Assembly (NCBI GenBank): GCA_017656425.1
Contig: JACDNV010000003.1
Span: forward strand, 166,294 to 230,293
Length of the DNA: 64,000 bases
DNA from: Candidatus Neomarinimicrobiota bacterium
GTDB taxonomy: Bacteria > Fidelibacterota > UBA2242 > B5-G15
Reading direction: 5' to 3'
The stretch's first letter is position 1. Every line of letters begins with the position of its first letter. The translations under genes were made by a program, and so were the position numbers. This document shows positions 1 to 64,000 of the stretch, one piece after another. The notes under the pieces are model-generated. The model made no database searches and had not been told where the DNA came from. It saw nothing but the letters and a program-made list of their open reading frames with translations.

Positions 1-294
1 TATTGCTTCGATTGCACTATCTGTGGTTGCAAAACCTGTAATTATTATAACCTGAGAATCCTTGTTTAAATCTTTTAACTTTTTTACTATATCCATACCA
101 GTAAAATGAGGCATTACTAGGTCAGTAAGTATTATATCGAAGTTCTTTTCTTCAATCATTGACATAGCCACTTTAGAATCGTCAGTTACCTCCACATTAT
201 ATCCTTTTTCAGATAAAAAGAATTTCAATTGATCCAATATTAATTTTTCATCATCAATAATTAATACTTTTACATCCTCAGGTTTAATTTCCAT
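1..294 (-). CDS. Response regulator receiver domain, partial (cut by window edge)
   Basis: The 98 visible codons start at an ATG whose complement is at 292-294 and run off the left edge. They form a receiver domain: acidic pair in LIIDDEK (residues 11-17), phospho-acceptor Asp in IILTDLVMP (about residue 58), and the conserved Thr region in VIIITGF. The start overlaps the end of the upstream DUF342 gene by 11 bp, so it is translated as the last visible gene of the chemotaxis transcript. The C-terminus is not in view, so this could be a stand-alone CheY-like protein, or a receiver fused to an output or kinase domain. Confidence 0.85.
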   Translation of the reverse strand, partial: MEIKPEDVKVLIIDDEKLILDQLKFFLSEKGYNVEVTDDSKVAMSMIEEKNFDIILTDLVMPHFTGMDIVKKLKDLNKDSQVIIITGFATTDSAIEAI

Positions 295-1666
295 CTACTT
301 TCTCCTCATCTAATTTTTCAAAAATTAACTCATCACCCAACTTATAAACCTTTACTCGTTCGTAACTTTTTGTGGTAAGATGATTATAATTTCCAAAGGT
401 TAGAATGACATTGCGATGAAGCACTTTATTCACTATTATACATTTATCAGAAAGGACCTCCTTATCAAAATGATCACTCTCTTTTTCTTCCTCCAGTAAC
501 TTATTATATTGTTCTTCAAGTTCCTTCAGCTTCACTATGGATTCAACGAGTTCCCTAATTTTAGCTTCTGATAATGAGGGTGCTCTCTCTTTAAGAAGTT
601 TCAGGAATGCTACCTTTTTACTCACTAAAGAAATCTGTTCATTAAGTTCTTCTCTCATCTCAGCAAATTTACTCTTACGAAACTCCACTTCTAATAATTC
701 AGTAGCAGCAATGCCAACTTCAGTTAGGATTCCCTGCTCACTTCCTATTTCATTAGCTATGATTTTGTTTTTTGCAAATACTTTTCCACCTCTGATTATT
801 CCCTCATTATTATTAACTATAACATTTCCATCACATTCGACATTTGAATTTATTATATATCTTTCTACAAGAATATCATTCTTCACTTTAACAAAGGCGT
901 CCTGTATGTAAGTAGACTTAAGATTGTTACCCGACTTAATTCTCGCCCTGCCATGCCCAATAATACCTAATCCAATTATTACATCCCCATTTTTGGATGT
1001 TACATAACCTGCTTCTACACTTCCACCAATGTGAACCGTCCCAGCAGCTTCAACAAGAAAACCTGATTTTACATCTCCTTCCACATTTAGAGATCCAAGG
1101 GTTTTAATATTTCCACTACTATAATCAACATTTTTCACTGTGATAACTTTATCAACATTTACTTTACCATTCTTAAGGTATGCATATCCATCTATATCAG
1201 CATAAAGTGTGAGCCCATCTTCTGAAATAGTTGTATTTTTGCCACCTGGCAAACTTACATCTTTGCCTGGGATAACAATTTCCTCACCAGTCACTGCTAT
1301 CCCGGGTCTACCAGATGTCCTCGGGAGCTTACTTACAATCTCCTGACCTTTCTTCACATATTCAAACAATTTGAGCTCTTTTAAATCTACATAATCTTCT
1401 TCATTATCAATTGGCTTTGTTGATATGTCAACATACCATACAAGTTTAGCATCTTCGCCAGGTACTGGAGGAGTCCCATCAGCAATTAACAAATTTTTAA
1501 CAGGCTCTTTTTTCTCTAGCAATTTATTTATAATATTTTCTTTTATCCCATGTGTTACTCCAGACTTCCATATCATGTCCATTAATTCCACTTTTGAAGG
1601 GATTTTATCCTTTTCATCAATTGTTATATAAGCTTTTAGCTTATCCTCAGATATCTCTATTTTCAT
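284..1666 (-). CDS. DUF342 / FapA-like polymer-forming protein
   Basis: This 460-residue protein matches the DUF342 family (FapA, 'flagellar assembly protein A'). An N-terminal region of about 110 residues carries the motif IADGTPPVPGED. A middle block of short glycine-punctuated beta repeats (about 165-310: VNVEGDVKSG, VHIGGSVEAG, VIIGLGIIG, IRGGKVFAK) is expected to fold as a right-handed beta-helix like bactofilins. A charged coiled-coil-like segment follows (about 325-400). It lies at the 3' end of the chemotaxis gene string. The family role is poorly defined and linked to flagella or cell-surface polarity. No flagellar gene is in view, so the link here is contextual. Confidence 0.8.
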   Translation of the reverse strand: MKIEISEDKLKAYITIDEKDKIPSKVELMDMIWKSGVTHGIKENIINKLLEKKEPVKNLLIADGTPPVPGEDAKLVWYVDISTKPIDNEEDYVDLKELKLFEYVKKGQEIVSKLPRTSGRPGIAVTGEEIVIPGKDVSLPGGKNTTISEDGLTLYADIDGYAYLKNGKVNVDKVITVKNVDYSSGNIKTLGSLNVEGDVKSGFLVEAAGTVHIGGSVEAGYVTSKNGDVIIGLGIIGHGRARIKSGNNLKSTYIQDAFVKVKNDILVERYIINSNVECDGNVIVNNNEGIIRGGKVFAKNKIIANEIGSEQGILTEVGIAATELLEVEFRKSKFAEMREELNEQISLVSKKVAFLKLLKERAPSLSEAKIRELVESIVKLKELEEQYNKLLEEEKESDHFDKEVLSDKCIIVNKVLHRNVILTFGNYNHLTTKSYERVKVYKLGDELIFEKLDEEKVDGN

Positions 1667-1681
1667 TTTAATGTCACCACA

Positions 1682-1918
1682 TCATTTATATTCAAAATAC
1701 ACTTCTGCTTCATTTCCACAACCACATATGAATTTAATGCCCACAATTTCATCACCATCATAAATTGGGTCAATTTTTACTTCACGCTCTTTCTTTAAAT
1801 CACCACCTATAATTTTTTTATCACCTTTAACAGAAGCACTTTTTAATACCTTTGGAATTCTTTTTGCACTTTCCTGTATAAAAGGCAAATCTTTTAAAAT
1901 ATCAGATTTATTTTTCAT
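1682..1918 (-). CDS. Small conserved hypothetical protein in chemotaxis operon
   Basis: I do not recognise this 78-residue protein. It is charged and lysine-rich, with no signal peptide or membrane segment. Its C-terminal third reads IYDGDEIVGIKFICGCGNEAEVYFEY, shown here in pieces as IKFICGCGNEAEVYFEY; the Cys-Gly-Cys-Gly could bind a metal or be structural. Its start overlaps the stop of the CheZ-like gene by 4 bp (ATGA arrangement), so translation is coupled. It is therefore probably a real accessory of the chemotaxis or DUF342 genes. Function unknown. Confidence 0.6.
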   Translation of the reverse strand: MKNKSDILKDLPFIQESAKRIPKVLKSASVKGDKKIIGGDLKKEREVKIDPIYDGDEIVGIKFICGCGNEAEVYFEYK

Positions 1919-2553
1919 TCAATATCCCCGCTCTTAAATATATTATCAATATCTTCCTGACTTATATTTTTATGTCTAACTTTATCCTCAATCTTATTTT
2001 TAAATTCCTCACTTAATCTATTAAAACCTTCGGTCTGCATCTCTGCCTCTATAGCTGCAATGATTTGTTTACCTACCTTTGTTTTTATTTTTATACCCCT
2101 TATCTTTTTAAATAATTCTGTAAACTTCTGATTTATCGCTGTAAGTATCTCATTAGCATGCTCCAGTTTCTGAGCGGTTATATCCTGAAACTGCAGAGCA
2201 TACATAATATTCATTAGATCATCCTTTAGCCTTTCTATTTTGTCAAAATTTTCTTTTGTAGTCTCCTTTTCTATATATTCGAGGGTTTTAAAGACATTCT
2301 CAAGTCTATCCAAAATCTCTTGAGTAGCCATTTCTGTTGTTTTATTCACATCAATAATTCTATCTTTTGCATCAGGCAGAGTAAACTTGGTATCAGTAAT
2401 AGAACTAATTGCATGAGAAAGAAGAGGGACTACTTCTTTAACAAATTTAAACAAATCACTCAAGAATGGTAGGATCTCATCTCCAATTCTAAAAAATTCA
2501 CGCATTTCTTCAATTTTAATAAGTATCTCCTCATAGTTTTCACTTACCTTCAT
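1915..2553 (-). CDS. cheZ: CheZ-like chemotaxis phosphatase
   Basis: This 212-residue, almost wholly helical protein has the CheZ signature LQFQDITAQ at about residues 119-127. In enterobacterial CheZ the same site (QDLTGQ) supplies the Asp and Gln that position water to strip phosphate from CheY-P. A predicted long four-helix bundle and the C-terminal helix after residue 185 (the CheY-binding position in CheZ) fit the family, and the length is close to E. coli CheZ. It follows a cheY by 9 bp and overlaps the next small gene by 4 bp. Similarity outside the active-site helix is weak, so CheZ-like is safer than orthologue. Confidence 0.75.
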   Translation of the reverse strand: MKVSENYEEILIKIEEMREFFRIGDEILPFLSDLFKFVKEVVPLLSHAISSITDTKFTLPDAKDRIIDVNKTTEMATQEILDRLENVFKTLEYIEKETTKENFDKIERLKDDLMNIMYALQFQDITAQKLEHANEILTAINQKFTELFKKIRGIKIKTKVGKQIIAAIEAEMQTEGFNRLSEEFKNKIEDKVRHKNISQEDIDNIFKSGDIE

Positions 2554-2562
2554 AACGCCACC

Positions 2563-2937
2563 CTATTTATTTAAAACATCATCAATTTTCTCTTTCAAAA
2601 CATCCGGAGTAAATGGCTTGATTATATAACCTTTTACTCCGAGTTTTACTGCTGTTATCACATCTTCTTTCATCCCCCTTGTCGTAATCATTATAATAGG
2701 AATATCTCTCAGTGAATCATTCTTTTTTAATTCAGTAACAAATTGCTCACCATTCATCTCAGGCATATTCCAATCAGTTAATATTAAGTCATAGCTTTCC
2801 TTACCAAGCATCTCTAAAGCTTCCAGCCCTCCTGACGCTTCGCCAATATCCGTATATCCAATTTTATTTAATGCATTCACAATAATTCTTCTCATCGTGG
2901 GAGAATCATCAACAATTAATATTTTAATATTAGCCAT
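2563..2937 (-). CDS. cheY: CheY-type response regulator
   Basis: This is a single-domain receiver of 124 residues, the standard CheY length. Visible residues are the acidic pair in LIVDDSPTMRR (about 7-17), the phospho-Asp in LILTDWNMPEMNG (about 55), the Thr in IIMITTRG (about 85) and the Lys in YIIKPFTP (about 107). It would take phosphate from CheA and act on a motility motor. It sits 2 bp downstream of an HDOD gene and 9 bp upstream of the CheZ-like gene, so it is a natural substrate of that phosphatase. It is one of two complete CheY genes in the locus. Confidence 0.93.
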   Translation of the reverse strand: MANIKILIVDDSPTMRRIIVNALNKIGYTDIGEASGGLEALEMLGKESYDLILTDWNMPEMNGEQFVTELKKNDSLRDIPIIMITTRGMKEDVITAVKLGVKGYIIKPFTPDVLKEKIDDVLNK

Positions 2938-2939
2938 TT

Positions 2940-3821
2940 TTAAATTTCCTCCTGTTGAATAAAATCCTTTATTTTTTCAAGACTGAGCTGGATATCTTCC
3001 TCCAAATCATTTAAACTTATATCTTCAAGGACATCAAACCTTTCTTTCAAATAATTAATACTTTTTGTATCATTTAAAATATTGGTACTCATAAATCCTA
3101 ACTCTATACGATTTGCAAGATAATCTGCTAAATTTATAATACTCGCGATATCTTTCATATATATATTTTCAATCTTATCGATTTCATGATGCTTTCCAAT
3201 TATTATGACAAACTCCTCTGGTAAATTCCACTCTTGTGCAATTAGCTCTCCTGCTTGATCATGAGAAATTCTCAAATACTTTTTCTCTATTTCAGCACCA
3301 ATCTTATCAGTATCGCTTGTTTCTTCAAAAGCTTCAATGAACCTTTTCTCATCTATGCGATAAAGAACTATTTTACCAATGTCATGAAGTAATCCATGGG
3401 AATAGATTCCGCTATGTACAGGCACACCAACTCTATCCGCAAGCGTTTGGGCTATATAACCACAGGCTATTGAATGTTTCCATAGTTGTTTCCAATTAAT
3501 TTTGTGTTTTCCAGATGGGGTTAGTATCTTTATTATAGAAAAAGCAATTGCTATTCTGCTTATTTCATTGAAACCAAGCAAAACAATCGCATGCTTTAGT
3601 GATTTTACTCCGTACCTCAGACCATAATATGCCGAATTAGCAACCCTTAACACTTTCATTGCTAGAGGAGGATCCTTTTCTATTACTTCAAGAATTTTAT
3701 TTATAGTTATATCTTCATCTCTGACAATTCTTAGTATTTCTGTAGCTATACTCGGCAATGTTGGAAGATTTTTTATCTCTTTTATCCTTTGAGCTATTTC
3801 ATAATTCATTACGTCACTCAT
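2940..3821 (-). CDS. HDOD domain protein
   Basis: This 293-residue HDOD protein (a degenerate HD phosphohydrolase fold used in signalling) has the N-terminal motif IKNLPTLPSIATEIL, VLRVANSAYYG at about 55-65, and an HD-like GLLHDIGKIVLYRI region at about 143-156. It is cytosolic with no membrane segment. HDOD proteins often act as non-enzymatic scaffolds next to receivers, and this one is followed 2 bp later by cheY. The same HDOD-then-CheY order occurs at 5407-6649. The HD motif GLLHDIGK keeps the His-Asp pair, so metal binding cannot be excluded. Confidence 0.85.
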   Translation of the reverse strand: MSDVMNYEIAQRIKEIKNLPTLPSIATEILRIVRDEDITINKILEVIEKDPPLAMKVLRVANSAYYGLRYGVKSLKHAIVLLGFNEISRIAIAFSIIKILTPSGKHKINWKQLWKHSIACGYIAQTLADRVGVPVHSGIYSHGLLHDIGKIVLYRIDEKRFIEAFEETSDTDKIGAEIEKKYLRISHDQAGELIAQEWNLPEEFVIIIGKHHEIDKIENIYMKDIASIINLADYLANRIELGFMSTNILNDTKSINYLKERFDVLEDISLNDLEEDIQLSLEKIKDFIQQEEI

Positions 3822-3907
3822 AATATTTCATTCTCAATTTCTCAAATCAAATGCCAAATACATTCTCAGTCATGTTAGTACTTCCCATAAAAAGCAAATA
3901 GGGAATT

Positions 3908-4939
<1,032 letters not shown>

Positions 4940-5404
4940 CTAATCCTCAAATTGAAAATGTATTAAAACTGGATAATCATCAACAATACAAAGAATTGAG
5001 TCCTCGTTATTATAATAGGAGTTCCAGTCCTTCTTCTTTATTCTTTTAATCTGAGGAACAGTGAGATCAAAAACCGCTTTTTTCCCTTTTAAATCAGTAA
5101 GCACATGACCACAGGTAACATTTAATATCTCTTTTAAAGCGTCCTCAGCACAACTCGAAACTTTTTCATCGTCCGGCTCTACGCCCAAGAAATTGGCAGC
5201 GATCTCCGGGCACATCTTTTCAGGGACAATCAGTGATAACTTGCCTCTTCCTTCACCCTTAAAAGTCATAAATGCCAGTAGAAAACTATCGTATTCAATC
5301 TCAAGCTCCTCTTCATCCACTTCATCACCAAACATAAATGCCGATTTTTCAATAGTCTCATAAAACGCATTTTTAATAATCTCCTTAGACTCATCACTCA
5401 ACAT
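4940..5404 (-). CDS. cheX: CheX-type chemotaxis phosphatase
   Basis: This 154-residue protein matches the CheC/CheX/FliY fold. The helix ALKEILNVTCGHVLTDLKG (about 88-106) contains the ExxN active-site motif (Glu and Asn of KEILN) that CheX uses to dephosphorylate CheY-P. The N-terminus SKEIIKNAFYETIEKSAF is typical of CheX. It lies between a cheY (2 bp upstream) and cheB (adjacent). With the CheZ-like protein at 1915-2553, the locus encodes two unrelated phosphatase types. Assignment to CheX rather than CheC rests on length and on the single ExxN site seen. Confidence 0.8.
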   Translation of the reverse strand: MLSDESKEIIKNAFYETIEKSAFMFGDEVDEEELEIEYDSFLLAFMTFKGEGRGKLSLIVPEKMCPEIAANFLGVEPDDEKVSSCAEDALKEILNVTCGHVLTDLKGKKAVFDLTVPQIKRIKKKDWNSYYNNEDSILCIVDDYPVLIHFQFED

Positions 5405-5406
5405 AC

Positions 5407-5787
5407 TTAAACTCCCCCTACTACTTCATCAACAACTTTCTTTAACATCTCTGGTTTAAAAGGTTTTCTAATATATGCACGCACTCCCTTTGATTTTAAA
5501 TCATCGATTCTTGTCTCACTTCCTTCTGTGGAAATTATTACAACAGGAATTGAACTCAATATTCCATCCCTATTCATAATATCTATCATTTCCAACCCTG
5601 TCATAACTGGCATGTTTATATCAACAAAAACAAGGTCAATCCATTCCTTATTCAATATTTCCAGTCCTTCTCTACCATTTTCTGCTTCAAATACAGTACT
5701 AGTTGGTACACCGGCTATATCAAGAGATTTCTTAATAACAAACCTAACAACCTTCGAATCATCAACAATTAAAACATTAAGTCCCAC
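5407..5787 (-). CDS. cheY: CheY-type response regulator
   Basis: This is a 126-residue single receiver domain. The acidic pair is in LIVDDSKVVR (about 6-15), the phospho-Asp in LVFVDINMPVMTG (about 57), the Ser/Thr in VVIISTEG and the Lys in AYIRKPFKP (about 108). It follows an HDOD gene by 13 bp and precedes cheX by 2 bp. Overall it is only moderately similar to the CheY at 2563-2937, so the two probably answer different outputs. Confidence 0.92.
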   Translation of the reverse strand: MGLNVLIVDDSKVVRFVIKKSLDIAGVPTSTVFEAENGREGLEILNKEWIDLVFVDINMPVMTGLEMIDIMNRDGILSSIPVVIISTEGSETRIDDLKSKGVRAYIRKPFKPEMLKKVVDEVVGGV

Positions 5788-5800
5788 CTTTAATCCTCCT

Positions 5801-6649
5801 TTATAGAGAAAATAAACTTACTTTAATTTTTTCAAGTTCGTCTATCATAAAGCTAGCTGTTTTTTCAATTACTTTTGAAGTGATTTTATATTTCTTCAAC
5901 AAACTACAGTCAGCTCTATAAAAAAGGCCATCGACCCCCATTCCGAATCCCACAATCCTGGATATCGAATCCGATATATGAACACAAATAAGAGATATAT
6001 TATTTTCATTATACCTGTTAATGTCATGGTGCCCCTTCACAACTTTTATTATACTCTCTGGCAATTCCCATGCTTCAAGCAGCATCCCTCCAATTTCTCC
6101 ATGGTCAATACCTATGACCTCCCTTTCCGCTTCATTATAAGGGACACAATTACTAATCGAATAATCTATAACCTTGCTAATATCTATATTAAGGTAATTT
6201 CCAATTACAATCTTACCTATATCATGGAGAATACCCGTTGTGTACAAATAATCAGGTTTTCTAACACCAAGCAAGTCTGCCAGTCTTTCAGCCCCAATAG
6301 CTGTTGTAACCGAATGTTCCCATAGTTTTCCTGGAGGTATATCATAACCTTTTACCTCTTTAGACAATGTCGGTGTCAAAAAGTACATTGTTACTATTTC
6401 AAAAATTTTAGTTGCACCTAAACGAACTACTGCTTGTCTTATATCATCAATAGGTTTTATTGAACCATAATATGCTGAATTAACCACCTTTAAAATATAT
6501 GCAACCAGTGCAGGATCATATTTAACTATCTCTGAAAGCCTCTTAAAGTCCACATCAGGACTATTGACAATTTCATAGATTTCCATAACGATAGCAGGTA
6601 TTGCTGGTATCTCCTTTATTTTTGATAATATATTTTCCTTTTTAATCAT
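5801..6649 (-). CDS. HDOD domain protein
   Basis: This second HDOD protein has 282 residues. The N-terminus KIKEIPAIPAIVMEIYEIV, the LKVVNSAYYG motif (about 53-62) and the HD-like GILHDIGKIVIGNY (about 142-155) align in order with the HDOD protein at 2940-3821. It starts inside the end of cheD (4-bp ATGA overlap) and is followed by cheY. In other bacteria HDOD proteins with chemotaxis genes are thought to be adaptors or c-di-GMP-linked regulators. No GGDEF or EAL domain is encoded here. Confidence 0.85.
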   Translation of the reverse strand: MIKKENILSKIKEIPAIPAIVMEIYEIVNSPDVDFKRLSEIVKYDPALVAYILKVVNSAYYGSIKPIDDIRQAVVRLGATKIFEIVTMYFLTPTLSKEVKGYDIPPGKLWEHSVTTAIGAERLADLLGVRKPDYLYTTGILHDIGKIVIGNYLNIDISKVIDYSISNCVPYNEAEREVIGIDHGEIGGMLLEAWELPESIIKVVKGHHDINRYNENNISLICVHISDSISRIVGFGMGVDGLFYRADCSLLKKYKITSKVIEKTASFMIDELEKIKVSLFSL

Positions 6650-7122
6650 ATTTCATACTCTTCTTTGCCTGATTTGACTATAACTTTGCCTGATCCCATA
6701 TCAAGCAACATAGTTCTGGGCTTCGAACCTCCCACATCCTCACCAGAAATCAAAATGTTATTTTTCCATAAAAATTTTCTTACAACCATATAATTTTTTT
6801 CTCCAATTCTGAAAAAGTTATTATCATCAAGTAATGTAGCACCACCCGCCACTTTTGCAATAAGATTTTTTCTTTCGCCACCAAGGTCAAATACTTTTTT
6901 CAATAATAATTCCATTCCCAGATCAGTAAACATGAATGGATTTCTCTTTGCTTTATCGGGATCAGCTTTCGATAATGGTAACATACTGTGTAACATTGCA
7001 CCAACTAGATTCTCAGGATCATATAATACCACGCCAATACATGATCCAAGGGCATATGTTATAAGCACATCTCCATTCCCAGTAGTAAATTTCATATCTG
7101 CTATTTCAACAACTTTTATCAC
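6646..7122 (-). CDS. cheD: Chemoreceptor glutamine deamidase CheD
   Basis: This 158-residue CheD carries the catalytic Cys in YALGSCIGVVLYD (about residue 28), His in AMLHSMLP (about 45) and Thr in the early TTGNGD stretch, plus the family motif VAGGATLL. CheD deamidates receptor glutamines to methylatable glutamates, and in several species it is controlled by CheC/CheX-type proteins. Here cheX is three genes downstream. Its stop overlaps the next HDOD start by 4 bp. Confidence 0.95.
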   Translation of the reverse strand: MIKVVEIADMKFTTGNGDVLITYALGSCIGVVLYDPENLVGAMLHSMLPLSKADPDKAKRNPFMFTDLGMELLLKKVFDLGGERKNLIAKVAGGATLLDDNNFFRIGEKNYMVVRKFLWKNNILISGEDVGGSKPRTMLLDMGSGKVIVKSGKEEYEI

Positions 7123-7157
7123 CTTTATACCTCACTTTTAGATATTACCTTTTACCA

Positions 7158-7823
7158 TCACAAATTCAATATATTTTGCCTGCTTACATACTCAATTGCT
7201 TTATAAGATGTTATCTTTGATAATCTGTTAACAATATCAACAACTATTTCCATCTGTCTGTTTATAATCTTTATAATCTCAAGTACCTTCTCATACTCAC
7301 CTTTATCAAAAAGGGGATATATCATTTCGAAATAACCGGACATTACCTGTAAAGGCTGATTTAACTCATGACATACAGCTCCCGTAAGCTCCAACATCCC
7401 TTTTAATTTTTCTCTTTCCATAAATTCATATTTAACCTTACTCTTTTCTAAAGCTAATAATAAAGTCTTCACAAATAATCCAACCTGTAAAGTCTCCCTT
7501 ATCAAATAATCATCTGCTCCATTCTTTAAAAAATCCATAATTAAACTTTCGCTATCCTTCATAGAAACAAGAACAACAACAGGTAAGTCTTTATATGTAC
7601 TCCTGAAAATTTTGAACCGCCCAATTCTATCGCCACTTTCAATAATTGAATCATATATAACTAAATCTATACCATTAAAAATATTTCGATTTTTGCTTTC
7701 CATATGATAAACACACCCAACAAAAAAGGTGATCTTCTTATAATTATTCAAAACCGACATTAAGGTTTTACTGAACTTATCATCATCTGATACTATTTTA
7801 ATTTTAAATGGATTATTCTTCAT
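7158..7823 (-). CDS. Receiver-like protein with histidine-kinase H-box but no ATPase domain
   Basis: This 221-residue protein has two parts. Residues 1-120 look like a receiver: acidic SDDDK, a candidate phospho-Asp in LVIYDSI (about 55) and MKNG-type loops; but the usual invariant Lys is replaced in DDYLIRE, where Arg stands at that place. Residues 125-215 are a HisKA-like dimerisation helix pair with the H-box GAVCHELNQPLQVMSGY (His near 153). No HATPase_c N, G1 or G2 box follows before the stop. The start overlaps cheR by 11 bp. It may be a phosphotransfer or docking protein, or a truncated kinase. The reading frame is clean and translation is coupled, which favours a functional protein. 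Confidence 0.7.
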   Translation of the reverse strand: MKNNPFKIKIVSDDDKFSKTLMSVLNNYKKITFFVGCVYHMESKNRNIFNGIDLVIYDSIIESGDRIGRFKIFRSTYKDLPVVVLVSMKDSESLIMDFLKNGADDYLIRETLQVGLFVKTLLLALEKSKVKYEFMEREKLKGMLELTGAVCHELNQPLQVMSGYFEMIYPLFDKGEYEKVLEIIKIINRQMEIVVDIVNRLSKITSYKAIEYVSRQNILNL

Positions 7824-8643
7824 CCTTTTCCACCGATGGCTTTAAATATACAGATGGCTTAACTACTTTAAAACCGACTTCCATACCAATAATACTCTCA
7901 GAATGTCCTAGAAAAAGGTATCCTCCTGGTTTCAATAATCTATATAATTCCCTTACAAGAGACTCCCTTATAGAACTGCCAAAATATATCATAACGTTTC
8001 TACAAAATATCACATCAAGAGGACCTTTAAGCGGTAAGGGGAAATAAGATAGATTCAATCTTCGAAAAATAATATAGTTCTTAACAAAATCTGTAACTTT
8101 ATATTTAACCTGACCATTTTCAATTGTCCGTATAAAAAATCTCTTCTGATAGTTGTACGGAACGTTCCGCATTTTCTCCTCATCATATTCACCCTTCTTA
8201 GCCCTATTTATAACATCAGTAGATATATCCGACCCAAGAATTCTTAAATCCATATCAGCATATGTGGGGATTGAATTTAAAATTGTAAAAGCAATACTAT
8301 AAGTTTCCTCGCCCGTAGAGCATCCTGCTGACCATATTCTAAATCTTCTATATCCACTATTGACCCAGCTTATCATTATTTCCTTAAGAAAATCAAAATG
8401 ATCAGCTTCTCTAAAGAAACTTGTAACATTTGTAGTGATCACATCAATCATCTGTATTATTTCATTACCCTCTCTATCATTAATCAGATACTCAAGGTAA
8501 TCATTATATGAATCTATCCTTAATGCCCTTAACCTTTTATTTAGCCTTGCACTTACTAATGCTTTTTTCTGATCAGTCAATCTTATACCACTTAGGTTAT
8601 ACACTATTTTTCTTAATTCTTCAAAAGTCTTATCATCTATCAT
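7813..8643 (-). CDS. cheR: Chemotaxis protein-glutamate O-methyltransferase CheR
   Basis: This 276-residue CheR has the helical N-terminal subdomain (about 1-75) and the SAM-binding catalytic domain. Motifs visible are NVTSFFRE, SAGCSTGEETYSIA (SAM loop, about 108-121), LGSDIS, and VIFCRNVMIYF (about 212-222). It methylates glutamates on the two chemoreceptors encoded just upstream. The gene starts 7 bp after the stop of the 683-residue receptor and overlaps the next gene by 11 bp. Confidence 0.97.
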   Translation of the reverse strand: MIDDKTFEELRKIVYNLSGIRLTDQKKALVSARLNKRLRALRIDSYNDYLEYLINDREGNEIIQMIDVITTNVTSFFREADHFDFLKEIMISWVNSGYRRFRIWSAGCSTGEETYSIAFTILNSIPTYADMDLRILGSDISTDVINRAKKGEYDEEKMRNVPYNYQKRFFIRTIENGQVKYKVTDFVKNYIIFRRLNLSYFPLPLKGPLDVIFCRNVMIYFGSSIRESLVRELYRLLKPGGYLFLGHSESIIGMEVGFKVVKPSVYLKPSVEKDEE

Positions 8644-8650
8644 CTACACT

Positions 8651-10702
8651 CTAAAAATCTTCTGAAATATCATCATCTTCTAAGCCAATTACTTTTTTAT
8701 CTTTTATTTGTAATCCTTTTTCTTTTGCCAAATTTTCCGAATCTTTAATTTCTACCAAATCTAATTTACCTTCCACTGACTCTGTACCATCGCCACTCAG
8801 TGTAAAGGATTCAATCATTGATGAAAGTTCCATTGCTTGAGAATTTAACTCTCCCGCTATACTTGCGGACTGTTCAGAGTTGGAAGCATTCTTTTGAGTA
8901 ACTGCGTTCATCTGATTTACGGAGATGTTCACCTGTTCAATACCTTCTGCCTGCTCCTTACTTGCAGCCGCTATCTCCTCAATTATCTGCAATACCTTAT
9001 TAGCACTCTCCGCTATCCTATCAAATACCTCTATCGTCCTGTTTACCTTCTCTACACCCCTGTCTGCACTCCTACCTGAACCCTCTATCATTACTGCCGT
9101 ATTCTTCGCCGCCTCCGCTGACCTCTGTGCTAAATTCCTTACCTCCTCTGCTACTACCGCAAACCCTTTCCCTGCTTCTCCTGCTCTCGCCGCCTCTACC
9201 GCCGCATTCAACGCTAACAGATTCGTCTGAAACGCTATCTCATCTATCGTGTTCACTATCTTACTCGTCTCTACCGAACTCTCCTTTATCTGCTTTATCG
9301 CTTCCTCTAACTCCCTTATTGCCTCTCTCCCCTCCTTTATTACCCTGTCTGACTCATTCATCATCACTCTCGCTTGACCTGTATTGTCTGCATTCTGCTT
9401 CACCATACTGCTCATCTCTTCCAAACTGCTCGATATCTCCTCAAGTGAACTCGCCTGCTCATTTGCACCCTCCGCCAAACTCTGACTGCCTGCAGCAATC
9501 TGCTTTGCAATCGAAACTACTCTACCAACCGCTATTTTTACCTGCTTCAGAGTCTCCTCAAGGTTATCCAATGCTTTATTTACATTATTCTTGAATTCTG
9601 CAAGCTCACCTTTATATTCACCTTTAACCCGAACTCTCATCTCTTTTTCAGCAACCCCTTCAAAAACTTCCATAACTTCTTTCATTGGAGTTATCAAAGC
9701 GTCAAGAGTTCTATTAATTCCTTCCACCAGACTTGCATATTCTCCTTTGAACTTTTCTGGATTACCTCTCCGACTTAAATCACCTTCTAATGCAGCATTA
9801 TTGAGCGTTTTTATCTCATCAATTACCCCTCTTAAGGAATCTATAGAAGAATTAATACCTCTTTTTAGTTCATCAAAATAGCCTTTGTATTCAATTCGAA
9901 TCTCATCAGGCAATTCACCATTACCAATCTGATTTATATAATCCCCTACAATTTCCAGTGGTTCAACAAGAGAATCTATCGTACTATTAACAACGACACC
10001 AATATCTTCAAAATCTACTCCAAGCCCTTTTTTATCAATCCTTTCATCAATATTTCCATTTTTTATTTCCCTTCCAAGGGCTTTAATCCTATCAACTAAT
10101 CTTTCAATGTTAGCTGTTATAACATTCCCAAGTAAAATAGTAATCACAACCATGGAAATGCCCATCAAAATAGAAAAATTCAATAAGGTTTTTCTCATAT
10201 TGGAGTGGGTTTCCTTTAATCCCGAAATGCTTGTCCCTGTTATTAAACTATAATTTTTCCTAAAAATTTCAATATCTGACTTCCTTAATATAACATTAGG
10301 AGCAATAAGTACTCCAACAGAATCAAAAGCATTTAAACTTATACTATCTGTAAATGTTGTATCTCTGTATAGAGCGAAAGATTCACCCTGCTCATTTCTT
10401 ACTTCAAGGTATTTTATCTCTTCAGATGAACCCACTCTATTAAAAACATCCTGGATAGACTCATAATCACTGAATTCGAGATATGTTTCTATAGACTGAA
10501 GAAGCATTTTAGACATTGTTTCATTTTGCTTTAAAAATAAATCCAGACTAGCTTTATATGTGCTTTTGGGAACTATAACACCAAATAAAATGGAAGCTGC
10601 AATTCCTATCATTAATATTACAATAACATATCTGCCTCTTATACTTATCCAGTACTTTAGTGTTAAAAACTGGGAGAAAAACTTTAATATCCTTTTAAAC
10701 AT
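8651..10702 (-). CDS. Methyl-accepting chemotaxis protein (receptor 1)
   Basis: Using the ATG at 10702 (GGGGG five bases upstream; a TTG at 10714 is the alternative), this receptor has 683 residues. TM1 is at about 25-45 and TM2 at about 175-195, enclosing a compact periplasmic domain of about 125 residues. HAMP-like repeats follow (about 200-395, with motifs such as [16 protein letters not shown]). The cytoplasmic hairpin contains the tip [20 protein letters not shown]. The codons for about 404-592 are identical base for base to those of receptor 2. The C-terminus ends DDDISEDF. It lies between a small exported protein gene and cheR. Confidence 0.95.
8928..9494. repeat. 567-bp perfect direct repeat, copy 1 (receptor signalling domain)
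   Basis: Every base from 8928 to 9494 matches 11627-12193 at a constant offset of 2699. The identity stops abruptly on both sides while the encoded proteins remain homologous. The segment encodes the HAMP-proximal helix, the receptor tip and most of the return helix of receptor 1. It is visibly richer in G+C than its surroundings: 33 of 60 bases in 9061-9120 are G or C. Confidence 0.97.
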
Positions 10703-10719
10703 TTTAACCCCCAAATCTA

Positions 10720-11268
10720 TTATTGAGTCTGCTTAGTAATTATATAATCAGGGCTCTCATTTATAGGAAAATTTAAAACCTGTCTTACCTGCTCATTTAC
10801 AACAATTTCCACTGGTTCAGTATTTTTTATATAAATTAATGCTCCATTTTCAAGCCAGCCCTCTTGCATAACTATTAAAGGTATTTTTTTCAGTTTACTC
10901 ATTTTGCATATATTTTTAATAATAAAAGGATCTGACATGGCCTCTGAAGGCCAGACAAATATAGCATTACATTGTTTTTCATTTACAAGAACTGTGAAAT
11001 CATTAAATATATCACCTGCAATCAATTTTGATTGGGTTACATAAATTCGCATGGACCTCGGTGGTGCCGTCTGCAATTGAGCAAGCCTGTTAATTACATT
11101 ATCAGGTAAACCATCCGATAATATTCCAAGAGTAATAATTACAAAATTTAATTGTTTAATAGTTTTTATAACTTTATCTACTGGTATATTCTTGTTTTGA
11201 GAATTAATTTGGTTAACTGTAAGAATAGTAAAAGCCAAAATACAAATGCTCAGATTTCTCAACCTCAC
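10720..11268 (-). CDS. Small exported protein between the chemoreceptors
   Basis: The likely start is a GTG at 11268 with GGGAGG five bases upstream, giving 182 residues; an ATG at 11283 would place the Shine-Dalgarno inside the gene. The first 24 residues ([20 protein letters not shown]) form a signal peptide. The rest is a soluble alpha/beta protein whose second half ([35 protein letters not shown]) resembles the C-terminal lobe of small ABC substrate-binding-type or DUF4154/YfiR-like proteins. No transporter gene is near. Its place between two receptor genes suggests a periplasmic partner that presents a ligand. That role is an inference. Confidence 0.6.
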
Positions 11269-11307
11269 ATCTACCTCCCGCATTTTTATTGTAATAATCC
11301 CAAATAA

Positions 11308-13935
11308 TTAAAAATCTTCCAGGTTCTCAAGATTATCATTAAAAGGGATTATCTCCTCTGGTTTTAGCTTCTTCTTCCCAACCATTTCCTCTTTCTTCTC
11401 TTCTATATCCATAATTTCTTTTTTTCTTGCTTTCTCTTTTACACCTTTTTCAATATTACTCTTTTTAATGACTTCCTTTTTTTCAAACCTTCCACTTAGT
11501 CTGAATGATCTTATCATTGTTGATAATTCCTGAGACTGAATATTTAACCTTCCTATAATATTTGCCACTTCTTCTGATTTCGACGCATTTCTCTGAGTCA
11601 CTGTATTCATCTGGCTAACAGCTACATTCACCTGTTCAATACCTTCTGCCTGCTCCTTACTTGCAGCCGCTATCTCCTCAATTATCTGCAATACCTTATT
11701 AGCACTCTCCGCTATCCTATCAAATACCTCTATCGTCCTGTTTACCTTCTCTACACCCCTGTCTGCACTCCTACCTGAACCCTCTATCATTACTGCCGTA
11801 TTCTTCGCCGCCTCCGCTGACCTCTGTGCTAAATTCCTTACCTCCTCTGCTACTACCGCAAACCCTTTCCCTGCTTCTCCTGCTCTCGCCGCCTCTACCG
11901 CCGCATTCAACGCTAACAGATTCGTCTGAAACGCTATCTCATCTATCGTGTTCACTATCTTACTCGTCTCTACCGAACTCTCCTTTATCTGCTTTATCGC
12001 TTCCTCTAACTCCCTTATTGCCTCTCTCCCCTCCTTTATTACCCTGTCTGACTCATTCATCATCACTCTCGCTTGACCTGTATTGTCTGCATTCTGCTTC
12101 ACCATACTGCTCATCTCTTCCAAACTGCTCGATATCTCCTCAAGTGAACTCGCCTGCTCATTTGCACCCTCCGCCAAACTCTGACTGCCTGCATAAACCT
12201 GATTTGTCGCTGACAGTACCTCACTGGTAACAGCTGAAACACTTGACAAAGCATCCTCCAAGGAATCCAGAGTTTTATTTATATCGTTTTTTAACTCATC
12301 AAATTTACCCATATATTCTCCTTTAATACGATGTGTAAAATCCTTTTTAGCTGCGCTATTCATAACCTCAGAAATTTCTTCTATGGGTGTTTTTATACTG
12401 CCAACAAGTCTGTTGAGACCCTCAACAAGGCTTATATATTTCCCTTCAAATTTACTCTCATCTATTTTTACATCAAGATTACCACTACTAATCTCTTCAA
12501 TCATATTGTTCAGATTCTCCGTGACATCTAATAAAACCTGCTTCATCCTTGACAATGCTCTTCCAATAGTATCCTTATCTGATCTTATATTAACTTCTAC
12601 ACTTAAATCTCCGTGAGAAATACTACGAATTTTTTCAGCCTGATCTCTAAGAGATGAAATTAAAGACCTTAAACTATCAGCTAATAAACCAATTTCATCA
12701 TCAGCCTGGTAATCCACTTCTTGATCCAGATCCCCCATTGATATAGCTTTCAATGTCCTATTAAAATATTCAATGGGCTTTAATACTTTTGTCTTGTATC
12801 TTCTAGACATAGTTACCGCTGTTGCAAAAAATACAAAGGTTATAATGACTATAATCCCTAGTGTTACCCATTTAACAAAGCTGACACCACCACTGGCAGA
12901 GATAAAATCACGTTCAAAAGCATTTGCAACAATTACCCAGTCCCATGGTTCAAAATATTTTATGCCGGCTAAATATCTCTCGGAAGATTTTTGTTCACCA
13001 AGCGAATAATCAATGAATAATATATCATTTTTCTTATCAATCGATTCAGTGATCATTTTCTGAATAATATACCTGTCCTTATTGTCTTTCATACTCCACA
13101 GGATTTTGCCAGTTTCAAATGAGCCACCAGAAATTAAACATCTACCCCTATCGATCCCTTTCCCCTTTATTATGGATATATATCCATTCTTTCCAACATT
13201 TGTACTTTTAATCAGCTCTACCAAATCTGTCAAATCATATCCTTTAGTAATAGAAATCATACCAATTACAGAACCTTCATTTGTTGATAGTGGCATATAA
13301 GCATCTATTAACATGGTTTTATTATTTATTCTATAGGTATAATAATTTTCACCTTTCAGAATATTAGTAATTATTGGATTTGCTATTCCTGATTGGCTCT
13401 TGTTCGGGATCAACACCCCAAGATTCTTCAGATCTTCATTATTATTTGTAGCAACCTTAATCATATTTCCATCTATATCTATTCTTTGGTAAAAAGCAAC
13501 TTCTCCATCTGTGTCAGAAAGTCTCGCAAACAAAGGGTTAATCGTACTTAAGTTATTAATACTATTCAAAACTATTTCAGAAACTTTTATCTCGGGTAAG
13601 TTGACATCACGTACCACCTTACCACTATAGTCTTTCAAACCCCAAGTATGTTGTACAGAAGAATTAACATCCAATTCTTCTAAATTCAGTAAAATTTTTA
13701 TCTTATCAAGGTCTCTATCTGCATTGTTCCTAATAGATTCTTCTCTATCTTCAATTAATTTATACACAAGGTTAGCGACTTGTTCTATATTTAATTTCAT
13801 TAAGGATTTATTTTGTACAATATTAAACACATCACCTTTTTGATTTATTAAACTAAGTATCAATACAAAAATTACAACAGACATGAGTACAAATAAGGTT
13901 ATATAAATCCATCTGTTTTGCAATGAAAGCTTCAT
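11308..13935 (-). CDS. Methyl-accepting chemotaxis protein with large periplasmic sensor (receptor 2)
   Basis: This 875-residue receptor has TM1 at about 12-33, a periplasmic sensor of about 310 residues typical of double Cache domains (motifs [23 protein letters not shown] and [14 protein letters not shown]), and TM2 at about 352-373. A HAMP domain follows (about 374-430), then further HAMP-like repeats and the signalling hairpin. Codons for about 582-770 are identical to those of receptor 1. The tail is Lys/Glu-rich and ends NLENLEDF. It is the first receptor after cheW. dCache receptors usually bind amino acids or organic acids; the ligand here is not deducible. Confidence 0.95.
11627..12193. 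repeat. 567-bp perfect direct repeat, copy 2 (receptor signalling domain)
   Basis: This is the second copy of the segment at 8928-9494, in the same orientation, inside receptor 2. On the coding strand it uses AGG, GAG and AAG far more than the AGA, GAA and AAA that dominate the rest of both genes. Recent gene conversion or import of one copy is the simplest explanation. Confidence 0.97.
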
Positions 13936-14039
13936 ACGTAACTGTCCCCCAAGTTTGGAAATTTAAAATAATTCTTAAAGTATTTATAATAAACATTTAT
14001 TTTGAGCTTAACATATACAATCATCATTTTAATAGACTA

Positions 14040-14630
14040 TTACTTCTTCTTCTTTTTAGCAGACTTCCCTTTTTCAGCCTTCTCCGCCCCCGTCTCCAGC
14101 TTATCTTTAATGTCCGCAATCTTGGTAACCTCATCTGTACTCAAAATTTTGTCAATATTCAATAGTATCTTGATACCATCTTTCGCCTTTGCCATTCCCA
14201 ATATGAAACTGGTATCTATTTCAGCTCCAAAGGAAGGGGCATCCTCTATATCATTTGCCTCAATATCAAGAACCTCAGAAACATTATCAACGAGTAATCC
14301 AGCCTGTACAAGGGTATCATTTCTATATACGTCGACCACAATTATACAAGTATCCTCGGTAATCTCAGCCTCCTCCAGTCCAAATTTTTTCCTTAAGTCA
14401 ACAATTGGAATAATCTTTCCACGAAGATTTATAACCCCCCTTACAAAATCGGGAGTCCTTGGTACATAGGTTATATCCATTACTCCAATTATTTCTCTAA
14501 CCTTTAGTATTTCAATCCCATACTCTTCATTGCTAAGTTTAAAAGTCAAATATTTCCCCGCCCTGCTTTTGTTTCTTTCGTTTTTTGTATTTTTTACTTC
14601 TAACTCTTCATTTTCAACATTAATGGGCAT
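14040..14630 (-). CDS. cheW: Chemotaxis coupling protein CheW
   Basis: This 196-residue CheW has a charged N-terminal extension (about 25 residues) and then the CheW domain: KYLTFKLSNEEYGIEILKVREI, seen in parts as LTFKLSNEEYGIEIL and VREIIG, followed by VPRTPDFVRGVINLRGKIIPIVDL (PDFVRGVINLRGK is the diagnostic stretch). The last 15 residues are mostly lysine (KGKSAKKKKK), an unusual basic tail. It links CheA to both receptors. Its Shine-Dalgarno (GGAGG) lies in the last codons of cheA, and the two genes are separated by 2 bp. Confidence 0.95.
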   Translation of the reverse strand: MPINVENEELEVKNTKNERNKSRAGKYLTFKLSNEEYGIEILKVREIIGVMDITYVPRTPDFVRGVINLRGKIIPIVDLRKKFGLEEAEITEDTCIIVVDVYRNDTLVQAGLLVDNVSEVLDIEANDIEDAPSFGAEIDTSFILGMAKAKDGIKILLNIDKILSTDEVTKIADIKDKLETGAEKAEKGKSAKKKKK

Positions 14631-14632
14631 AA

Positions 14633-17281
14633 TTACCTCCCAATCACCTTTTCAATTACATTTGACTCTCTCGATAATCTTATAAGTCCTGCAACATCAA
14701 TTATAAGCCCAACTCGACCATCTGGCATAATAGCACCACCAGAAATGCCAGGGACTTTTTTTAACAAAGTACCAAGCGGTTTTATCACTACCTGTTGCTG
14801 ACCAATTAAATCATCAGCAAGAATGCCAACTTTTATATTCTCTGATTCGACTACAACAACAAGAGCATTGTAGGGGTCTTCCTTGGCATTTTCAATATCA
14901 AAGAGCTTATAAAGCCTGATAAGAGGTAAAAGCTCTCCATGAAAAGAGATAATCTCGCCTTTTTTCATTAATGTACTTATATCATTATTTCTTGGACGAA
15001 AAGTAGTAACAACCGAAAGTGTCGGTATGATATACCGCTCACTTCCAACTTTAATTACCATTCCATCAATAATCGCTAGTGTAAGGGGTAAAATTAACCG
15101 AAAAGTCGTACCTTCACCAGACTTAGTATAAACATCAATCCTGCCTCTTATTGACTCAATATTTCTCTTAACCACGTCCAGACCTACACCCCTTCCAGAT
15201 ACGTCTGTTACAACATCAGCAGTAGAAAAACCTGGGGAAAAGATCAAATTCCATACTTCATTATCGGATAATTCTTTATCTTCCTTAACAAGTCCCCTTT
15301 CAATAGCTTTTCTTAATATTTTGTCTCTATCAAGTCCCTTACCATCATCTGAAACTTCTATTATGATATTGCCACCTCTGTGGTAAGCTCTGAGTTCAAT
15401 TTTTCCATACTCTGGTTTGCCCCTTTTTATACGTTCCTCAGGATTATCTTCTATACCGTGATCAATTGAATTTCTTATCATATGAACAAGAGGGTCACCA
15501 ATTTTGTCAACAACCGATTTATCAAGTTCTGTGTCCTCACCATAGGTTACAAATTCAATCTTCTTCCCCGCTTTCTTGGATAAATCACGTACCAATCTTG
15601 CCATTTTTTGAAAAGTAGATTTTATCGGGATCATTCTTAATGAAGTACCGAGCTCCTGTAATTCCCGTGTGATTTTATCAAGTTGCGAAACATATTTTGC
15701 AAGCCTTGGTGATTCAATACTTTTTACTTCAGGTGCTTGAGTAACCATTGATTCAGCAATAACCAACTCACCTATTGTATCTACTAACCTATCAAGTCTA
15801 TCAGCATCGATTTTTATAATCTCTTTCAGCTTTACTTTTTGTACCTCAACATCAGCTTTTTCCACTTCAGGGCTGACATCAGGTGCTATATGTTGATCAT
15901 CTTTGCTTTTTTCATCCTGGGCCGGCTCTTCAACGACAGTGGCAGTCTCTTCATCCCTATCCTTAGGCTGTTCTTCTTTAACTTTCTTTTGTCCCAAAAC
16001 TGGTTTCTTTTCTTCTACCCTTTCCTCCACTTCTATAATACCTTCATCAACAAGCCTGATTAAATTTTCTATATCTTTTATAAGTTGATAGAATTCTCGC
16101 CCTTGAGGCTTAACTACTCCTGTTTTTGTAACCTCTTCAAGATCCTTTATCATTTCTTTCAACTTATCGACAGCTCTAAAAACCAAATCAATATTTTCCC
16201 CTTCCAATACTACTTTACCGTTTCTGGCTTTATCCAGAAGATTCTCAGCTCTATGGGACAACTCTTGTATTTCTTTTAACCCGATAAAGCCTGCAACTCC
16301 TTTAATTGTATGAAAAGATCGAAATACAGCATTTAATGCTTCAGCGTTCGAAGGGTCATTCTCAATTGTCAAAAGATTCAAATCAGCATTTTCAATATGC
16401 TCATTTGCTTCGTTAATAAAATCAGGTAACAACTCTACATCTACACTGTAAGGCTCTACGACTTCGAATTCTTCCTCTGGTTCTTCCTCTGGTTCTTCAA
16501 TCAGTATCGGTTCCGATTTTTCCTCATTTACAATTTCTTCCTTTTTTCTCTTTTCCTTCTTCCTTTTTTTCTTCTTTTTCACCTTCCTTTCTTTTTTATC
16601 TCCAGGTTCCAATAAACCTATTATCTCTTTGACATGAGTGTAAGCATCTCTCTGCCCTGAATAATATTCAACAACCTCTTCACACCAGTCTTTGACCCTA
16701 TATAAAATATCAACATCAATATCTTCATTATCCGATAAAAAATCCTCCAGTGCATGACAGACTTTATTCAGATCATCTACTCCTACAAGCCCCGATTCAC
16801 CTTTTATTGTATGAATTATTCTCTTTAATTGATTTAGATCTTCCTGTTTACCAGTATTTTCATAATCAAGAATTAAATTTTCGATTTCCTGAAGATTACC
16901 TTCAAGAGATGTGATAAACTCCTCAAATATGCTTTTATCAACCACTTCATTATATTCGAATACTTCTTTCCTTTTATTTTTACCTCTTTCACTATCACGA
17001 ACAATTGAATTTATAAGAGTTTGCAGATCTGAAAATCTTTTTGAGACTTCATTAAAAACCTCTGCAGGACTATCTGTTTCCCCAACTATTATCTTCTCAA
17101 TAGTAGCTTTAAGCCACTCAACATGATCATTAATTTGTTTATTTTTTAAATCAGAGCTCAGTTTTTCAACCTTATCCAGATCATTTAAAATTTCACCAAG
17201 AACAGGCAGATCTGAAACATCGGTAAGAACAATTTTTTCTCCAAGCCTTTCCAATAGGCTAACTAAATCATTTTTACTCAT
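14633..17281 (-). CDS. cheA: Chemotaxis sensor histidine kinase CheA with two HPt domains
   Basis: This 882-residue CheA has, in order: a helical N-terminus; HPt1 with phospho-His in IIHTIKGESGLVG (about 155); a very basic stretch of mostly Lys/Arg/Glu (about 228-252); HPt2 with RSFHTIKGVAGFIG (His about 323); an acidic linker; the dimerisation helix KIDADRLDRLVDTIGELV (about 490); the ATPase with HMIRNSIDHGIE (N box, about 600), DDGKGLD (G1) and GRGVGLDVVKRN (G2); and a C-terminal CheW-like domain (about 740-880). It phosphorylates the CheY and CheB proteins encoded downstream. It is the first gene of the minus-strand locus, with a weak TTGACA-type promoter upstream. Confidence 0.97.
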   Translation of the reverse strand: MSKNDLVSLLERLGEKIVLTDVSDLPVLGEILNDLDKVEKLSSDLKNKQINDHVEWLKATIEKIIVGETDSPAEVFNEVSKRFSDLQTLINSIVRDSERGKNKRKEVFEYNEVVDKSIFEEFITSLEGNLQEIENLILDYENTGKQEDLNQLKRIIHTIKGESGLVGVDDLNKVCHALEDFLSDNEDIDVDILYRVKDWCEEVVEYYSGQRDAYTHVKEIIGLLEPGDKKERKVKKKKKRKKEKRKKEEIVNEEKSEPILIEEPEEEPEEEFEVVEPYSVDVELLPDFINEANEHIENADLNLLTIENDPSNAEALNAVFRSFHTIKGVAGFIGLKEIQELSHRAENLLDKARNGKVVLEGENIDLVFRAVDKLKEMIKDLEEVTKTGVVKPQGREFYQLIKDIENLIRLVDEGIIEVEERVEEKKPVLGQKKVKEEQPKDRDEETATVVEEPAQDEKSKDDQHIAPDVSPEVEKADVEVQKVKLKEIIKIDADRLDRLVDTIGELVIAESMVTQAPEVKSIESPRLAKYVSQLDKITRELQELGTSLRMIPIKSTFQKMARLVRDLSKKAGKKIEFVTYGEDTELDKSVVDKIGDPLVHMIRNSIDHGIEDNPEERIKRGKPEYGKIELRAYHRGGNIIIEVSDDGKGLDRDKILRKAIERGLVKEDKELSDNEVWNLIFSPGFSTADVVTDVSGRGVGLDVVKRNIESIRGRIDVYTKSGEGTTFRLILPLTLAIIDGMVIKVGSERYIIPTLSVVTTFRPRNNDISTLMKKGEIISFHGELLPLIRLYKLFDIENAKEDPYNALVVVVESENIKVGILADDLIGQQQVVIKPLGTLLKKVPGISGGAIMPDGRVGLIIDVAGLIRLSRESNVIEKVIGR

Positions 17282-17322
17282 TTCACATACCTGAAAAATC
17301 TCCCCAAAAATACAATTTTAGG

Positions 17323-17351
17323 ATGTAAAAAAGCCATTAATTTTTTGTCAA
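17323..17351 (-). promoter_or_regulatory. Candidate promoter for the chemotaxis operon
   Basis: On the minus strand a TTGACA hexamer (complement of 17346-17351) is followed 17 bases later by TTACAT (complement of 17323-17328), about 40 bases upstream of the cheA ATG. The -35 is perfect and the -10 is poor. No sigma-28 (TAAA-N15-GCCGATAA) pattern is seen, so the flagellar sigma factor does not obviously control this locus. Confidence 0.3.
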
Positions 17352-17550
17352 AATCTATGCCTTAAACAAAGTCAGACGTATCAATTCCATTGAATCACAA
17401 TAATTTTTAAAAGAGGTGGAAATTTTTACCGAACTACAGGAAAGGAATTCCCTTTTTTTTAATCTTAACTTTTTATTTTTACTTTTAGTTAATTAAATTA
17501 AAATTGTAATTTACACTTATGTATAACTTTTTTAAAATAAAAATAAAAGA

Positions 17551-19407
17551 ATGAAAGCAAAAAGTAAAGAAGAAGCAGTATTAATAACGGATCATAATTA
17601 TGAAATAATCGGATGGGATAAATACGCAAAGCAACTGTATGGTTATTCTGAAGACGAGATTATTGGTAATAAAATTTTCAAAATAATTCCAACAGAATAC
17701 CAAAAGACCTTTTTAAATATTCTTAAAAATGCCTATTATAGCGAAGTGACAGATGAAGTCGAAGGACTTCGAGTAAACAAAAAAGGTGAAATATTTTATG
17801 TAAACTCTCTGATAAAACCATTGAAAGATGAAGAAACCGGGGAAATTACTTTTGCGATTTACGAAACCGATGTTACAAATAGAGTCAATGCACGAACGAA
17901 AATATTAGAGAGTGAAGAAAAATACCGCAAACTGATAGAAAATTTATGCGACGGCATATTACTGCTTGACAATAAATTTAACATAGCTCTTGCAAATCCT
18001 GCATTTCAAGAGCTAATGGAAATAAAATCTTTGAATTTACACAATGTTCCCTTAGAAAATATTATTGAGAAAGAAGTTTTTAAAAAGATAGTTGATTATG
18101 CAAAAGAGTTAAATAAAAAAAACGTGGTAAGATTCGAAACTAACCTAAGGATAGGTAATAATATTAAAACTGTAGATATAACAATAATACCGGTTAAATC
18201 GATAAAAAACCAATTAATAACTGGTTTCATACTTATATTCAGAGACATTACGTCAAACAAAAAAGTCGAAGAGGAATTAATAAAAGCCGCAAGGTTGGAA
18301 ACAACCGAGAAAATCGCTGGGGGTATTGCCCATGATTTTAACAATATTTTAACGATAATACTTGGTAACATTTCATTATTGAAAATTTCATCAGATGTAA
18401 CAGATAAGATACTAAAAAGAATTGAAAAAATAGAAAAAGCATCTCTACGGGCACGTGAATTAACTCAAAAACTGATGACTTTCACAAGGAGTGGCGAACC
18501 AATTAAAAAGATTACATCTGTTAAAAAAGCTATAATTGAGAGTGTAAGCCTCACTTCAGCAGGAACAAGCATCACGATAGATGTAGATATTCAAAAAGAC
18601 TTATGGGGAGCAGAAATTGACGAAGAACAAATCATTTATGTATTAAACAATCTACTAGTAAATGCCCAGCAAGCTATGATGTCTGGAGGCAAGGTTCTCG
18701 TAAAAGCAGAAAATTTTCTTTTAAAAGAAAAAAATGATAAACTATTTGAATTACAACCAGGCAAATATATAAAAATCACTGTAAAAGATAATGGCCCAGG
18801 TATCCCCTCGGACATCTTAGACCACATATTTGAACCTTATTTTACGACAAAGGACAAAAAACATGGACTTGGACTCAGTACTTCCTACATAATAGTAAAA
18901 AGACACAATGGCACAATTAAAGTTGAATCTGAACATGGCAAAGGTACAGCATTTTACATATACTTGCCATCAATAGGAAAATATATAGAATCCGAGGAAG
19001 AAAAACCAGACCACTTTTATAAAGGAGAGGGTAAAATTTTAATCATGGATGATGAAGAAGAAATAAGAGAAATGGCTGGAATTATGCTTCAGAACATAGG
19101 TTATAAAGTTGATTTTGCCGCCGATGGTGAGGAGGCAATAAGAAAATACAAAAAACAGATGATGTTGGAGAAAAAGTTTGATGCAGTTATACTTGATCTT
19201 ACTGTACCGGGCGGTATGGGTGGAAAAGAAACAATAACCGAATTGTTAAAAATAGACCCTGATGTGAAAGCAATAGTATCAAGTGGCTATTCGAATGATC
19301 CCATTATGACGAAATACAAGCAACATGGATTTTCTGGCGTTGTTAGAAAGCCCTACAGACCACTTGAGCTAGGTAAAGTCATAAAAAAAATAATAAGTAA
19401 AAAATAG
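17551..19407 (+). CDS. Hybrid sensor histidine kinase (PAS-PAS-HisKA-HATPase-REC)
   Basis: This is a soluble 618-residue hybrid kinase. PAS 1 (about 8-110; GYSEDEIIGNKIFKIIP) and PAS 2 (about 120-230) precede the H-box EKIAGGIAHDFNNILTII (His about 260), N-box NNLLVNAQQAM (about 368), G1 DNGPGIP and G2 GLGLSTSYIIVKRHNG. A C-terminal receiver (about 490-618) has MDDEEE, the phospho-Asp in VILDLTVPGG (about 548) and Lys in VVRKPYRP. It is divergent from cheA across 269 bp, with no membrane segment, so it senses a cytoplasmic cue. The start has no clear ribosome site, so a few N-terminal residues are uncertain. Confidence 0.93.
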   Translation: MKAKSKEEAVLITDHNYEIIGWDKYAKQLYGYSEDEIIGNKIFKIIPTEYQKTFLNILKNAYYSEVTDEVEGLRVNKKGEIFYVNSLIKPLKDEETGEITFAIYETDVTNRVNARTKILESEEKYRKLIENLCDGILLLDNKFNIALANPAFQELMEIKSLNLHNVPLENIIEKEVFKKIVDYAKELNKKNVVRFETNLRIGNNIKTVDITIIPVKSIKNQLITGFILIFRDITSNKKVEEELIKAARLETTEKIAGGIAHDFNNILTIILGNISLLKISSDVTDKILKRIEKIEKASLRARELTQKLMTFTRSGEPIKKITSVKKAIIESVSLTSAGTSITIDVDIQKDLWGAEIDEEQIIYVLNNLLVNAQQAMMSGGKVLVKAENFLLKEKNDKLFELQPGKYIKITVKDNGPGIPSDILDHIFEPYFTTKDKKHGLGLSTSYIIVKRHNGTIKVESEHGKGTAFYIYLPSIGKYIESEEEKPDHFYKGEGKILIMDDEEEIREMAGIMLQNIGYKVDFAADGEEAIRKYKKQMMLEKKFDAVILDLTVPGGMGGKETITELLKIDPDVKAIVSSGYSNDPIMTKYKQHGFSGVVRKPYRPLELGKVIKKIISKK

Positions 19408-19421
19408 TTATAGGAGATATT

Positions 19422-20192
19422 ATGAAAAAAATTTTAAATCTAGTCTACCTTATTTTGTTTCTAATTGTCACAAGAACCTTGTGTCAATATAATGATGTAT
19501 ATCCCCAACCGGTAAATCTAATTACAAATCCCACAGCTGGTACTATACCGCGTGGTTCATACCTAATAGAAACAAGATTATTTAAATCAGGGGGCATAAC
19601 AGCAGGAATCTACGTTGGATTAACTACAAGGTTCATGTTTGGAATTTCATATGGTGGAAACAATATAATTGGCGATAGCTCAGTTAATCTATATGAGCAA
19701 CCTGGAATAGAACTAAAATATAGAGTTATAGAAGAAAAACAAAACGTTCCGGCAATACTTATAGGATTTACTTCTCAAGGATACGGAAAATACGACAGAA
19801 CATTGGACAGATATGAGACAAAGGCAAAGGGGTTTTATATAGTTGCAAGTAAAAATTATCGATTTCTTGGCAATACGGGGTTCCACTTTGGTATAAATTA
19901 TAACAATTTAGAAATAAAAGATAATGATAAAGACCCATCTTTCTTCTGTGGAATTGATAAAGAAATTAATCCAGAGTTAACTCTCATGGTAGAATACGAT
20001 GCAGCTCTAAACGACAATGAAACCAATGAAATTAATTTTGGAAAGGGAAAAGGATATCTAAATGCTGGGATAAGATGGACTTTTGTACAAAAATTTCACT
20101 TGGAATTGGACTTTAATAACATTTTACTCAACAGAAGAAATGTCGAGTATTTTTCAAGAGAAATTAAAATCACATTCATTGAATTTTTCTAA
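19422..20192 (+). CDS. Putative outer-membrane beta-barrel protein
   Basis: This 256-residue protein begins with a signal peptide (MKKILNLVYLILFLIVTRTLC, about 21 residues). Repeated amphipathic beta strands with aromatic ends follow (GITAGIYVGLTTRFMFGISYGG, seen in parts as GIYVGLTTRFMFGISYGG; FHFGINYNNLEI; YLNAGIRWTF), and a C-terminal Phe, typical of outer-membrane barrels. I recognise no specific family, although the N-terminal part (TNPTAGTIPRGSYLIETRLF) recalls YjbH-like barrels. AGGAG lies five bases before the ATG. It sits 14 bp after the kinase gene and 20 bp before a TPR gene, probably in one operon. Confidence 0.65.
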   Translation: MKKILNLVYLILFLIVTRTLCQYNDVYPQPVNLITNPTAGTIPRGSYLIETRLFKSGGITAGIYVGLTTRFMFGISYGGNNIIGDSSVNLYEQPGIELKYRVIEEKQNVPAILIGFTSQGYGKYDRTLDRYETKAKGFYIVASKNYRFLGNTGFHFGINYNNLEIKDNDKDPSFFCGIDKEINPELTLMVEYDAALNDNETNEINFGKGKGYLNAGIRWTFVQKFHLELDFNNILLNRRNVEYFSREIKITFIEFF

Positions 20193-20212
20193 AAAATAAA
20201 AGTGGAATTAAT

Positions 20213-20983
20213 ATGAAAACTAAAAAGATTTTAACCGTACCAACACTTATATTTTTACTTTCCATACTGGTTTTTGCTACTAGTGATAACCTAAAAGAAA
20301 TTATTTCAAAAGCCGATTACCTTGATGATCAAAAGCTTTATCAAGAAGAGTTAAAAATATTAAAAAAAGCACATGACTCCTACAAGGACTCCCCTGAAAT
20401 ACTCTGGCGATTAGCAAGGGCACATTTTAACATAGCAGATCAAAATTCCGATGATTTAGATCTACAAAAGGAAAATCTCTATCCAGGCTTTGAATACGCC
20501 AAAAAATGTATCGAAATTGATAAGAATTCCGCTGGTGGGCACAAGTATTATGCAATACTAATTGGCAGAATTGGTGAAATTGAAGGTACAAAACAAAAAA
20601 TCACAAACTCCTACGCAGTCAAAGAGCATGCTCTAATCGCTATTAAACTCGATCCCACTGACGATGCCAACTATCATCTCATGGGGAGGTGGCACTACGC
20701 TCTTTCAGATCTGAGCTGGATTGAAAGGCAGATTGCTACTGTTGTATATGGGAAACTTCCAAAGGCAAGCTTTGAGGAAGCTGAATTCTTCTTCAAAAAG
20801 GCACACGAACTTGCCCCGGATGATCCAAGACACCTTCTATGGCTTGGTAAGACTCAGTTAAAACTTGGTAAAAAAGAGGAAGCAAAAAAAGCTTTTGAAA
20901 TGATAACGAAAATAAAACCAAAATCGGACTCAGAAAAAAGGAGCATAAAAGAAGCAAGTGAGTTATTAAAAAAGATAAGATAA
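20213..20983 (+). CDS. Exported TPR-repeat protein
   Basis: This 256-residue protein has an N-terminal hydrophobic signal (about 5-23, ending VFATSDN) and tetratricopeptide-type helix pairs throughout: PEILWRLARAHFNIAD (about 62-77), AKKCIEIDKNSAGGHKYYA, HALIAIKLDPTDDANYHLMGRWHY, AEFFFKKAHELAPDDPRHLLWLGKTQLKLGK (in parts). The pattern with a conserved WLGK/LMGRWHY resembles the RMDN (regulator of microtubule dynamics) TPR group found in bacteria. It is probably periplasmic and serves as a protein-binding scaffold. Likely co-transcribed with the barrel gene upstream. Confidence 0.75.
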   Translation: MKTKKILTVPTLIFLLSILVFATSDNLKEIISKADYLDDQKLYQEELKILKKAHDSYKDSPEILWRLARAHFNIADQNSDDLDLQKENLYPGFEYAKKCIEIDKNSAGGHKYYAILIGRIGEIEGTKQKITNSYAVKEHALIAIKLDPTDDANYHLMGRWHYALSDLSWIERQIATVVYGKLPKASFEEAEFFFKKAHELAPDDPRHLLWLGKTQLKLGKKEEAKKAFEMITKIKPKSDSEKRSIKEASELLKKIR

Positions 20984-21442
20984 TTCCAACTTTTTTAAAT
21001 ATAAGTTCTTATAAAATTAATTCAGATTAAAATAATTTTTTTGTTACATGTACTGCTTCTTTGATAAACTTAAAATGAATGATTTAACAATTTATTATTA
21101 ATCTAAATAGGCAAACAGGTTATCACAATTAGAAAATATCAGTTAATGACAAAGTGATTTGCTATGCAAAACAAAAGGACTATATAAATTAACCATTACA
21201 CGTTCTTACTTAATTCACTTACTCTACGTAAATAGCTTCGTCCACATATGCTTGACCTACAACAATCCGATAAAATTAGTAAATTGATTAATTTTTAAAA
21301 TAAGTATCGGGTAATCAAAATGATTAGTATGCTTACCCATGCTTCTAAAAATTCCGATATAATAAAAAAGTCATAAAAATATTTTGCATTATTTGGTATA
21401 CCTAATTATATTATGCATGCTTATTATAATGAGGGAAATCTT
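20984..21442. other. Intergenic region upstream of the metal operon
   Basis: These 459 AT-rich bases hold no credible gene. Near the 3' end are two inverted repeats, TAATCA-AAA-TGATTA at 21312-21326 and one centred on GGTATACC at 21391-21406, plus a candidate promoter reported separately. No terminator hairpin follows the TPR gene. Confidence 0.6.
21384..21412 (+). promoter_or_regulatory. Candidate metal-regulated promoter with palindromic operator
   Basis: TTGCAT (21384-21389) and TATATT (21407-21412) are spaced by 17 bases. Their spacer is almost filled by ATTTGGTATACCTAAT (21391-21406), which matches its own reverse complement at 14 of 16 positions around a perfect GGTATACC core. An operator between -35 and -10 is a usual site for a DtxR/MntR-type repressor, and the first gene downstream encodes one. 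Autoregulation is an inference. Confidence 0.4.
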
Positions 21443-22195
21443 ATGAACATTTCAAGCTCACTACAAGATTACCTAAAATTTATATATGAAATATCTCAAC
21501 AAAAAAAATATGCACGGATTAAAGACATAGCTCGACTGAAAAAGGTTAGTATGCCCTCTGCAACCGAAGCTATGAGAAAACTATCAAAACTCGGACTGAT
21601 ACAATACCATGCCTATGAATTTATTCAACTCACAGAAAAGGGTGAAAACATGGCTCATTACATGTTTAGTCTTCAAAATTTTCTGGTGAAATTTTTAAAA
21701 GAAATCTTGGGTATCGATAAAGAAAAGGCAGAGAGCGAAGCATGCAAGCTAGAACACTGCCTAGAATCTGAAACTCTCGAAAGGCTTGTCCTTCTTTATC
21801 AATACATAATATCATGTCCTAAAACCGATAAATCATTTATCAAAGGATTCAAAGAATGCATAGCTTCCACTGTAATCGGATCCAGTGTCTCTGATTTCTG
21901 CAAGGATTGTTTTGTAAAAACCAAATTCCCACATTACATAAAAAATGGCAAACTGAAACATATACTTTTAAAAGACATGAAACCGGGAGAACATGGGAAT
22001 ATTATAATGATTGGTCCGGACTCCAATATTAGAAAAAAGATACTTAAAAAAGGCATATTCCCAGCTAACAAAGTTGAAATGGTACATGTGGATAACAAGA
22101 AAGACCTATTTTGCATAAATATAGAGGGATACCAGACTTCAATATCTAAAGTCGAAGCAACAAATATGGAGGTAGAAATTGAAAAAGAAACTTAA
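21443..22195 (+). CDS. DtxR-family metal-dependent transcriptional regulator
   Basis: The ATG at 21443 has GAGGG seven bases upstream and is preferred over the in-frame ATG at 21413; the product has 250 residues. An N-terminal winged helix (SLQDYLKFIYEISQQ, KKVSMPSATEAMRKLSKLGL) is followed by a dimerisation/metal domain (EACKLEHCLESETLERL, about 100-116). A Cys-rich stretch comes next (SCPKTD, FKECI, DFCKDCF; about 128-165), and then a C-terminal FeoA/SH3-like domain (about 175-245). The Cys cluster resembles those in longer iron-operon DtxR proteins and could bind metal or an Fe-S cluster. It leads the porin-FeoA-FeoB operon, so it probably represses metal uptake when Fe or Mn is ample. Confidence 0.88.
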   Translation: MNISSSLQDYLKFIYEISQQKKYARIKDIARLKKVSMPSATEAMRKLSKLGLIQYHAYEFIQLTEKGENMAHYMFSLQNFLVKFLKEILGIDKEKAESEACKLEHCLESETLERLVLLYQYIISCPKTDKSFIKGFKECIASTVIGSSVSDFCKDCFVKTKFPHYIKNGKLKHILLKDMKPGEHGNIIMIGPDSNIRKKILKKGIFPANKVEMVHVDNKKDLFCINIEGYQTSISKVEATNMEVEIEKET

Positions 22196-23087
22196 TATTT
22201 TAATGATTCTGCCCTTAGTAATTTCAATAATTGAAACAGATATCTATTCCTATGAGCATAACAATTTGATAACCGGATTTTTTGACATAAAAACGGCATA
22301 CAAATTCAATCAGAAAAAATCAGAAGAGTTCAACATTGGCTCATTAGAAATCGACTTCGAGGGTAGATTTTCCAGCTCGTTATCTTACGAGGCAGCTATT
22401 GTGTATCAAGGTGAATTGTTATCTCTGGGGCAGACTATAGCGAAATTTAATATATTTAAGGAATATATGGCAATTCAGATAGGAAATTTTGATGTTCCTT
22501 TTGGAATCGACTGGAAATATTACTCTACACCCGACAGATTTTTTATATCTCAACCAGTGACAACAGATTCATTGCTGAACGGTGGATGGACAGAAACAGG
22601 TATAAATTTCACAGGTAAGGCCAAATATCTTGAATATCAAATATTCATTGTAAATAAGTCCCCGTTAAAAGAATGTGTTTATGGATTACCTGATAGTAGG
22701 AAAACTTTAGGAGGGAGACTATCTTTTAATTTTGCAAAGTTCATCAATATTGGATACTCTATCGTGATAACTGAATACTCTAATAAGCCATTAACTGGTT
22801 ATGAGTTTTCATCAAGTTCAAATAATTATAAAATACAGTTTGAATTTCTCCATACTGAGATGGAAAAGGCATTTCATCTTGACGTAATAAAGAAAATTGG
22901 TAGTCTATATTCAGCAGGAATAAGGTATAATTCGTATACTTTATCAGGTAATAATTCACAAAAAGTCGACCTCTTATCAAAGATTGATATGAAAGATAAT
23001 ATGTCAATCAAGCTGGAATATCAGATCATTTATAATAAACTATCAAATTACAATCAACTGGCTTGCCAGATAGTAGTTAGTTTCTAA
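22179..23087 (+). CDS. Porin-like outer-membrane barrel in the Feo operon
   Basis: Translation starts at a TTG (22179) with GGAGGT five bases upstream, inside the last codons of the regulator gene (17-bp overlap). The 302 residues begin with a signal peptide (about 24 residues). Strand-rich sequence follows with motifs of phosphate-selective or OprP-like porins: GSLEIDFEGRFSSSLSYEAAIVY (in parts), IQIGNFDVPFGIDW (about 103-116), WTETGINFTG, and a C-terminal QIVVSF ending in Phe. Location in the operon suggests a channel delivering ferrous iron or manganese across the outer membrane to FeoB. The substrate is inferred from context only. Confidence 0.7.
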   Translation: MKKKLNILMILPLVISIIETDIYSYEHNNLITGFFDIKTAYKFNQKKSEEFNIGSLEIDFEGRFSSSLSYEAAIVYQGELLSLGQTIAKFNIFKEYMAIQIGNFDVPFGIDWKYYSTPDRFFISQPVTTDSLLNGGWTETGINFTGKAKYLEYQIFIVNKSPLKECVYGLPDSRKTLGGRLSFNFAKFINIGYSIVITEYSNKPLTGYEFSSSSNNYKIQFEFLHTEMEKAFHLDVIKKIGSLYSAGIRYNSYTLSGNNSQKVDLLSKIDMKDNMSIKLEYQIIYNKLSNYNQLACQIVVSF

Positions 23088-23106
23088 AGCGAAGGAAAAT
23101 ACCTAT

Positions 23107-23352
23107 ATGCATAAAATAGTTCCTTTAACAGAATTAAAAGATAATGAATATGGAAGGGTTGTGGATGTTATAGGAGGTCATGGGCTTGTAAGGAATCTTG
23201 AAGCAATGGGAATCTTCCCGGGAGTAAAGATTAAAGCTAAATCTCGACAATTCAAAGCAGGCCCTATCGTTATTTCCATTGGTAATACTCAGATAGCAAT
23301 TGGATATGGTATGGCAAGAAAAATATTAGTAGAACCAATTAAAGAAGGATAA
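23107..23352 (+). CDS. feoA: Ferrous iron transport protein A
   Basis: This 81-residue FeoA has an SH3-like fold. It starts VPLTELKDNEYGRVVDVIGG, includes LVRNLEAMGIFPGVKIK (about 28-44, the diagnostic LxxMGIxPG motif) and ends with the IAIGYGMARKILVEP beta strand. FeoA is cytosolic and assists FeoB. It is 3 bp upstream of feoB and 19 bp downstream of the porin-like gene. Confidence 0.95.
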   Translation: MHKIVPLTELKDNEYGRVVDVIGGHGLVRNLEAMGIFPGVKIKAKSRQFKAGPIVISIGNTQIAIGYGMARKILVEPIKEG

Positions 23353-23355
23353 AAT

Positions 23356-25095
23356 ATGGTAAAAGATATAAAAAGAATTTTGCTGATGGGAAATCCAAAT
23401 GTTGGAAAAAGTGCTATATTCTCGAGGTTAACAGGCATACACGTAGTAACATCAAACTATTCAGGAACTACAGTAGAATTTACAGAAGGCAACATTAAAA
23501 TCAATGGAACAATGGCAAAAGTAATCGATGTCCCTGGCGTCTACACTCTGGAACCTACGACAAAGGCTGAAGAAGTCGCACTAAAAATCCTTGAAGACAC
23601 AATTAGAGATTTTAAGGATAAATTCATAGTAATTAATGTTGTTGATGCAACGAACCTTGAAAGAAACCTCAATCTAACACTCCAGCTAATAAATAAAGAT
23701 GTCCCAATGGTCGTGGCTTTAAATTTCTGGGACGAGACGAAACATAAGGGTATCGAAATAGATGTAAAAAAACTTGAAGAAAAAATAAGTATACCCATAA
23801 TACCAACATGCGCAATTTCTGGAGAAGGGATAAAGAGACTGGTTGATAAATTAAAAGAGGCAAAGGTAAGTAACATAAAGGTAAAAGAGGAAAATAAATG
23901 GGAAATAATAGGTAGAATCATAAATGATGTGCAAAAATTATATCACCATCATCACACATTTTTAGAAAGATTTTCTGAGATAACTATAAGACCGGCAACA
24001 GGAATACCATTCGCTATATTAACGTTAGCTGTTACTTTCGGGCTAATAAGATTCATAGGTGAAGGTCTTATCAGGCTTATATTTGATCCTCTTTTTGAAA
24101 ATATATGGGCACCCATCATTATGAAACTATCAGGACTCATAGGATCATCTGGATTTATCCATGATATTCTAATAGGGCAGCTAATAGATGGTAATATAGA
24201 TTTTTCCGAATCCTTTGGTCTATTAACAACAGGATTATACGTACCTATTGCAGCTGTTTTACCATATGTATTTGCCTTTTACCTTGCACTATCACTACTT
24301 GAAGACTCGGGTTACCTACCTCGCCTCGCTGTACTTGTTGACAGAGGTATGCACAGGGTAGGTCTACATGGATACGGAATAATCCCAACGATTTTAGGAT
24401 TCGGATGTAATGTACCTGGTGCTTTATCCACAAGAGTACTACAAAGCAAAAGGGAAAGATTCCTTGCCGCAACACTAATGGCTATAGCCGTCCCATGTGC
24501 TGCACAGACCGCAATGATAATTGGACTGGTTGGAAAATACGGAATTGTGGGAATAGGAGGTGTATTCCTCACACTCTTTTTAGTGTGGCTTTCACTTGGG
24601 ACTATTTTAAAGAGACTACTTAAAGGTCCTGCTCCAGAACTCTTTATAGAAATCCCACCATACAGATTGCCCTATTTTAAAGCCACATTAAAAAAGGTTT
24701 GGATGAGAATCCTGTATTTTATTAAGGAAGCACTCCCATGGGTTCTATTTGGAGTATTTATTGCAAACCTCCTCTACATTTCAGGAATAGTTAACTTCCT
24801 TGGGAAAATTGTAAGACCCGTTATTACAGGAATGTTTGGCCTGCCTAAAGAAACTGTAACTGCATTGATAGTAGGTTTTTTAAGAAAAGATGTCGCCGTT
24901 GGAATGCTGCTTCCTCTAAATCTAAACCTGAAACAGTCAATAATAGCAAGCGTCATACTTACAATGTATTTTCCATGCGTTGCAACGTTTACAGTACTAC
25001 TAAAAGAATTTGGTATAAAGGGAATGATTAAAGCCACATTAATAATGATAGTGTCAACGTTTATTACTGGATCTCTATTGCACCTTATACTGTAG
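23356..25095 (+). CDS. feoB: Short FeoB-type ferrous iron (or manganese) transporter
   Basis: At 579 residues this is clearly shorter than E. coli FeoB (773). The N-terminal G domain has GNPNVGKSAIF (G1), a Thr-bearing switch I (NYSGTTVEF), DVPGVYTLEP (G3) and NFWDE (G4). A short linker with HHHHTF (about 196-201) leads into the membrane part (about 215-579, several TM segments). The usual FeoB core GFGCNVP is kept (about 350), but the following gate-region motif reads AVPCAAQTAM instead of the common SCSARLPVY type. The operon and regulator support divalent metal uptake. Iron is likely, but manganese is possible, as in the P. gingivalis FeoB2 type. Confidence 0.9.
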   Translation: MVKDIKRILLMGNPNVGKSAIFSRLTGIHVVTSNYSGTTVEFTEGNIKINGTMAKVIDVPGVYTLEPTTKAEEVALKILEDTIRDFKDKFIVINVVDATNLERNLNLTLQLINKDVPMVVALNFWDETKHKGIEIDVKKLEEKISIPIIPTCAISGEGIKRLVDKLKEAKVSNIKVKEENKWEIIGRIINDVQKLYHHHHTFLERFSEITIRPATGIPFAILTLAVTFGLIRFIGEGLIRLIFDPLFENIWAPIIMKLSGLIGSSGFIHDILIGQLIDGNIDFSESFGLLTTGLYVPIAAVLPYVFAFYLALSLLEDSGYLPRLAVLVDRGMHRVGLHGYGIIPTILGFGCNVPGALSTRVLQSKRERFLAATLMAIAVPCAAQTAMIIGLVGKYGIVGIGGVFLTLFLVWLSLGTILKRLLKGPAPELFIEIPPYRLPYFKATLKKVWMRILYFIKEALPWVLFGVFIANLLYISGIVNFLGKIVRPVITGMFGLPKETVTALIVGFLRKDVAVGMLLPLNLNLKQSIIASVILTMYFPCVATFTVLLKEFGIKGMIKATLIMIVSTFITGSLLHLIL

Positions 25096-25097
25096 CT

Positions 25098-26114
25098 TTA
25101 TAATCCCAATAACATCAATAGAAAACCAAATGATAACCCGATAGCAAAATTTACCAATTTAACACCAAGAAACACTCTCCTTGAATGAGCCAGTACTGGC
25201 AACATCCCATGACCATCCTGAACAATAGAACTTGCAAGCAAAACGCTAAAAGGAATATTTCCTTGAATATATAGTGTAACAAAAATAATATGTGGACCGG
25301 ATTCAGGAACTAAACCTACTAGACTTGCGATCAAAAGAACAATATATTTATTTGACTGTATCCATTCCTGTATATTAAGTCTGTGAACAATCAGCTCAAC
25401 AAATATCAGAGCCCCAAGTGTCCAAAGGAAAAGTCTTGGTATGTGCTTTTTAAGTATATGTTCCCAAATATGCTCTTTTAAAAAGTGATCCGATGCAAGT
25501 ACGCTGATTAACGTAGCAATTCCGATAACAATAATAATCGTAATTCTCACCCAATTCCATTCTTCAGGTCCTATAAATCCAAAAGCAACCAGCAGAAGTG
25601 AAAATATATTTAAAACCATTAAGAGAAATCTTTCAAAGTTTATACTCTTTAGCTGAGGTAATACGAGCCTTAAAGAAAAATATTCAAACTTATCCTCATG
25701 TATTTCCATACAATCGCATTTAAAAAACTTCTTTTGTTTTTCTTTAAGTAATAAATCAACTAAAAAACCTGAAGGTAAACTTACCAAAAAAAGGATTAGG
25801 ATAATAACAAGTCCTTTTTGCGGCGATAATGCAAGTAAAATAAACGTTTCATCACCCATCGTTGCAATCATTGTAGTAATAAGCGCACCAATTGAGATAA
25901 TATTATGAGCGTAAAGAGAAACGGCTGTAAATGAACCCAAACATCCTGGGATAGCACCCAGTAAGGCACCGATTATATACTGTCTATTCCTTCTCCTACC
26001 AAGTATCTTACCCCAGTTGCCCTTGGTCTGAATGTTCAAAAATTCGATAATTAGCATCATTGAGAATACAAAAATGGTAATAAGAATTGAATCGTACAGA
26101 ATTTTTAACATCAT
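25098..26114 (-). CDS. Putative 10-TM heavy-metal / manganese exporter (ArsP_2 family)
   Basis: With the ATG at 26114 or 26111 (TAGG just upstream), the product has about 338 residues. It belongs to the PF11449 group of 10-TM putative metal transporters: GALLGAIPGCLGSFTAVSLYAHNII (in parts) and ATMGDETFILLALSP (about 83-97) match the first half, and a second repeat near GLVPESGPHIIFVTLY and SSIVQDGHG matches the other. The central cytoplasmic loop (about 130-145) carries CDCMEIHED, a likely metal-binding Cys/His cluster. It faces the feo operon tail to tail, only 2 bp from feoB's stop. Uptake and efflux of the same metal side by side would fit, but the cation is inferred. Confidence 0.8.
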   Translation of the reverse strand: MMLKILYDSILITIFVFSMMLIIEFLNIQTKGNWGKILGRRRNRQYIIGALLGAIPGCLGSFTAVSLYAHNIISIGALITTMIATMGDETFILLALSPQKGLVIILILFLVSLPSGFLVDLLLKEKQKKFFKCDCMEIHEDKFEYFSLRLVLPQLKSINFERFLLMVLNIFSLLLVAFGFIGPEEWNWVRITIIIVIGIATLISVLASDHFLKEHIWEHILKKHIPRLFLWTLGALIFVELIVHRLNIQEWIQSNKYIVLLIASLVGLVPESGPHIIFVTLYIQGNIPFSVLLASSIVQDGHGMLPVLAHSRRVFLGVKLVNFAIGLSFGFLLMLLGL

Positions 26115-26296
26115 GAAACCTACCATTTAATAACAACAACATAATTTAAAACCAGAAATAATTAATTCAACTATAATTAACATACCAAATAAACCATATA
26201 TATTATATATTATACTTTAATATTATACCACATATTGATTCTGTTAATTTTATTATAAATATTTGTATATTTGTCATCTTGATTTTAACTTTAAAT

Positions 26297-27112
26297 ATGT
26301 GTATTAATTTCCAAAAATTAATAAAAGGAGAGAGGTATTCCCAAACAATAAACTATATAAAGAGTAGAATTAATACTTTACCAAAAATATCTATTATACT
26401 CGGATCAGGGCTTGGGATAATCGAAAATCAGATAAATGAAAAAATCTCGGTTGATATGAAAGATATTCCATACTATCCTGTTCCAACTGTAAGCGGGCAC
26501 CATGGAAAAATAGTGTTTGGCAAAATGGGGAATAAGAATGTGATGGCGATATTTGGAAGGTCTCACTATTATGAAGGAATTGGACTTGAAAAGGTAGTAT
26601 TGCCAATTTTACTTCTGTATAAATTAGATATAAAAAAGGTGATAATAACCAATGCGGCAGGAGCTGTGAATCCGAATTTTAGGATTGGTGACTTAGTTTT
26701 ACTAAATGGATACATAAATTTCACTCAGCTGAATATCTTTAAAAATAACTGGGAAAAATCAATACAAAATCCTTTTTCATTATCGCTTAACAATAAAATT
26801 GTACAATCTAATCTGCCTGTGAAACCCAAAACAGGAACATATTGCTGGACAACTGGCCCAAGTTATGAATCTCCTGCTGAAGTAAAATTTATAAGATATC
26901 TCGGTGGTGACCTCGTTGGTATGTCAACCATCCCTGAAGCATTTATGGCAAAAAGACTCGGATTGGATGTTATAGGAATTAGCTTTGTCTCAAACCTTGC
27001 CGTAGGTCTTGCTGAAAAACCGTTATCTCATAAAGAGGTAAAAAAGTCTGTATTATCTAATAAAGAGAACTTTAGCATCTTTATATACAAAGTTGTAACA
27101 GAAATACTTTAA
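26297..27112 (+). CDS. Purine nucleoside phosphorylase
   Basis: This trimeric-type PNP of 271 residues (ATG 26297; an upstream TTG at 26279 is an alternative) cleaves purine nucleosides with phosphate. Family motifs: IILGSGLGII (about 34-43, phosphate loop), PTVSGHHGKIVFG (about 64-76), FGRSHYYEG (about 87-95), VIITNAAGAVNP (about 117-128), GPSYESPAEVKF (about 193) and MSTIPEAFMA (about 212-221). The N-terminus is unclear: a strong GGAGAGAGG at 26327-26335 lies inside the frame, just before the region that aligns with normal PNP starts, but no ATG, GTG or TTG follows it. Confidence 0.93.
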   Translation: MCINFQKLIKGERYSQTINYIKSRINTLPKISIILGSGLGIIENQINEKISVDMKDIPYYPVPTVSGHHGKIVFGKMGNKNVMAIFGRSHYYEGIGLEKVVLPILLLYKLDIKKVIITNAAGAVNPNFRIGDLVLLNGYINFTQLNIFKNNWEKSIQNPFSLSLNNKIVQSNLPVKPKTGTYCWTTGPSYESPAEVKFIRYLGGDLVGMSTIPEAFMAKRLGLDVIGISFVSNLAVGLAEKPLSHKEVKKSVLSNKENFSIFIYKVVTEIL

Positions 27113-27257
27113 AGTGTCAACTATTATAATATTTGTATATGTTCTTTTCAATTCTCTTTCCCCTTTCGTAATAATTGTTTAATATTTAATTGCTAATTGA
27201 AAGAATATTCTAAAAAGTTCACATAAATGGCAGGGACTTTTTAATAAATGAGTAAAT

Positions 27258-27758
27258 ATGAGCATAGAATATATCTTCAAAAGAAGAAGCATCAGAAAAT
27301 ATCTAAAAAAAGACGTGGAAACTGAAAAAATCGAACTAATATTAAAAGCTGGAATGTCAGCACCGTCAGCACATAACATCCGACCATGGCAATTTATTGT
27401 CATTAAAAAAAGAAATACTCTTGATAAAATAGCCGAATTCCATCCACACGGAAAAATGCTCTCCCAGTCACCAATGGCTATCGCTGTATGTGGTGAACAC
27501 GAAAAATCAACAGATTTCTGGGTACAGGATTGTGCCGCAGCTACTGAAAACATGCTATTGAGTCTACCAGCTTTAGGTCTGGGCGGTGTATGGATCGGCG
27601 TTTATCCAAACCACCATGAAAATAAAGAAATATTAGATTTAATAGGCATTCCAAAACATATAACACTATTCTCAATTATATCAATAGGTTATCCAGATGA
27701 AGAAAAACCGCCCAAAGCACTATATGAAGAATCAAAGATTCACTACGAAAAATGGTGA
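27258..27758 (+). CDS. Nitroreductase family flavoprotein
   Basis: This 166-residue member of the FMN-dependent nitroreductase family has FKRRSIRKYLKKDV (about 6-19, FMN-phosphate contact), AGMSAPSAHNIRPWQFIVI (about 31-49), VQDCAAATENMLLSLPALGLGGVW (in parts, about 96-119) and SIGYPDEEKPP at the end. It is in the short-chain range for the family and would act as a homodimer in the cytosol reducing an unknown acceptor with NAD(P)H. It leads a short plus-strand run with the cation exchanger 6 bp downstream. Confidence 0.92.
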   Translation: MSIEYIFKRRSIRKYLKKDVETEKIELILKAGMSAPSAHNIRPWQFIVIKKRNTLDKIAEFHPHGKMLSQSPMAIAVCGEHEKSTDFWVQDCAAATENMLLSLPALGLGGVWIGVYPNHHENKEILDLIGIPKHITLFSIISIGYPDEEKPPKALYEESKIHYEKW

Positions 27759-27764
27759 AGCATA

Positions 27765-28700
27765 ATGATTGGGTTTATATACTTAATAGTTGGCGTACTT
27801 CTCCTTTATTATGGAGCAGAATATTTGATTAAAGGAGGCTCCTCGATAGCATTAGCCGCAGGAGTAAAAAAGATTGTTATTGGACTGACAGTGGTTGCTT
27901 TTGGAACTTCTTTACCGGAATTTGTCGTAAGTTTTTTTTCAGCTTTAAAAAAGGTGGATAGTGTTTGTGTTGGTAATGTTATTGGAAGTAATATTATAAA
28001 TATATTACTTGTTCTTGGCATAGCATCCATTATAAGACCTATAAATTCATCAAGACGTGTAATTACTCTTGACATCCCGTTTTTACTATTTTTAACCCTT
28101 TTATTTATATTTATTTCAAGAGATGGCAAGCTTTCAAGAATCGACGGGGTAATACTATTTGCTATTTTTCTTACATATATGATATACATATTATCGAGAA
28201 GGAAAAGTGAAAACTTAGCTGACATCGATCATAATACAAAAGGTAATACTTTAAAATATATAATTTTTACTATGGGAGGATTACTTGGATTGATTATAGG
28301 AGGTAATTTCACGGTAAGAGGAGCAGTTAAGGTAGCGCAGCTTTTTGGAATACCGGAGCTATTTATAGGTCTTACAATAGTAGCACTCGGAACATCACTA
28401 CCAGAACTTTTTACAAGTATCCTCGCAATAATAAGAAAAGAACAGGACATCTCTCTTGGCAACATAATAGGAAGTAATTTATTCAACATTGCCTTTATAC
28501 TTGGCTTTATTGCAATTTTCAACCCAATAAAAGTCGAACTTTCTGTAATTAAGTTTGACAACCTATTTATGTTATCTATAACAATTCTACTTGCAATCTT
28601 TCTTTACACTGGGGGAAAAATATCCCGGTTTGAAGGGATCATATTTGTTTTAATATACTTCTTATATGTCAGCAAATTAATAGTAGAAGTAACTGGATAA
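27765..28700 (+). CDS. Calcium/sodium antiporter (CaCA family, YrbG-like)
   Basis: This 311-residue, about 10-TM protein shows the two inverted alpha repeats of the Ca/Na exchanger superfamily. Repeat 1 has VVAFGTSLPEFVVSF (about 43-57) and GNVIGSNIINILLVLG; repeat 2 has IVALGTSLPELFTS (about 205-218) and GNIIGSNLFNIAFILG. The acidic residue in each GTSLPE is the cation ligand in this family. Ca2+/Na+ exchange is the usual activity. It lies between the nitroreductase and hydrolase genes with gaps of 6 and 11 bp. Confidence 0.93.
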   Translation: MIGFIYLIVGVLLLYYGAEYLIKGGSSIALAAGVKKIVIGLTVVAFGTSLPEFVVSFFSALKKVDSVCVGNVIGSNIINILLVLGIASIIRPINSSRRVITLDIPFLLFLTLLFIFISRDGKLSRIDGVILFAIFLTYMIYILSRRKSENLADIDHNTKGNTLKYIIFTMGGLLGLIIGGNFTVRGAVKVAQLFGIPELFIGLTIVALGTSLPELFTSILAIIRKEQDISLGNIIGSNLFNIAFILGFIAIFNPIKVELSVIKFDNLFMLSITILLAIFLYTGGKISRFEGIIFVLIYFLYVSKLIVEVTG

Positions 28701-28711
28701 ATGGTTAAGGT

Positions 28712-29506
28712 ATGATAATTGGCGTTTATCAATTTTCACCGAGATGGGCAGATGTAGATTACAACCTGTCAAGAATTACCGAGACACTATTTAAATATAA
28801 AGATGTGGACCTGTGGGTGCTCCCTGAGTTATGCACAACCGGATATTATTTCGAAAATATCAAAAAGATGGAGGAATTAGCTGAATTTTTCCCTAAGGGG
28901 AAAACATCCAAAGTAATGCTTGAAACTACCAGAAATATAAAAACATCAGTTATAATGGGAGTAATGGAAAAGCTTGGTGATAGATATTTCAACAGTGCTG
29001 CGGTATTTAGCAAAGGTAATTTTATAGGTATTTACAGAAAAATTCATCTTTTTAATACTGAAAAAGAAATTTTTGCTCCGGGATTCGAATATCCGCAGGT
29101 ATTTACCATAGATGATGTAAAAATTGGTGTGATGATATGTTTTGACTGGATTTTTCCAGAAGTCACACGGTCCCTTGCGCTAAGTGGTGCTATGATAATA
29201 GCACATCCTGCAAATCTTGTATTACCATATTGTCAGAACGCTATGACAACACGCAGTATTGAAAACCGTGTTTTCACTGTTACGGCAAACAGAGTAGGAA
29301 TGGAAATAATCGGGAAAAAATCATATCTGAAATTCACTGGAAAGAGCCAAGTAACAAGTCCCGACGGCAAAGTACTTGGTTCTCTATCTGATAAAGAGGA
29401 AAATGTTCTCATAGTAGAAATAGATCCGGAGGAAGCTCTTGATAAAAACATTACAGAGAATAACAACCTATTCGAAGACAGACATCCTGACCTGTATAGA
29501 TTATGA
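28712..29506 (+). CDS. Carbon-nitrogen hydrolase (nitrilase superfamily)
   Basis: The 264 residues carry the Glu-Lys-Cys triad of the nitrilase superfamily: Glu in LPELCTTGYYF (about 40), Lys in IYRKIHLFNTE (about 110) and Cys in GVMICFDWIFPE (about 144). Length and architecture fit a single-domain amidase such as an omega-amidase or N-carbamoyl hydrolase. The exact substrate (amide, nitrile or carbamoyl) cannot be fixed from the motifs. Cytosolic, and last gene of a three-gene run with the antiporter and nitroreductase. Confidence 0.9.
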   Translation: MIIGVYQFSPRWADVDYNLSRITETLFKYKDVDLWVLPELCTTGYYFENIKKMEELAEFFPKGKTSKVMLETTRNIKTSVIMGVMEKLGDRYFNSAAVFSKGNFIGIYRKIHLFNTEKEIFAPGFEYPQVFTIDDVKIGVMICFDWIFPEVTRSLALSGAMIIAHPANLVLPYCQNAMTTRSIENRVFTVTANRVGMEIIGKKSYLKFTGKSQVTSPDGKVLGSLSDKEENVLIVEIDPEEALDKNITENNNLFEDRHPDLYRL

Positions 29507-29699
29507 TATATCAATAAGGAAGAATGGTTCTAATAAAAATTCAATCTAATTACCATGTAATGATGTAGAAAGAACTGCTATAAAAAGGAGATATATTTAT
29601 AATTCTATCGTTGTCGCTGTATTATTATTGACATCTTTAATAATTCTTGTTTTTAGATAACCTTAAGATTAAATTTTTCTGGTATTGATATTTTTTGAA

Positions 29700-30476
29700 A
29701 TGAAAAAAATTATATCATTGGCAAATCAAAAAGGGGGCGTGGGTAAAACCACTTCGGCTATTAATATTGGTGCTTGTCTTGGAGTATCGGAGATAAAAAC
29801 ATTGATTGTCGATATAGACCCTCAGTCTAACGCAACTCTCGGTTTCGGAATCGACCACAAAAACCTTGTAAATAGTATTTACGAAATACTGATAGGAAAA
29901 GCAGACGTACGAGACACAATACAAAAAACTGAAATCCCTTATGTGGACATTTTACCGTCCGCTACAAGGCTTGTAGGAGCGGAAGTAGAACTTATAGATT
30001 TACCAGAAAGAGAATCAATTCTGAAAAAACATTTAGAAAAAATTAAAGATGATTATCAATATATTATTATTGACTGTCCCCCAAGCCTGGGACTTTTGAC
30101 AGTAAATGCACTTACGGCATCAGACACGGTCATAATTCCAATCCAGTGTGAATACTTTGCGATGGAAGGTCTGGGACAACTTTTAAACACCATTAGGCTG
30201 GTTCAAAAAAGTTTAAATAGGAATTTACAGATTGAAGGGGTATTACTTACCATGTTTGATACACGATTGAAACTGTCTCAGGAAGTAGCAGAACAGGTTA
30301 AAAGCCACTTTGGAGAAAAAGTTTATAAAACTATAATAAGACGAAACGTTCGCCTAGGCGAGGCACCAAGCTTTGGGAAACCAATTATACTTTATGATGC
30401 AAATTCTGCTGGGGCACAGGATTATCTATCATTAATAGGTGAAATACTGGAGAGAAATGGCGAAAAGATTAGGTAA
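29700..30476 (+). CDS. parA: Chromosome partitioning ATPase ParA (Soj)
   Basis: Starting at the ATG 29700 (an in-frame TTG at 29685 lacks a ribosome site), this is a 258-residue ParA/Soj. The deviant Walker A LANQKGGVGKTTSAINIG lies at about 7-24, Walker A' DIDPQSNATLGFG at about 40-52 and Walker B IIIDCPPSLGLLT at about 120-132. It lacks an N-terminal HTH, so it is the chromosomal type. It overlaps parB by 20 bp. The pair drives segregation of the origin region, and no plasmid replication gene is near. Confidence 0.95.
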   Translation: MKKIISLANQKGGVGKTTSAINIGACLGVSEIKTLIVDIDPQSNATLGFGIDHKNLVNSIYEILIGKADVRDTIQKTEIPYVDILPSATRLVGAEVELIDLPERESILKKHLEKIKDDYQYIIIDCPPSLGLLTVNALTASDTVIIPIQCEYFAMEGLGQLLNTIRLVQKSLNRNLQIEGVLLTMFDTRLKLSQEVAEQVKSHFGEKVYKTIIRRNVRLGEAPSFGKPIILYDANSAGAQDYLSLIGEILERNGEKIR

Positions 30477-31314
30477 GGGATTAGACGCTATAATTCCTGA
30501 CTTATCAAAAGATATTGAATCTGAATATAGAATCGCTGAGATAGAAATCGATAATATCAGAGTGAATCCACTACAGCCAAGGAAAGAATTTAATGATGAA
30601 AGAATGGAAGAATTAAGGAAATCTGTAAAAGAAAAAGGTATTATTCAGCCTATAACGGTGCGAGCTATTGGTGATAGTTATGAACTTATAGCGGGAGAAA
30701 GAAGGTTAAGGGCTGCCCGCGATGTAGGGCTAAAAACTATCCCGGCTTATATCATTCCTGTTGACACTGACGTGGAATTGGTGGAACTTGCTCTGATAGA
30801 AAATCTACAGAGAGAGGATTTAAATCCCATAGAAGAGGCAAATGCTTATCACGTACTTGCTAATGCTTTTAATCTTTCCCATGAGGAAATAGCCCGCAGA
30901 GTGGGCAAAGATAGATCAACAATTACAAATTCATTGAGACTACTTAATCTGCCAGAGCAGATAAAGAATGACCTCAAAAATGGTGTCTTGACTCAAGGGC
31001 ATGCCAGAGCAATTCTTTCAATTAAGGATGAAAAAACTCAGATCAAGATCTGGGAAAGAATAAAAAAAGCAAACTTAAGCGTAAGAAAAGTCGAAGGTAT
31101 TGTCAGAAAATATGAAAAAAAGGAACAGTTAAAAAGAGAACAAAAGGAGGAATTATCACCTTTTGTAAAAGATATTGAGCAAAAATTAAGGCACTTTTTT
31201 GGAACTAAAGTAAAAATAAATGGTAATGAAAGTAAAGGTAAGATTGAAATTGAGTATTATTCATCCGAAGATCTCAATAGAGTCCTGGAATTGATTGAAA
31301 ATAAAGGGGAATGA
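30457..31314 (+). CDS. parB: Chromosome partitioning protein ParB
   Basis: The ATG at 30457 (GGAG upstream, inside parA) gives 285 residues starting MAKRLGKGLDAIIPDL, a classical ParB N-terminus with the ParA-stimulating basic motif. The ParB/Srx CTP-binding domain includes LQPRKEF, GIIQPITVR and the diagnostic AGERRLRAARD (about 78-88). The central helix-turn-helix (about 120-170, IARRVGKDRSTITNSLRLL) binds parS, and the C-terminal dimerisation region follows. I did not see a parS-like 16-bp palindrome nearby. Its stop overlaps the next gene's start (ATGA). Confidence 0.95.
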   Translation: MAKRLGKGLDAIIPDLSKDIESEYRIAEIEIDNIRVNPLQPRKEFNDERMEELRKSVKEKGIIQPITVRAIGDSYELIAGERRLRAARDVGLKTIPAYIIPVDTDVELVELALIENLQREDLNPIEEANAYHVLANAFNLSHEEIARRVGKDRSTITNSLRLLNLPEQIKNDLKNGVLTQGHARAILSIKDEKTQIKIWERIKKANLSVRKVEGIVRKYEKKEQLKREQKEELSPFVKDIEQKLRHFFGTKVKINGNESKGKIEIEYYSSEDLNRVLELIENKGE

Positions 31315-32135
31315 GCTTGACAAAAGGTTATTACATATTTCAGTTAATAACAAGTGAAAAGAAAAAACCATTTTCGATAAAGGTAAGTACAAACTTTTTA
31401 AAAATTTTTATAATCATAATACTCACCTTAATCGTTACCATTGGGATTTTTACCTATATCTATTTACCTAAGGCAATAAACTATGATAAACTGATGGGAG
31501 AAAACGAAAAATTGATAAAGGATAGGTTAAAAATAATCAAAATATTATCGGATTATAATAGAATAAAACAGATAGATCATTATATAAGATCAGTATTGGG
31601 AGCTGACCTTGCTCTATCAGGACCTGATACCTCATACATGTCTGAAACCGATGAAAACTTTGATGCAAAACTTCTAGAAAATAAATCTCTTGAGATAAGT
31701 TTCCTTGATAACATGCCAATAACACCACCAGTTGACGGAGGATATATCACACAGGGTTTTGTTACTGATAACCTTTTTGAAGAAGATAATCACTATGGCA
31801 TTGACATAGCAGCACCAGAAGGAGCTCCGGTAAAAGCAGCCGCATCAGGCATTGTTATTTTTTCGAACTGGTCATATCACTATGGTAACATGATAATCAT
31901 TTATCATCAGGGCGGATACTTTTCAATATATGGACACAACTCAAGAAATATTGCAAGAGAGCATCAGATGGTTGAAAGAGGTGAGGTAATAGCATTTGTG
32001 GGAAACACTGGAGAGAGCGAGGGACCGCATCTTCACTTTGAAATATGGAAAGATGGTATGCCAATAGACCCCCAAAAAATTATATATGCCTACAAGGATA
32101 AAAATATATCATTTAGCAGTATGGAGGTTAAGTGA
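31311..32135 (+). CDS. M23 family peptidoglycan endopeptidase, membrane anchored
   Basis: This 274-residue protein has a short cytoplasmic N-terminus and one TM helix (about 28-50). A linker precedes the LytM/M23 domain (about 140-262), whose zinc ligands show as HYGIDIAAPEG (His and Asp, about 160) and HLHFEIW (His about 240). It would cut peptide cross-links in the periplasm. It overlaps parB by 4 bp and the bactofilin gene by 4 bp. M23 plus bactofilin is a known cell-shape pairing, e.g. in Helicobacter, so a shape role is likely. Confidence 0.93.
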   Translation: MSLTKGYYIFQLITSEKKKPFSIKVSTNFLKIFIIIILTLIVTIGIFTYIYLPKAINYDKLMGENEKLIKDRLKIIKILSDYNRIKQIDHYIRSVLGADLALSGPDTSYMSETDENFDAKLLENKSLEISFLDNMPITPPVDGGYITQGFVTDNLFEEDNHYGIDIAAPEGAPVKAAASGIVIFSNWSYHYGNMIIIYHQGGYFSIYGHNSRNIAREHQMVERGEVIAFVGNTGESEGPHLHFEIWKDGMPIDPQKIIYAYKDKNISFSSMEVK

Positions 32136-32515
32136 TTAAGGGAAAAGAAGCTGCTGTAAACACAATAATAGGCGAAGGTGCAACCATAGAGGGTGATATT
32201 AGACTTGACGGTAATATTCTTGTCTATGGCAATATAATAGGGAATATAGAAACCAAAGGTACAATTACTATAGCAGCTGGAGCAGATATAAAAGGAAAAC
32301 TTATTGGGAATGACATTTTGATAAGTGGTAATGTTGAAGGAAATATTTACGCAGTTGGTAGGGTTGCACTAAGTAACAAAGCTAATCTTAAGGGAGATGT
32401 GACAGCAAAAACAATTTCTATCGAAGAGGGCGCAAAATTTGAAGGTAGATGTGACATGAAAGGTTATAAACCTTCAAAGGAAAGTGAAAAAATTGATAAA
32501 AAAACATCTCTCTAA
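32132..32515 (+). CDS. Bactofilin
   Basis: The GTG start at 32132 overlaps the M23 stop. The 127 residues contain a central domain of short beta repeats (IIGEGATIEGDIRLDGNILVYG in parts, GNIETKGTITIAAGADIKG, GNVEGNIYAVGRVAL) that forms the bactofilin right-handed beta-helix, with disordered ends. It polymerises without nucleotide and usually recruits wall enzymes to curved or polar sites. Gene order ParA-ParB-M23-bactofilin suggests one module for placing origins and shaping the wall. Confidence 0.95.
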   Translation: MIKGKEAAVNTIIGEGATIEGDIRLDGNILVYGNIIGNIETKGTITIAAGADIKGKLIGNDILISGNVEGNIYAVGRVALSNKANLKGDVTAKTISIEEGAKFEGRCDMKGYKPSKESEKIDKKTSL

Positions 32516-32732
32516 GGAAAATATAAATTTCATTGGATATCTGGGCATAGGATTAAATATAGCAATAACAATCTTCATATTCGTAATGATAGGATATTTT
32601 GTTGATAAAAAGTTCAATACTTTACCTCAGGGCACTATTCTTGGAGGACTTGCTGGATTTATTTTTGGAATGAGAACTCTTTTTTTAACAGTAAAAAAGG
32701 TCTCTTCCAAGAAGGAAGATAAAAAAAATTGA
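32484..32732 (+). CDS. atpZ: ATP synthase accessory protein AtpZ-like
   Basis: This 82-residue protein has two TM helices (about 17-38 and 47-67) joined by VDKKFNTLPQGTILGGLAGFIFG (in parts), typical of the AtpZ/ATPase_gene1 family found at the head of atp operons. The GTG at 32484 lies 32 bp inside the bactofilin gene, with AAGGA just upstream. An in-frame TTG at 32493 is an alternative start. It is thought to help Mg2+ entry or assembly of the Fo part. Confidence 0.85.
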   Translation: MKKLIKKHLSKENINFIGYLGIGLNIAITIFIFVMIGYFVDKKFNTLPQGTILGGLAGFIFGMRTLFLTVKKVSSKKEDKKN

Positions 32733-33076
32733 TTTTTGTTGTTAAGTATATATTTGTTATCTATCTGCTAAATTTTATATATTGCCTTATCCACGAAATA
32801 GAACATATTGGCGAGCTTGTACTAATAAAATTGGTTATAACACCCTTATTTATGCCTACTTTTTATGTTATTTACAAAAATAGAGATAGAAACTTAATAT
32901 TTTATATTTTTAAGTACATCAGTTTTATTATAATTAGGCTGATTATTATCTCAATTTTTATAATATTGATATTTAAATATGGTAGCTTTAACTTCAATGC
33001 CATCTTAGGTGGTTCTTTGTCACTATATATTTATCTATTGGGAATAGAAGTTTTTACACTTTTAAAAGAACATTGA
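32729..33076 (+). CDS. AtpI-like small membrane protein of the atp operon
   Basis: This very hydrophobic 115-residue protein has about four TM helices (roughly 3-22, 30-48, 60-85 and 90-110). It sits where ATP synthase subunit I normally lies, between atpZ and atpB. Its TTG start overlaps the atpZ stop by 4 bp. Sequence likeness to the AtpI family (PF03899) is suggestive (four helices, ILGGSLSLYIYLLGI near the end) but weak. AtpI helps assemble the c-ring in species tested. Confidence 0.6.
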   Translation: MIFVVKYIFVIYLLNFIYCLIHEIEHIGELVLIKLVITPLFMPTFYVIYKNRDRNLIFYIFKYISFIIIRLIIISIFIILIFKYGSFNFNAILGGSLSLYIYLLGIEVFTLLKEH

Positions 33077-33083
33077 TTAAAGT

Positions 33084-33878
33084 ATGGAAAAATCAGGTAG
33101 CTTCATATTAGAATATTTAAAAGACACAAAATACTATGAATTATTTGGTCACAAGATACAGCTACCACAATTACCACCAATTAACATCCTAGGCATCAGT
33201 ATTGATTTATCTATAACCAGAAACGTTGTTTTGCTATTCATTTCGTCACTTATAATATTCCTATCATTTTATTTTTCATTCAGGAAAGAAAAATTGATAC
33301 CTAACAGATTCGCTCTTTTACTTGAATATATCATAATATTTATCAGGGATAACATTGTATATCCAACGCTCGGACGAAAGTTAGGAGATAAATATTTTCC
33401 TTTTATAGCAACACTATTTTTGTTTATAATAATTTCAAACCTCATGGGGCTTGTACCTTTTATGGCAAGTCCTACATCAAACCTGAGTGTCACAGCTGGG
33501 TTATCTCTTGTAGTCTTTTTTGTAATATTATATGAGGGAATAAAAACACACGGTTTATTTGGCTATTTTAAGAGTCTGATACCAGGAGGTATACCTTTCT
33601 GGCTAATACCTGTCATGCTCCCCATGGAGATAATAGGGTTACTAATCAGAGTAACTGTTCTTGCAATAAGGTTGTTTGCAAATATGCTTTCTGGACACAT
33701 AAATATAATTATACTGTTTTTTCTGGTAATTTTAACAAAATCATTACTCATAAGTCCATTAGCACTTGGTATTGCAATATTTGTTTCTCTTATTGAATTA
33801 CTAGTAGCTTTTATTCAAGCTTATATTTTTTCAATATTAAGCGTAATGTTTATAAGTATGAGTATAAAGTCGCATTAA
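33084..33878 (+). CDS. atpB: ATP synthase Fo subunit a
   Basis: This 264-residue subunit a has the expected five or six TM helices. The essential Arg lies in VLAIRLFANMLSGHI (about 192-206). Other conserved stretches are IISNLMGLVPFMASPTSNLS (in parts, about 115-133) and the C-terminal IELLVAFIQAYIFSILS. It forms the half-channels against the c-ring. It sits 7 bp after the AtpI-like gene and 12 bp before the chosen atpE start. Confidence 0.96.
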   Translation: MEKSGSFILEYLKDTKYYELFGHKIQLPQLPPINILGISIDLSITRNVVLLFISSLIIFLSFYFSFRKEKLIPNRFALLLEYIIIFIRDNIVYPTLGRKLGDKYFPFIATLFLFIIISNLMGLVPFMASPTSNLSVTAGLSLVVFFVILYEGIKTHGLFGYFKSLIPGGIPFWLIPVMLPMEIIGLLIRVTVLAIRLFANMLSGHINIIILFFLVILTKSLLISPLALGIAIFVSLIELLVAFIQAYIFSILSVMFISMSIKSH

Positions 33879-34118
<240 letters not shown>

Positions 34119-34132
34119 ATAGCTGGTAAAAA

Positions 34133-34624
34133 ATGCTTGAAATTGAGCCTGGATTAACTATCTGGACAATTGTAATATTCATAATACTTCTTTTCCTTCT
34201 GAAAAAATATGCATACAAACCTATCAACAATCTTATAAAAAAACAGGAAAACACTATTCGTGGAGCAATTGAACGTGCCACACAACTAAGAATGGAAGCA
34301 GAGGAAAATAAAAAACAATCAGAGAAATTATTAGATCAGGCAAGGATAGAATCCAGAAAAATTATTGATGATGCATTAGAAAAAGCTGAAAAGATAAAAG
34401 AGGGAATTATCGATGAGGCAAGAAAATCTGCAACTCAACTTCTTGAAAAAGCAAAACAGGAAATAGATAGAGAAAAGGCAAAAGCGAAAAAGGATCTCGA
34501 AAGAATACTCGTTGACATTGCCGCTGATTTTACAGAAAAAATATTAAAAAGAAAGGTAACTATTGACGATCAAAGAAAGCTCATTGAAGAATCTTTGAAA
34601 AATATTGGGGATAGACTATCTTGA
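34133..34624 (+). CDS. atpF: ATP synthase Fo subunit b
   Basis: This 163-residue subunit has one N-terminal TM helix (about 9-27, WTIVIFIILLFLLKKYAY) and a long charged coiled-coil stalk to the end. It includes the typical ILVDIAADFTEKIL near the C-terminus, which contacts delta. It is the peripheral stalk that holds F1 against rotation. It overlaps atpH by 4 bp. Confidence 0.95.
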   Translation: MLEIEPGLTIWTIVIFIILLFLLKKYAYKPINNLIKKQENTIRGAIERATQLRMEAEENKKQSEKLLDQARIESRKIIDDALEKAEKIKEGIIDEARKSATQLLEKAKQEIDREKAKAKKDLERILVDIAADFTEKILKRKVTIDDQRKLIEESLKNIGDRLS

Positions 34625-35154
34625 AAAATAGAAAAATAAAAGCAATTGCATCTGCCTTGTATGAAACTTCGACGAAAGAAGGATTTCAACCAGAATTATT
34701 CGAATTTTTAAAACTACTTTACAAATTCTTAAAAGATACTTCCAGTAAACGACCCTTGAAAATAAATACTTCATTTAATTTTATTAATGAAATAGGAGAG
34801 TATTACAGGAGCGAAATAAGAACAATCACCAATTTTCTTTTTGAAGAATACAAATTTTTAAAAATCCCCAAAAATCTGAATAAGCTAATTAACACTCTTG
34901 AAGATATCCATCTTATAGAAACAGGCACAGAAATGGTAAATGTTGAAACCCCCAACGTCCTGGATGAGGATGAAAAAATTAAAATTGAAAACAAATTGAA
35001 AGAGACGCTAAATAAAAAAGTCATCTGTAACTATAAGATAAACCCCGAGCTAATTGGTGGGATTAGAATCCAGATAAAAGATAAACTATTAGACTGTTCT
35101 ATAAAGGGCAGAATAGAAAGAATAAAAAGGGCTATCCTTGAGGAGAAATCATAA
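34621..35154 (+). CDS. atpH: ATP synthase F1 subunit delta
   Basis: The TTG at 34621 overlaps the atpF stop (TTGA). This 177-residue subunit is poorly conserved, as is usual for delta. The C-terminal segment is recognisable: NKKVICNYKINPELIGGIRIQIKDKLLDCSIKGRI, in parts NPELIGGIRIQIKDKLLD, matching the delta motif that ends in a short beta hairpin. The N-terminal half is helical (DTSSKRPLKI, EFLKLLYKFLKD). Position between b and alpha confirms it. Confidence 0.88.
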   Translation: MKNRKIKAIASALYETSTKEGFQPELFEFLKLLYKFLKDTSSKRPLKINTSFNFINEIGEYYRSEIRTITNFLFEEYKFLKIPKNLNKLINTLEDIHLIETGTEMVNVETPNVLDEDEKIKIENKLKETLNKKVICNYKINPELIGGIRIQIKDKLLDCSIKGRIERIKRAILEEKS

Positions 35155-36681
35155 ATGAGGAATAGTGATGAACTTGTAGCCACTATAAGGAAAAAGCTTG
35201 AAAATCTACTTGAAGAGGAGAAAGTTGAGGAAGTCGGAGAGGTTATTCAAGTTGCCGACGGAATGGCTACCATTTACGGATTATCAGGAGTAATGGCAAG
35301 TGAAATGATAGAATTCGAAAGTGGTCAAATAGGAATGGTAATGAATCTTGATGAAGATACAGTGAGTGCAATCATTCTTGGCGACATTGAAGGTGTAAAA
35401 GAAGGAGAGAAAGTTAGACGAACATATAACACAATGCAAATTGGTGTGGGTAAGGAAATCCTTGGACGGGTTATAAATCCTATTGGAATACCGCTGGATG
35501 ATAAAGGTAAAATAGATTTCAAAGAATTTTATCCAATCGAAAGAACTGCACCTGGAGTAGTGGATAGACAACCAGTAAAAGAGGCGCTTCAGACTGGTAT
35601 CAAAGCCATCGATTCTATGATACCAATTGGCAGGGGACAGAGAGAATTAATAATTGGTGATAGACAATTAGGAAAGACAGCAATAACAATTGACACAATC
35701 ATCAATCAAAAATATACACATAAAACGGACTCACCAGTCTATTGTATATATGTCGCTATTGGACAAAAAGTAAGCACTGTTGCAAGAGTTATAGATACTT
35801 TAAAAAATTACGGTGCTATGGACTATACCGTTGTGGTTGCGGCAAATGCAAGCGACCCAGCCGCATTACAGTATATTGCACCTTACGCTGGATGTTCTAT
35901 CGGTGAATGGTTTCGTGACAATGGAATGCATGCACTAATCATTTACGATGACCTGACAAAACACGCCTGGGCATACAGACAGTTATCCCTTCTTTTAAGA
36001 AGACCACCCGGAAGAGAAGCTTATCCAGGAGACATATTTTATCTCCACTCAAGACTCCTTGAAAGAGCAGCTAAATTAAGTGATGAGCTTGGCGGTGGCA
36101 GCCTTACAGCTCTTCCGATTGTAGAAACCCAAGCAGGTGATATATCTGCATATATTCCAACAAATATTATCTCAATTACCGATGGGCAAATATACCTGGA
36201 AGGCAATCTTTTCTACTCAGGTATAAGACCTGCAATAAATCCTGGAATCAGTGTTTCCCGTGTCGGGGGGAATGCCCAGATAGAAGCTATGAAACAGGTA
36301 GCTGGCTCACTTAGATTAGACCTTGCTCAATATAGAGAGCTTGAAACATTCTCAAAATTTGGTTCCGAACTTGACGCAAGCGCAAGAAACTTACTTATCC
36401 GTGGTGAAACTCTTACAGAATTACTTAAGCAGGATCAATACGAACCAATGCCAGTTGAGGAACAAATCTTGATTCTTTTTGCTGGAGTAAATGGTTTTTT
36501 TGATGATATAGATATAGATGAAGTAAGGAAATTTGAAAAGGAATTAATCAATTTTATAAAAATTAATAAGCCCGATATAATAAAGGAAATTAATGAGAAA
36601 AAGGTAATTTCAAAGCAGTTAGAGGAAAAGCTTAGAGAGTCAATTAAAAAGTTTAAACTTCAATTACTGAAGAACAAGTGA
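35155..36681 (+). CDS. atpA: ATP synthase F1 subunit alpha
   Basis: The 508 residues show the standard alpha layout: beta-barrel crown (about 25-95), nucleotide domain with Walker [11 protein letters not shown] (about 170-179; most species have Thr where Leu stands), the [10 protein letters not shown] stretch (about 240-249) and the conserved [13 protein letters not shown] near 343-355, then the C-terminal helices. Alpha binds but does not hydrolyse ATP. It starts directly after the atpH stop. Confidence 0.98.
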
Positions 36682-36693
36682 TATTGAGATAAT

Positions 36694-37554
36694 ATGTCGT
36701 TAACGCTAAGAAAAATAAAATCAAAAATTAGAAGTGTCGGGGATATCCAGAACATAATCGACAGCATGCATACCATTTCAACAATAAAAATAAAAAAAGC
36801 TCATGATGCCTTATTTAAAGCAAGAGAATATTCAGAAAATATATCTATTCTTTTTAATGACCTATTACCATCTATTGACCGCTCTATTCATCCTCTTCTT
36901 ACTGAAAGAGAACCTGTAAACAAATTATATATAATTATAACCTCTGATCATGGATTATGCGGTTCATTCAATTCAAATATTATTTCAACAGCTGAAAAAG
37001 AATTCTCATATCTTGATAAAGATGAACTTTTCCTTATATGTGTGGGAAAGAAAGGGCAGGAATATTTTACTGCCAAAGGTTACAACGTAATTGGTGAATA
37101 CATCAGATTTTTTGATGAGCTTGGATACCAGCACGCTATGGAAGTAGCAAAAGTTGTAATGGACTTATTTATGCTGTTTGAGATTGATAGAGCGACAATT
37201 ATTTATAATGAATACAAAAGCATGATAAGGCAAAGTGTTGTAATTCAACAATATCTACCATTAGTAAGAAGACCTGCTTCTAAAAAATTATCTGGTAGCA
37301 TGTTACTAATACCATCGGCAGAGGACATAGTAAGAAATTTGATTCCTCAATATCTGAACATACAAATGTGGGAATGTTTATTGGAATCATATGCAGCAGA
37401 GCAAGCCGCCAGAATGATGGCAATGGAATCATCAAGCCAAAATGCAAAGCAGATGCTGAATGAGTTGAATTTGGAATACAACAAAACAAGACAGAATGAG
37501 ATAACATCAGAGTTGATAGATGTTGTTGGAGGTATTAAATCGGCTATTCATTAA
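36694..37554 (+). CDS. atpG: ATP synthase F1 subunit gamma
   Basis: This 286-residue gamma subunit has the N-terminal coil LRKIKSKIRSVGDIQNI (about 5-21), the Rossmann-like core with IITSDHGLCGSFNSNI (about 82-97), and the C-terminal helix AARMMAMESSSQNAKQML (about 235-252) ending EITSELIDVVGG. It forms the rotor axle inside the alpha-beta hexamer. It sits 12 bp after atpA. Confidence 0.97.
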   Translation: MSLTLRKIKSKIRSVGDIQNIIDSMHTISTIKIKKAHDALFKAREYSENISILFNDLLPSIDRSIHPLLTEREPVNKLYIIITSDHGLCGSFNSNIISTAEKEFSYLDKDELFLICVGKKGQEYFTAKGYNVIGEYIRFFDELGYQHAMEVAKVVMDLFMLFEIDRATIIYNEYKSMIRQSVVIQQYLPLVRRPASKKLSGSMLLIPSAEDIVRNLIPQYLNIQMWECLLESYAAEQAARMMAMESSSQNAKQMLNELNLEYNKTRQNEITSELIDVVGGIKSAIH

Positions 37555-37562
37555 AAACGTAG

Positions 37563-39369
<1,807 letters not shown>

Positions 39370-39385
39370 TACGGAGGTTGCAATA

Positions 39386-41152
39386 ATGATAAAAAGGACA
39401 CACACATGTGGTGAGCTTAGAATAACTGATGCTGGAAAAGAGGTAGCTTTATGCGGATGGATAAATACCAGTAGAGACCACGGTGGTCTAATTTTCATCG
39501 ATCTTAGAGATAGATATGGAATTACACAGATAGTCTTTGATCAATCGACGTGTGGAGACTTTTATGAAACAGCTAAGAAACTGGGCTATGAAGACGTAAT
39601 TGGAATCAAAGGTATCGTCAGGAAAAGACCAGAAGACACAATAAACCCCAATCTCGAAACAGGTGAGATAGAAGTAGTCGTAAAGGAACTCGAAGTATAT
39701 AATGAGTCCAAACCATTACCATTTATGGTAACTGATCGATCAACTGCTCTTGAGAATCTAAGGCTTAAATATAGATACCTCGACCTTAGAACTAAAGAAA
39801 TGCAAAGAAATATCATTTTAAGACATAAAGCTGCTCAGAGTGTTAGGGAATATTATAATAATAATGGATTTTTAGAAATCGAAACCCCTTTCCTCATGAA
39901 AAGCACTCCTGAGGGAGCAAGAGATTTTCTTGTACCCAGTCGACTACATAGAGGGAAATTTTACGCACTACCTCAGTCACCACAGATGTTCAAACAGATT
40001 TTAATGATCGCTGGTTTTGATAAGTATTATCAGATAGTAAAATGTTTCAGGGACGAAGACCTGCGTTCTGACAGGCAGCCAGAGTTTACACAAATCGATG
40101 TAGAAATGTCATTTGTAGAAGAGACTGATGTAATAAATTCTACCGAACAAATGATAAAAAAAGTATTTAAAGATACTGTTGGTTATGAATTTACTGAAAA
40201 ATTTCCTATAATCACATACGAAGAGGCTATGAGGAGATACGGCACAGATAGCCCCGATATCAGATTTGGTCTTGAACTAAAAGAGGTAAGCAAACTATTC
40301 CTTGAAACTGATTTTAACGTTTTTAAAAATATTATTAATGAAGAAAAAGGCTCTGTAGTAGGTTTATGTATTCCCGACTCAATGGAATTAACAAGGATGG
40401 AGATTGATAGAACAGTTGAACTTGTCAAACAATGGGGTGGTCGGGGACTTGCATGGACAAGATTCACTGAAAATGGATTTGAGGGGGGAATAGGTAAATT
40501 TATCTCCCCAATAAAAGATTCTATTTTAAAAACTCTTAATGCAAAACAAGGGAGTATTTTACTTTTTATTGGCGATACAAAATATAAACCTTATGAATTG
40601 ATGGGAATGCTTCGAGTCTATATTGCAGATAAATTAAAAATACCAAAATCGGACAAATTCAAAGCAGTATGGGTGGTTAATTTCCCATTACTTGAATGGG
40701 ATGACGATGAAAAAAGATACAAAGCGGTTCACCATCCATTTACAGCACCAAGACCTGAAGACATCGAGCTTCTTGATACTGATCCAGAAAAAGTTAGATC
40801 AAGAGCTTATGATATTATAATAAATGGAACTGAAATTGGTGGTGGCAGCATCAGGAATCACAGAGTTGATGTTCAGAAAAAAGTGTTCAAAGTGCTTGGA
40901 ATATCCGAAGAAGAAGCACAGGAAAAATTCGGTTTTCTATTAGAAGCACTATCTTTTGGCGCTCCTCCTCACGGTGGTATAGCACTGGGATTTGATCGAC
41001 TAGTTATGCTTCTTGCAGGAGAGGATAGTCTTAGAGATATAATTGCTTTTCCAAAAACAAAAAATGGAATAAGTCCAATGGATGGTTCACCAACTGAAGT
41101 AAATGAAGAACAATTAAAAGAATTAGGAATCAAAATAGTTAGATATGAATAA
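39386..41152 (+). CDS. aspS: Aspartyl-tRNA synthetase
   Basis: The ATG at 39386 has GGAGG eight bases upstream; an in-frame TTG at 39344 inside atpC is unlikely. The 588-residue bacterial-type AspRS has an N-terminal OB fold (LCGWINTSRDHGGLIFIDLRDRYG, in parts), class II motif 1 (IETPFLMKSTPEGARDFLVPS), motif 2 (KCFRDEDLRSDRQPEFTQID), the GAD insert (about 290-415) and motif 3 (GIALGFDRLVMLLAG). I cannot tell from sequence alone whether it also charges tRNA-Asn. Confidence 0.97.
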   Translation: MIKRTHTCGELRITDAGKEVALCGWINTSRDHGGLIFIDLRDRYGITQIVFDQSTCGDFYETAKKLGYEDVIGIKGIVRKRPEDTINPNLETGEIEVVVKELEVYNESKPLPFMVTDRSTALENLRLKYRYLDLRTKEMQRNIILRHKAAQSVREYYNNNGFLEIETPFLMKSTPEGARDFLVPSRLHRGKFYALPQSPQMFKQILMIAGFDKYYQIVKCFRDEDLRSDRQPEFTQIDVEMSFVEETDVINSTEQMIKKVFKDTVGYEFTEKFPIITYEEAMRRYGTDSPDIRFGLELKEVSKLFLETDFNVFKNIINEEKGSVVGLCIPDSMELTRMEIDRTVELVKQWGGRGLAWTRFTENGFEGGIGKFISPIKDSILKTLNAKQGSILLFIGDTKYKPYELMGMLRVYIADKLKIPKSDKFKAVWVVNFPLLEWDDDEKRYKAVHHPFTAPRPEDIELLDTDPEKVRSRAYDIIINGTEIGGGSIRNHRVDVQKKVFKVLGISEEEAQEKFGFLLEALSFGAPPHGGIALGFDRLVMLLAGEDSLRDIIAFPKTKNGISPMDGSPTEVNEEQLKELGIKIVRYE

Positions 41153-41175
41153 AAAATAAAAGAGTCAATGGAAGG

Positions 41176-42162
41176 ATGAAAGATATAGAAACACAAAAAA
41201 AGATGAAAACAAAAATAATAGAAATTAAAGGGGTTGATCCCTTCCTTGTATATGGGACAAATGATTTTTATTTAAATATAATCGAAGAAAACCTCAAGTT
41301 AAAGATATTCGCCCGAGGAAATATAATTACCTTAGAGGGTGAGGATGAATCAATCCAAAAGGCTGATAGAATCTTTGGCGAAATGTTACTGACAATAAAC
41401 CAGAAGGGATATGTGAGCGAAGACGATGTGAGAACTCTCGTTCATATTGAAAAAGAAGGGCTGATCAAGGAAGAGGATATTTCACCAAGTACAGTTATAC
41501 TATACACTAAAAACGGAGCTATAAAACCAAGGACAAAAAATCAGGAAGAATACTATAAATCCTCGTTAAACAATGACATCGTATTTGCAATTGGACCTGC
41601 AGGAACTGGTAAAACATATCTTGCTGTTGCCATGGCCATTGCAGCTTTAAAGAACCATGAGGTACAGAAAATTATCCTGACCAGACCAGCTGTAGAAGCA
41701 GGAGAAAAACTTGGCTTTCTGCCTGGGGATTTAAGAGAAAAAATAGATCCATATCTTACCCCGCTATATGATGCTTTATACGATATGCTACCGCTGGAAA
41801 AAATGAAGACACTTATTGATCAAAAAATTGTTGAAGTAATACCACTCGCATACATGCGAGGGAGGACATTGAATAATGCATACGTTATTCTTGATGAAGC
41901 TCAGAATACTACAAGTATGCAAATGAAGATGTTTCTAACCAGGCTTGGAGCAAGTTCAAAAGCAATTGTGACAGGAGATGTAACGCAAATCGATCTGCCT
42001 GATAAAACCACTTCCGGTTTAATTGAAGCAGAAAGTATTTTAAAAGGTATTGAAGGAATCGGATTTGTTTATTTTGATGAAAGTGATGTTATAAGGCATA
42101 AGCTTGTAACAAGAATAATAAAAGCTTACGATAAGAAGAATGATAAAAAGAACGCTAAATAA
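41176..42162 (+). CDS. PhoH-like ATPase
   Basis: This 328-residue PhoH family protein (YbeZ type) has an N-terminal KH-like segment (about 25-80) and the PhoH ATPase core: Walker A FAIGPAGTGKTYLAVAMA (about 137-154), TRPAVEAGEKLGFLPGDL (about 173-190), Walker B YVILDEAQNTTSMQMK (about 236-251) and LGASSKAIVTGDVTQIDLP (about 256-274). It probably links to ribosome or RNA maturation, as for YbeZ. The usual partner ybeY is not next to it here. The gene follows aspS by 23 bp. Confidence 0.93.
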   Translation: MKDIETQKKMKTKIIEIKGVDPFLVYGTNDFYLNIIEENLKLKIFARGNIITLEGEDESIQKADRIFGEMLLTINQKGYVSEDDVRTLVHIEKEGLIKEEDISPSTVILYTKNGAIKPRTKNQEEYYKSSLNNDIVFAIGPAGTGKTYLAVAMAIAALKNHEVQKIILTRPAVEAGEKLGFLPGDLREKIDPYLTPLYDALYDMLPLEKMKTLIDQKIVEVIPLAYMRGRTLNNAYVILDEAQNTTSMQMKMFLTRLGASSKAIVTGDVTQIDLPDKTTSGLIEAESILKGIEGIGFVYFDESDVIRHKLVTRIIKAYDKKNDKKNAK

Positions 42163-42176
42163 CAAGAAAAGTAAAT

Positions 42177-44339
42177 TTAAAATATAATTTTATCCTCTAT
42201 ATTACTTTCCCTTATTTTGCCGTGAATGGGACATGTTTCTTTTGGCTCAGTCCCTTTTATAAAAATTTCAGTTTCAACTGGACAATATGGTGTAGCAAGT
42301 AGTTTCGTCTCTTTACATATCTTAACTTCAATTACGTTCTCGGGTCTTTGGAACTCTCTTGGATACCATCCCATTTCTTTATGCACGATTTTCATAAACT
42401 TTGCCCAGATTGGCAATGCAGCGACAGCGCCGGACTGCCTGTGACCAAGGGAAACAGAAGGATTATCGATACCAACCCATACGCCAGCTGTTAAGTAAGG
42501 CGTAAAGCCTACAAGCCATGCATCGGAGAAATTATTTGTAGTACCAGTCTTAGCACCACCAGGATGCTTGAAACCAAAAATTCTTCTGGCATTTTTTGCA
42601 GTCCCTTCGTTTAATACTGACTCAAGAAGGCTTATCATAACATAGGCTACCTCCTTGCTAAATACAAAGTCCTTAACGGGTTTATGTTCATATATAATAT
42701 TTCCATATCTATCAACAATCTTCTCAATAGCATAAGGTTTGTTCCAGATACCGTAATTAGCAAAAATACCATAAGCACTCGTTATTTCAATCGGTTTTAC
42801 AGAGGCAGCACCAAGGGCTATAGCATCAACAGCAGGGATGTACGTTGTTAGATGCATTCTTCTTGCAGTTTCAACTACTGATTTTGGCTGTATTAGTTCC
42901 TGGACAATTCTAACTGTAACAAGATTCAATGATCTTTTTAAAGCTTCACGTAATGTTGTAGGTCCTCCTGTAGCCAGGTCATAATTTTTTGGAGCCCATC
43001 TCGTTCCATCCTCCATTTCTACAACAACGGGTTGATTCAGTAGTTGAGTAGTTACAGGGAAACCATTGTCAATAGCAGTTACATACACTATAGGTTTAAA
43101 AACAGACCCTGGCTGCCTTTTTGCCTGCACAGCTCGATTGAATTGTGACTCTCTAAAATTTCGCCCGCCGATCATAGCCAGTATTCGACCTGTTTTATGA
43201 TCAATAGCCGTAAGTGCACATTGGACTGTTAGATACGACTGAAGCGTAGAATCCATAGGAATCTCACCTTTTACCATAGCAACAATCTTTTCAGGAGTAA
43301 TAGTAGAATCCGGAATTAATTTAATTATGGATTCAGGATCACTAATAATCTGTTTATTTAAAACTGATTGTTGCCATTTTAAATGCTCTAAAGTAACAGA
43401 ATCAGCGATTTCTTGTATCCTTGTATCTAATGTGGTATATATAGATAAGCCATCTCTGTATATATCAAATTTATACTTTTTCGCAATACTATTTAATTGC
43501 TGTCGCACAAATTCCACGAAATAAGGAGCAATTTTAGCAGGAGGCTCAGGTTTTTGAATAAATAACGGGGTATTTTTATAAATTGCAAAATCTTCATCGG
43601 AAATAAATCCATTTTCTCTCATAAGAGCAAGTACTACATTCCTCCTCCTAAAAGCATTTTCTGGATGTAAAATAGGTGAATATATATAAGAATTTCTGAT
43701 AAGACCAGCCAGTAGAGCACTTTCATCAACAGTCAATTTATCACAATTTTTATCAAAATATCGCTTGCTCGCTGCCTGAACCCCATATACACCATGTCCG
43801 AACCATGTTGAATTCAAGTACATCTCAAGTATTTCGTCTTTCGAATACCTTTTCTCTATTTCAATAGCTGTAAGTAACTCTTTTATTTTCCTCACTACTG
43901 TCTTCTCATATCCAATATTTTCATATAAAATTCTCGCAAGCTGCTGAGAAATAGTACTTGCCCCCTGCTTTTTACTTAATGTGGCTATGTCTATAATCAC
44001 CGCTCTTAAAAAATCTCTTAGGCTAAATCCCCAGTGTTTATAAAATCTTGTGTCTTCAACAGATATAACTGCTTTCCTCATATGAATGGGTATTTTCTCT
44101 ATAGGAACATATACTCTCCTTTGAACAAATAACTCTTGCAATATCTTGCCGTCAGCAGAATAAATTCTTGTTACAAGTTCTGGATTAATATTTTGAAGCT
44201 GTTCCGGAGAAGGTAAATCCTGCGAAAAGTACGCAATTACACCAAGTAGTATCCCACTACCAATAATGTATATGATTATTACCCAGAAAAATGCCTCTAT
44301 CCAGCTAATCTGTCTTACATATTTGCTCTTTCTGCCCAT
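42177..44339 (-). CDS. Penicillin-binding protein 1A (bifunctional transglycosylase/transpeptidase)
   Basis: The ATG at 44339 is preferred, giving 720 residues starting MGRKSKYVRQ; one TM anchor lies at about 15-37. The GT51 domain has SVEDTRFYKHWGF (about 93-105), GASTISQQLARIL and RYSKDEILEMYLNSTWFG. The transpeptidase domain has SxxK in RQPGSVFKPIVY (about 410), SLN in LKRSLNLVTV (about 470) and KTGT in PGGAKTGTTNNFSDAW (about 596). It builds and cross-links periplasmic peptidoglycan. Convergent with phoH, 14 bp apart, and no shared operon on its own strand. Confidence 0.96.
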   Translation of the reverse strand: MGRKSKYVRQISWIEAFFWVIIIYIIGSGILLGVIAYFSQDLPSPEQLQNINPELVTRIYSADGKILQELFVQRRVYVPIEKIPIHMRKAVISVEDTRFYKHWGFSLRDFLRAVIIDIATLSKKQGASTISQQLARILYENIGYEKTVVRKIKELLTAIEIEKRYSKDEILEMYLNSTWFGHGVYGVQAASKRYFDKNCDKLTVDESALLAGLIRNSYIYSPILHPENAFRRRNVVLALMRENGFISDEDFAIYKNTPLFIQKPEPPAKIAPYFVEFVRQQLNSIAKKYKFDIYRDGLSIYTTLDTRIQEIADSVTLEHLKWQQSVLNKQIISDPESIIKLIPDSTITPEKIVAMVKGEIPMDSTLQSYLTVQCALTAIDHKTGRILAMIGGRNFRESQFNRAVQAKRQPGSVFKPIVYVTAIDNGFPVTTQLLNQPVVVEMEDGTRWAPKNYDLATGGPTTLREALKRSLNLVTVRIVQELIQPKSVVETARRMHLTTYIPAVDAIALGAASVKPIEITSAYGIFANYGIWNKPYAIEKIVDRYGNIIYEHKPVKDFVFSKEVAYVMISLLESVLNEGTAKNARRIFGFKHPGGAKTGTTNNFSDAWLVGFTPYLTAGVWVGIDNPSVSLGHRQSGAVAALPIWAKFMKIVHKEMGWYPREFQRPENVIEVKICKETKLLATPYCPVETEIFIKGTEPKETCPIHGKIRESNIEDKIIF

Positions 44340-44496
44340 TCTGACACATTCCAAATTTTGACAATGGGAAAATATCAAAAATAAAACTCATATTCAAAAG
44401 GAATGTTCTAAAATGGGTTCGATTTATTCAGAAACAATTTTTTCCTTAAACCAATTAAAAGACTATTATTTATCAAATCCAGCTAATAGATAGATT

Positions 44497-45231
44497 TTAC
44501 CTCATATTTCTTATCCTGACTTCTATTCTTTTTTCATCCTTTAATAAATCCAAAAGCTTTTGAGGATCGGTATCACCGTAATGATAGGGATATAAAATTT
44601 TAGGCTTAAAAGATTTCGCCGCATCGGCAACCATCTCGGGTGTCATAGTGTAAGGAAGATTCATCGGAAGAAAAGCGATGTAAATATTTTTTAGGACCTT
44701 CATTTCAGGAATATTCTCAGTATCACCCGCTATGTACACCCTTTTATCACCTATATTCAAAACATATCCATTTCCTTCACCCTTTGGATGAAAGGGTTCG
44801 CCATTGTCTCTTTTATTAACAATATTATATGCTGGAACTGCTTCAATTTTAATTCCTGATACCTCTATCCTATCTCCGTTATGAAGCACCTTGCCGCCTT
44901 CCAGTACCTTCGAACATTTTTTTGTATAAATAATTACTGTATTTTCTTTCTGTATCTTCTTTATAGCCTCTACATCAAAATGATCACTATGATGATGGGT
45001 AATTAGAATAATATCAGCATCTGGCAGCTTATTATAATCGTATAGCCTGCCAAATGGATCAATATGAATTACCATATCATTAATTTCGAACATCAACGTA
45101 CCATGCCCTATAAAATGGATCTTCAGAACACCGATAGACGTTTTAATTACGTCTATTTGACATTTCTCTTTCCCAAGAATAATTCCATATAAACAAATAA
45201 AAAATATTAAGGAATAAATTAATGTTTTCAT
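44497..45231 (-). CDS. Exported metallo-beta-lactamase-fold hydrolase
   Basis: This 244-residue protein begins with a signal peptide (about 20 residues), then an MBL fold: zinc motif ILITHHHSDHFDVEAI (HxHxDH, about 77-92), AGDTENIPEM (Asp ligand, about 168-177) and PYHYGDTDPQKL near the end. It resembles the UPF0173 / L-ascorbate lactonase-like group, normally cytosolic, so export is unusual. No substrate can be read. It is 13 bp downstream of the DUF2490 gene on the same strand. Confidence 0.85.
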   Translation of the reverse strand: MKTLIYSLIFFICLYGIILGKEKCQIDVIKTSIGVLKIHFIGHGTLMFEINDMVIHIDPFGRLYDYNKLPDADIILITHHHSDHFDVEAIKKIQKENTVIIYTKKCSKVLEGGKVLHNGDRIEVSGIKIEAVPAYNIVNKRDNGEPFHPKGEGNGYVLNIGDKRVYIAGDTENIPEMKVLKNIYIAFLPMNLPYTMTPEMVADAAKSFKPKILYPYHYGDTDPQKLLDLLKDEKRIEVRIRNMR

Positions 45232-45244
45232 TTATCCTCCTGAA

Positions 45245-45880
45245 TTATCTACTCAGGGAAAAATTGATAGCAATTATATCACTACTCCTCCACAAATCGT
45301 TTCTCTTTTTTGACTCAAGAACATATATCAATGCTAAACCGATCCTTTTGGCAGGATAAAAACCTATACCTACATAAACCCTATTTCTATTAAAATCTTG
45401 GACATCGCTTTCATAAAATAGTTCATAAGCAATGAATGGTTTCAAGGAAAATTCTATATATACGGGGAAATTCACCCTTAGTTGAGTTCTATTTCTTAAT
45501 AGTTTCTCATCACTTTTGATCCTTCGAACAATTTTATCCCTTACTTCCACACTCATTTTACCAAAATTATATTTGCCCTTTATATATAAATATGGTCTGT
45601 ATTCTGTAATCCAGTTTGAATTTTTTATCTCAAACACCTGACGGTAATAAGGTCCAATAGATAAAAAATTATTCACCTTAAAATCAAATCCATAATCGTA
45701 GTGGGAATAAAAATACCCTCCCAGCCTATCATCATACCTATTTTCCAATGACACACTCAGATTCAACCTTTCTTTAAGATTTAATTTTAATGCATATTGG
45801 TTCCATATAATTTCTACTGAAAAAACATTACCGGCAAAAATAACCAATATTGCCAGAATAATAATCACCCTATTTCTCAT
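45245..45880 (-). CDS. DUF2490 family outer-membrane protein
   Basis: This 211-residue protein has a signal peptide (about 22 residues, ending VFS) and beta-rich sequence matching DUF2490: IWNQYALKLNLKERLNLSVSLENRYDD (in parts), ITEYRPYLYIKGKYN, RNRTQLRVNFPVYIEFSLKPFIAYELFY (in parts, diagnostic R-P-aY-E-LFY pattern) and NRVYVGIGFYPAKRIGLALIY. The family is predicted to be a small barrel of unknown role. It lies upstream of the exported MBL-fold gene. Confidence 0.8.
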   Translation of the reverse strand: MRNRVIIILAILVIFAGNVFSVEIIWNQYALKLNLKERLNLSVSLENRYDDRLGGYFYSHYDYGFDFKVNNFLSIGPYYRQVFEIKNSNWITEYRPYLYIKGKYNFGKMSVEVRDKIVRRIKSDEKLLRNRTQLRVNFPVYIEFSLKPFIAYELFYESDVQDFNRNRVYVGIGFYPAKRIGLALIYVLESKKRNDLWRSSDIIAINFSLSR

Positions 45881-46014
45881 ACTGCTCCTCCATTTTTCAG
45901 AATTTGATTTTATTCACACAAAAGACAAAATTCAATAGATCCACTGGTAAGTAAAAGGTTCCTCAATAACAATTTTATTAGGTTTTGCAAGAGAACAAAC
46001 TCTTCAAAAATTCC

Positions 46015-47205
46015 CTAAAAAGCTAATCTTTTAAACTTCGGATGTTTCTGCATTTCACTCAACACTTCTAAGGGAGAAATCCCATCGTAAAATACATAAT
46101 TTTTAACTCTATCTCTTATCTCTTTATTTAAATCCTTAACAAGATTTCTTTCAATAATTTCAGAAACATTGTTTACATTCCTAACGGAAATTACGTCTCC
46201 ACACTGATAGGACCAATAAGTGTTAGTTACATCATTAAAAGATATCCTTTGAGGACATTCATCATTGTGATCAAGAAAAATAGACGGCTTATCAAAGTAC
46301 AAGTAATCATAAAAGGCAGATGTCCTATCGGTTATCAGTAAATCAGAAATGTCCATGTATGGGAGATAATCACCGCCTAAAACATCTAGGTAATATCTTA
46401 TTCGTGATTTTTTTAAAGATAAAAGAAGCTCGTCCAACAATTCTTTTTCATAGATTATATTAGGGTGCAGTTTCAATATATAATTATAATCCTCTGGCAA
46501 AACTCCCAACTTTAACATTTTTATAAAAAAAGGGATAGAGCTATACGTTGGATTTTTTCTGGCTGGATCATAGGAAAATGTTGGCATATAGAGAATAATC
46601 TTTTTTGTTAAATCAAAAGAGGCAAATCTTTCAATGATTTTACTTGTATCTGGTTTATTTTTCATATAATGTTGTACCCTTATATTTCCCGAAAGTATCA
46701 CCTGAATCTCACTACCATTAGGTGTCTTTAAAAACAAGGAACGACTATATAATCTCTTATCTTTTGGAATCTTCATCACTGTATAAAAAATGTCTAGATC
46801 TTTCCTGCCGTTATAAACTGTTATGTCCCACATAAAATTGGTTGAGATATAACCTCTGTCGGTAAATTTACCCTGAACTCCATGGTTTATGAATCCAATC
46901 ACCACTTTTCTATTTATTTTTGGTCTGATTTTCTCTTCGAATAAAACATAAGCATTTGAATGTAAAAGGAAACTGGCCTGGTTTAAGTAGTTTATCAATT
47001 CCTCGCTATCGTAGGAAAATGTGATAAAGTTTATATTAGGGAATTCTTTTTTAACAATCTCAATATATTTTGTATTTCCGTTTATCACAAAGCATAACTT
47101 ATCTTTTGTAGTTTCAATGTATGGAATTAAATAGTAAAGATGATGGTGGCTCGAACCAACTATAAAAAACCTATATAAAATTTGATTCTTTTTTGAATGA
47201 TTCAT
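46015..47205 (-). CDS. CDP-glycerol glycerophosphotransferase-like protein
   Basis: This 396-residue protein has no TM segment and resembles the catalytic half of the CDP-glycerol/polyol-phosphate transferase (TagF/TagB) family, with a GT-B fold. Visible motifs are GFINHGVQGKFTDRG (about 116-130), KIILYMPTFSYDPARKNP (about 198-215), LKLHPNI (the HP motif, about 246) and SDLLITDRTSAFYDYLYFDKPSIFL (in parts, about 285-309; the TDxSS-like motif reads TDRTS). It could transfer a polyol-phosphate or act on a capsular or LPS polymer. It is 16 bp after an ArsR gene. Substrate unknown. Confidence 0.75.
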   Translation of the reverse strand: MNHSKKNQILYRFFIVGSSHHHLYYLIPYIETTKDKLCFVINGNTKYIEIVKKEFPNINFITFSYDSEELINYLNQASFLLHSNAYVLFEEKIRPKINRKVVIGFINHGVQGKFTDRGYISTNFMWDITVYNGRKDLDIFYTVMKIPKDKRLYSRSLFLKTPNGSEIQVILSGNIRVQHYMKNKPDTSKIIERFASFDLTKKIILYMPTFSYDPARKNPTYSSIPFFIKMLKLGVLPEDYNYILKLHPNIIYEKELLDELLLSLKKSRIRYYLDVLGGDYLPYMDISDLLITDRTSAFYDYLYFDKPSIFLDHNDECPQRISFNDVTNTYWSYQCGDVISVRNVNNVSEIIERNLVKDLNKEIRDRVKNYVFYDGISPLEVLSEMQKHPKFKRLAF

Positions 47206-47221
47206 AACTCAAAATATAATT

Positions 47222-47566
47222 TTAAATATCCAATACAGGCCGCATCGATTTTACTTTTTCAATATCCTTAAGGACTCTTTCATCATCTGACAGATAAATT
47301 CTTATCATATCAAGCAATTTATTTATGAACTCATCCTCACTTAATGAAAATATTATGTACCTACCATATTTTTTCTGTACAACTATCCCTGCTTCAGACA
47401 ATATTTTTAAATGATTTGATAATGTTGAAAGAACAATATTATCCAGAATAGATGAAATTTCGCAAAGACACATCGATCTTTCTTTTAATATAATACAGAC
47501 CCTAAGCCTATTAAAATCTGAAATTGCTTTTAATATCTTACTTATAGTGACAATATTTTTCATCAT
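47222..47566 (-). CDS. ArsR family transcriptional regulator
   Basis: This 114-residue winged-helix repressor has ISDFNRLRVCIILKERSMCLCEIS (in parts), with the CxC of ERSMCLCEI (about 31-35) lying where ArsR/SmtB proteins hold their alpha-3 metal site (ELCVCDL). The recognition helix is LSTLSNHLKILSEAGIV (about 47-63). It is probably dimeric and thiol-metal or metalloid responsive. The gene after it encodes a glycerophosphotransferase-like enzyme rather than a metal pump, so the regulated response is unclear. Confidence 0.88.
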   Translation of the reverse strand: MMKNIVTISKILKAISDFNRLRVCIILKERSMCLCEISSILDNIVLSTLSNHLKILSEAGIVVQKKYGRYIIFSLSEDEFINKLLDMIRIYLSDDERVLKDIEKVKSMRPVLDI

Positions 47567-47800
47567 CTAATAATAACATAAAATCAGGTATTTGTAAAGG
47601 ATTTTGAATTAAATTATTTAATTACTCAATATTTTTTAATCTAAATTCAGAACAAGTTGCCTGAAAAAATAGCATTTGATACTTTGCTGATATAAATAAA
47701 AAATTTATCAGCAACACTACTCTCCATTTGTATGAGCTCTCTGAGGGAAAGTAGTATATATAATATTATCAATTTTATAATACACAAATCCTGAAAGTTC

Positions 47801-47970
47801 ATGAAAAAAATTTTAGCAATAATTTTAATATATATTTCTTTAAGTAGCTGACTATGGGCGTTACGAGTTTTAATCATATAGGATTTACATCGCGATAGTT
47901 ACTATCATACGAAGGATCACTATGAAAAATGGATGTTTTTCGCTGGGAATGGCCGGAAAATTCTTGTGAA
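47801..47970 (+). pseudogene. Possible decayed small lipoprotein gene or leader peptide
   Basis: From the ATG at 47801 the frame encodes MKKILAIILIYISLSS and meets TGA at 47849, exactly where a lipobox Cys would be expected. The same frame runs on through a second stop (TAG) to a Tyr/His/Trp-rich stretch (DSYYHTKDHYEKWMFF) and ends in a TGA. This pattern is what a small lipoprotein pseudogene would leave. A 16-residue leader peptide or chance are also possible. Confidence 0.3.
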
Positions 47971-47973
47971 AAC

Positions 47974-48000
47974 TTGACAAATGTTCAGGATATATATAAA
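47974..48000 (+). promoter_or_regulatory. Candidate promoter for rplU-rpmA
   Basis: A perfect TTGACA (47974-47979) is followed by TATAAA (47995-48000) at a 15-base spacing. A 17-base spacing would read TAAATT. The rplU ATG is at 48030 with AAGGAG close before it. The spacing is slightly short but the hexamers are good. Confidence 0.5.
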
Positions 48001-48029
48001 TTCGAAGCCTGAAAAATTGAGAAGGAGAT

Positions 48030-48440
48030 ATGGAAAGAAAAACATATGCAATAGCTGAAATAGCTGGAAAACAGGTAATATTAGAACAAAATAAAGATTT
48101 AACAGTTCCCAAATTAGACCTGGAGCCAGGAAATAAATTGATAATAGACAAAATACTATATTATAAAAATGATGAAACAATAGAAATTGGTACTCCGTAT
48201 ATTGAGGGAATGAAATTTGAAGCAATTGTAAAAGAGCATTTTAGAGACAACAAAGTGATAGTATTTAAAAAGAAAAGAAGAAAAGGATACAAGGTAAAAA
48301 AGGGACATCGCCAGGAATATACAATAATACATATAGACAAACTTGAATCATCACCTATAACTAAAAAGCAAACAACAAAACAAAAGGTTCAAACTTCAAA
48401 AGTAAAAGATTCTAAAGAGGAGACTAGCAATGGCACATAA
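48030..48440 (+). CDS. rplU: 50S ribosomal protein L21
   Basis: This is L21 with 136 residues, about 30 longer than E. coli L21. The core (about 1-105) starts [19 protein letters not shown], and [20 protein letters not shown] (about 85-104) is the L21 signature. The C-terminal extension ([18 protein letters not shown] in part) is Lys/Thr/Ser-rich and probably disordered. It overlaps rpmA by 11 bp, the usual rplU-rpmA order. Confidence 0.96.
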
Positions 48441-48684
48441 AAAAGGAGTAGGTAGCTCCAAAAATGGGCGTGAAAGCCACTCGAAACGATTGGGGGTAAA
48501 ACGCTTTGGGAGTCAATACGTCACTGCAGGAACAATCCTTGTACGTCAGCGAGGGACGAAGTTTCATCCAGGTAAAAACGTTGGAAAAGGTGGCGACGAT
48601 ACACTATTCGCTCTGACCAATGGAATTGTCCAGTTTGAGAAGAAAAACAAAAATAAAAGATTTATTCACGTCATTCCAAATTAA
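48430..48684 (+). CDS. rpmA: 50S ribosomal protein L27
   Basis: This is a standard 84-residue L27: [21 protein letters not shown] (in parts), [17 protein letters not shown] and the Arg/Lys-rich core [19 protein letters not shown]. Its N-terminal tail reaches the peptidyl-transferase centre. The mature protein begins directly with AHKKG after Met, with no Firmicutes-type cleaved extension. Confidence 0.98.
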
Positions 48685-48827
48685 CCATATATAACTCTGA
48701 ACAAGATTTTACTTATCAATTAAAGACTAAATAATCTAGCTTTACTGGTTTCCGTGTAGTTGCACCTTATGAAATTAATATATTTTATTCTGAATATTTT
48801 CTAATTAATAAAAAATTTTCTGTCCCA

Positions 48828-49088
<261 letters not shown>

Positions 49089-49167
49089 TTATTTTTCAAT
49101 ATTTAACTATTTTAACTTAGATTATCAAACTGTAGTAGCGGAGTTTTTTTAAAACGAGGAATTAATA

Positions 49168-50439
49168 ATGCAGGAAAATCAAAAAGGTCCCAGATATGAT
49201 TTGAATAATCCGATTTACCGATGGCTAATACTAATAATGCTAAGCTTTGCTATGTTCGGTAATTATTATGTGTACGATTCCATTAGTCCTTTAGCTGACT
49301 TACTAAAAAAACAGCTGGGTTTTACAGACAGAAACATTGGTCTTCTTAACATGGTCTACAGCCTTCCCAATATAATTTTTGTACTAATAGGAGGTATGAT
49401 AATAGACTATCTTGGCACACGTAAATCAGCTTTGATTTTTTCTATTACATGTATGATGGGAAGTCTACTCACAACTTTCAGTGGCGGAAATTTAACAGTA
49501 ATGGCTACAGGAAGACTTATTTTTGGTCTCGGAGCAGAAACTCTAATCGTAACTATTACAACAATTCTTGCAAAATGGTTCAAAGGAAAGGAACTCTCTT
49601 TTGCATTTGGCTTAAACCTAACTATAGCAAGACTGGGTAGCTTTGCAGCATTGAATTCTCCTACCTGGGCAAAATCCCTCTACAACACCTGGAAAGGACC
49701 CTTAATTATCTCTACAGCCGGAGCTGGTTTATCTGTTCTGGCACTTATTTTATATGTTCTAATGGAAATAAGTACACAGCGGAAGTTCCAGCTAGGACCA
49801 GAACCAAAACAGGACAAGATTGATTTTAGGAGTATAGCATCCTTCGGGCGACCGTATTGGTACATCACAATTCTATGTGTAACATTCTACTCTGGCATTT
49901 TCCCTTTTCAAACTTTTGCAATAAAATTTTTTATTGAACACCACCATCTATCCCGTCAGGTTGCAGGCTTTGCCTCCAGTGTAATCACACTAGCCGCAAT
50001 GATCGGTACTCCTATATTTGGCTTGTATATTGATAAGTTTGGAAAAAGAGCGTCTGTGATGATAATAGGTTCATTACTCATCATACCCGTTTACTTATTA
50101 CTCGTTCATACAAAAATACATCCAATTTTCTTAACATTCATAATGGGCATAGCATTTTCACTTGTACCCGCTGCCATGTGGCCATCAGTAGCATTAATTG
50201 TGAAACAGCAAAATCTTGGTACGGCTTACGGTCTAATGACAATGATTCAAAATATAGGACTTACTGCTTTCAATTACATTATTGGTTTGGCGAACGATAT
50301 AAGTACATCTGATGGGGTTACAGATTATAGACTTGGAATGTATATATTTTCAATAACTGGTATTACTGCACTTATTTTTGCATTCCTCCTAAGAGCTGAA
50401 AAAACGGCTAAGGAAGTACTTGAAAAATCTCGTATGTAG
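49168..50439 (+). CDS. MFS transporter
   Basis: This 423-residue protein has 12 predicted TM helices in two six-helix halves separated by a cytosolic loop (about 200-225). The loop 2-3 motif is present as GGMIIDYLGTRKSALI (about 76-91), with a second version, GLYIDKFGKRASVM, in the C-half. GAGLSVLALILYV and GRLIFGLGAETLI also fit MFS. Sequence alone does not give the substrate. GAGGA eight bases before the ATG fixes the start. It is 71 bp upstream of rarA. Confidence 0.9.
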   Translation: MQENQKGPRYDLNNPIYRWLILIMLSFAMFGNYYVYDSISPLADLLKKQLGFTDRNIGLLNMVYSLPNIIFVLIGGMIIDYLGTRKSALIFSITCMMGSLLTTFSGGNLTVMATGRLIFGLGAETLIVTITTILAKWFKGKELSFAFGLNLTIARLGSFAALNSPTWAKSLYNTWKGPLIISTAGAGLSVLALILYVLMEISTQRKFQLGPEPKQDKIDFRSIASFGRPYWYITILCVTFYSGIFPFQTFAIKFFIEHHHLSRQVAGFASSVITLAAMIGTPIFGLYIDKFGKRASVMIIGSLLIIPVYLLLVHTKIHPIFLTFIMGIAFSLVPAAMWPSVALIVKQQNLGTAYGLMTMIQNIGLTAFNYIIGLANDISTSDGVTDYRLGMYIFSITGITALIFAFLLRAEKTAKEVLEKSRM

Positions 50440-50510
50440 AACATTAGAAAAAGAAATTATTATAATCACTGTATTTAGAATTTGAATATGAGAAACTATT
50501 AAAATAGCCT

Positions 50511-51845
50511 ATGGACCTTTTTAAAAAAGAAAATTCAAATCAAGAACTCCTGCCTCCACTTGCAGAACGCGTTAGACCTACAACATTAGAAGATTTCATA
50601 GGGCAGGAGCATATAGCTGGTGAAGATAAAATATTATCTAAAGCACTTAAAAGTGGTAATATTTTTTCTATGATACTATGGGGACCACCTGGCTCTGGCA
50701 AGACAACACTTGCAAAAATTATAGCTAAAAATATAAAAGCAAAACTATACGAAATAAGTGCTGTATCAAGTGGGGTAAATGAAATTAGGAAGATTATCGA
50801 AAATGCCAAATATAATAGATCACACGGGTTTAGAACCATACTTTTTATTGATGAAATTCACAGATTCAACAAAGCGCAACAGGACGCATTGTTACATGCG
50901 GTTGAAGAGGGTAAAATAATATTAATTGGTGCTACAACTGAAAATCCATCATTTGAAGTAATACCGCCTTTGATTTCGCGGTGCAGAGTGCTAAAACTAA
51001 ACCCTCTCAGCATAGAGAATCTGGAAAAAATATTTTACAACGCCATAAGTAAAGATATAATTTTGAGCAAATATAAAATTGATATAAGCAAGGAAAATCT
51101 CAAATTCCTATTAATAAATTCAACCGGAGATGCGAGAAAACTACTGAACATTATTGAAACTGTGTATTTTTTGATCAATCCTGGAGGTTCCAAAAGTTTT
51201 GAAATCACAAAAGAATTAATAGTCGAGGCTCTTCAGCAAAGAAAAACATTATATGACAAGAAAGGTGATTATCACTACGATACAATATCTGCATTTATCA
51301 AAAGCATTAGAGGTAGCGATCCTGATGCTGCTATATACTGGCTTGCAGTTATGCTGGAAGGAGGGGAAGATGTTTTATTTATTGCTCGCAGACTTATTAT
51401 TTTAGCAAGTGAAGATATAGGGAACGCTGACCCAAATGCTTTAAATGTGGCTGTATCGGGGTACAATGCCGTTCATTTCATTGGAATGCCAGAAGCGGCT
51501 ATTGTACTGGCTCAAGTAACTACATACCTGGCATCTGCACCAAAAAGCAATGCATCATACCTTGCAATCAATAGGGCTATTGAAGATGTAAAAAAAAGTG
51601 ACATGCCAAATGTACCTCTACACCTGAGGAACGCACCTACAAATCTCATGAAGTCCCTTGGATATGGCATTAACTATAAATATCCCCATGACTATGGCGG
51701 ACATTTTGTAAAGGAAAATTACTTCCCAGAGAATACTGAACCTAAAAACTACTATCAACCATCAGAAGAGGGATATGAAAAGTTTATCAAAGAGAGACTA
51801 TTAAAACTCTGGCCTGATAGATCCACAAAAAATGAAAAAAAATAA
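50511..51845 (+). CDS. rarA: Replication-associated recombination protein A (AAA+ ATPase)
   Basis: This 444-residue RarA/MgsA has the N-terminal LPPLAERVRPTTLEDFIGQEH (in parts), Walker A ILWGPPGSGKTTLAKII (about 55-71), Walker B TILFIDEIHRFNKAQQDALL (about 103-122), sensor 1 GATTENPSFEV and the C-terminal tetramerisation domain (RNAPTNLMKSLGYGINYKYPHDYGG, in parts). It works at stalled forks. Its last 14 bp overlap the start of the lptD-like gene, an unusual pairing. Confidence 0.96.
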   Translation: MDLFKKENSNQELLPPLAERVRPTTLEDFIGQEHIAGEDKILSKALKSGNIFSMILWGPPGSGKTTLAKIIAKNIKAKLYEISAVSSGVNEIRKIIENAKYNRSHGFRTILFIDEIHRFNKAQQDALLHAVEEGKIILIGATTENPSFEVIPPLISRCRVLKLNPLSIENLEKIFYNAISKDIILSKYKIDISKENLKFLLINSTGDARKLLNIIETVYFLINPGGSKSFEITKELIVEALQQRKTLYDKKGDYHYDTISAFIKSIRGSDPDAAIYWLAVMLEGGEDVLFIARRLIILASEDIGNADPNALNVAVSGYNAVHFIGMPEAAIVLAQVTTYLASAPKSNASYLAINRAIEDVKKSDMPNVPLHLRNAPTNLMKSLGYGINYKYPHDYGGHFVKENYFPENTEPKNYYQPSEEGYEKFIKERLLKLWPDRSTKNEKK

Positions 51846-54800
51846 ATTTTTCACAATTTTATTAATACTGCTATTTTTATCTTTTACAACCCCAAGAGAT
51901 AAAATAGAATTAATACATGCAGATAGGTTATCACAAAAAATAATTAACGACGTATTGATTAAAATTCTTGAGGGTAATGTTGAGTTGAGAAAAGATAAAA
52001 TAATTTTAAAATGTAAAAAAATTACGTGGTATGAAAATCAGAACTTCCTCATTCTTGAAGACAGTATTTTAATAAAAGATGACAAGAATATTCTAAAAAG
52101 CGAGGTGGTGGAATATTACACCGAAAAAGAAGTAATAAAAGCATTTAAAAATCCGATTTTAATAAGTGAGGATAATCGATTAACCGCAGATACTATTATA
52201 TATTTTTTAGAAGAAAAGGTTGCCAAAGCAGAGGGCAACGTTAAAATCGAGAATAAAAACAGAATAATAACTACAAATTTTATCGAATACTATACTCAAG
52301 AAAAATTGGCTAAGTCTAATACGGAAACCCACTTATTAGACACTGATCGCAATACCCATTTGATATCGGATAGTCTGGTCTACAATTACATCAATAAGAC
52401 AATACAGGCATACAAAAATCCAATCCTAATCAAGCTTGACTCCTTGGGCAACCAGGTGTTTCGTTTAAATGCTCAATTTATAGAAGGTAATGAAGATAGC
52501 AATCGCTTCACTTCATTCAAAAATGTAAAAATAATTAAGGATAATATTGTCTCCACCTGTGATACCGCAGAATATTATGGGGAAATTGAAAAGGCTGTAT
52601 TAAAAGGTAATCCATTGATAAGGCAAAAGAGACGACTAATAGAAGGTGATATTATAAATTTTTATCTACAAAAAAATAAAATTCATAAAATAATTGCCAG
52701 AGATGACGCATCAATAGAGTCAAAAGGCTTTGCTTACCTTCCATCAAAAGGTGATACGCTGACTGAAAGGGATACAGTAACTACCTATGATAAACTTTCT
52801 GGTGAAAAAATTGAAATATTTCTTAAAGGAAATAAGCTTGATTCGGTGATCGTAAAAACTATGGCAATAAGTTATTTTAATATAACTGAAGACAGTGTGA
52901 TTAAAGGATTAAACGTAACTTCTGGCGATTCTATTATTATAAAAATAAAAGATGACACTGTTGATAGAATCTGGGTAATGGGTGGTTGTCAGGGTAACTT
53001 CACTCCCCATGAAACAAATGAACAGGTTGATACTACTGTATACTATTATGCGAATAAAATATACCACACTTTAAACAACAGAATTTCCATCCTTTCGCAA
53101 AATGCAAGAATGATATATGGGGATATGACACTTGAAGCTGGTGAGATAAAAATTGACTGGGATAATAATCTTCTTACCGCCTATCCTATTTATAGTGATT
53201 CCACCGATACATTAACCAATATACCAACATTTGTTCAAAAAGGACAGGAACCCATCTACGGAGAAATATTGAACTATAATATTAAAACACAAAAGGGGAA
53301 AGTTATCAAAGGCAGAGCTAAAATGGCTGAGGGGTTCTATTCTGGTGAAAAAATCAATAAAGAGGGGAAAAACATCTTCTACGTATCAAGTGGATATTAC
53401 ACCACCTGTGATCTAGAAAAAAATCCACATTTCTATTTTAAAAGTAAAAAAATGAAAATAATCCATAGAGATAAAGTTATTGCGAAACCAATTATATTAT
53501 ATATACACAATATCCCCTTATTAGGAATTCCATTTGGAGTTTTCCCTGATAAAAAGGGAAAACGGCATAGCGGATGGATAATGCCAAGTTATGGGGAAAG
53601 TGCAAATACAGGTGGTTTTATAAGAGGTCTTGGGTATTACTGGGCGGTCAATGATTATTTTGATGCAAAAATCACAACAAATTTCTACGATAAATATGGC
53701 ATAACAACGGAGTTACTTCTGCGATATGCAGTTCGTTATAAAATAAAATTAAGTAGCATAGATTTAATGTACACAAATAATTTTCTATCATATTTCCCTG
53801 AAAGGAAATGGAGCATACGAATTTCCCATCACCAGGTCCTTTCACCAACTTCATCATTAATTATCAATGGCATGTTTGTCAATGACGACAGCTATTATAA
53901 AAAATATTCGCTTGATAAAAATCGTCGCTTGCAACAAAATATTGTCAGTAATGCAACTTACAGCAAAAGATGGACAGGAACACCTTTTTCTCTTTCTGCC
54001 AACCTGAGAGAAGAAAGATATCTGCTTGCTAAGGAAAAAATTAAAAAACCACCATCCGGTACTAGGCAGCGGATAAATTACATCAGAAGAAACCTTCCAA
54101 ATATTTCTTTAAACTATAATTCTACACAATTAGTGAAAGGTGGTAAAACTGCAACAGGTAAATGGTACAATAACATTTATCTCTCATTTAATACTAAACT
54201 TAGAAGCTACAAGAACGTCTATTATGAGTCGGTCGAAGCAGATTCTGCTTATATCTGGAGAGAAAGAATAGAAAAATCCGGCTATCTTAACACTAATGCT
54301 TCTCTCAGCAGTTCTCAAAAGATATTCAAATATATATCAACAAACCAATCTATCTCATTAAAATTCGATATAACTCCAGAATATTACCTACCATTATTAG
54401 ACTCGGCCGGGAACTTTTTACACAAGGACGGAAAAATTGTATCAAGAAAAGTAACAAACAATAAAGCACGTCTATGGGGTAGTATGTCATTTGGCGCTTC
54501 AACAAAGCTATATGGGATATTCCCCTATCGCATAGGTCCTATAAGAGCTATAAGACATATTATAACTCCAGGGATGAGTTTCTCATATACTCCCGATTTT
54601 TCAAAGGAATTTTTTGGGATAAATCCAGGCTATTTTAAAATAGACAAATCTTTGAATAAGTTTGATATATTTTCATCAACTCCAATCGGTCCCACACCTT
54701 CTCGTGAAACAAAATCACTTAATTTCTCACTTTCAAATTTATTTCAGGGTAAAATCAAGAGAAATGATAAAGAAGATGTAGTAGAATTACTAACCACAAG

Positions 54801-55470
54801 TACAAGCGGGAGTTACAACTTCACTGCTGACAGCCTGAAACTATCTCAAATATCAACTTCCATTAGATCTGATTTAACGAAAAAATTAAATCTAAACATT
54901 TCATTGACGCATGATTTATACAAATATGAAAACAAACGTATAAATAAAATCAACACTAATAGATATGGTGTACCTATGCCTAGGCTAACACAGCTAAATG
55001 TTTCTTCCTCATTTAAATTTTCTGATGTTACATTTGAAGGTCTTAAAAGCAATTATGATAAAGAAGATACTGCAATTACATCTTTAGACACTTCTGGTGC
55101 TGGAAACTTAACGAAAGTTGACTCAAAAAGTAATAAACTTTTTAACGCCAATTTTCATTTGAAATTCTCTTTAAATAAATTTAACCCAAATAATCCAATA
55201 AAAAGGTTCTGGTTATCTGGTAATATAAGTTTTAAAATATTTAATAAATGGAGAGTAGGATATTCAACCGATATAGACTTGGTAAACAAAAAATTTGTGA
55301 GTCATAGCATACAAATATCGAGAGACCTGCATTGCTGGGAATTTTATTTCAGCTGGGTACCGACAGGTTATGGCAAACAATATTATTTAAGAATAAATGT
55401 TAAATCATCAACTTTACGTGATTTAAAATATGAAGAAAGAGGTGGAAGACTGCGTTCATATGGTTTATAA
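51832..55470 (+). CDS. lptD: LptD-like outer-membrane LPS assembly protein with extended OstA region
   Basis: This 1212-residue protein starts with a signal peptide (about 20 residues). Residues 25-520 repeat the OstA/LptA jelly-roll pattern (e.g. ILEGNVELRKDKIIL, VAKAEGNVKIE, GEKIEIFLKGNKLDSVIV), more copies than a standard LptD. The LptD family stretch YYTTCDLEKNPH (about 520-531) and YIHNIPLLGIPFGVFP follow. The rest (about 560-1212) is beta-strand rich and ends with LHCWEFYFSWVPTGYGKQYY, a barrel-closing type sequence. It would insert LPS in the outer leaflet. E. coli LptD is 784 residues; this is far longer. Confidence 0.88.
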   Translation: MKKNKFFTILLILLFLSFTTPRDKIELIHADRLSQKIINDVLIKILEGNVELRKDKIILKCKKITWYENQNFLILEDSILIKDDKNILKSEVVEYYTEKEVIKAFKNPILISEDNRLTADTIIYFLEEKVAKAEGNVKIENKNRIITTNFIEYYTQEKLAKSNTETHLLDTDRNTHLISDSLVYNYINKTIQAYKNPILIKLDSLGNQVFRLNAQFIEGNEDSNRFTSFKNVKIIKDNIVSTCDTAEYYGEIEKAVLKGNPLIRQKRRLIEGDIINFYLQKNKIHKIIARDDASIESKGFAYLPSKGDTLTERDTVTTYDKLSGEKIEIFLKGNKLDSVIVKTMAISYFNITEDSVIKGLNVTSGDSIIIKIKDDTVDRIWVMGGCQGNFTPHETNEQVDTTVYYYANKIYHTLNNRISILSQNARMIYGDMTLEAGEIKIDWDNNLLTAYPIYSDSTDTLTNIPTFVQKGQEPIYGEILNYNIKTQKGKVIKGRAKMAEGFYSGEKINKEGKNIFYVSSGYYTTCDLEKNPHFYFKSKKMKIIHRDKVIAKPIILYIHNIPLLGIPFGVFPDKKGKRHSGWIMPSYGESANTGGFIRGLGYYWAVNDYFDAKITTNFYDKYGITTELLLRYAVRYKIKLSSIDLMYTNNFLSYFPERKWSIRISHHQVLSPTSSLIINGMFVNDDSYYKKYSLDKNRRLQQNIVSNATYSKRWTGTPFSLSANLREERYLLAKEKIKKPPSGTRQRINYIRRNLPNISLNYNSTQLVKGGKTATGKWYNNIYLSFNTKLRSYKNVYYESVEADSAYIWRERIEKSGYLNTNASLSSSQKIFKYISTNQSISLKFDITPEYYLPLLDSAGNFLHKDGKIVSRKVTNNKARLWGSMSFGASTKLYGIFPYRIGPIRAIRHIITPGMSFSYTPDFSKEFFGINPGYFKIDKSLNKFDIFSSTPIGPTPSRETKSLNFSLSNLFQGKIKRNDKEDVVELLTTSTSGSYNFTADSLKLSQISTSIRSDLTKKLNLNISLTHDLYKYENKRINKINTNRYGVPMPRLTQLNVSSSFKFSDVTFEGLKSNYDKEDTAITSLDTSGAGNLTKVDSKSNKLFNANFHLKFSLNKFNPNNPIKRFWLSGNISFKIFNKWRVGYSTDIDLVNKKFVSHSIQISRDLHCWEFYFSWVPTGYGKQYYLRINVKSSTLRDLKYEERGGRLRSYGL

Positions 55471-55657
55471 CAATAAATACCGGGGCTTTCTTATAATTTA
55501 AAATATTTATACATTGGTTGTAATGTATTGCTATTTGAAGTATAAATTGATAATTAGGAATAAATTTTTAACAAACTATCTTTTATTTGTTGAAATATAT
55601 AGTTAACCAGTTTATATTTAGTAGTAAGAATAAGGAAGAAACTATTGAGATGAAAAA

Positions 55658-56062
55658 ATGACAACAAAAGTGAACTCAGGTAAAAAAAGCAGTGGAAGGC
55701 CTTACGACGCACATTCAGCAGAGGACTGTCCTGAGTGCTCAGGAAAAGTTGTATATCGAAGAAGCTCATATTTTGGGAATAAAATTTACTACAAAGTTTG
55801 CAACAATTGTGGATGGTATAAGGTCATGGATAGGGATTCCTGGATGGAAGCAGTATTTACAAAAGCCGAAAAAACAGAAGAAAAAATAAAAGAGAAAAAA
55901 GAGGAACCAGAGCCTGACAGTGAGACTGCTAAAGTGGATGAAATTGAATCTAGCAAGACCTCAAAAATAGAAGAAGAGCCAGCTAAAGAAAAAGAAGAAA
56001 AGCCAAAAAGAGATAGAGGGGGATATAAATCATCAAAAGCAAAAGAAGAAAACAGCGAATAA
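55658..56062 (+). CDS. Zinc-ribbon protein with charged low-complexity tail
   Basis: In this 134-residue protein of no known family, residues 22-60 form a zinc ribbon: DCPECSGKVVYR and VCNNCGWYKVMD give two CxxC knuckles 22 residues apart. From about residue 70 the chain is almost only Glu, Lys, Ser and Pro. It may bind nucleic acid or protein partners. It stands alone between the LptD-like gene and the next pair. An ATGAAAAAATGA just before its start encodes a three-codon frame, probably meaningless. Confidence 0.65.
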   Translation: MTTKVNSGKKSSGRPYDAHSAEDCPECSGKVVYRRSSYFGNKIYYKVCNNCGWYKVMDRDSWMEAVFTKAEKTEEKIKEKKEEPEPDSETAKVDEIESSKTSKIEEEPAKEKEEKPKRDRGGYKSSKAKEENSE

Positions 56063-56173
56063 AAATCAATTATTTCTCACTTTAATAAACAAAAGTACAA
56101 AACAAATAACGCAATTAGACTTTTGCTATTTAAAAATTTAGTTTTATTTTAATTATAGCTATCAGGAGTTACC

Positions 56174-56647
56174 ATGATGAAGGAAAAATATCCTCTATTT
56201 ACAATCGTTGATAATCCCGATATTAAGAAAATTCTACTTTGCCTACCGGTTGATGAGCTATTCTTTATGAAAGCTTTTGAAAAATTTAAAGACTTAAAGC
56301 TAAAGAACTCCGAGATATATTTTCTCATACATCAATCATTTTTTCATCTTATTAGGGGAGTTGACAGACATTACTTGATTCCCTTAATTGATTATTACCT
56401 CAATCGTAAAGGAATCCCAAACAAAAATTTTTATAAAGAAATAATAAAAGATAAATTCTTCTGTTCTGTTGATCTTAACCTTAAATTCAATATTACCACT
56501 GCAAATATTGTTAAAAATTCGGCATATAATCAAAGAATAGGGAAAAAATTCGACCATTCTTCAAAATATTTCAACATCGAAATAGTCAGTAACAATTCAA
56601 CAAAATTTTATGATAAGGTCATAGAAATTCTAAACAATATAAAATAA
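56174..56647 (+). CDS. Conserved hypothetical protein upstream of a sugar nucleotidyltransferase
   Basis: I do not recognise this 157-residue cytosolic protein. It has an alternating alpha/beta look: KKILLCLPVDELFFMKAFEKF (in parts), SEIYFLIHQSFFHLI, then SVDLNLKFNITTANIVKNS and YNQRIGKKFDHSSKYFNIEIV. The last part recalls the nucleotide-binding half of family 9 glycosyltransferases and the Bacteroidetes DUF6913 group, but this is a weak impression. AGGAG precedes the ATG. It is 9 bp upstream of the GlmU-like gene, so it may act in the same sugar pathway. Confidence 0.6.
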   Translation: MMKEKYPLFTIVDNPDIKKILLCLPVDELFFMKAFEKFKDLKLKNSEIYFLIHQSFFHLIRGVDRHYLIPLIDYYLNRKGIPNKNFYKEIIKDKFFCSVDLNLKFNITTANIVKNSAYNQRIGKKFDHSSKYFNIEIVSNNSTKFYDKVIEILNNIK

Positions 56648-56656
56648 AAGGTAAAA

Positions 56657-57919
56657 ATGAATATCTATATATTTGAGGACCAGCTTTCTGATAATTTTTT
56701 ACCTATAGCATATACACGTGCCGTATTTGAGCTAATCTCAGGAACGAGACCAATCTTAGAAAAAATTCTATCGATAATTGATAATAAAAATAGAATTAGT
56801 CTTTTTATCAGACCATTTCTAAAAGATGCGATACAAAAGAGATATCCCTCCTACCCTGTAAATCCAAGCTATATCGATGACGGTCTATGGATAAACGGAA
56901 GAATGATATTCACCCTTAACGATATAAAAACTGCAACTCAAAACAAAAATACAATTTTTACGGTAAATGGAATTCCTGCAATTGCGTACTTAGATAAAAG
57001 CCACAGCGTAAAATTCATAGATTTCGAAAATAACAGAATAAAAATAAATATTCCTGAAAATATAACATCTCAGGAGATAAATCCTTTTGTATACAACTAT
57101 TTTTTTGAAATACCACTAACTACCGGACAAATGATAATAGAAGATTTTAATAAATATTACACCTGTGGTACTATCGAGGGCATAATCCACGATAATGTTT
57201 CTATTCTGAATAAAAAGAATATTTATATTGGTAAAAATGCAGTAATTAAACCTGGCACTGTGCTTGATGCTGAAGAAGGTCCAATCATTATTGAAAAAAA
57301 TGTAATAATAATGTCAAATAGCACAATTATCGGTCCATGTTACATAGGTGAAAATTCTGTGATCAAGATAGGAGCAAAAATATACAAAGGTTGTCACATT
57401 GGGAAGGTCTGTAAAATTGGAGGAGAGGTCGAATCAAGTGTCTTTCAGGGTTACTCCAATAAACAACACGACGGATTTATAGGGCATTCCTATGTGGGCG
57501 AGTGGGTTAATATAGGAGCTGATACAAATTGCTCTGATTTAAAAAACAATTACAGCAATGTCAAAGTATGGGTAAATGGTAAATATGTTGATAGCCAGAG
57601 TACTTTTGTGGGATTAACTATAGCTGATCATTCGAAGACTGGAATTAACACCATGTTTAATACTGGTACTGTTGTCGGCGTAGGTTGTAATATTTATGGA
57701 TGTAATTTCCCTCCAAAATATATACCTTCATTTACATGGGGCGGAGCTGAAGGCTTTACAGAACACAAATTTGATAAAATGATAAACACAGCAAAAATTG
57801 TGACTTCAAGACGCAATGTTCAATTAGATAGGATAGATATAAGCTTACTGGAATATATATATCATGCGACCAGGGAAGAAAGAACAATTTTTATCAAATC
57901 CAATGAAGTCTCCTCTTAA
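56657..57919 (+). CDS. GlmU-like sugar-phosphate nucleotidyltransferase with hexapeptide repeats
   Basis: This 420-residue protein starts MNIYIFEDQLSDNFLPIAYT, the N-terminus of the NTP_transf_4/GlmU-like family of FCB bacteria, where LxxxRxxFEL reads TRAVFELISGTRPILEKI. The C-terminal half (about 170-370) is a left-handed beta-helix of hexapeptide repeats (IYIGKNAVIKPGTVLDA, VIIMSNSTIIGPCYIGENSVIKIG in parts) ending in SFTWGGAEGF. It probably makes a UDP- or ADP-sugar for surface glycans or acetylates one. It is distinct from true GlmU, lacking the GGxGTRM loop. Confidence 0.82.
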   Translation: MNIYIFEDQLSDNFLPIAYTRAVFELISGTRPILEKILSIIDNKNRISLFIRPFLKDAIQKRYPSYPVNPSYIDDGLWINGRMIFTLNDIKTATQNKNTIFTVNGIPAIAYLDKSHSVKFIDFENNRIKINIPENITSQEINPFVYNYFFEIPLTTGQMIIEDFNKYYTCGTIEGIIHDNVSILNKKNIYIGKNAVIKPGTVLDAEEGPIIIEKNVIIMSNSTIIGPCYIGENSVIKIGAKIYKGCHIGKVCKIGGEVESSVFQGYSNKQHDGFIGHSYVGEWVNIGADTNCSDLKNNYSNVKVWVNGKYVDSQSTFVGLTIADHSKTGINTMFNTGTVVGVGCNIYGCNFPPKYIPSFTWGGAEGFTEHKFDKMINTAKIVTSRRNVQLDRIDISLLEYIYHATREERTIFIKSNEVSS

Positions 57920-58005
57920 AACGATGGGTAAATAAAAATCATATTTTACTTGACCTACATTATTTCTAAGATTATATTACCACGCAATTTAACGTTGGAG
58001 GCGTA

Positions 58006-58440
58006 ATGGAAGACCTTAAATGCCCCGAATGTGGGGAGATATTAACAGAGGAACAATTAAAAGAATCCCTTGTATGCCCCCATTGCAAGACCAATCTCAG
58101 AGATAAAAAATACATAGATTTTCTTGAGCTGCTAGTTTACAATGATATTATTGATGACGTGGATTTCTTCGACATTAACCTGTATAAAGATGAAATGTTG
58201 TCAACAGAAACTGAAGACTACGATGAATCGGAAATTGATCCGGCAAGTTTTGAAAAAAAGAAGGAAATATGGAGTGAATTCGAGGATGAATTGGAATTTG
58301 AAGATCAATACAATACCGAAGATGAAGAAGCATGGGATATAGAATACGACCTCGATGAGGAAGAGGAAGAAGAAGAAGGAAAAGACATCGATGAAGATTT
58401 AGATGACATTGATAATCTTGAAGAAGATGAGGATTTATAA
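58006..58440 (+). CDS. Zinc-ribbon protein with strongly acidic tail
   Basis: This 144-residue protein opens with a zinc ribbon (LKCPECGEILTEEQL, LVCPHCKTNL; CxxC pairs at about 5-8 and 27-30). The tail from about residue 60 is mostly Asp and Glu, ending in runs of E and D (EEEEEEEG, DDIDNLEEDEDL). The first part looks like a small RNA-polymerase or ribosome-associated ribbon. It is directly adjacent to the DUF3467 gene, with GGAGG four bases before its ATG. Function unknown. Confidence 0.65.
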   Translation: MEDLKCPECGEILTEEQLKESLVCPHCKTNLRDKKYIDFLELLVYNDIIDDVDFFDINLYKDEMLSTETEDYDESEIDPASFEKKKEIWSEFEDELEFEDQYNTEDEEAWDIEYDLDEEEEEEEGKDIDEDLDDIDNLEEDEDL

Positions 58441-58752
58441 ATGGAAAATGAAAAATCTATAAAGGAATTGAAGATTGAGATACCACAGGATATCTCTGAA
58501 GGAAAATATAGCAATTTTACAGTAATCTCTCATTCTCCAGCTGAATTTGTAATTGACTTCGCCAGAATTATGCCTGGGCAGAATAAAGCCGTTGTAAAAT
58601 CAAGAATTATCCTGACTCCCATCCATGCTAAGACACTTCTTATGACATTGATGGACAACATAAAAAAGTTTGAAGATAAGTTTGGTGAGATTAAAATCCC
58701 CGAAAGAGAGTTGAATATTCCATTTACCCCTAAGGAAGATTTACCTAACTAA
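58441..58752 (+). CDS. DUF3467 family protein
   Basis: This 103-residue DUF3467 protein has the core SEGKYSNFTVISHSPAEFVIDFARIMPG (in parts) followed by AVVKSRIILTPIHAKTLLMTL and a C-terminal KFGEIKIP. The family forms a small alpha/beta fold of unknown role that occurs widely in bacteria. It begins right after the stop of the acidic zinc-ribbon gene and ends 8 bp inside the convergent methyltransferase gene. Confidence 0.85.
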   Translation: MENEKSIKELKIEIPQDISEGKYSNFTVISHSPAEFVIDFARIMPGQNKAVVKSRIILTPIHAKTLLMTLMDNIKKFEDKFGEIKIPERELNIPFTPKEDLPN

Positions 58753-59389
58753 TTTTTTCGACCAGAATGATAGTGTTTGCATGAAAATAGGGTAATATCC
58801 TTTTTGCGTATATTATTCTGACATTCAATTCTTGTAAAATACTCCTTAATCTATCTTTTGAAATCATGAAAATATTCATATCAAAATCCCTGGCAATCCT
58901 CATTATTCTATGTAATGGATTTTCAATATAAATGGAGAATAACACATACCTTCTACTCACCCTGATTAACTCTCTCAAAGTGAACTTTACGGTATCGAAA
59001 CCCTTAAAATGCTGTAAAAGGCGAAAGCAGAATACTAAATCAAAGGTATCACACTTAAATGGTAACGATAAAATGTCACTGTTGACATATTCAAAAAAAC
59101 TTAATGAATAAATATGCCTATGATCGTCTCTTATCAGATTAAGTGCATATATATTTAAATCAGCTGAAACCAATTCAGTAGAATAATTGCTGAGCAAATC
59201 ACTAAATCTCCCATAGCCACAGGGGATATCAAGTATTATTCTTCTGTATTCCAGTACTCTTGAGAGAATATTCCTTACAAGGCGGCGTTCGGTATAGGAA
59301 ACCAATCTCTGATCAGGATTTTTGTATCGATTTTCTTTGTATTTTTTTACTGAATTACAACTTCCCCAAGTTAATTTATTTCTATCCAT
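58745..59389 (-). CDS. Class I SAM-dependent methyltransferase
   Basis: The ATG at 59389 gives 214 residues; an upstream start at 59440 adds a hydrophobic leader without a ribosome site. The SAM motif is LDIPCGYGRFSDLLS (about 52-66), with acidic loop SADLN (about 75), motif YVNSDILSLPFKCDTFDLVFCFRLLQHF (in parts, about 97-124) and a Rossmann fold throughout. The substrate is not inferable; small molecules or lipids are usual for this methyltransf_11 group. Divergent from the YwaF-type gene. Confidence 0.85.
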   Translation of the reverse strand: MDRNKLTWGSCNSVKKYKENRYKNPDQRLVSYTERRLVRNILSRVLEYRRIILDIPCGYGRFSDLLSNYSTELVSADLNIYALNLIRDDHRHIYSLSFFEYVNSDILSLPFKCDTFDLVFCFRLLQHFKGFDTVKFTLRELIRVSRRYVLFSIYIENPLHRIMRIARDFDMNIFMISKDRLRSILQELNVRIIYAKRILPYFHANTIILVEKIS

Positions 59390-59464
59390 TAAAATAAAAC
59401 TCCATAACATTGAAAATATAAATATAACTTGATTTTTCAAACATTTTATTATTATTTAAGATGT

Positions 59465-60184
59465 ATGCAAAAAAGTTTTAGACTATTCAGCTTCGAACAT
59501 ATTATAGCAACTCTTTTGACATTATTTACTATTGCACTTTCTATAAAACTACTGGAAGAATATAACCCAAAAAGATTAAAAAAATCATTTGATAAAATTC
59601 TTGCTGTTCTGATCGTTTTCCAAAATCTTTCATGGCGAATTCTTTTTATTATCAGTGGTGAATTCCACATTGAAAAGGACCTCCCATTTCACGTATGTAG
59701 TGTTACACAATTTTTACTTGCCTATCACTTGTTAAAAAATAATCAGACAATCTTTAATATTTGCTATTACTGGGTTATTGCAGGGTCTACCTTTGCTATT
59801 ATAATCCCAGACCTTGAATTAGGATTCCCATCGGTTAAATATTTTGAAATGTTTATATCCCATGGGATTTCTATATTTACCATTTTTTATCTTATATTAA
59901 TACAAAAACAATATCCTACAAAGGGAAGCTGGAAGACAGCTTTTGCTGCGCTGATGATTCTAGCAATCGTAGATTCAGTGGTAAACTATTTTACAAACGG
60001 TAATTATTTGTTCTTAAGAAGACCGCCTGATGTGAATTTTGGGCCGATAAGTCTTCTTCCTGCCTGGCCCTGGTATCTACTGGTACTGGCAATATTTTTT
60101 ATGTTTGTCTACTGGTTATCATATCAACCATACGCGTATCATGAAAGGAAAATTTCTTCGGAAGAAGTGAAAAACCACAATTAA
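59465..60184 (+). CDS. YwaF/TIGR02206-family integral membrane protein
   Basis: The ATG at 59465 gives 239 residues with about seven TM helices. Family motifs are FSFEHIIATLLT (about 7-18), ELPFHVCSVTQF-like DLPFHVCSVTQFLLAYHLL (about 72-90), PDLELGFPSVKYFEMFISHG (in parts, about 113-132), and NYLFLRRPPDV with LLPAWPWYLL near the end. The role is unknown in all species. It faces the homocysteine methyltransferase gene and overlaps it by 4 bp. Confidence 0.85.
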   Translation: MQKSFRLFSFEHIIATLLTLFTIALSIKLLEEYNPKRLKKSFDKILAVLIVFQNLSWRILFIISGEFHIEKDLPFHVCSVTQFLLAYHLLKNNQTIFNICYYWVIAGSTFAIIIPDLELGFPSVKYFEMFISHGISIFTIFYLILIQKQYPTKGSWKTAFAALMILAIVDSVVNYFTNGNYLFLRRPPDVNFGPISLLPAWPWYLLVLAIFFMFVYWLSYQPYAYHERKISSEEVKNHN

Positions 60185-61062
60185 AATTTTCTTTTCAATC
60201 TCTTAGAAATAATATCGATATATTCCGGGCTTGTGCCACAACATCCCCCGACGACTTCCACACCCAAGGTTTTAATCTTAATAATATTTTCGGCGAAGAA
60301 TTCCTTAGATTCTGGGTATACCACCTCTTCATCAATAATTTTTGGAACTCCTGCATTTGGTTGCACTATAACGGGACTGTCCACTGATTTTCGAATCTGA
60401 GCAGCCAGATCAACCATTGCATCACTACCAATAGAACAATTTGCACCCACAATATCAGCTCCCTCATCAAGCATTCTACGCATACTATTTGGAATATCGT
60501 TACCCATTAAAGTAAAAAAGCCAACAGGTTTTTTTACAAAAGTCAGTGTAGCAAAAATTGGCTTATCACTAACTTTTCTTACACCTTTAAGCGCAGTGAT
60601 CATCTCATTTATATCAAACATTGTCTCTACTATAAAAGCATCGACTCCCTCTGAATCCAGATAATAAGCCTGCTCTGCAAAGATATCAACAGCTGCTTCA
60701 GGTTCAAGCACGCCATAGGGCTTTAACATTTCCCCGGTGGGTCCAATATCACCAGCTACTATCACAGAACCATCGGCTGCTCTCCTTGCAACTCTAACAG
60801 CAATTCTATTGATTTCCTCTGTCTTTCCATTTAGTTCTGTCTTGGATAATTTCAAGCCTGAGCCACCAAAGGTATTGGTGGTTATAACATCAGAACCAGC
60901 TTTTATATATTCAAGATGAATCTCATACACAGCATCTGGATTTTCTAAATTGAAAATTTCTGACGGTCTACCCTTTTCCAATCCCTTTGCAATTAGCATA
61001 GTACCCATTGCACCATCAAAGATTAAACCATTCTTTTTATTAATTCGTTTTATTAAATCCAT
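60181..61062 (-). CDS. Homocysteine S-methyltransferase (MetH N-terminal domain type)
   Basis: This 293-residue protein is a free-standing homocysteine-binding barrel. Zinc Cys ligands lie in VGANCSIGSD (about 206-215) and GGCCGTSPEYI (about 271-281), and GAMGTMLIAKGL (about 18-29) is the family start. It would transfer a methyl group from the corrinoid protein encoded 10 bp upstream (overlapping) to homocysteine. MetH's folate and reactivation domains are absent. An alternative is a different methyl-thiol acceptor. Confidence 0.92.
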   Translation of the reverse strand: MDLIKRINKKNGLIFDGAMGTMLIAKGLEKGRPSEIFNLENPDAVYEIHLEYIKAGSDVITTNTFGGSGLKLSKTELNGKTEEINRIAVRVARRAADGSVIVAGDIGPTGEMLKPYGVLEPEAAVDIFAEQAYYLDSEGVDAFIVETMFDINEMITALKGVRKVSDKPIFATLTFVKKPVGFFTLMGNDIPNSMRRMLDEGADIVGANCSIGSDAMVDLAAQIRKSVDSPVIVQPNAGVPKIIDEEVVYPESKEFFAENIIKIKTLGVEVVGGCCGTSPEYIDIISKRLKRKF

Positions 61063-61715
61063 TTTTCTACTCCGATAAGTTTTTCAGCTATTATAACTGC
61101 CTCCACCGCATTTTTACCATACCCATCGGCACCGATACTCTCTGCCCACTCAGCAGTAACAGGCGCCCCACCAACAATAACTTTAAATTTATCCCTTAAA
61201 TTTTCTTTTACTAAGGTTTCTATTAACTCCCTCTGCTTAAGCATAGTTGTAGTTAAAAGAGCAGATAGACAGATAATTCTGGCATTATTATTTATACCTT
61301 CCTCAATAAAACGGTTTGTAGGAACATCAGCGCCAAGATCAATAACTTCAAACCCAGATGTACCTAACATAACACTTACCAGTGTCTTCCCTATATCATG
61401 AATATCTCCCTCAACAGTTCCAATAACAACTTTTCCATAGTTGTTAACTCTTTTTCCACTATTTTCTATTATAGGTTTTAAAATCTCAAAAGATGATTTC
61501 ATAGCATTGGCACAGGCTATAAGCTCAGGCAGGAAATAATTCCCCTTTTCATACAAATCCCCTGCCTTCCGGATACCAGGAATAAGAGCTTTTTCTAAAA
61601 TTTCATTTGGAGTGAACCCCAATTCAAGAGCTTTCTTAACCGCTGTTGAAGATACCTCTTTATCCCCCAATAATACCGCTTTTGCCATTCTTTTGAATAG
61701 ATCAGATTTATCCAT
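61053..61715 (-). CDS. Corrinoid (B12)-binding methyltransferase protein
   Basis: The ATG at 61715 has GGAG seven bases upstream and gives 220 residues. The N-terminal helical cap (about 1-85; ALIPGIRKAGDLYEKGNYFLPELI, in parts) precedes the Rossmann B12 domain with the lower-ligand motif GDIHDIGKTLVSVML (about 104-118), seen as DxHxxG, and GADVPTNRF and GGAPVTAEWAESIGADGYG (about 180-198). It resembles MtbC/MttC and the MetH cobalamin module. Its partner is the homocysteine methyltransferase directly downstream. Confidence 0.92.
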   Translation of the reverse strand: MDKSDLFKRMAKAVLLGDKEVSSTAVKKALELGFTPNEILEKALIPGIRKAGDLYEKGNYFLPELIACANAMKSSFEILKPIIENSGKRVNNYGKVVIGTVEGDIHDIGKTLVSVMLGTSGFEVIDLGADVPTNRFIEEGINNNARIICLSALLTTTMLKQRELIETLVKENLRDKFKVIVGGAPVTAEWAESIGADGYGKNAVEAVIIAEKLIGVEKWI

Positions 61716-61956
61716 CACTCTTCTCCGGAAAATATTCTTCACATATTCTCACAACAAAAACCACAATATCAAAAATTCAGCAATATTTACGAATATTTTA
61801 ACGAATATTTTTATTTAATATAAGTTAATTTTTTCATGAATATGAACTTCAAAAGGTTATGTCAATTCATCAAGTCAAAAATGTTGTGTAAATTCACCCG
61901 CCTTAACGGGAGTTTCCCAATTTTTGTGTAAATGGGATAAAGAAAATATCTTTCTT
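61716..61956. other. Upstream region of the corrinoid gene
   Basis: The stretch is AT-rich. It holds a threefold AATATTT motif at 61782, 61792 and 61804 and two loose copies of the insertion-sequence end motif TTGTGTAAAT (61884-61893 and 61924-61933). No cobalamin or SAM riboswitch core is recognisable. Confidence 0.5.
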
Positions 61957-62983
61957 ACTGTTTCTGACTTGTGTAAATACCTTCTGTGAGCTATGTTTAA
62001 CCGTTTAACGAGGAGGTATTTACCATGAAATTAGAAAAAGCCGTCATCCAGAAACTGAAAAAGGATCTGGAAACTGTCAAAACTATGGATGACTTGCTTG
62101 GTAAAAATGGCGTCATTAAAAAGTTCATCAAACACTTAACTATAGCAACTGTTACAGGAAGAGCTGACTCACCATCTGGGTTATGAACGTTATCAGAAGA
62201 GAGAGCATCAGGGTAGCAACTTACGCAATGGTAGTAGTACCAAAAGTCTAAAAGGAAAATATGGTAGTATTGCAATATCCGAAGGATCTCTTTTGAGACA
62301 AGTTCACCTGAACCGTGAAGGTGAATTTGAACCATTGCTGATTGCCAAGCATCAAAGTGAATTTGGTGATCTTGAGGGTAAGATTCTCTCTTTGTATGCC
62401 AAAGGGATGAGTGTATCCGTAGGATCCCTATTCGGGACGGGATATCCAGGAACATTTACAAGATCTTTATGGACTGGAGTTATCCACTGTCTTCATTAGT
62501 CGTCTTACCGATAGGTACTTCAGGAAGTCAAAGACTGGCAACAGCATCCGTTAGAGTCGGTTTATGTTATTGGTATATTTTGATGCTATTCACTATAAGA
62601 TTCGCAGTGATGGGAAAGTTCAAACCAGGTCTGCCTATACCTGTCTTGGTATTGATGCTCAGGGGCAACGGGATTTATTGGGTATCTGGATTGGTGAGAG
62701 TTAAGGAGCAAATTTCTGGTTGTCGGTGTTAACTGAATTACAGAACCGTGGTGTAGAAGACATTCTAATTGCCTGTGTGGATGGTTTAAAGGGATTCCCT
62801 GAAGCCATTGAGACTGTTTTCCCACAAACACGTGTCCAGTCTCTAAGAGATCCTTCGGAAAGAAATGGGAAAAAACCATTAACGACTGGACAAAAATTAT
62901 TGCCCAATTGGCTATCCATTTCGAAGGAAGGTTAAACCTGGAATTCTAATGAAAATAGGTATTTACACAAAAAATGAAACAGT
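61957..62983 (+). mobile_element. Decayed IS256-family insertion sequence
   Basis: The element is bounded by inverted ends. TTGTGTAAATACCT at 61969-61982 is the exact reverse complement of 62957-62970, and ACTGTTTC (61957-61964) pairs with its complement at 62976-62983 with one offset base. About 1 kb long, shorter than intact IS256 elements because the transposase has lost an internal part. I see no convincing 8-bp target duplication. Confidence 0.75.
62024..62949 (+). pseudogene. IS256-family (Mutator-type) transposase pseudogene
   Basis: Conserved IS256 pieces lie in order but in different frames. The N-terminus MKLEKAVIQKLKKDLETV is in the first frame. From about 62146 the next frame gives QLLQEELTHHLGYERYQKRE through LSLYAKGMSV. 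From 62495 a third frame gives [39 protein letters not shown]. The C-terminus [20 protein letters not shown] returns to the second frame and ends at TAA 62947-62949. In-frame stops occur near 62552 (TAG) and 62702 (TAA). The catalytic Asp of YFDAIH and that of CVDG survive. The stretch between TRVQ and KWEKT, which normally holds about 100 residues including the catalytic Glu, is mostly missing. The gene is dead. Confidence 0.85.
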
Positions 62984-63245
62984 CACGGAGAAATACTTCG
63001 ATCAAAACGTTTCTTGGGTTTCGTCATATCGGGCTATTATCTTTTTTTTTGATCATCATCAACAATTTACCAAAAAGGTGCTTTTTCAAGAATCTTGTCA
63101 CTATATCTCTCTATATATCAAACGTTTATACCTAAACAATACGATTTTTTCATGGTGTGGCTAGTCTATCTTATCAGACACAATTTATTCTGACACTATG
63201 TTATTATGCTTTAAGTATTCTAAAAAATAATTTCTATAATTAAAG
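62984..63245. other. Region after the insertion-sequence remnant
   Basis: These 262 bases between the element and the GntR gene's 3' end contain no plausible gene. A short Phe/Ile-rich frame is not protein-like. No terminator hairpin is evident. Confidence 0.4.
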
Positions 63246-63971
63246 CTATTTTATCTTAGAAATAAGTTCTTTTGAATGAGATTCGGCAATATTCATATGC
63301 TTTTTCATAATTAAATATGCCCCATCTTCATCCTGATCCCTAATGTGCTCATAAATTTGTTGATGATATATTTGAGCCGAATTCTTTGCAGTTTTAATTT
63401 TGGCTAATATCAATGTTTTTATTTTAGGTAAGATTTGATAAATCGGATCCATCATAATCGGAATAATGGGATTTTGTGTTGAACGGGCAATTATTCTATG
63501 AAAATCCCTGTCCAGTTTACCTTCAAGTTCAGTTTCGCTTTCGTCAACATTGGAAAATTTATTAAGGTTTTCTTCAAGCTCTCCTAAATTTTCCTCGGAT
63601 CTATTACGCGCTGCCAATCTACAAATTTCAGGCTCTATAATCTTTCTTATTTCTACCAGATGCTTTATTAAATCTTCATTAAAATTCAATTCAAAAAAAA
63701 ACCTCATAGGCTTAATAACATTTTTAGGGGAATAATTCTCTATATAAATGCCATCTCTTTTCTTTACAGAGATCAATCCTTTTGCTCTTAACATTTGTAA
63801 TGCCTCACGTATAGCCGTACGACTCACACCAAACATCTCGGCCAATTCAAACTCTGTAGGTAATTTCTCTCCGGGCTGAAATTTCTTTTCCAGAATCGCT
63901 CGTTCAATCTGGTCTTGCACTTCCTGACTTAATGTTACTGCTCTTTTAATTGCCTTAAATTCATACGCCAT
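63246..63971 (-). CDS. FadR-type GntR family transcriptional regulator (FCD domain)
   Basis: This 241-residue regulator has an N-terminal winged helix (about 10-78): PGEKLPTEFELAEMFGVSRT and AIREALQMLRAKGLISVKKRDG are GntR signatures. The all-helical FCD domain (about 85-235) carries metal/ligand residues Asp and His in LDRDFHRIIA (about 155), His in YHQQIYEHIRD (about 203) and the later MKKHMNIAESH His pair. GAGGTGAG precedes the ATG. Its target and ligand are unknown. No metabolic gene is adjacent in view, since the window ends 29 bp upstream. Confidence 0.93.
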   Translation of the reverse strand: MAYEFKAIKRAVTLSQEVQDQIERAILEKKFQPGEKLPTEFELAEMFGVSRTAIREALQMLRAKGLISVKKRDGIYIENYSPKNVIKPMRFFFELNFNEDLIKHLVEIRKIIEPEICRLAARNRSEENLGELEENLNKFSNVDESETELEGKLDRDFHRIIARSTQNPIIPIMMDPIYQILPKIKTLILAKIKTAKNSAQIYHQQIYEHIRDQDEDGAYLIMKKHMNIAESHSKELISKIK

Positions 63972-64000
63972 TACTCACCTCACTTCTTAGATCCACTCAG

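Follow-up and report, generated by a model that had tools for sequence, protein, structure and literature searches.

Two neighbouring chemoreceptor genes in the window, the 64,000-nucleotide stretch of DNA analysed here, share a 567-bp tract, and it is probable (about 0.8) that this tract was recently copied between them by gene conversion and that it contains an older hairpin module specific to the family. A pairwise base comparison of positions 8928-9494 in receptor A and 11627-12193 in receptor B, both on the reverse strand, gave 0 mismatches at a fixed offset of 2699, bearing out to the base a preliminary description of this DNA. The tract, delimited in receptor A by the exact match together with an unusual codon dialect and in receptor B by the exact match, corresponds to codons 408-595 of A and 582-769 of B. 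Directly outside it, identity collapses to about 20 of 50 bases at the 5' edge and about 31 of 50 at the 3' edge. The flanks had been described as diverged, and indeed the proteins share 28% of their residues before the tract and 44% after it. At shared residues, third-position identity is 1.000 in the tract compared to 0.46-0.47 in the flanks, with 0 synonymous differences between the two copies, so that synonymous-site identity rises far above that of the flanks and does so with abrupt edges, as gene conversion would produce. The further search for identical copies that had been proposed found no third copy in the organism's own genome (2.8 Mb, 99.7% complete), making the pair unique there; moreover, no other exact repeat of at least 200 bp joining two genes at most 20 kb apart was found in a 1.39-Mb sample of this genome, and no exact common tracts of at least 40 bp were found in the tandem receptors of relatives.

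Receptor genes and the part encoded by the tract

Receptor A (8651-10714, reverse strand, 687 aa) contains a sensor region, a HAMP_2 pair and an MCP signalling domain (Pfam: MCPsignal 8.6e-48, HAMP_2 1e-32; a CHASE8 match lies under its cut-off). Receptor B (11308-13935, reverse strand, 875 aa) combines a Cache_3-Cache_2 sensor with HAMP, HAMP_2 and MCP signalling domains. Their PF00015 scores of 162.9 and 151.1 bits, against a curated cut-off of 34.6, mark both as probable MCPs. They are separated by a 187-aa open reading frame without a Pfam match (10720-11283, reverse strand) and stand among chemotaxis genes that read as cheA, cheW, cheR, cheB and cheD, with cheX added by Pfam. A cheW-like (14040-14630) and a cheA-like gene (14633-17281) were named from their translations, and a cheR-like gene (7813-8643) adjoins receptor A, as one likewise adjoins the receptor of the sister genus; these three genes too are on the reverse strand. 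The product of positions 7158-7823, beside cheR, is 221 aa long and combines a HisKA dimerisation domain with a receiver-like part; an ATPase domain was not found in it, and a similar gene adjoins cheR in the sister genus too. Both receptors end in EDF (8651-8662 and 11308-11319) though their tails otherwise differ, an ending that CheR or CheB may use for docking. The genome holds a single further receptor of a different type, apparently composed of a sugar-binding-protein-like region and an MCP signalling domain (L034:3115-5448, contig C6) and without the codon dialect.

The tract aligns gaplessly with the signalling region of E. coli Tsr (PDB 1qu7, 6s1k), spanning Tsr residues ~286 to 473. 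Mapped in this way, the tract takes in the hairpin tip together with the three N-terminal methylation sites and leaves out the C-terminal ones (Tsr 493 and 502); Tsr is from another organism, and the receptor A residues equivalent to its C-terminal sites are Q and N. Judged from this alignment, the tract encodes the first methylation helix and the part of the signalling bundle that is distal to the membrane, which is less than the whole domain. Earlier, the tract had been said to cover the tip and the methylation helices, which is right for the tip and the N-terminal sites and wrong for the C-terminal ones.

Gene conversion between adjacent paralogous genes occurs in bacteria, and the present case resembles it in its short exact tract, abrupt edges, diverged flanks and location in one cluster; it differs in that the tract coincides with an unusual synonymous composition shared by a second genus. 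The exact tract, its abrupt edges and the lack of a third copy in the genome support gene conversion between the two receptors, as previously proposed. Homologous recombination, as gene conversion or an equivalent segmental replacement, would have copied the 567 bp between genes 2.7 kb apart, and with them the N-terminal methylation sites, the putative CheA/CheW-contacting hairpin tip and most of the returning helix. Both receptors would thereby address the same CheA/CheW array with different sensors, in line with the earlier proposal of different sensors on one CheA/CheW-facing part, and this common interface is probably the benefit of the copying. Because the segments with the codon dialect, codons 413-588 in A and 572-762 in B (equivalent to A codons 398-588), are each compatible with the tract, the direction of copying is not readable from them.

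A related arrangement has been described in Campylobacter jejuni, whose Tlp2, Tlp3 and Tlp4 have sensor regions about 30% identical and signalling domains described as identical by the authors (PMC9769880). That case also concerns paralogous receptors with diverged sensors and an identical signalling part. There, a duplication was followed by divergence of the sensors, and the identity extends to entire signalling domains (PMC9769880), as taken from the paper's description rather than from DNA; here, identity is confined to a tract inside the domain, the rest of the tails is different, and the tract shows a codon dialect of its own. Our literature search found the Campylobacter case and no report of tract-restricted codon usage in receptors.

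Codon dialect of the tract in two genera

The G+C content of the tract is 0.487 compared to 0.338 in the window (33 of 60 bases at 9061-9120), and the tract is the G+C-richest part of both receptor genes. Its GC3 is 0.51, whereas host codon usage would give 0.26 (z = +7.6); the values in both flanks are those of the host. At four-fold sites the tract has A 0.41, C 0.01, G 0.44 and T 0.13 (85% A/G), compared to T 0.43-0.47 in the regions before it; 87% of its isoleucine codons are ATA, and GCG/GCA, ACG, ATA, GTA, AGT, AAG, GAG, CAG, AGG and TTG are favoured. This composition is unlike that of the host. The comparison with flanking receptor DNA, suggested in the preliminary description, therefore gave a clear difference, and the claim that the tract has its own codon usage holds in so far as its composition is unlike both flanks. 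Its characterisation as higher G+C is a misdescription, since C is nearly absent; the bias is towards synonymous purines at third positions, G above all.

In half of the genome (1.39 Mb; 1,094 open reading frames, 11,319 windows) the top rank falls to the two receptors both for purine thirds (z 6.5; next gene 3.7) and for G thirds (z 10.6; next gene 7.7). After the receptors, the highest G-third values belong to three neighbouring genes elsewhere in the genome (L222:12055-20000, contig C9; z 5.8-7.7). A general trait of receptors was rejected as the source of the dialect: among 76 other receptors, encoded in the phylum, in other bacteria or on viral contigs, the mean difference between block and flanks is near 0, and none has 85% purine at four-fold sites. 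Next-base context and amino-acid make-up were likewise rejected, conditioning on the following base leaving the bias intact. An antisense gene does not account for it either, as the longest antisense frames are matched in dialect-preserving shuffles (18/60 and 14/60 reach their length); a 101-aa antisense frame common to both genera is expected because the sense protein is conserved. No known RNA family was found in the tract. The blocks of both genera fold far less than host-coded versions (z about +5), an effect wholly due to the dialect.

The family was sampled with the organism's own genome and one genome of another genus (G001). Beside its cheR gene, the latter has a receptor that matches the block with 79% DNA identity and about 78-79% protein identity, and this receptor shows the same dialect, with A 0.38, C 0.05, G 0.38 and T 0.18 at four-fold sites and 93% ATA, compared to T 0.38 and 40% ATA in its own flanks. 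The block is the top purine-third window among 2,854 in 349 kb of this genome. Within the organism's own genome the two copies are 100% identical and are 78% identical to the single G001 receptor, from which, there being only one, orthologues of A and B are indistinguishable. Elsewhere, purine/pyrimidine agreement between the genera is 0.523 against 0.500 by chance (67 other orthologues, 5,722 shared four-fold sites), indicating that synonymous purine/pyrimidine memory has been lost between them, whereas purines occupy 82-88% of four-fold sites in the block in both genomes. Four-fold identity between the two blocks is 0.446, near the 0.369 expected from composition, which suggests that individual sites turned over and the regional composition stayed.

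In six relatives, contigs end close upstream of the orthologous receptor, and hidden repeats of the block were considered as the cause. This was rejected for G002, G003 and G061, where the contig ends match repeated HAMP stretches instead of the block; in the other three relatives, no second copy of the block was found. The repeated HAMP stretches in relatives' receptors are 79-97% identical in DNA where the contigs break (the end of contig C145 in G003, the start of C166 in G061, and the end of C33 and the start of C43 in G002).

A probable older hairpin module within the tract

Within the tract lies an inner hairpin module at 8957-9424 in receptor A (codons about 431-586) and, by the fixed offset of 2699, at 11656-12123 in receptor B (codons about 605-760), both on the reverse strand. 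It was delimited, with approximate edges, by the dialect segment of the sister genus and by a departure in protein sequence. In a comparison with eight receptor orthologues from the order and the phylum, both genera are set apart from their order relatives in only two segments, A codons about 435-490 and about 540-580. For codons 450-475, identity between A and the others is 0.23, compared to 0.41 among the others and 0.60 between A and the sister genus; at codons 555-580 the corresponding values are 0.17, 0.41 and 0.80. No gap of this kind is seen at codons 405-430 and 585-610. The best-fit dialect segment of the sister genus, A codons 431-586, is nearly the same stretch as the protein departure, and it is roughly even around the hairpin tip (codon 513). 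In a tree of the block the two genera are joined on a long branch (support 100/100); no such branch is found in the tree of the neighbouring cheR, and the receptor tails do not join the two genera.

These sequence comparisons point to a hairpin module that was replaced, or that diverged from the order's version, before the genera split. Replacement by another version would explain the protein discordance, which may instead have come from fast evolution in place; the module would have originated in the family ancestor, or been brought into it, as one unit. It would have been particular to the family and already present before the recent copying between receptors A and B, which was a separate event.

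Origin of the tract and persistence of the dialect

The composition of the tract had been read as higher G+C and hence as a sign that one copy was imported. A single recent foreign import into one receptor of this genome, subsequently copied to the other, would explain the strong composition contrast and the abrupt edges, and transfer between the two genera does occur. Nevertheless, we consider it unlikely: the bias lies in purine thirds, and the orthologous block of the other genus, at the same place, has the same dialect despite synonymous saturation between the genera, with the divergence in protein and at four-fold sites described above. Nor was a donor found in 245 phylum genomes, viral contigs and plasmids, and the purine level was matched by none of the 76 comparison receptors. 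A donor may exist elsewhere, as a wider scan of genome contigs relied on patterns with poor coverage of the block. A viral or plasmid origin was also rejected, the best viral-contig match being 47% and all plasmid matches being under 60% identity. A single recent import is thus not the simplest reading; import, if any, would be old, at the level of the family, or would have happened more than once.

An assembly artefact, in which one locus was assembled twice or two diverged copies were merged, is very unlikely. The 567-bp repeat is longer than short reads, and its exact identity could partly reflect assembler collapse of near-identical copies, but the copies sit in a single 230-kb contig without N, with flanks that are unrelated on either side, and the two genes carry different sensors; a merge could erase a few differences, not create a dialect that is seen in the sister genus too. 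That GC-biased gene conversion raised the G+C content of a repeatedly converting tract is hardly credible, even though the tract is the G+C-richest part of both genes, because at four-fold sites only G rises (0.44) and C is depleted (0.01), and G+C is not consistently raised in the other exact repeats of the genome. One such repeat, an exact 588-bp tandem repeat in a secreted protein that carries a type IX secretion tail (L098:3615-4202 and 4350-4937, contig C5), has a G+C content of 0.44 compared to 0.30 in its flanks, with a four-fold composition equal to theirs. Tails of this type, present in genes other than the receptors, suggest a Bacteroidota-related phylum. Receptor signalling tips are highly conserved, yet an old duplication whose signalling part was kept by protein-level selection alone has a negligible probability, since protein selection does not fix synonymous sites and the tract lacks any synonymous difference. 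Recent gene conversion of a tract containing an older module is therefore our preferred reading.

As for the persistence of the dialect, neutral vertical descent should have lost it alongside other synonymous memory. Selection on the mRNA or DNA of the segment has close to an even chance of being what kept it. Between the genera, protein identity is 79% in the block and 60% in cheR, compared to 62-72% and 49-53% in other pairs. Set against cheR, the block has thus diverged as vertical descent would predict, which favours selection. More specifically, and tentatively, the synonymous sites of the hairpin may be selected for a purine-rich, weakly folding messenger, or as DNA with a role in recombination, across two genera. 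Donor-derived usage through old or repeated import is a plausible account, held at less than even odds. DNA does move between these genera, making repeated import possible: their copies of a DUF4384 gene have 97.4% identity across 959 bp (L101:851-1808 and L113:15310-16268), a near-identity that, given the synonymous saturation of other genes, indicates recent transfer. Some other cause of the persistence is rather improbable.

Receptors with different sensors need to match a single kinase array, and this cassette shows how the fit of differing sensors to one array is apparently kept by exact copying between neighbours. Identical signalling domains are already known from Campylobacter; the unusual element is a regional codon dialect that has persisted while synonymous sites became saturated between two genera. 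The explanation would lie either in a donor pool that goes on supplying the module to this family or in selection on the synonymous sites of the receptor hairpin.
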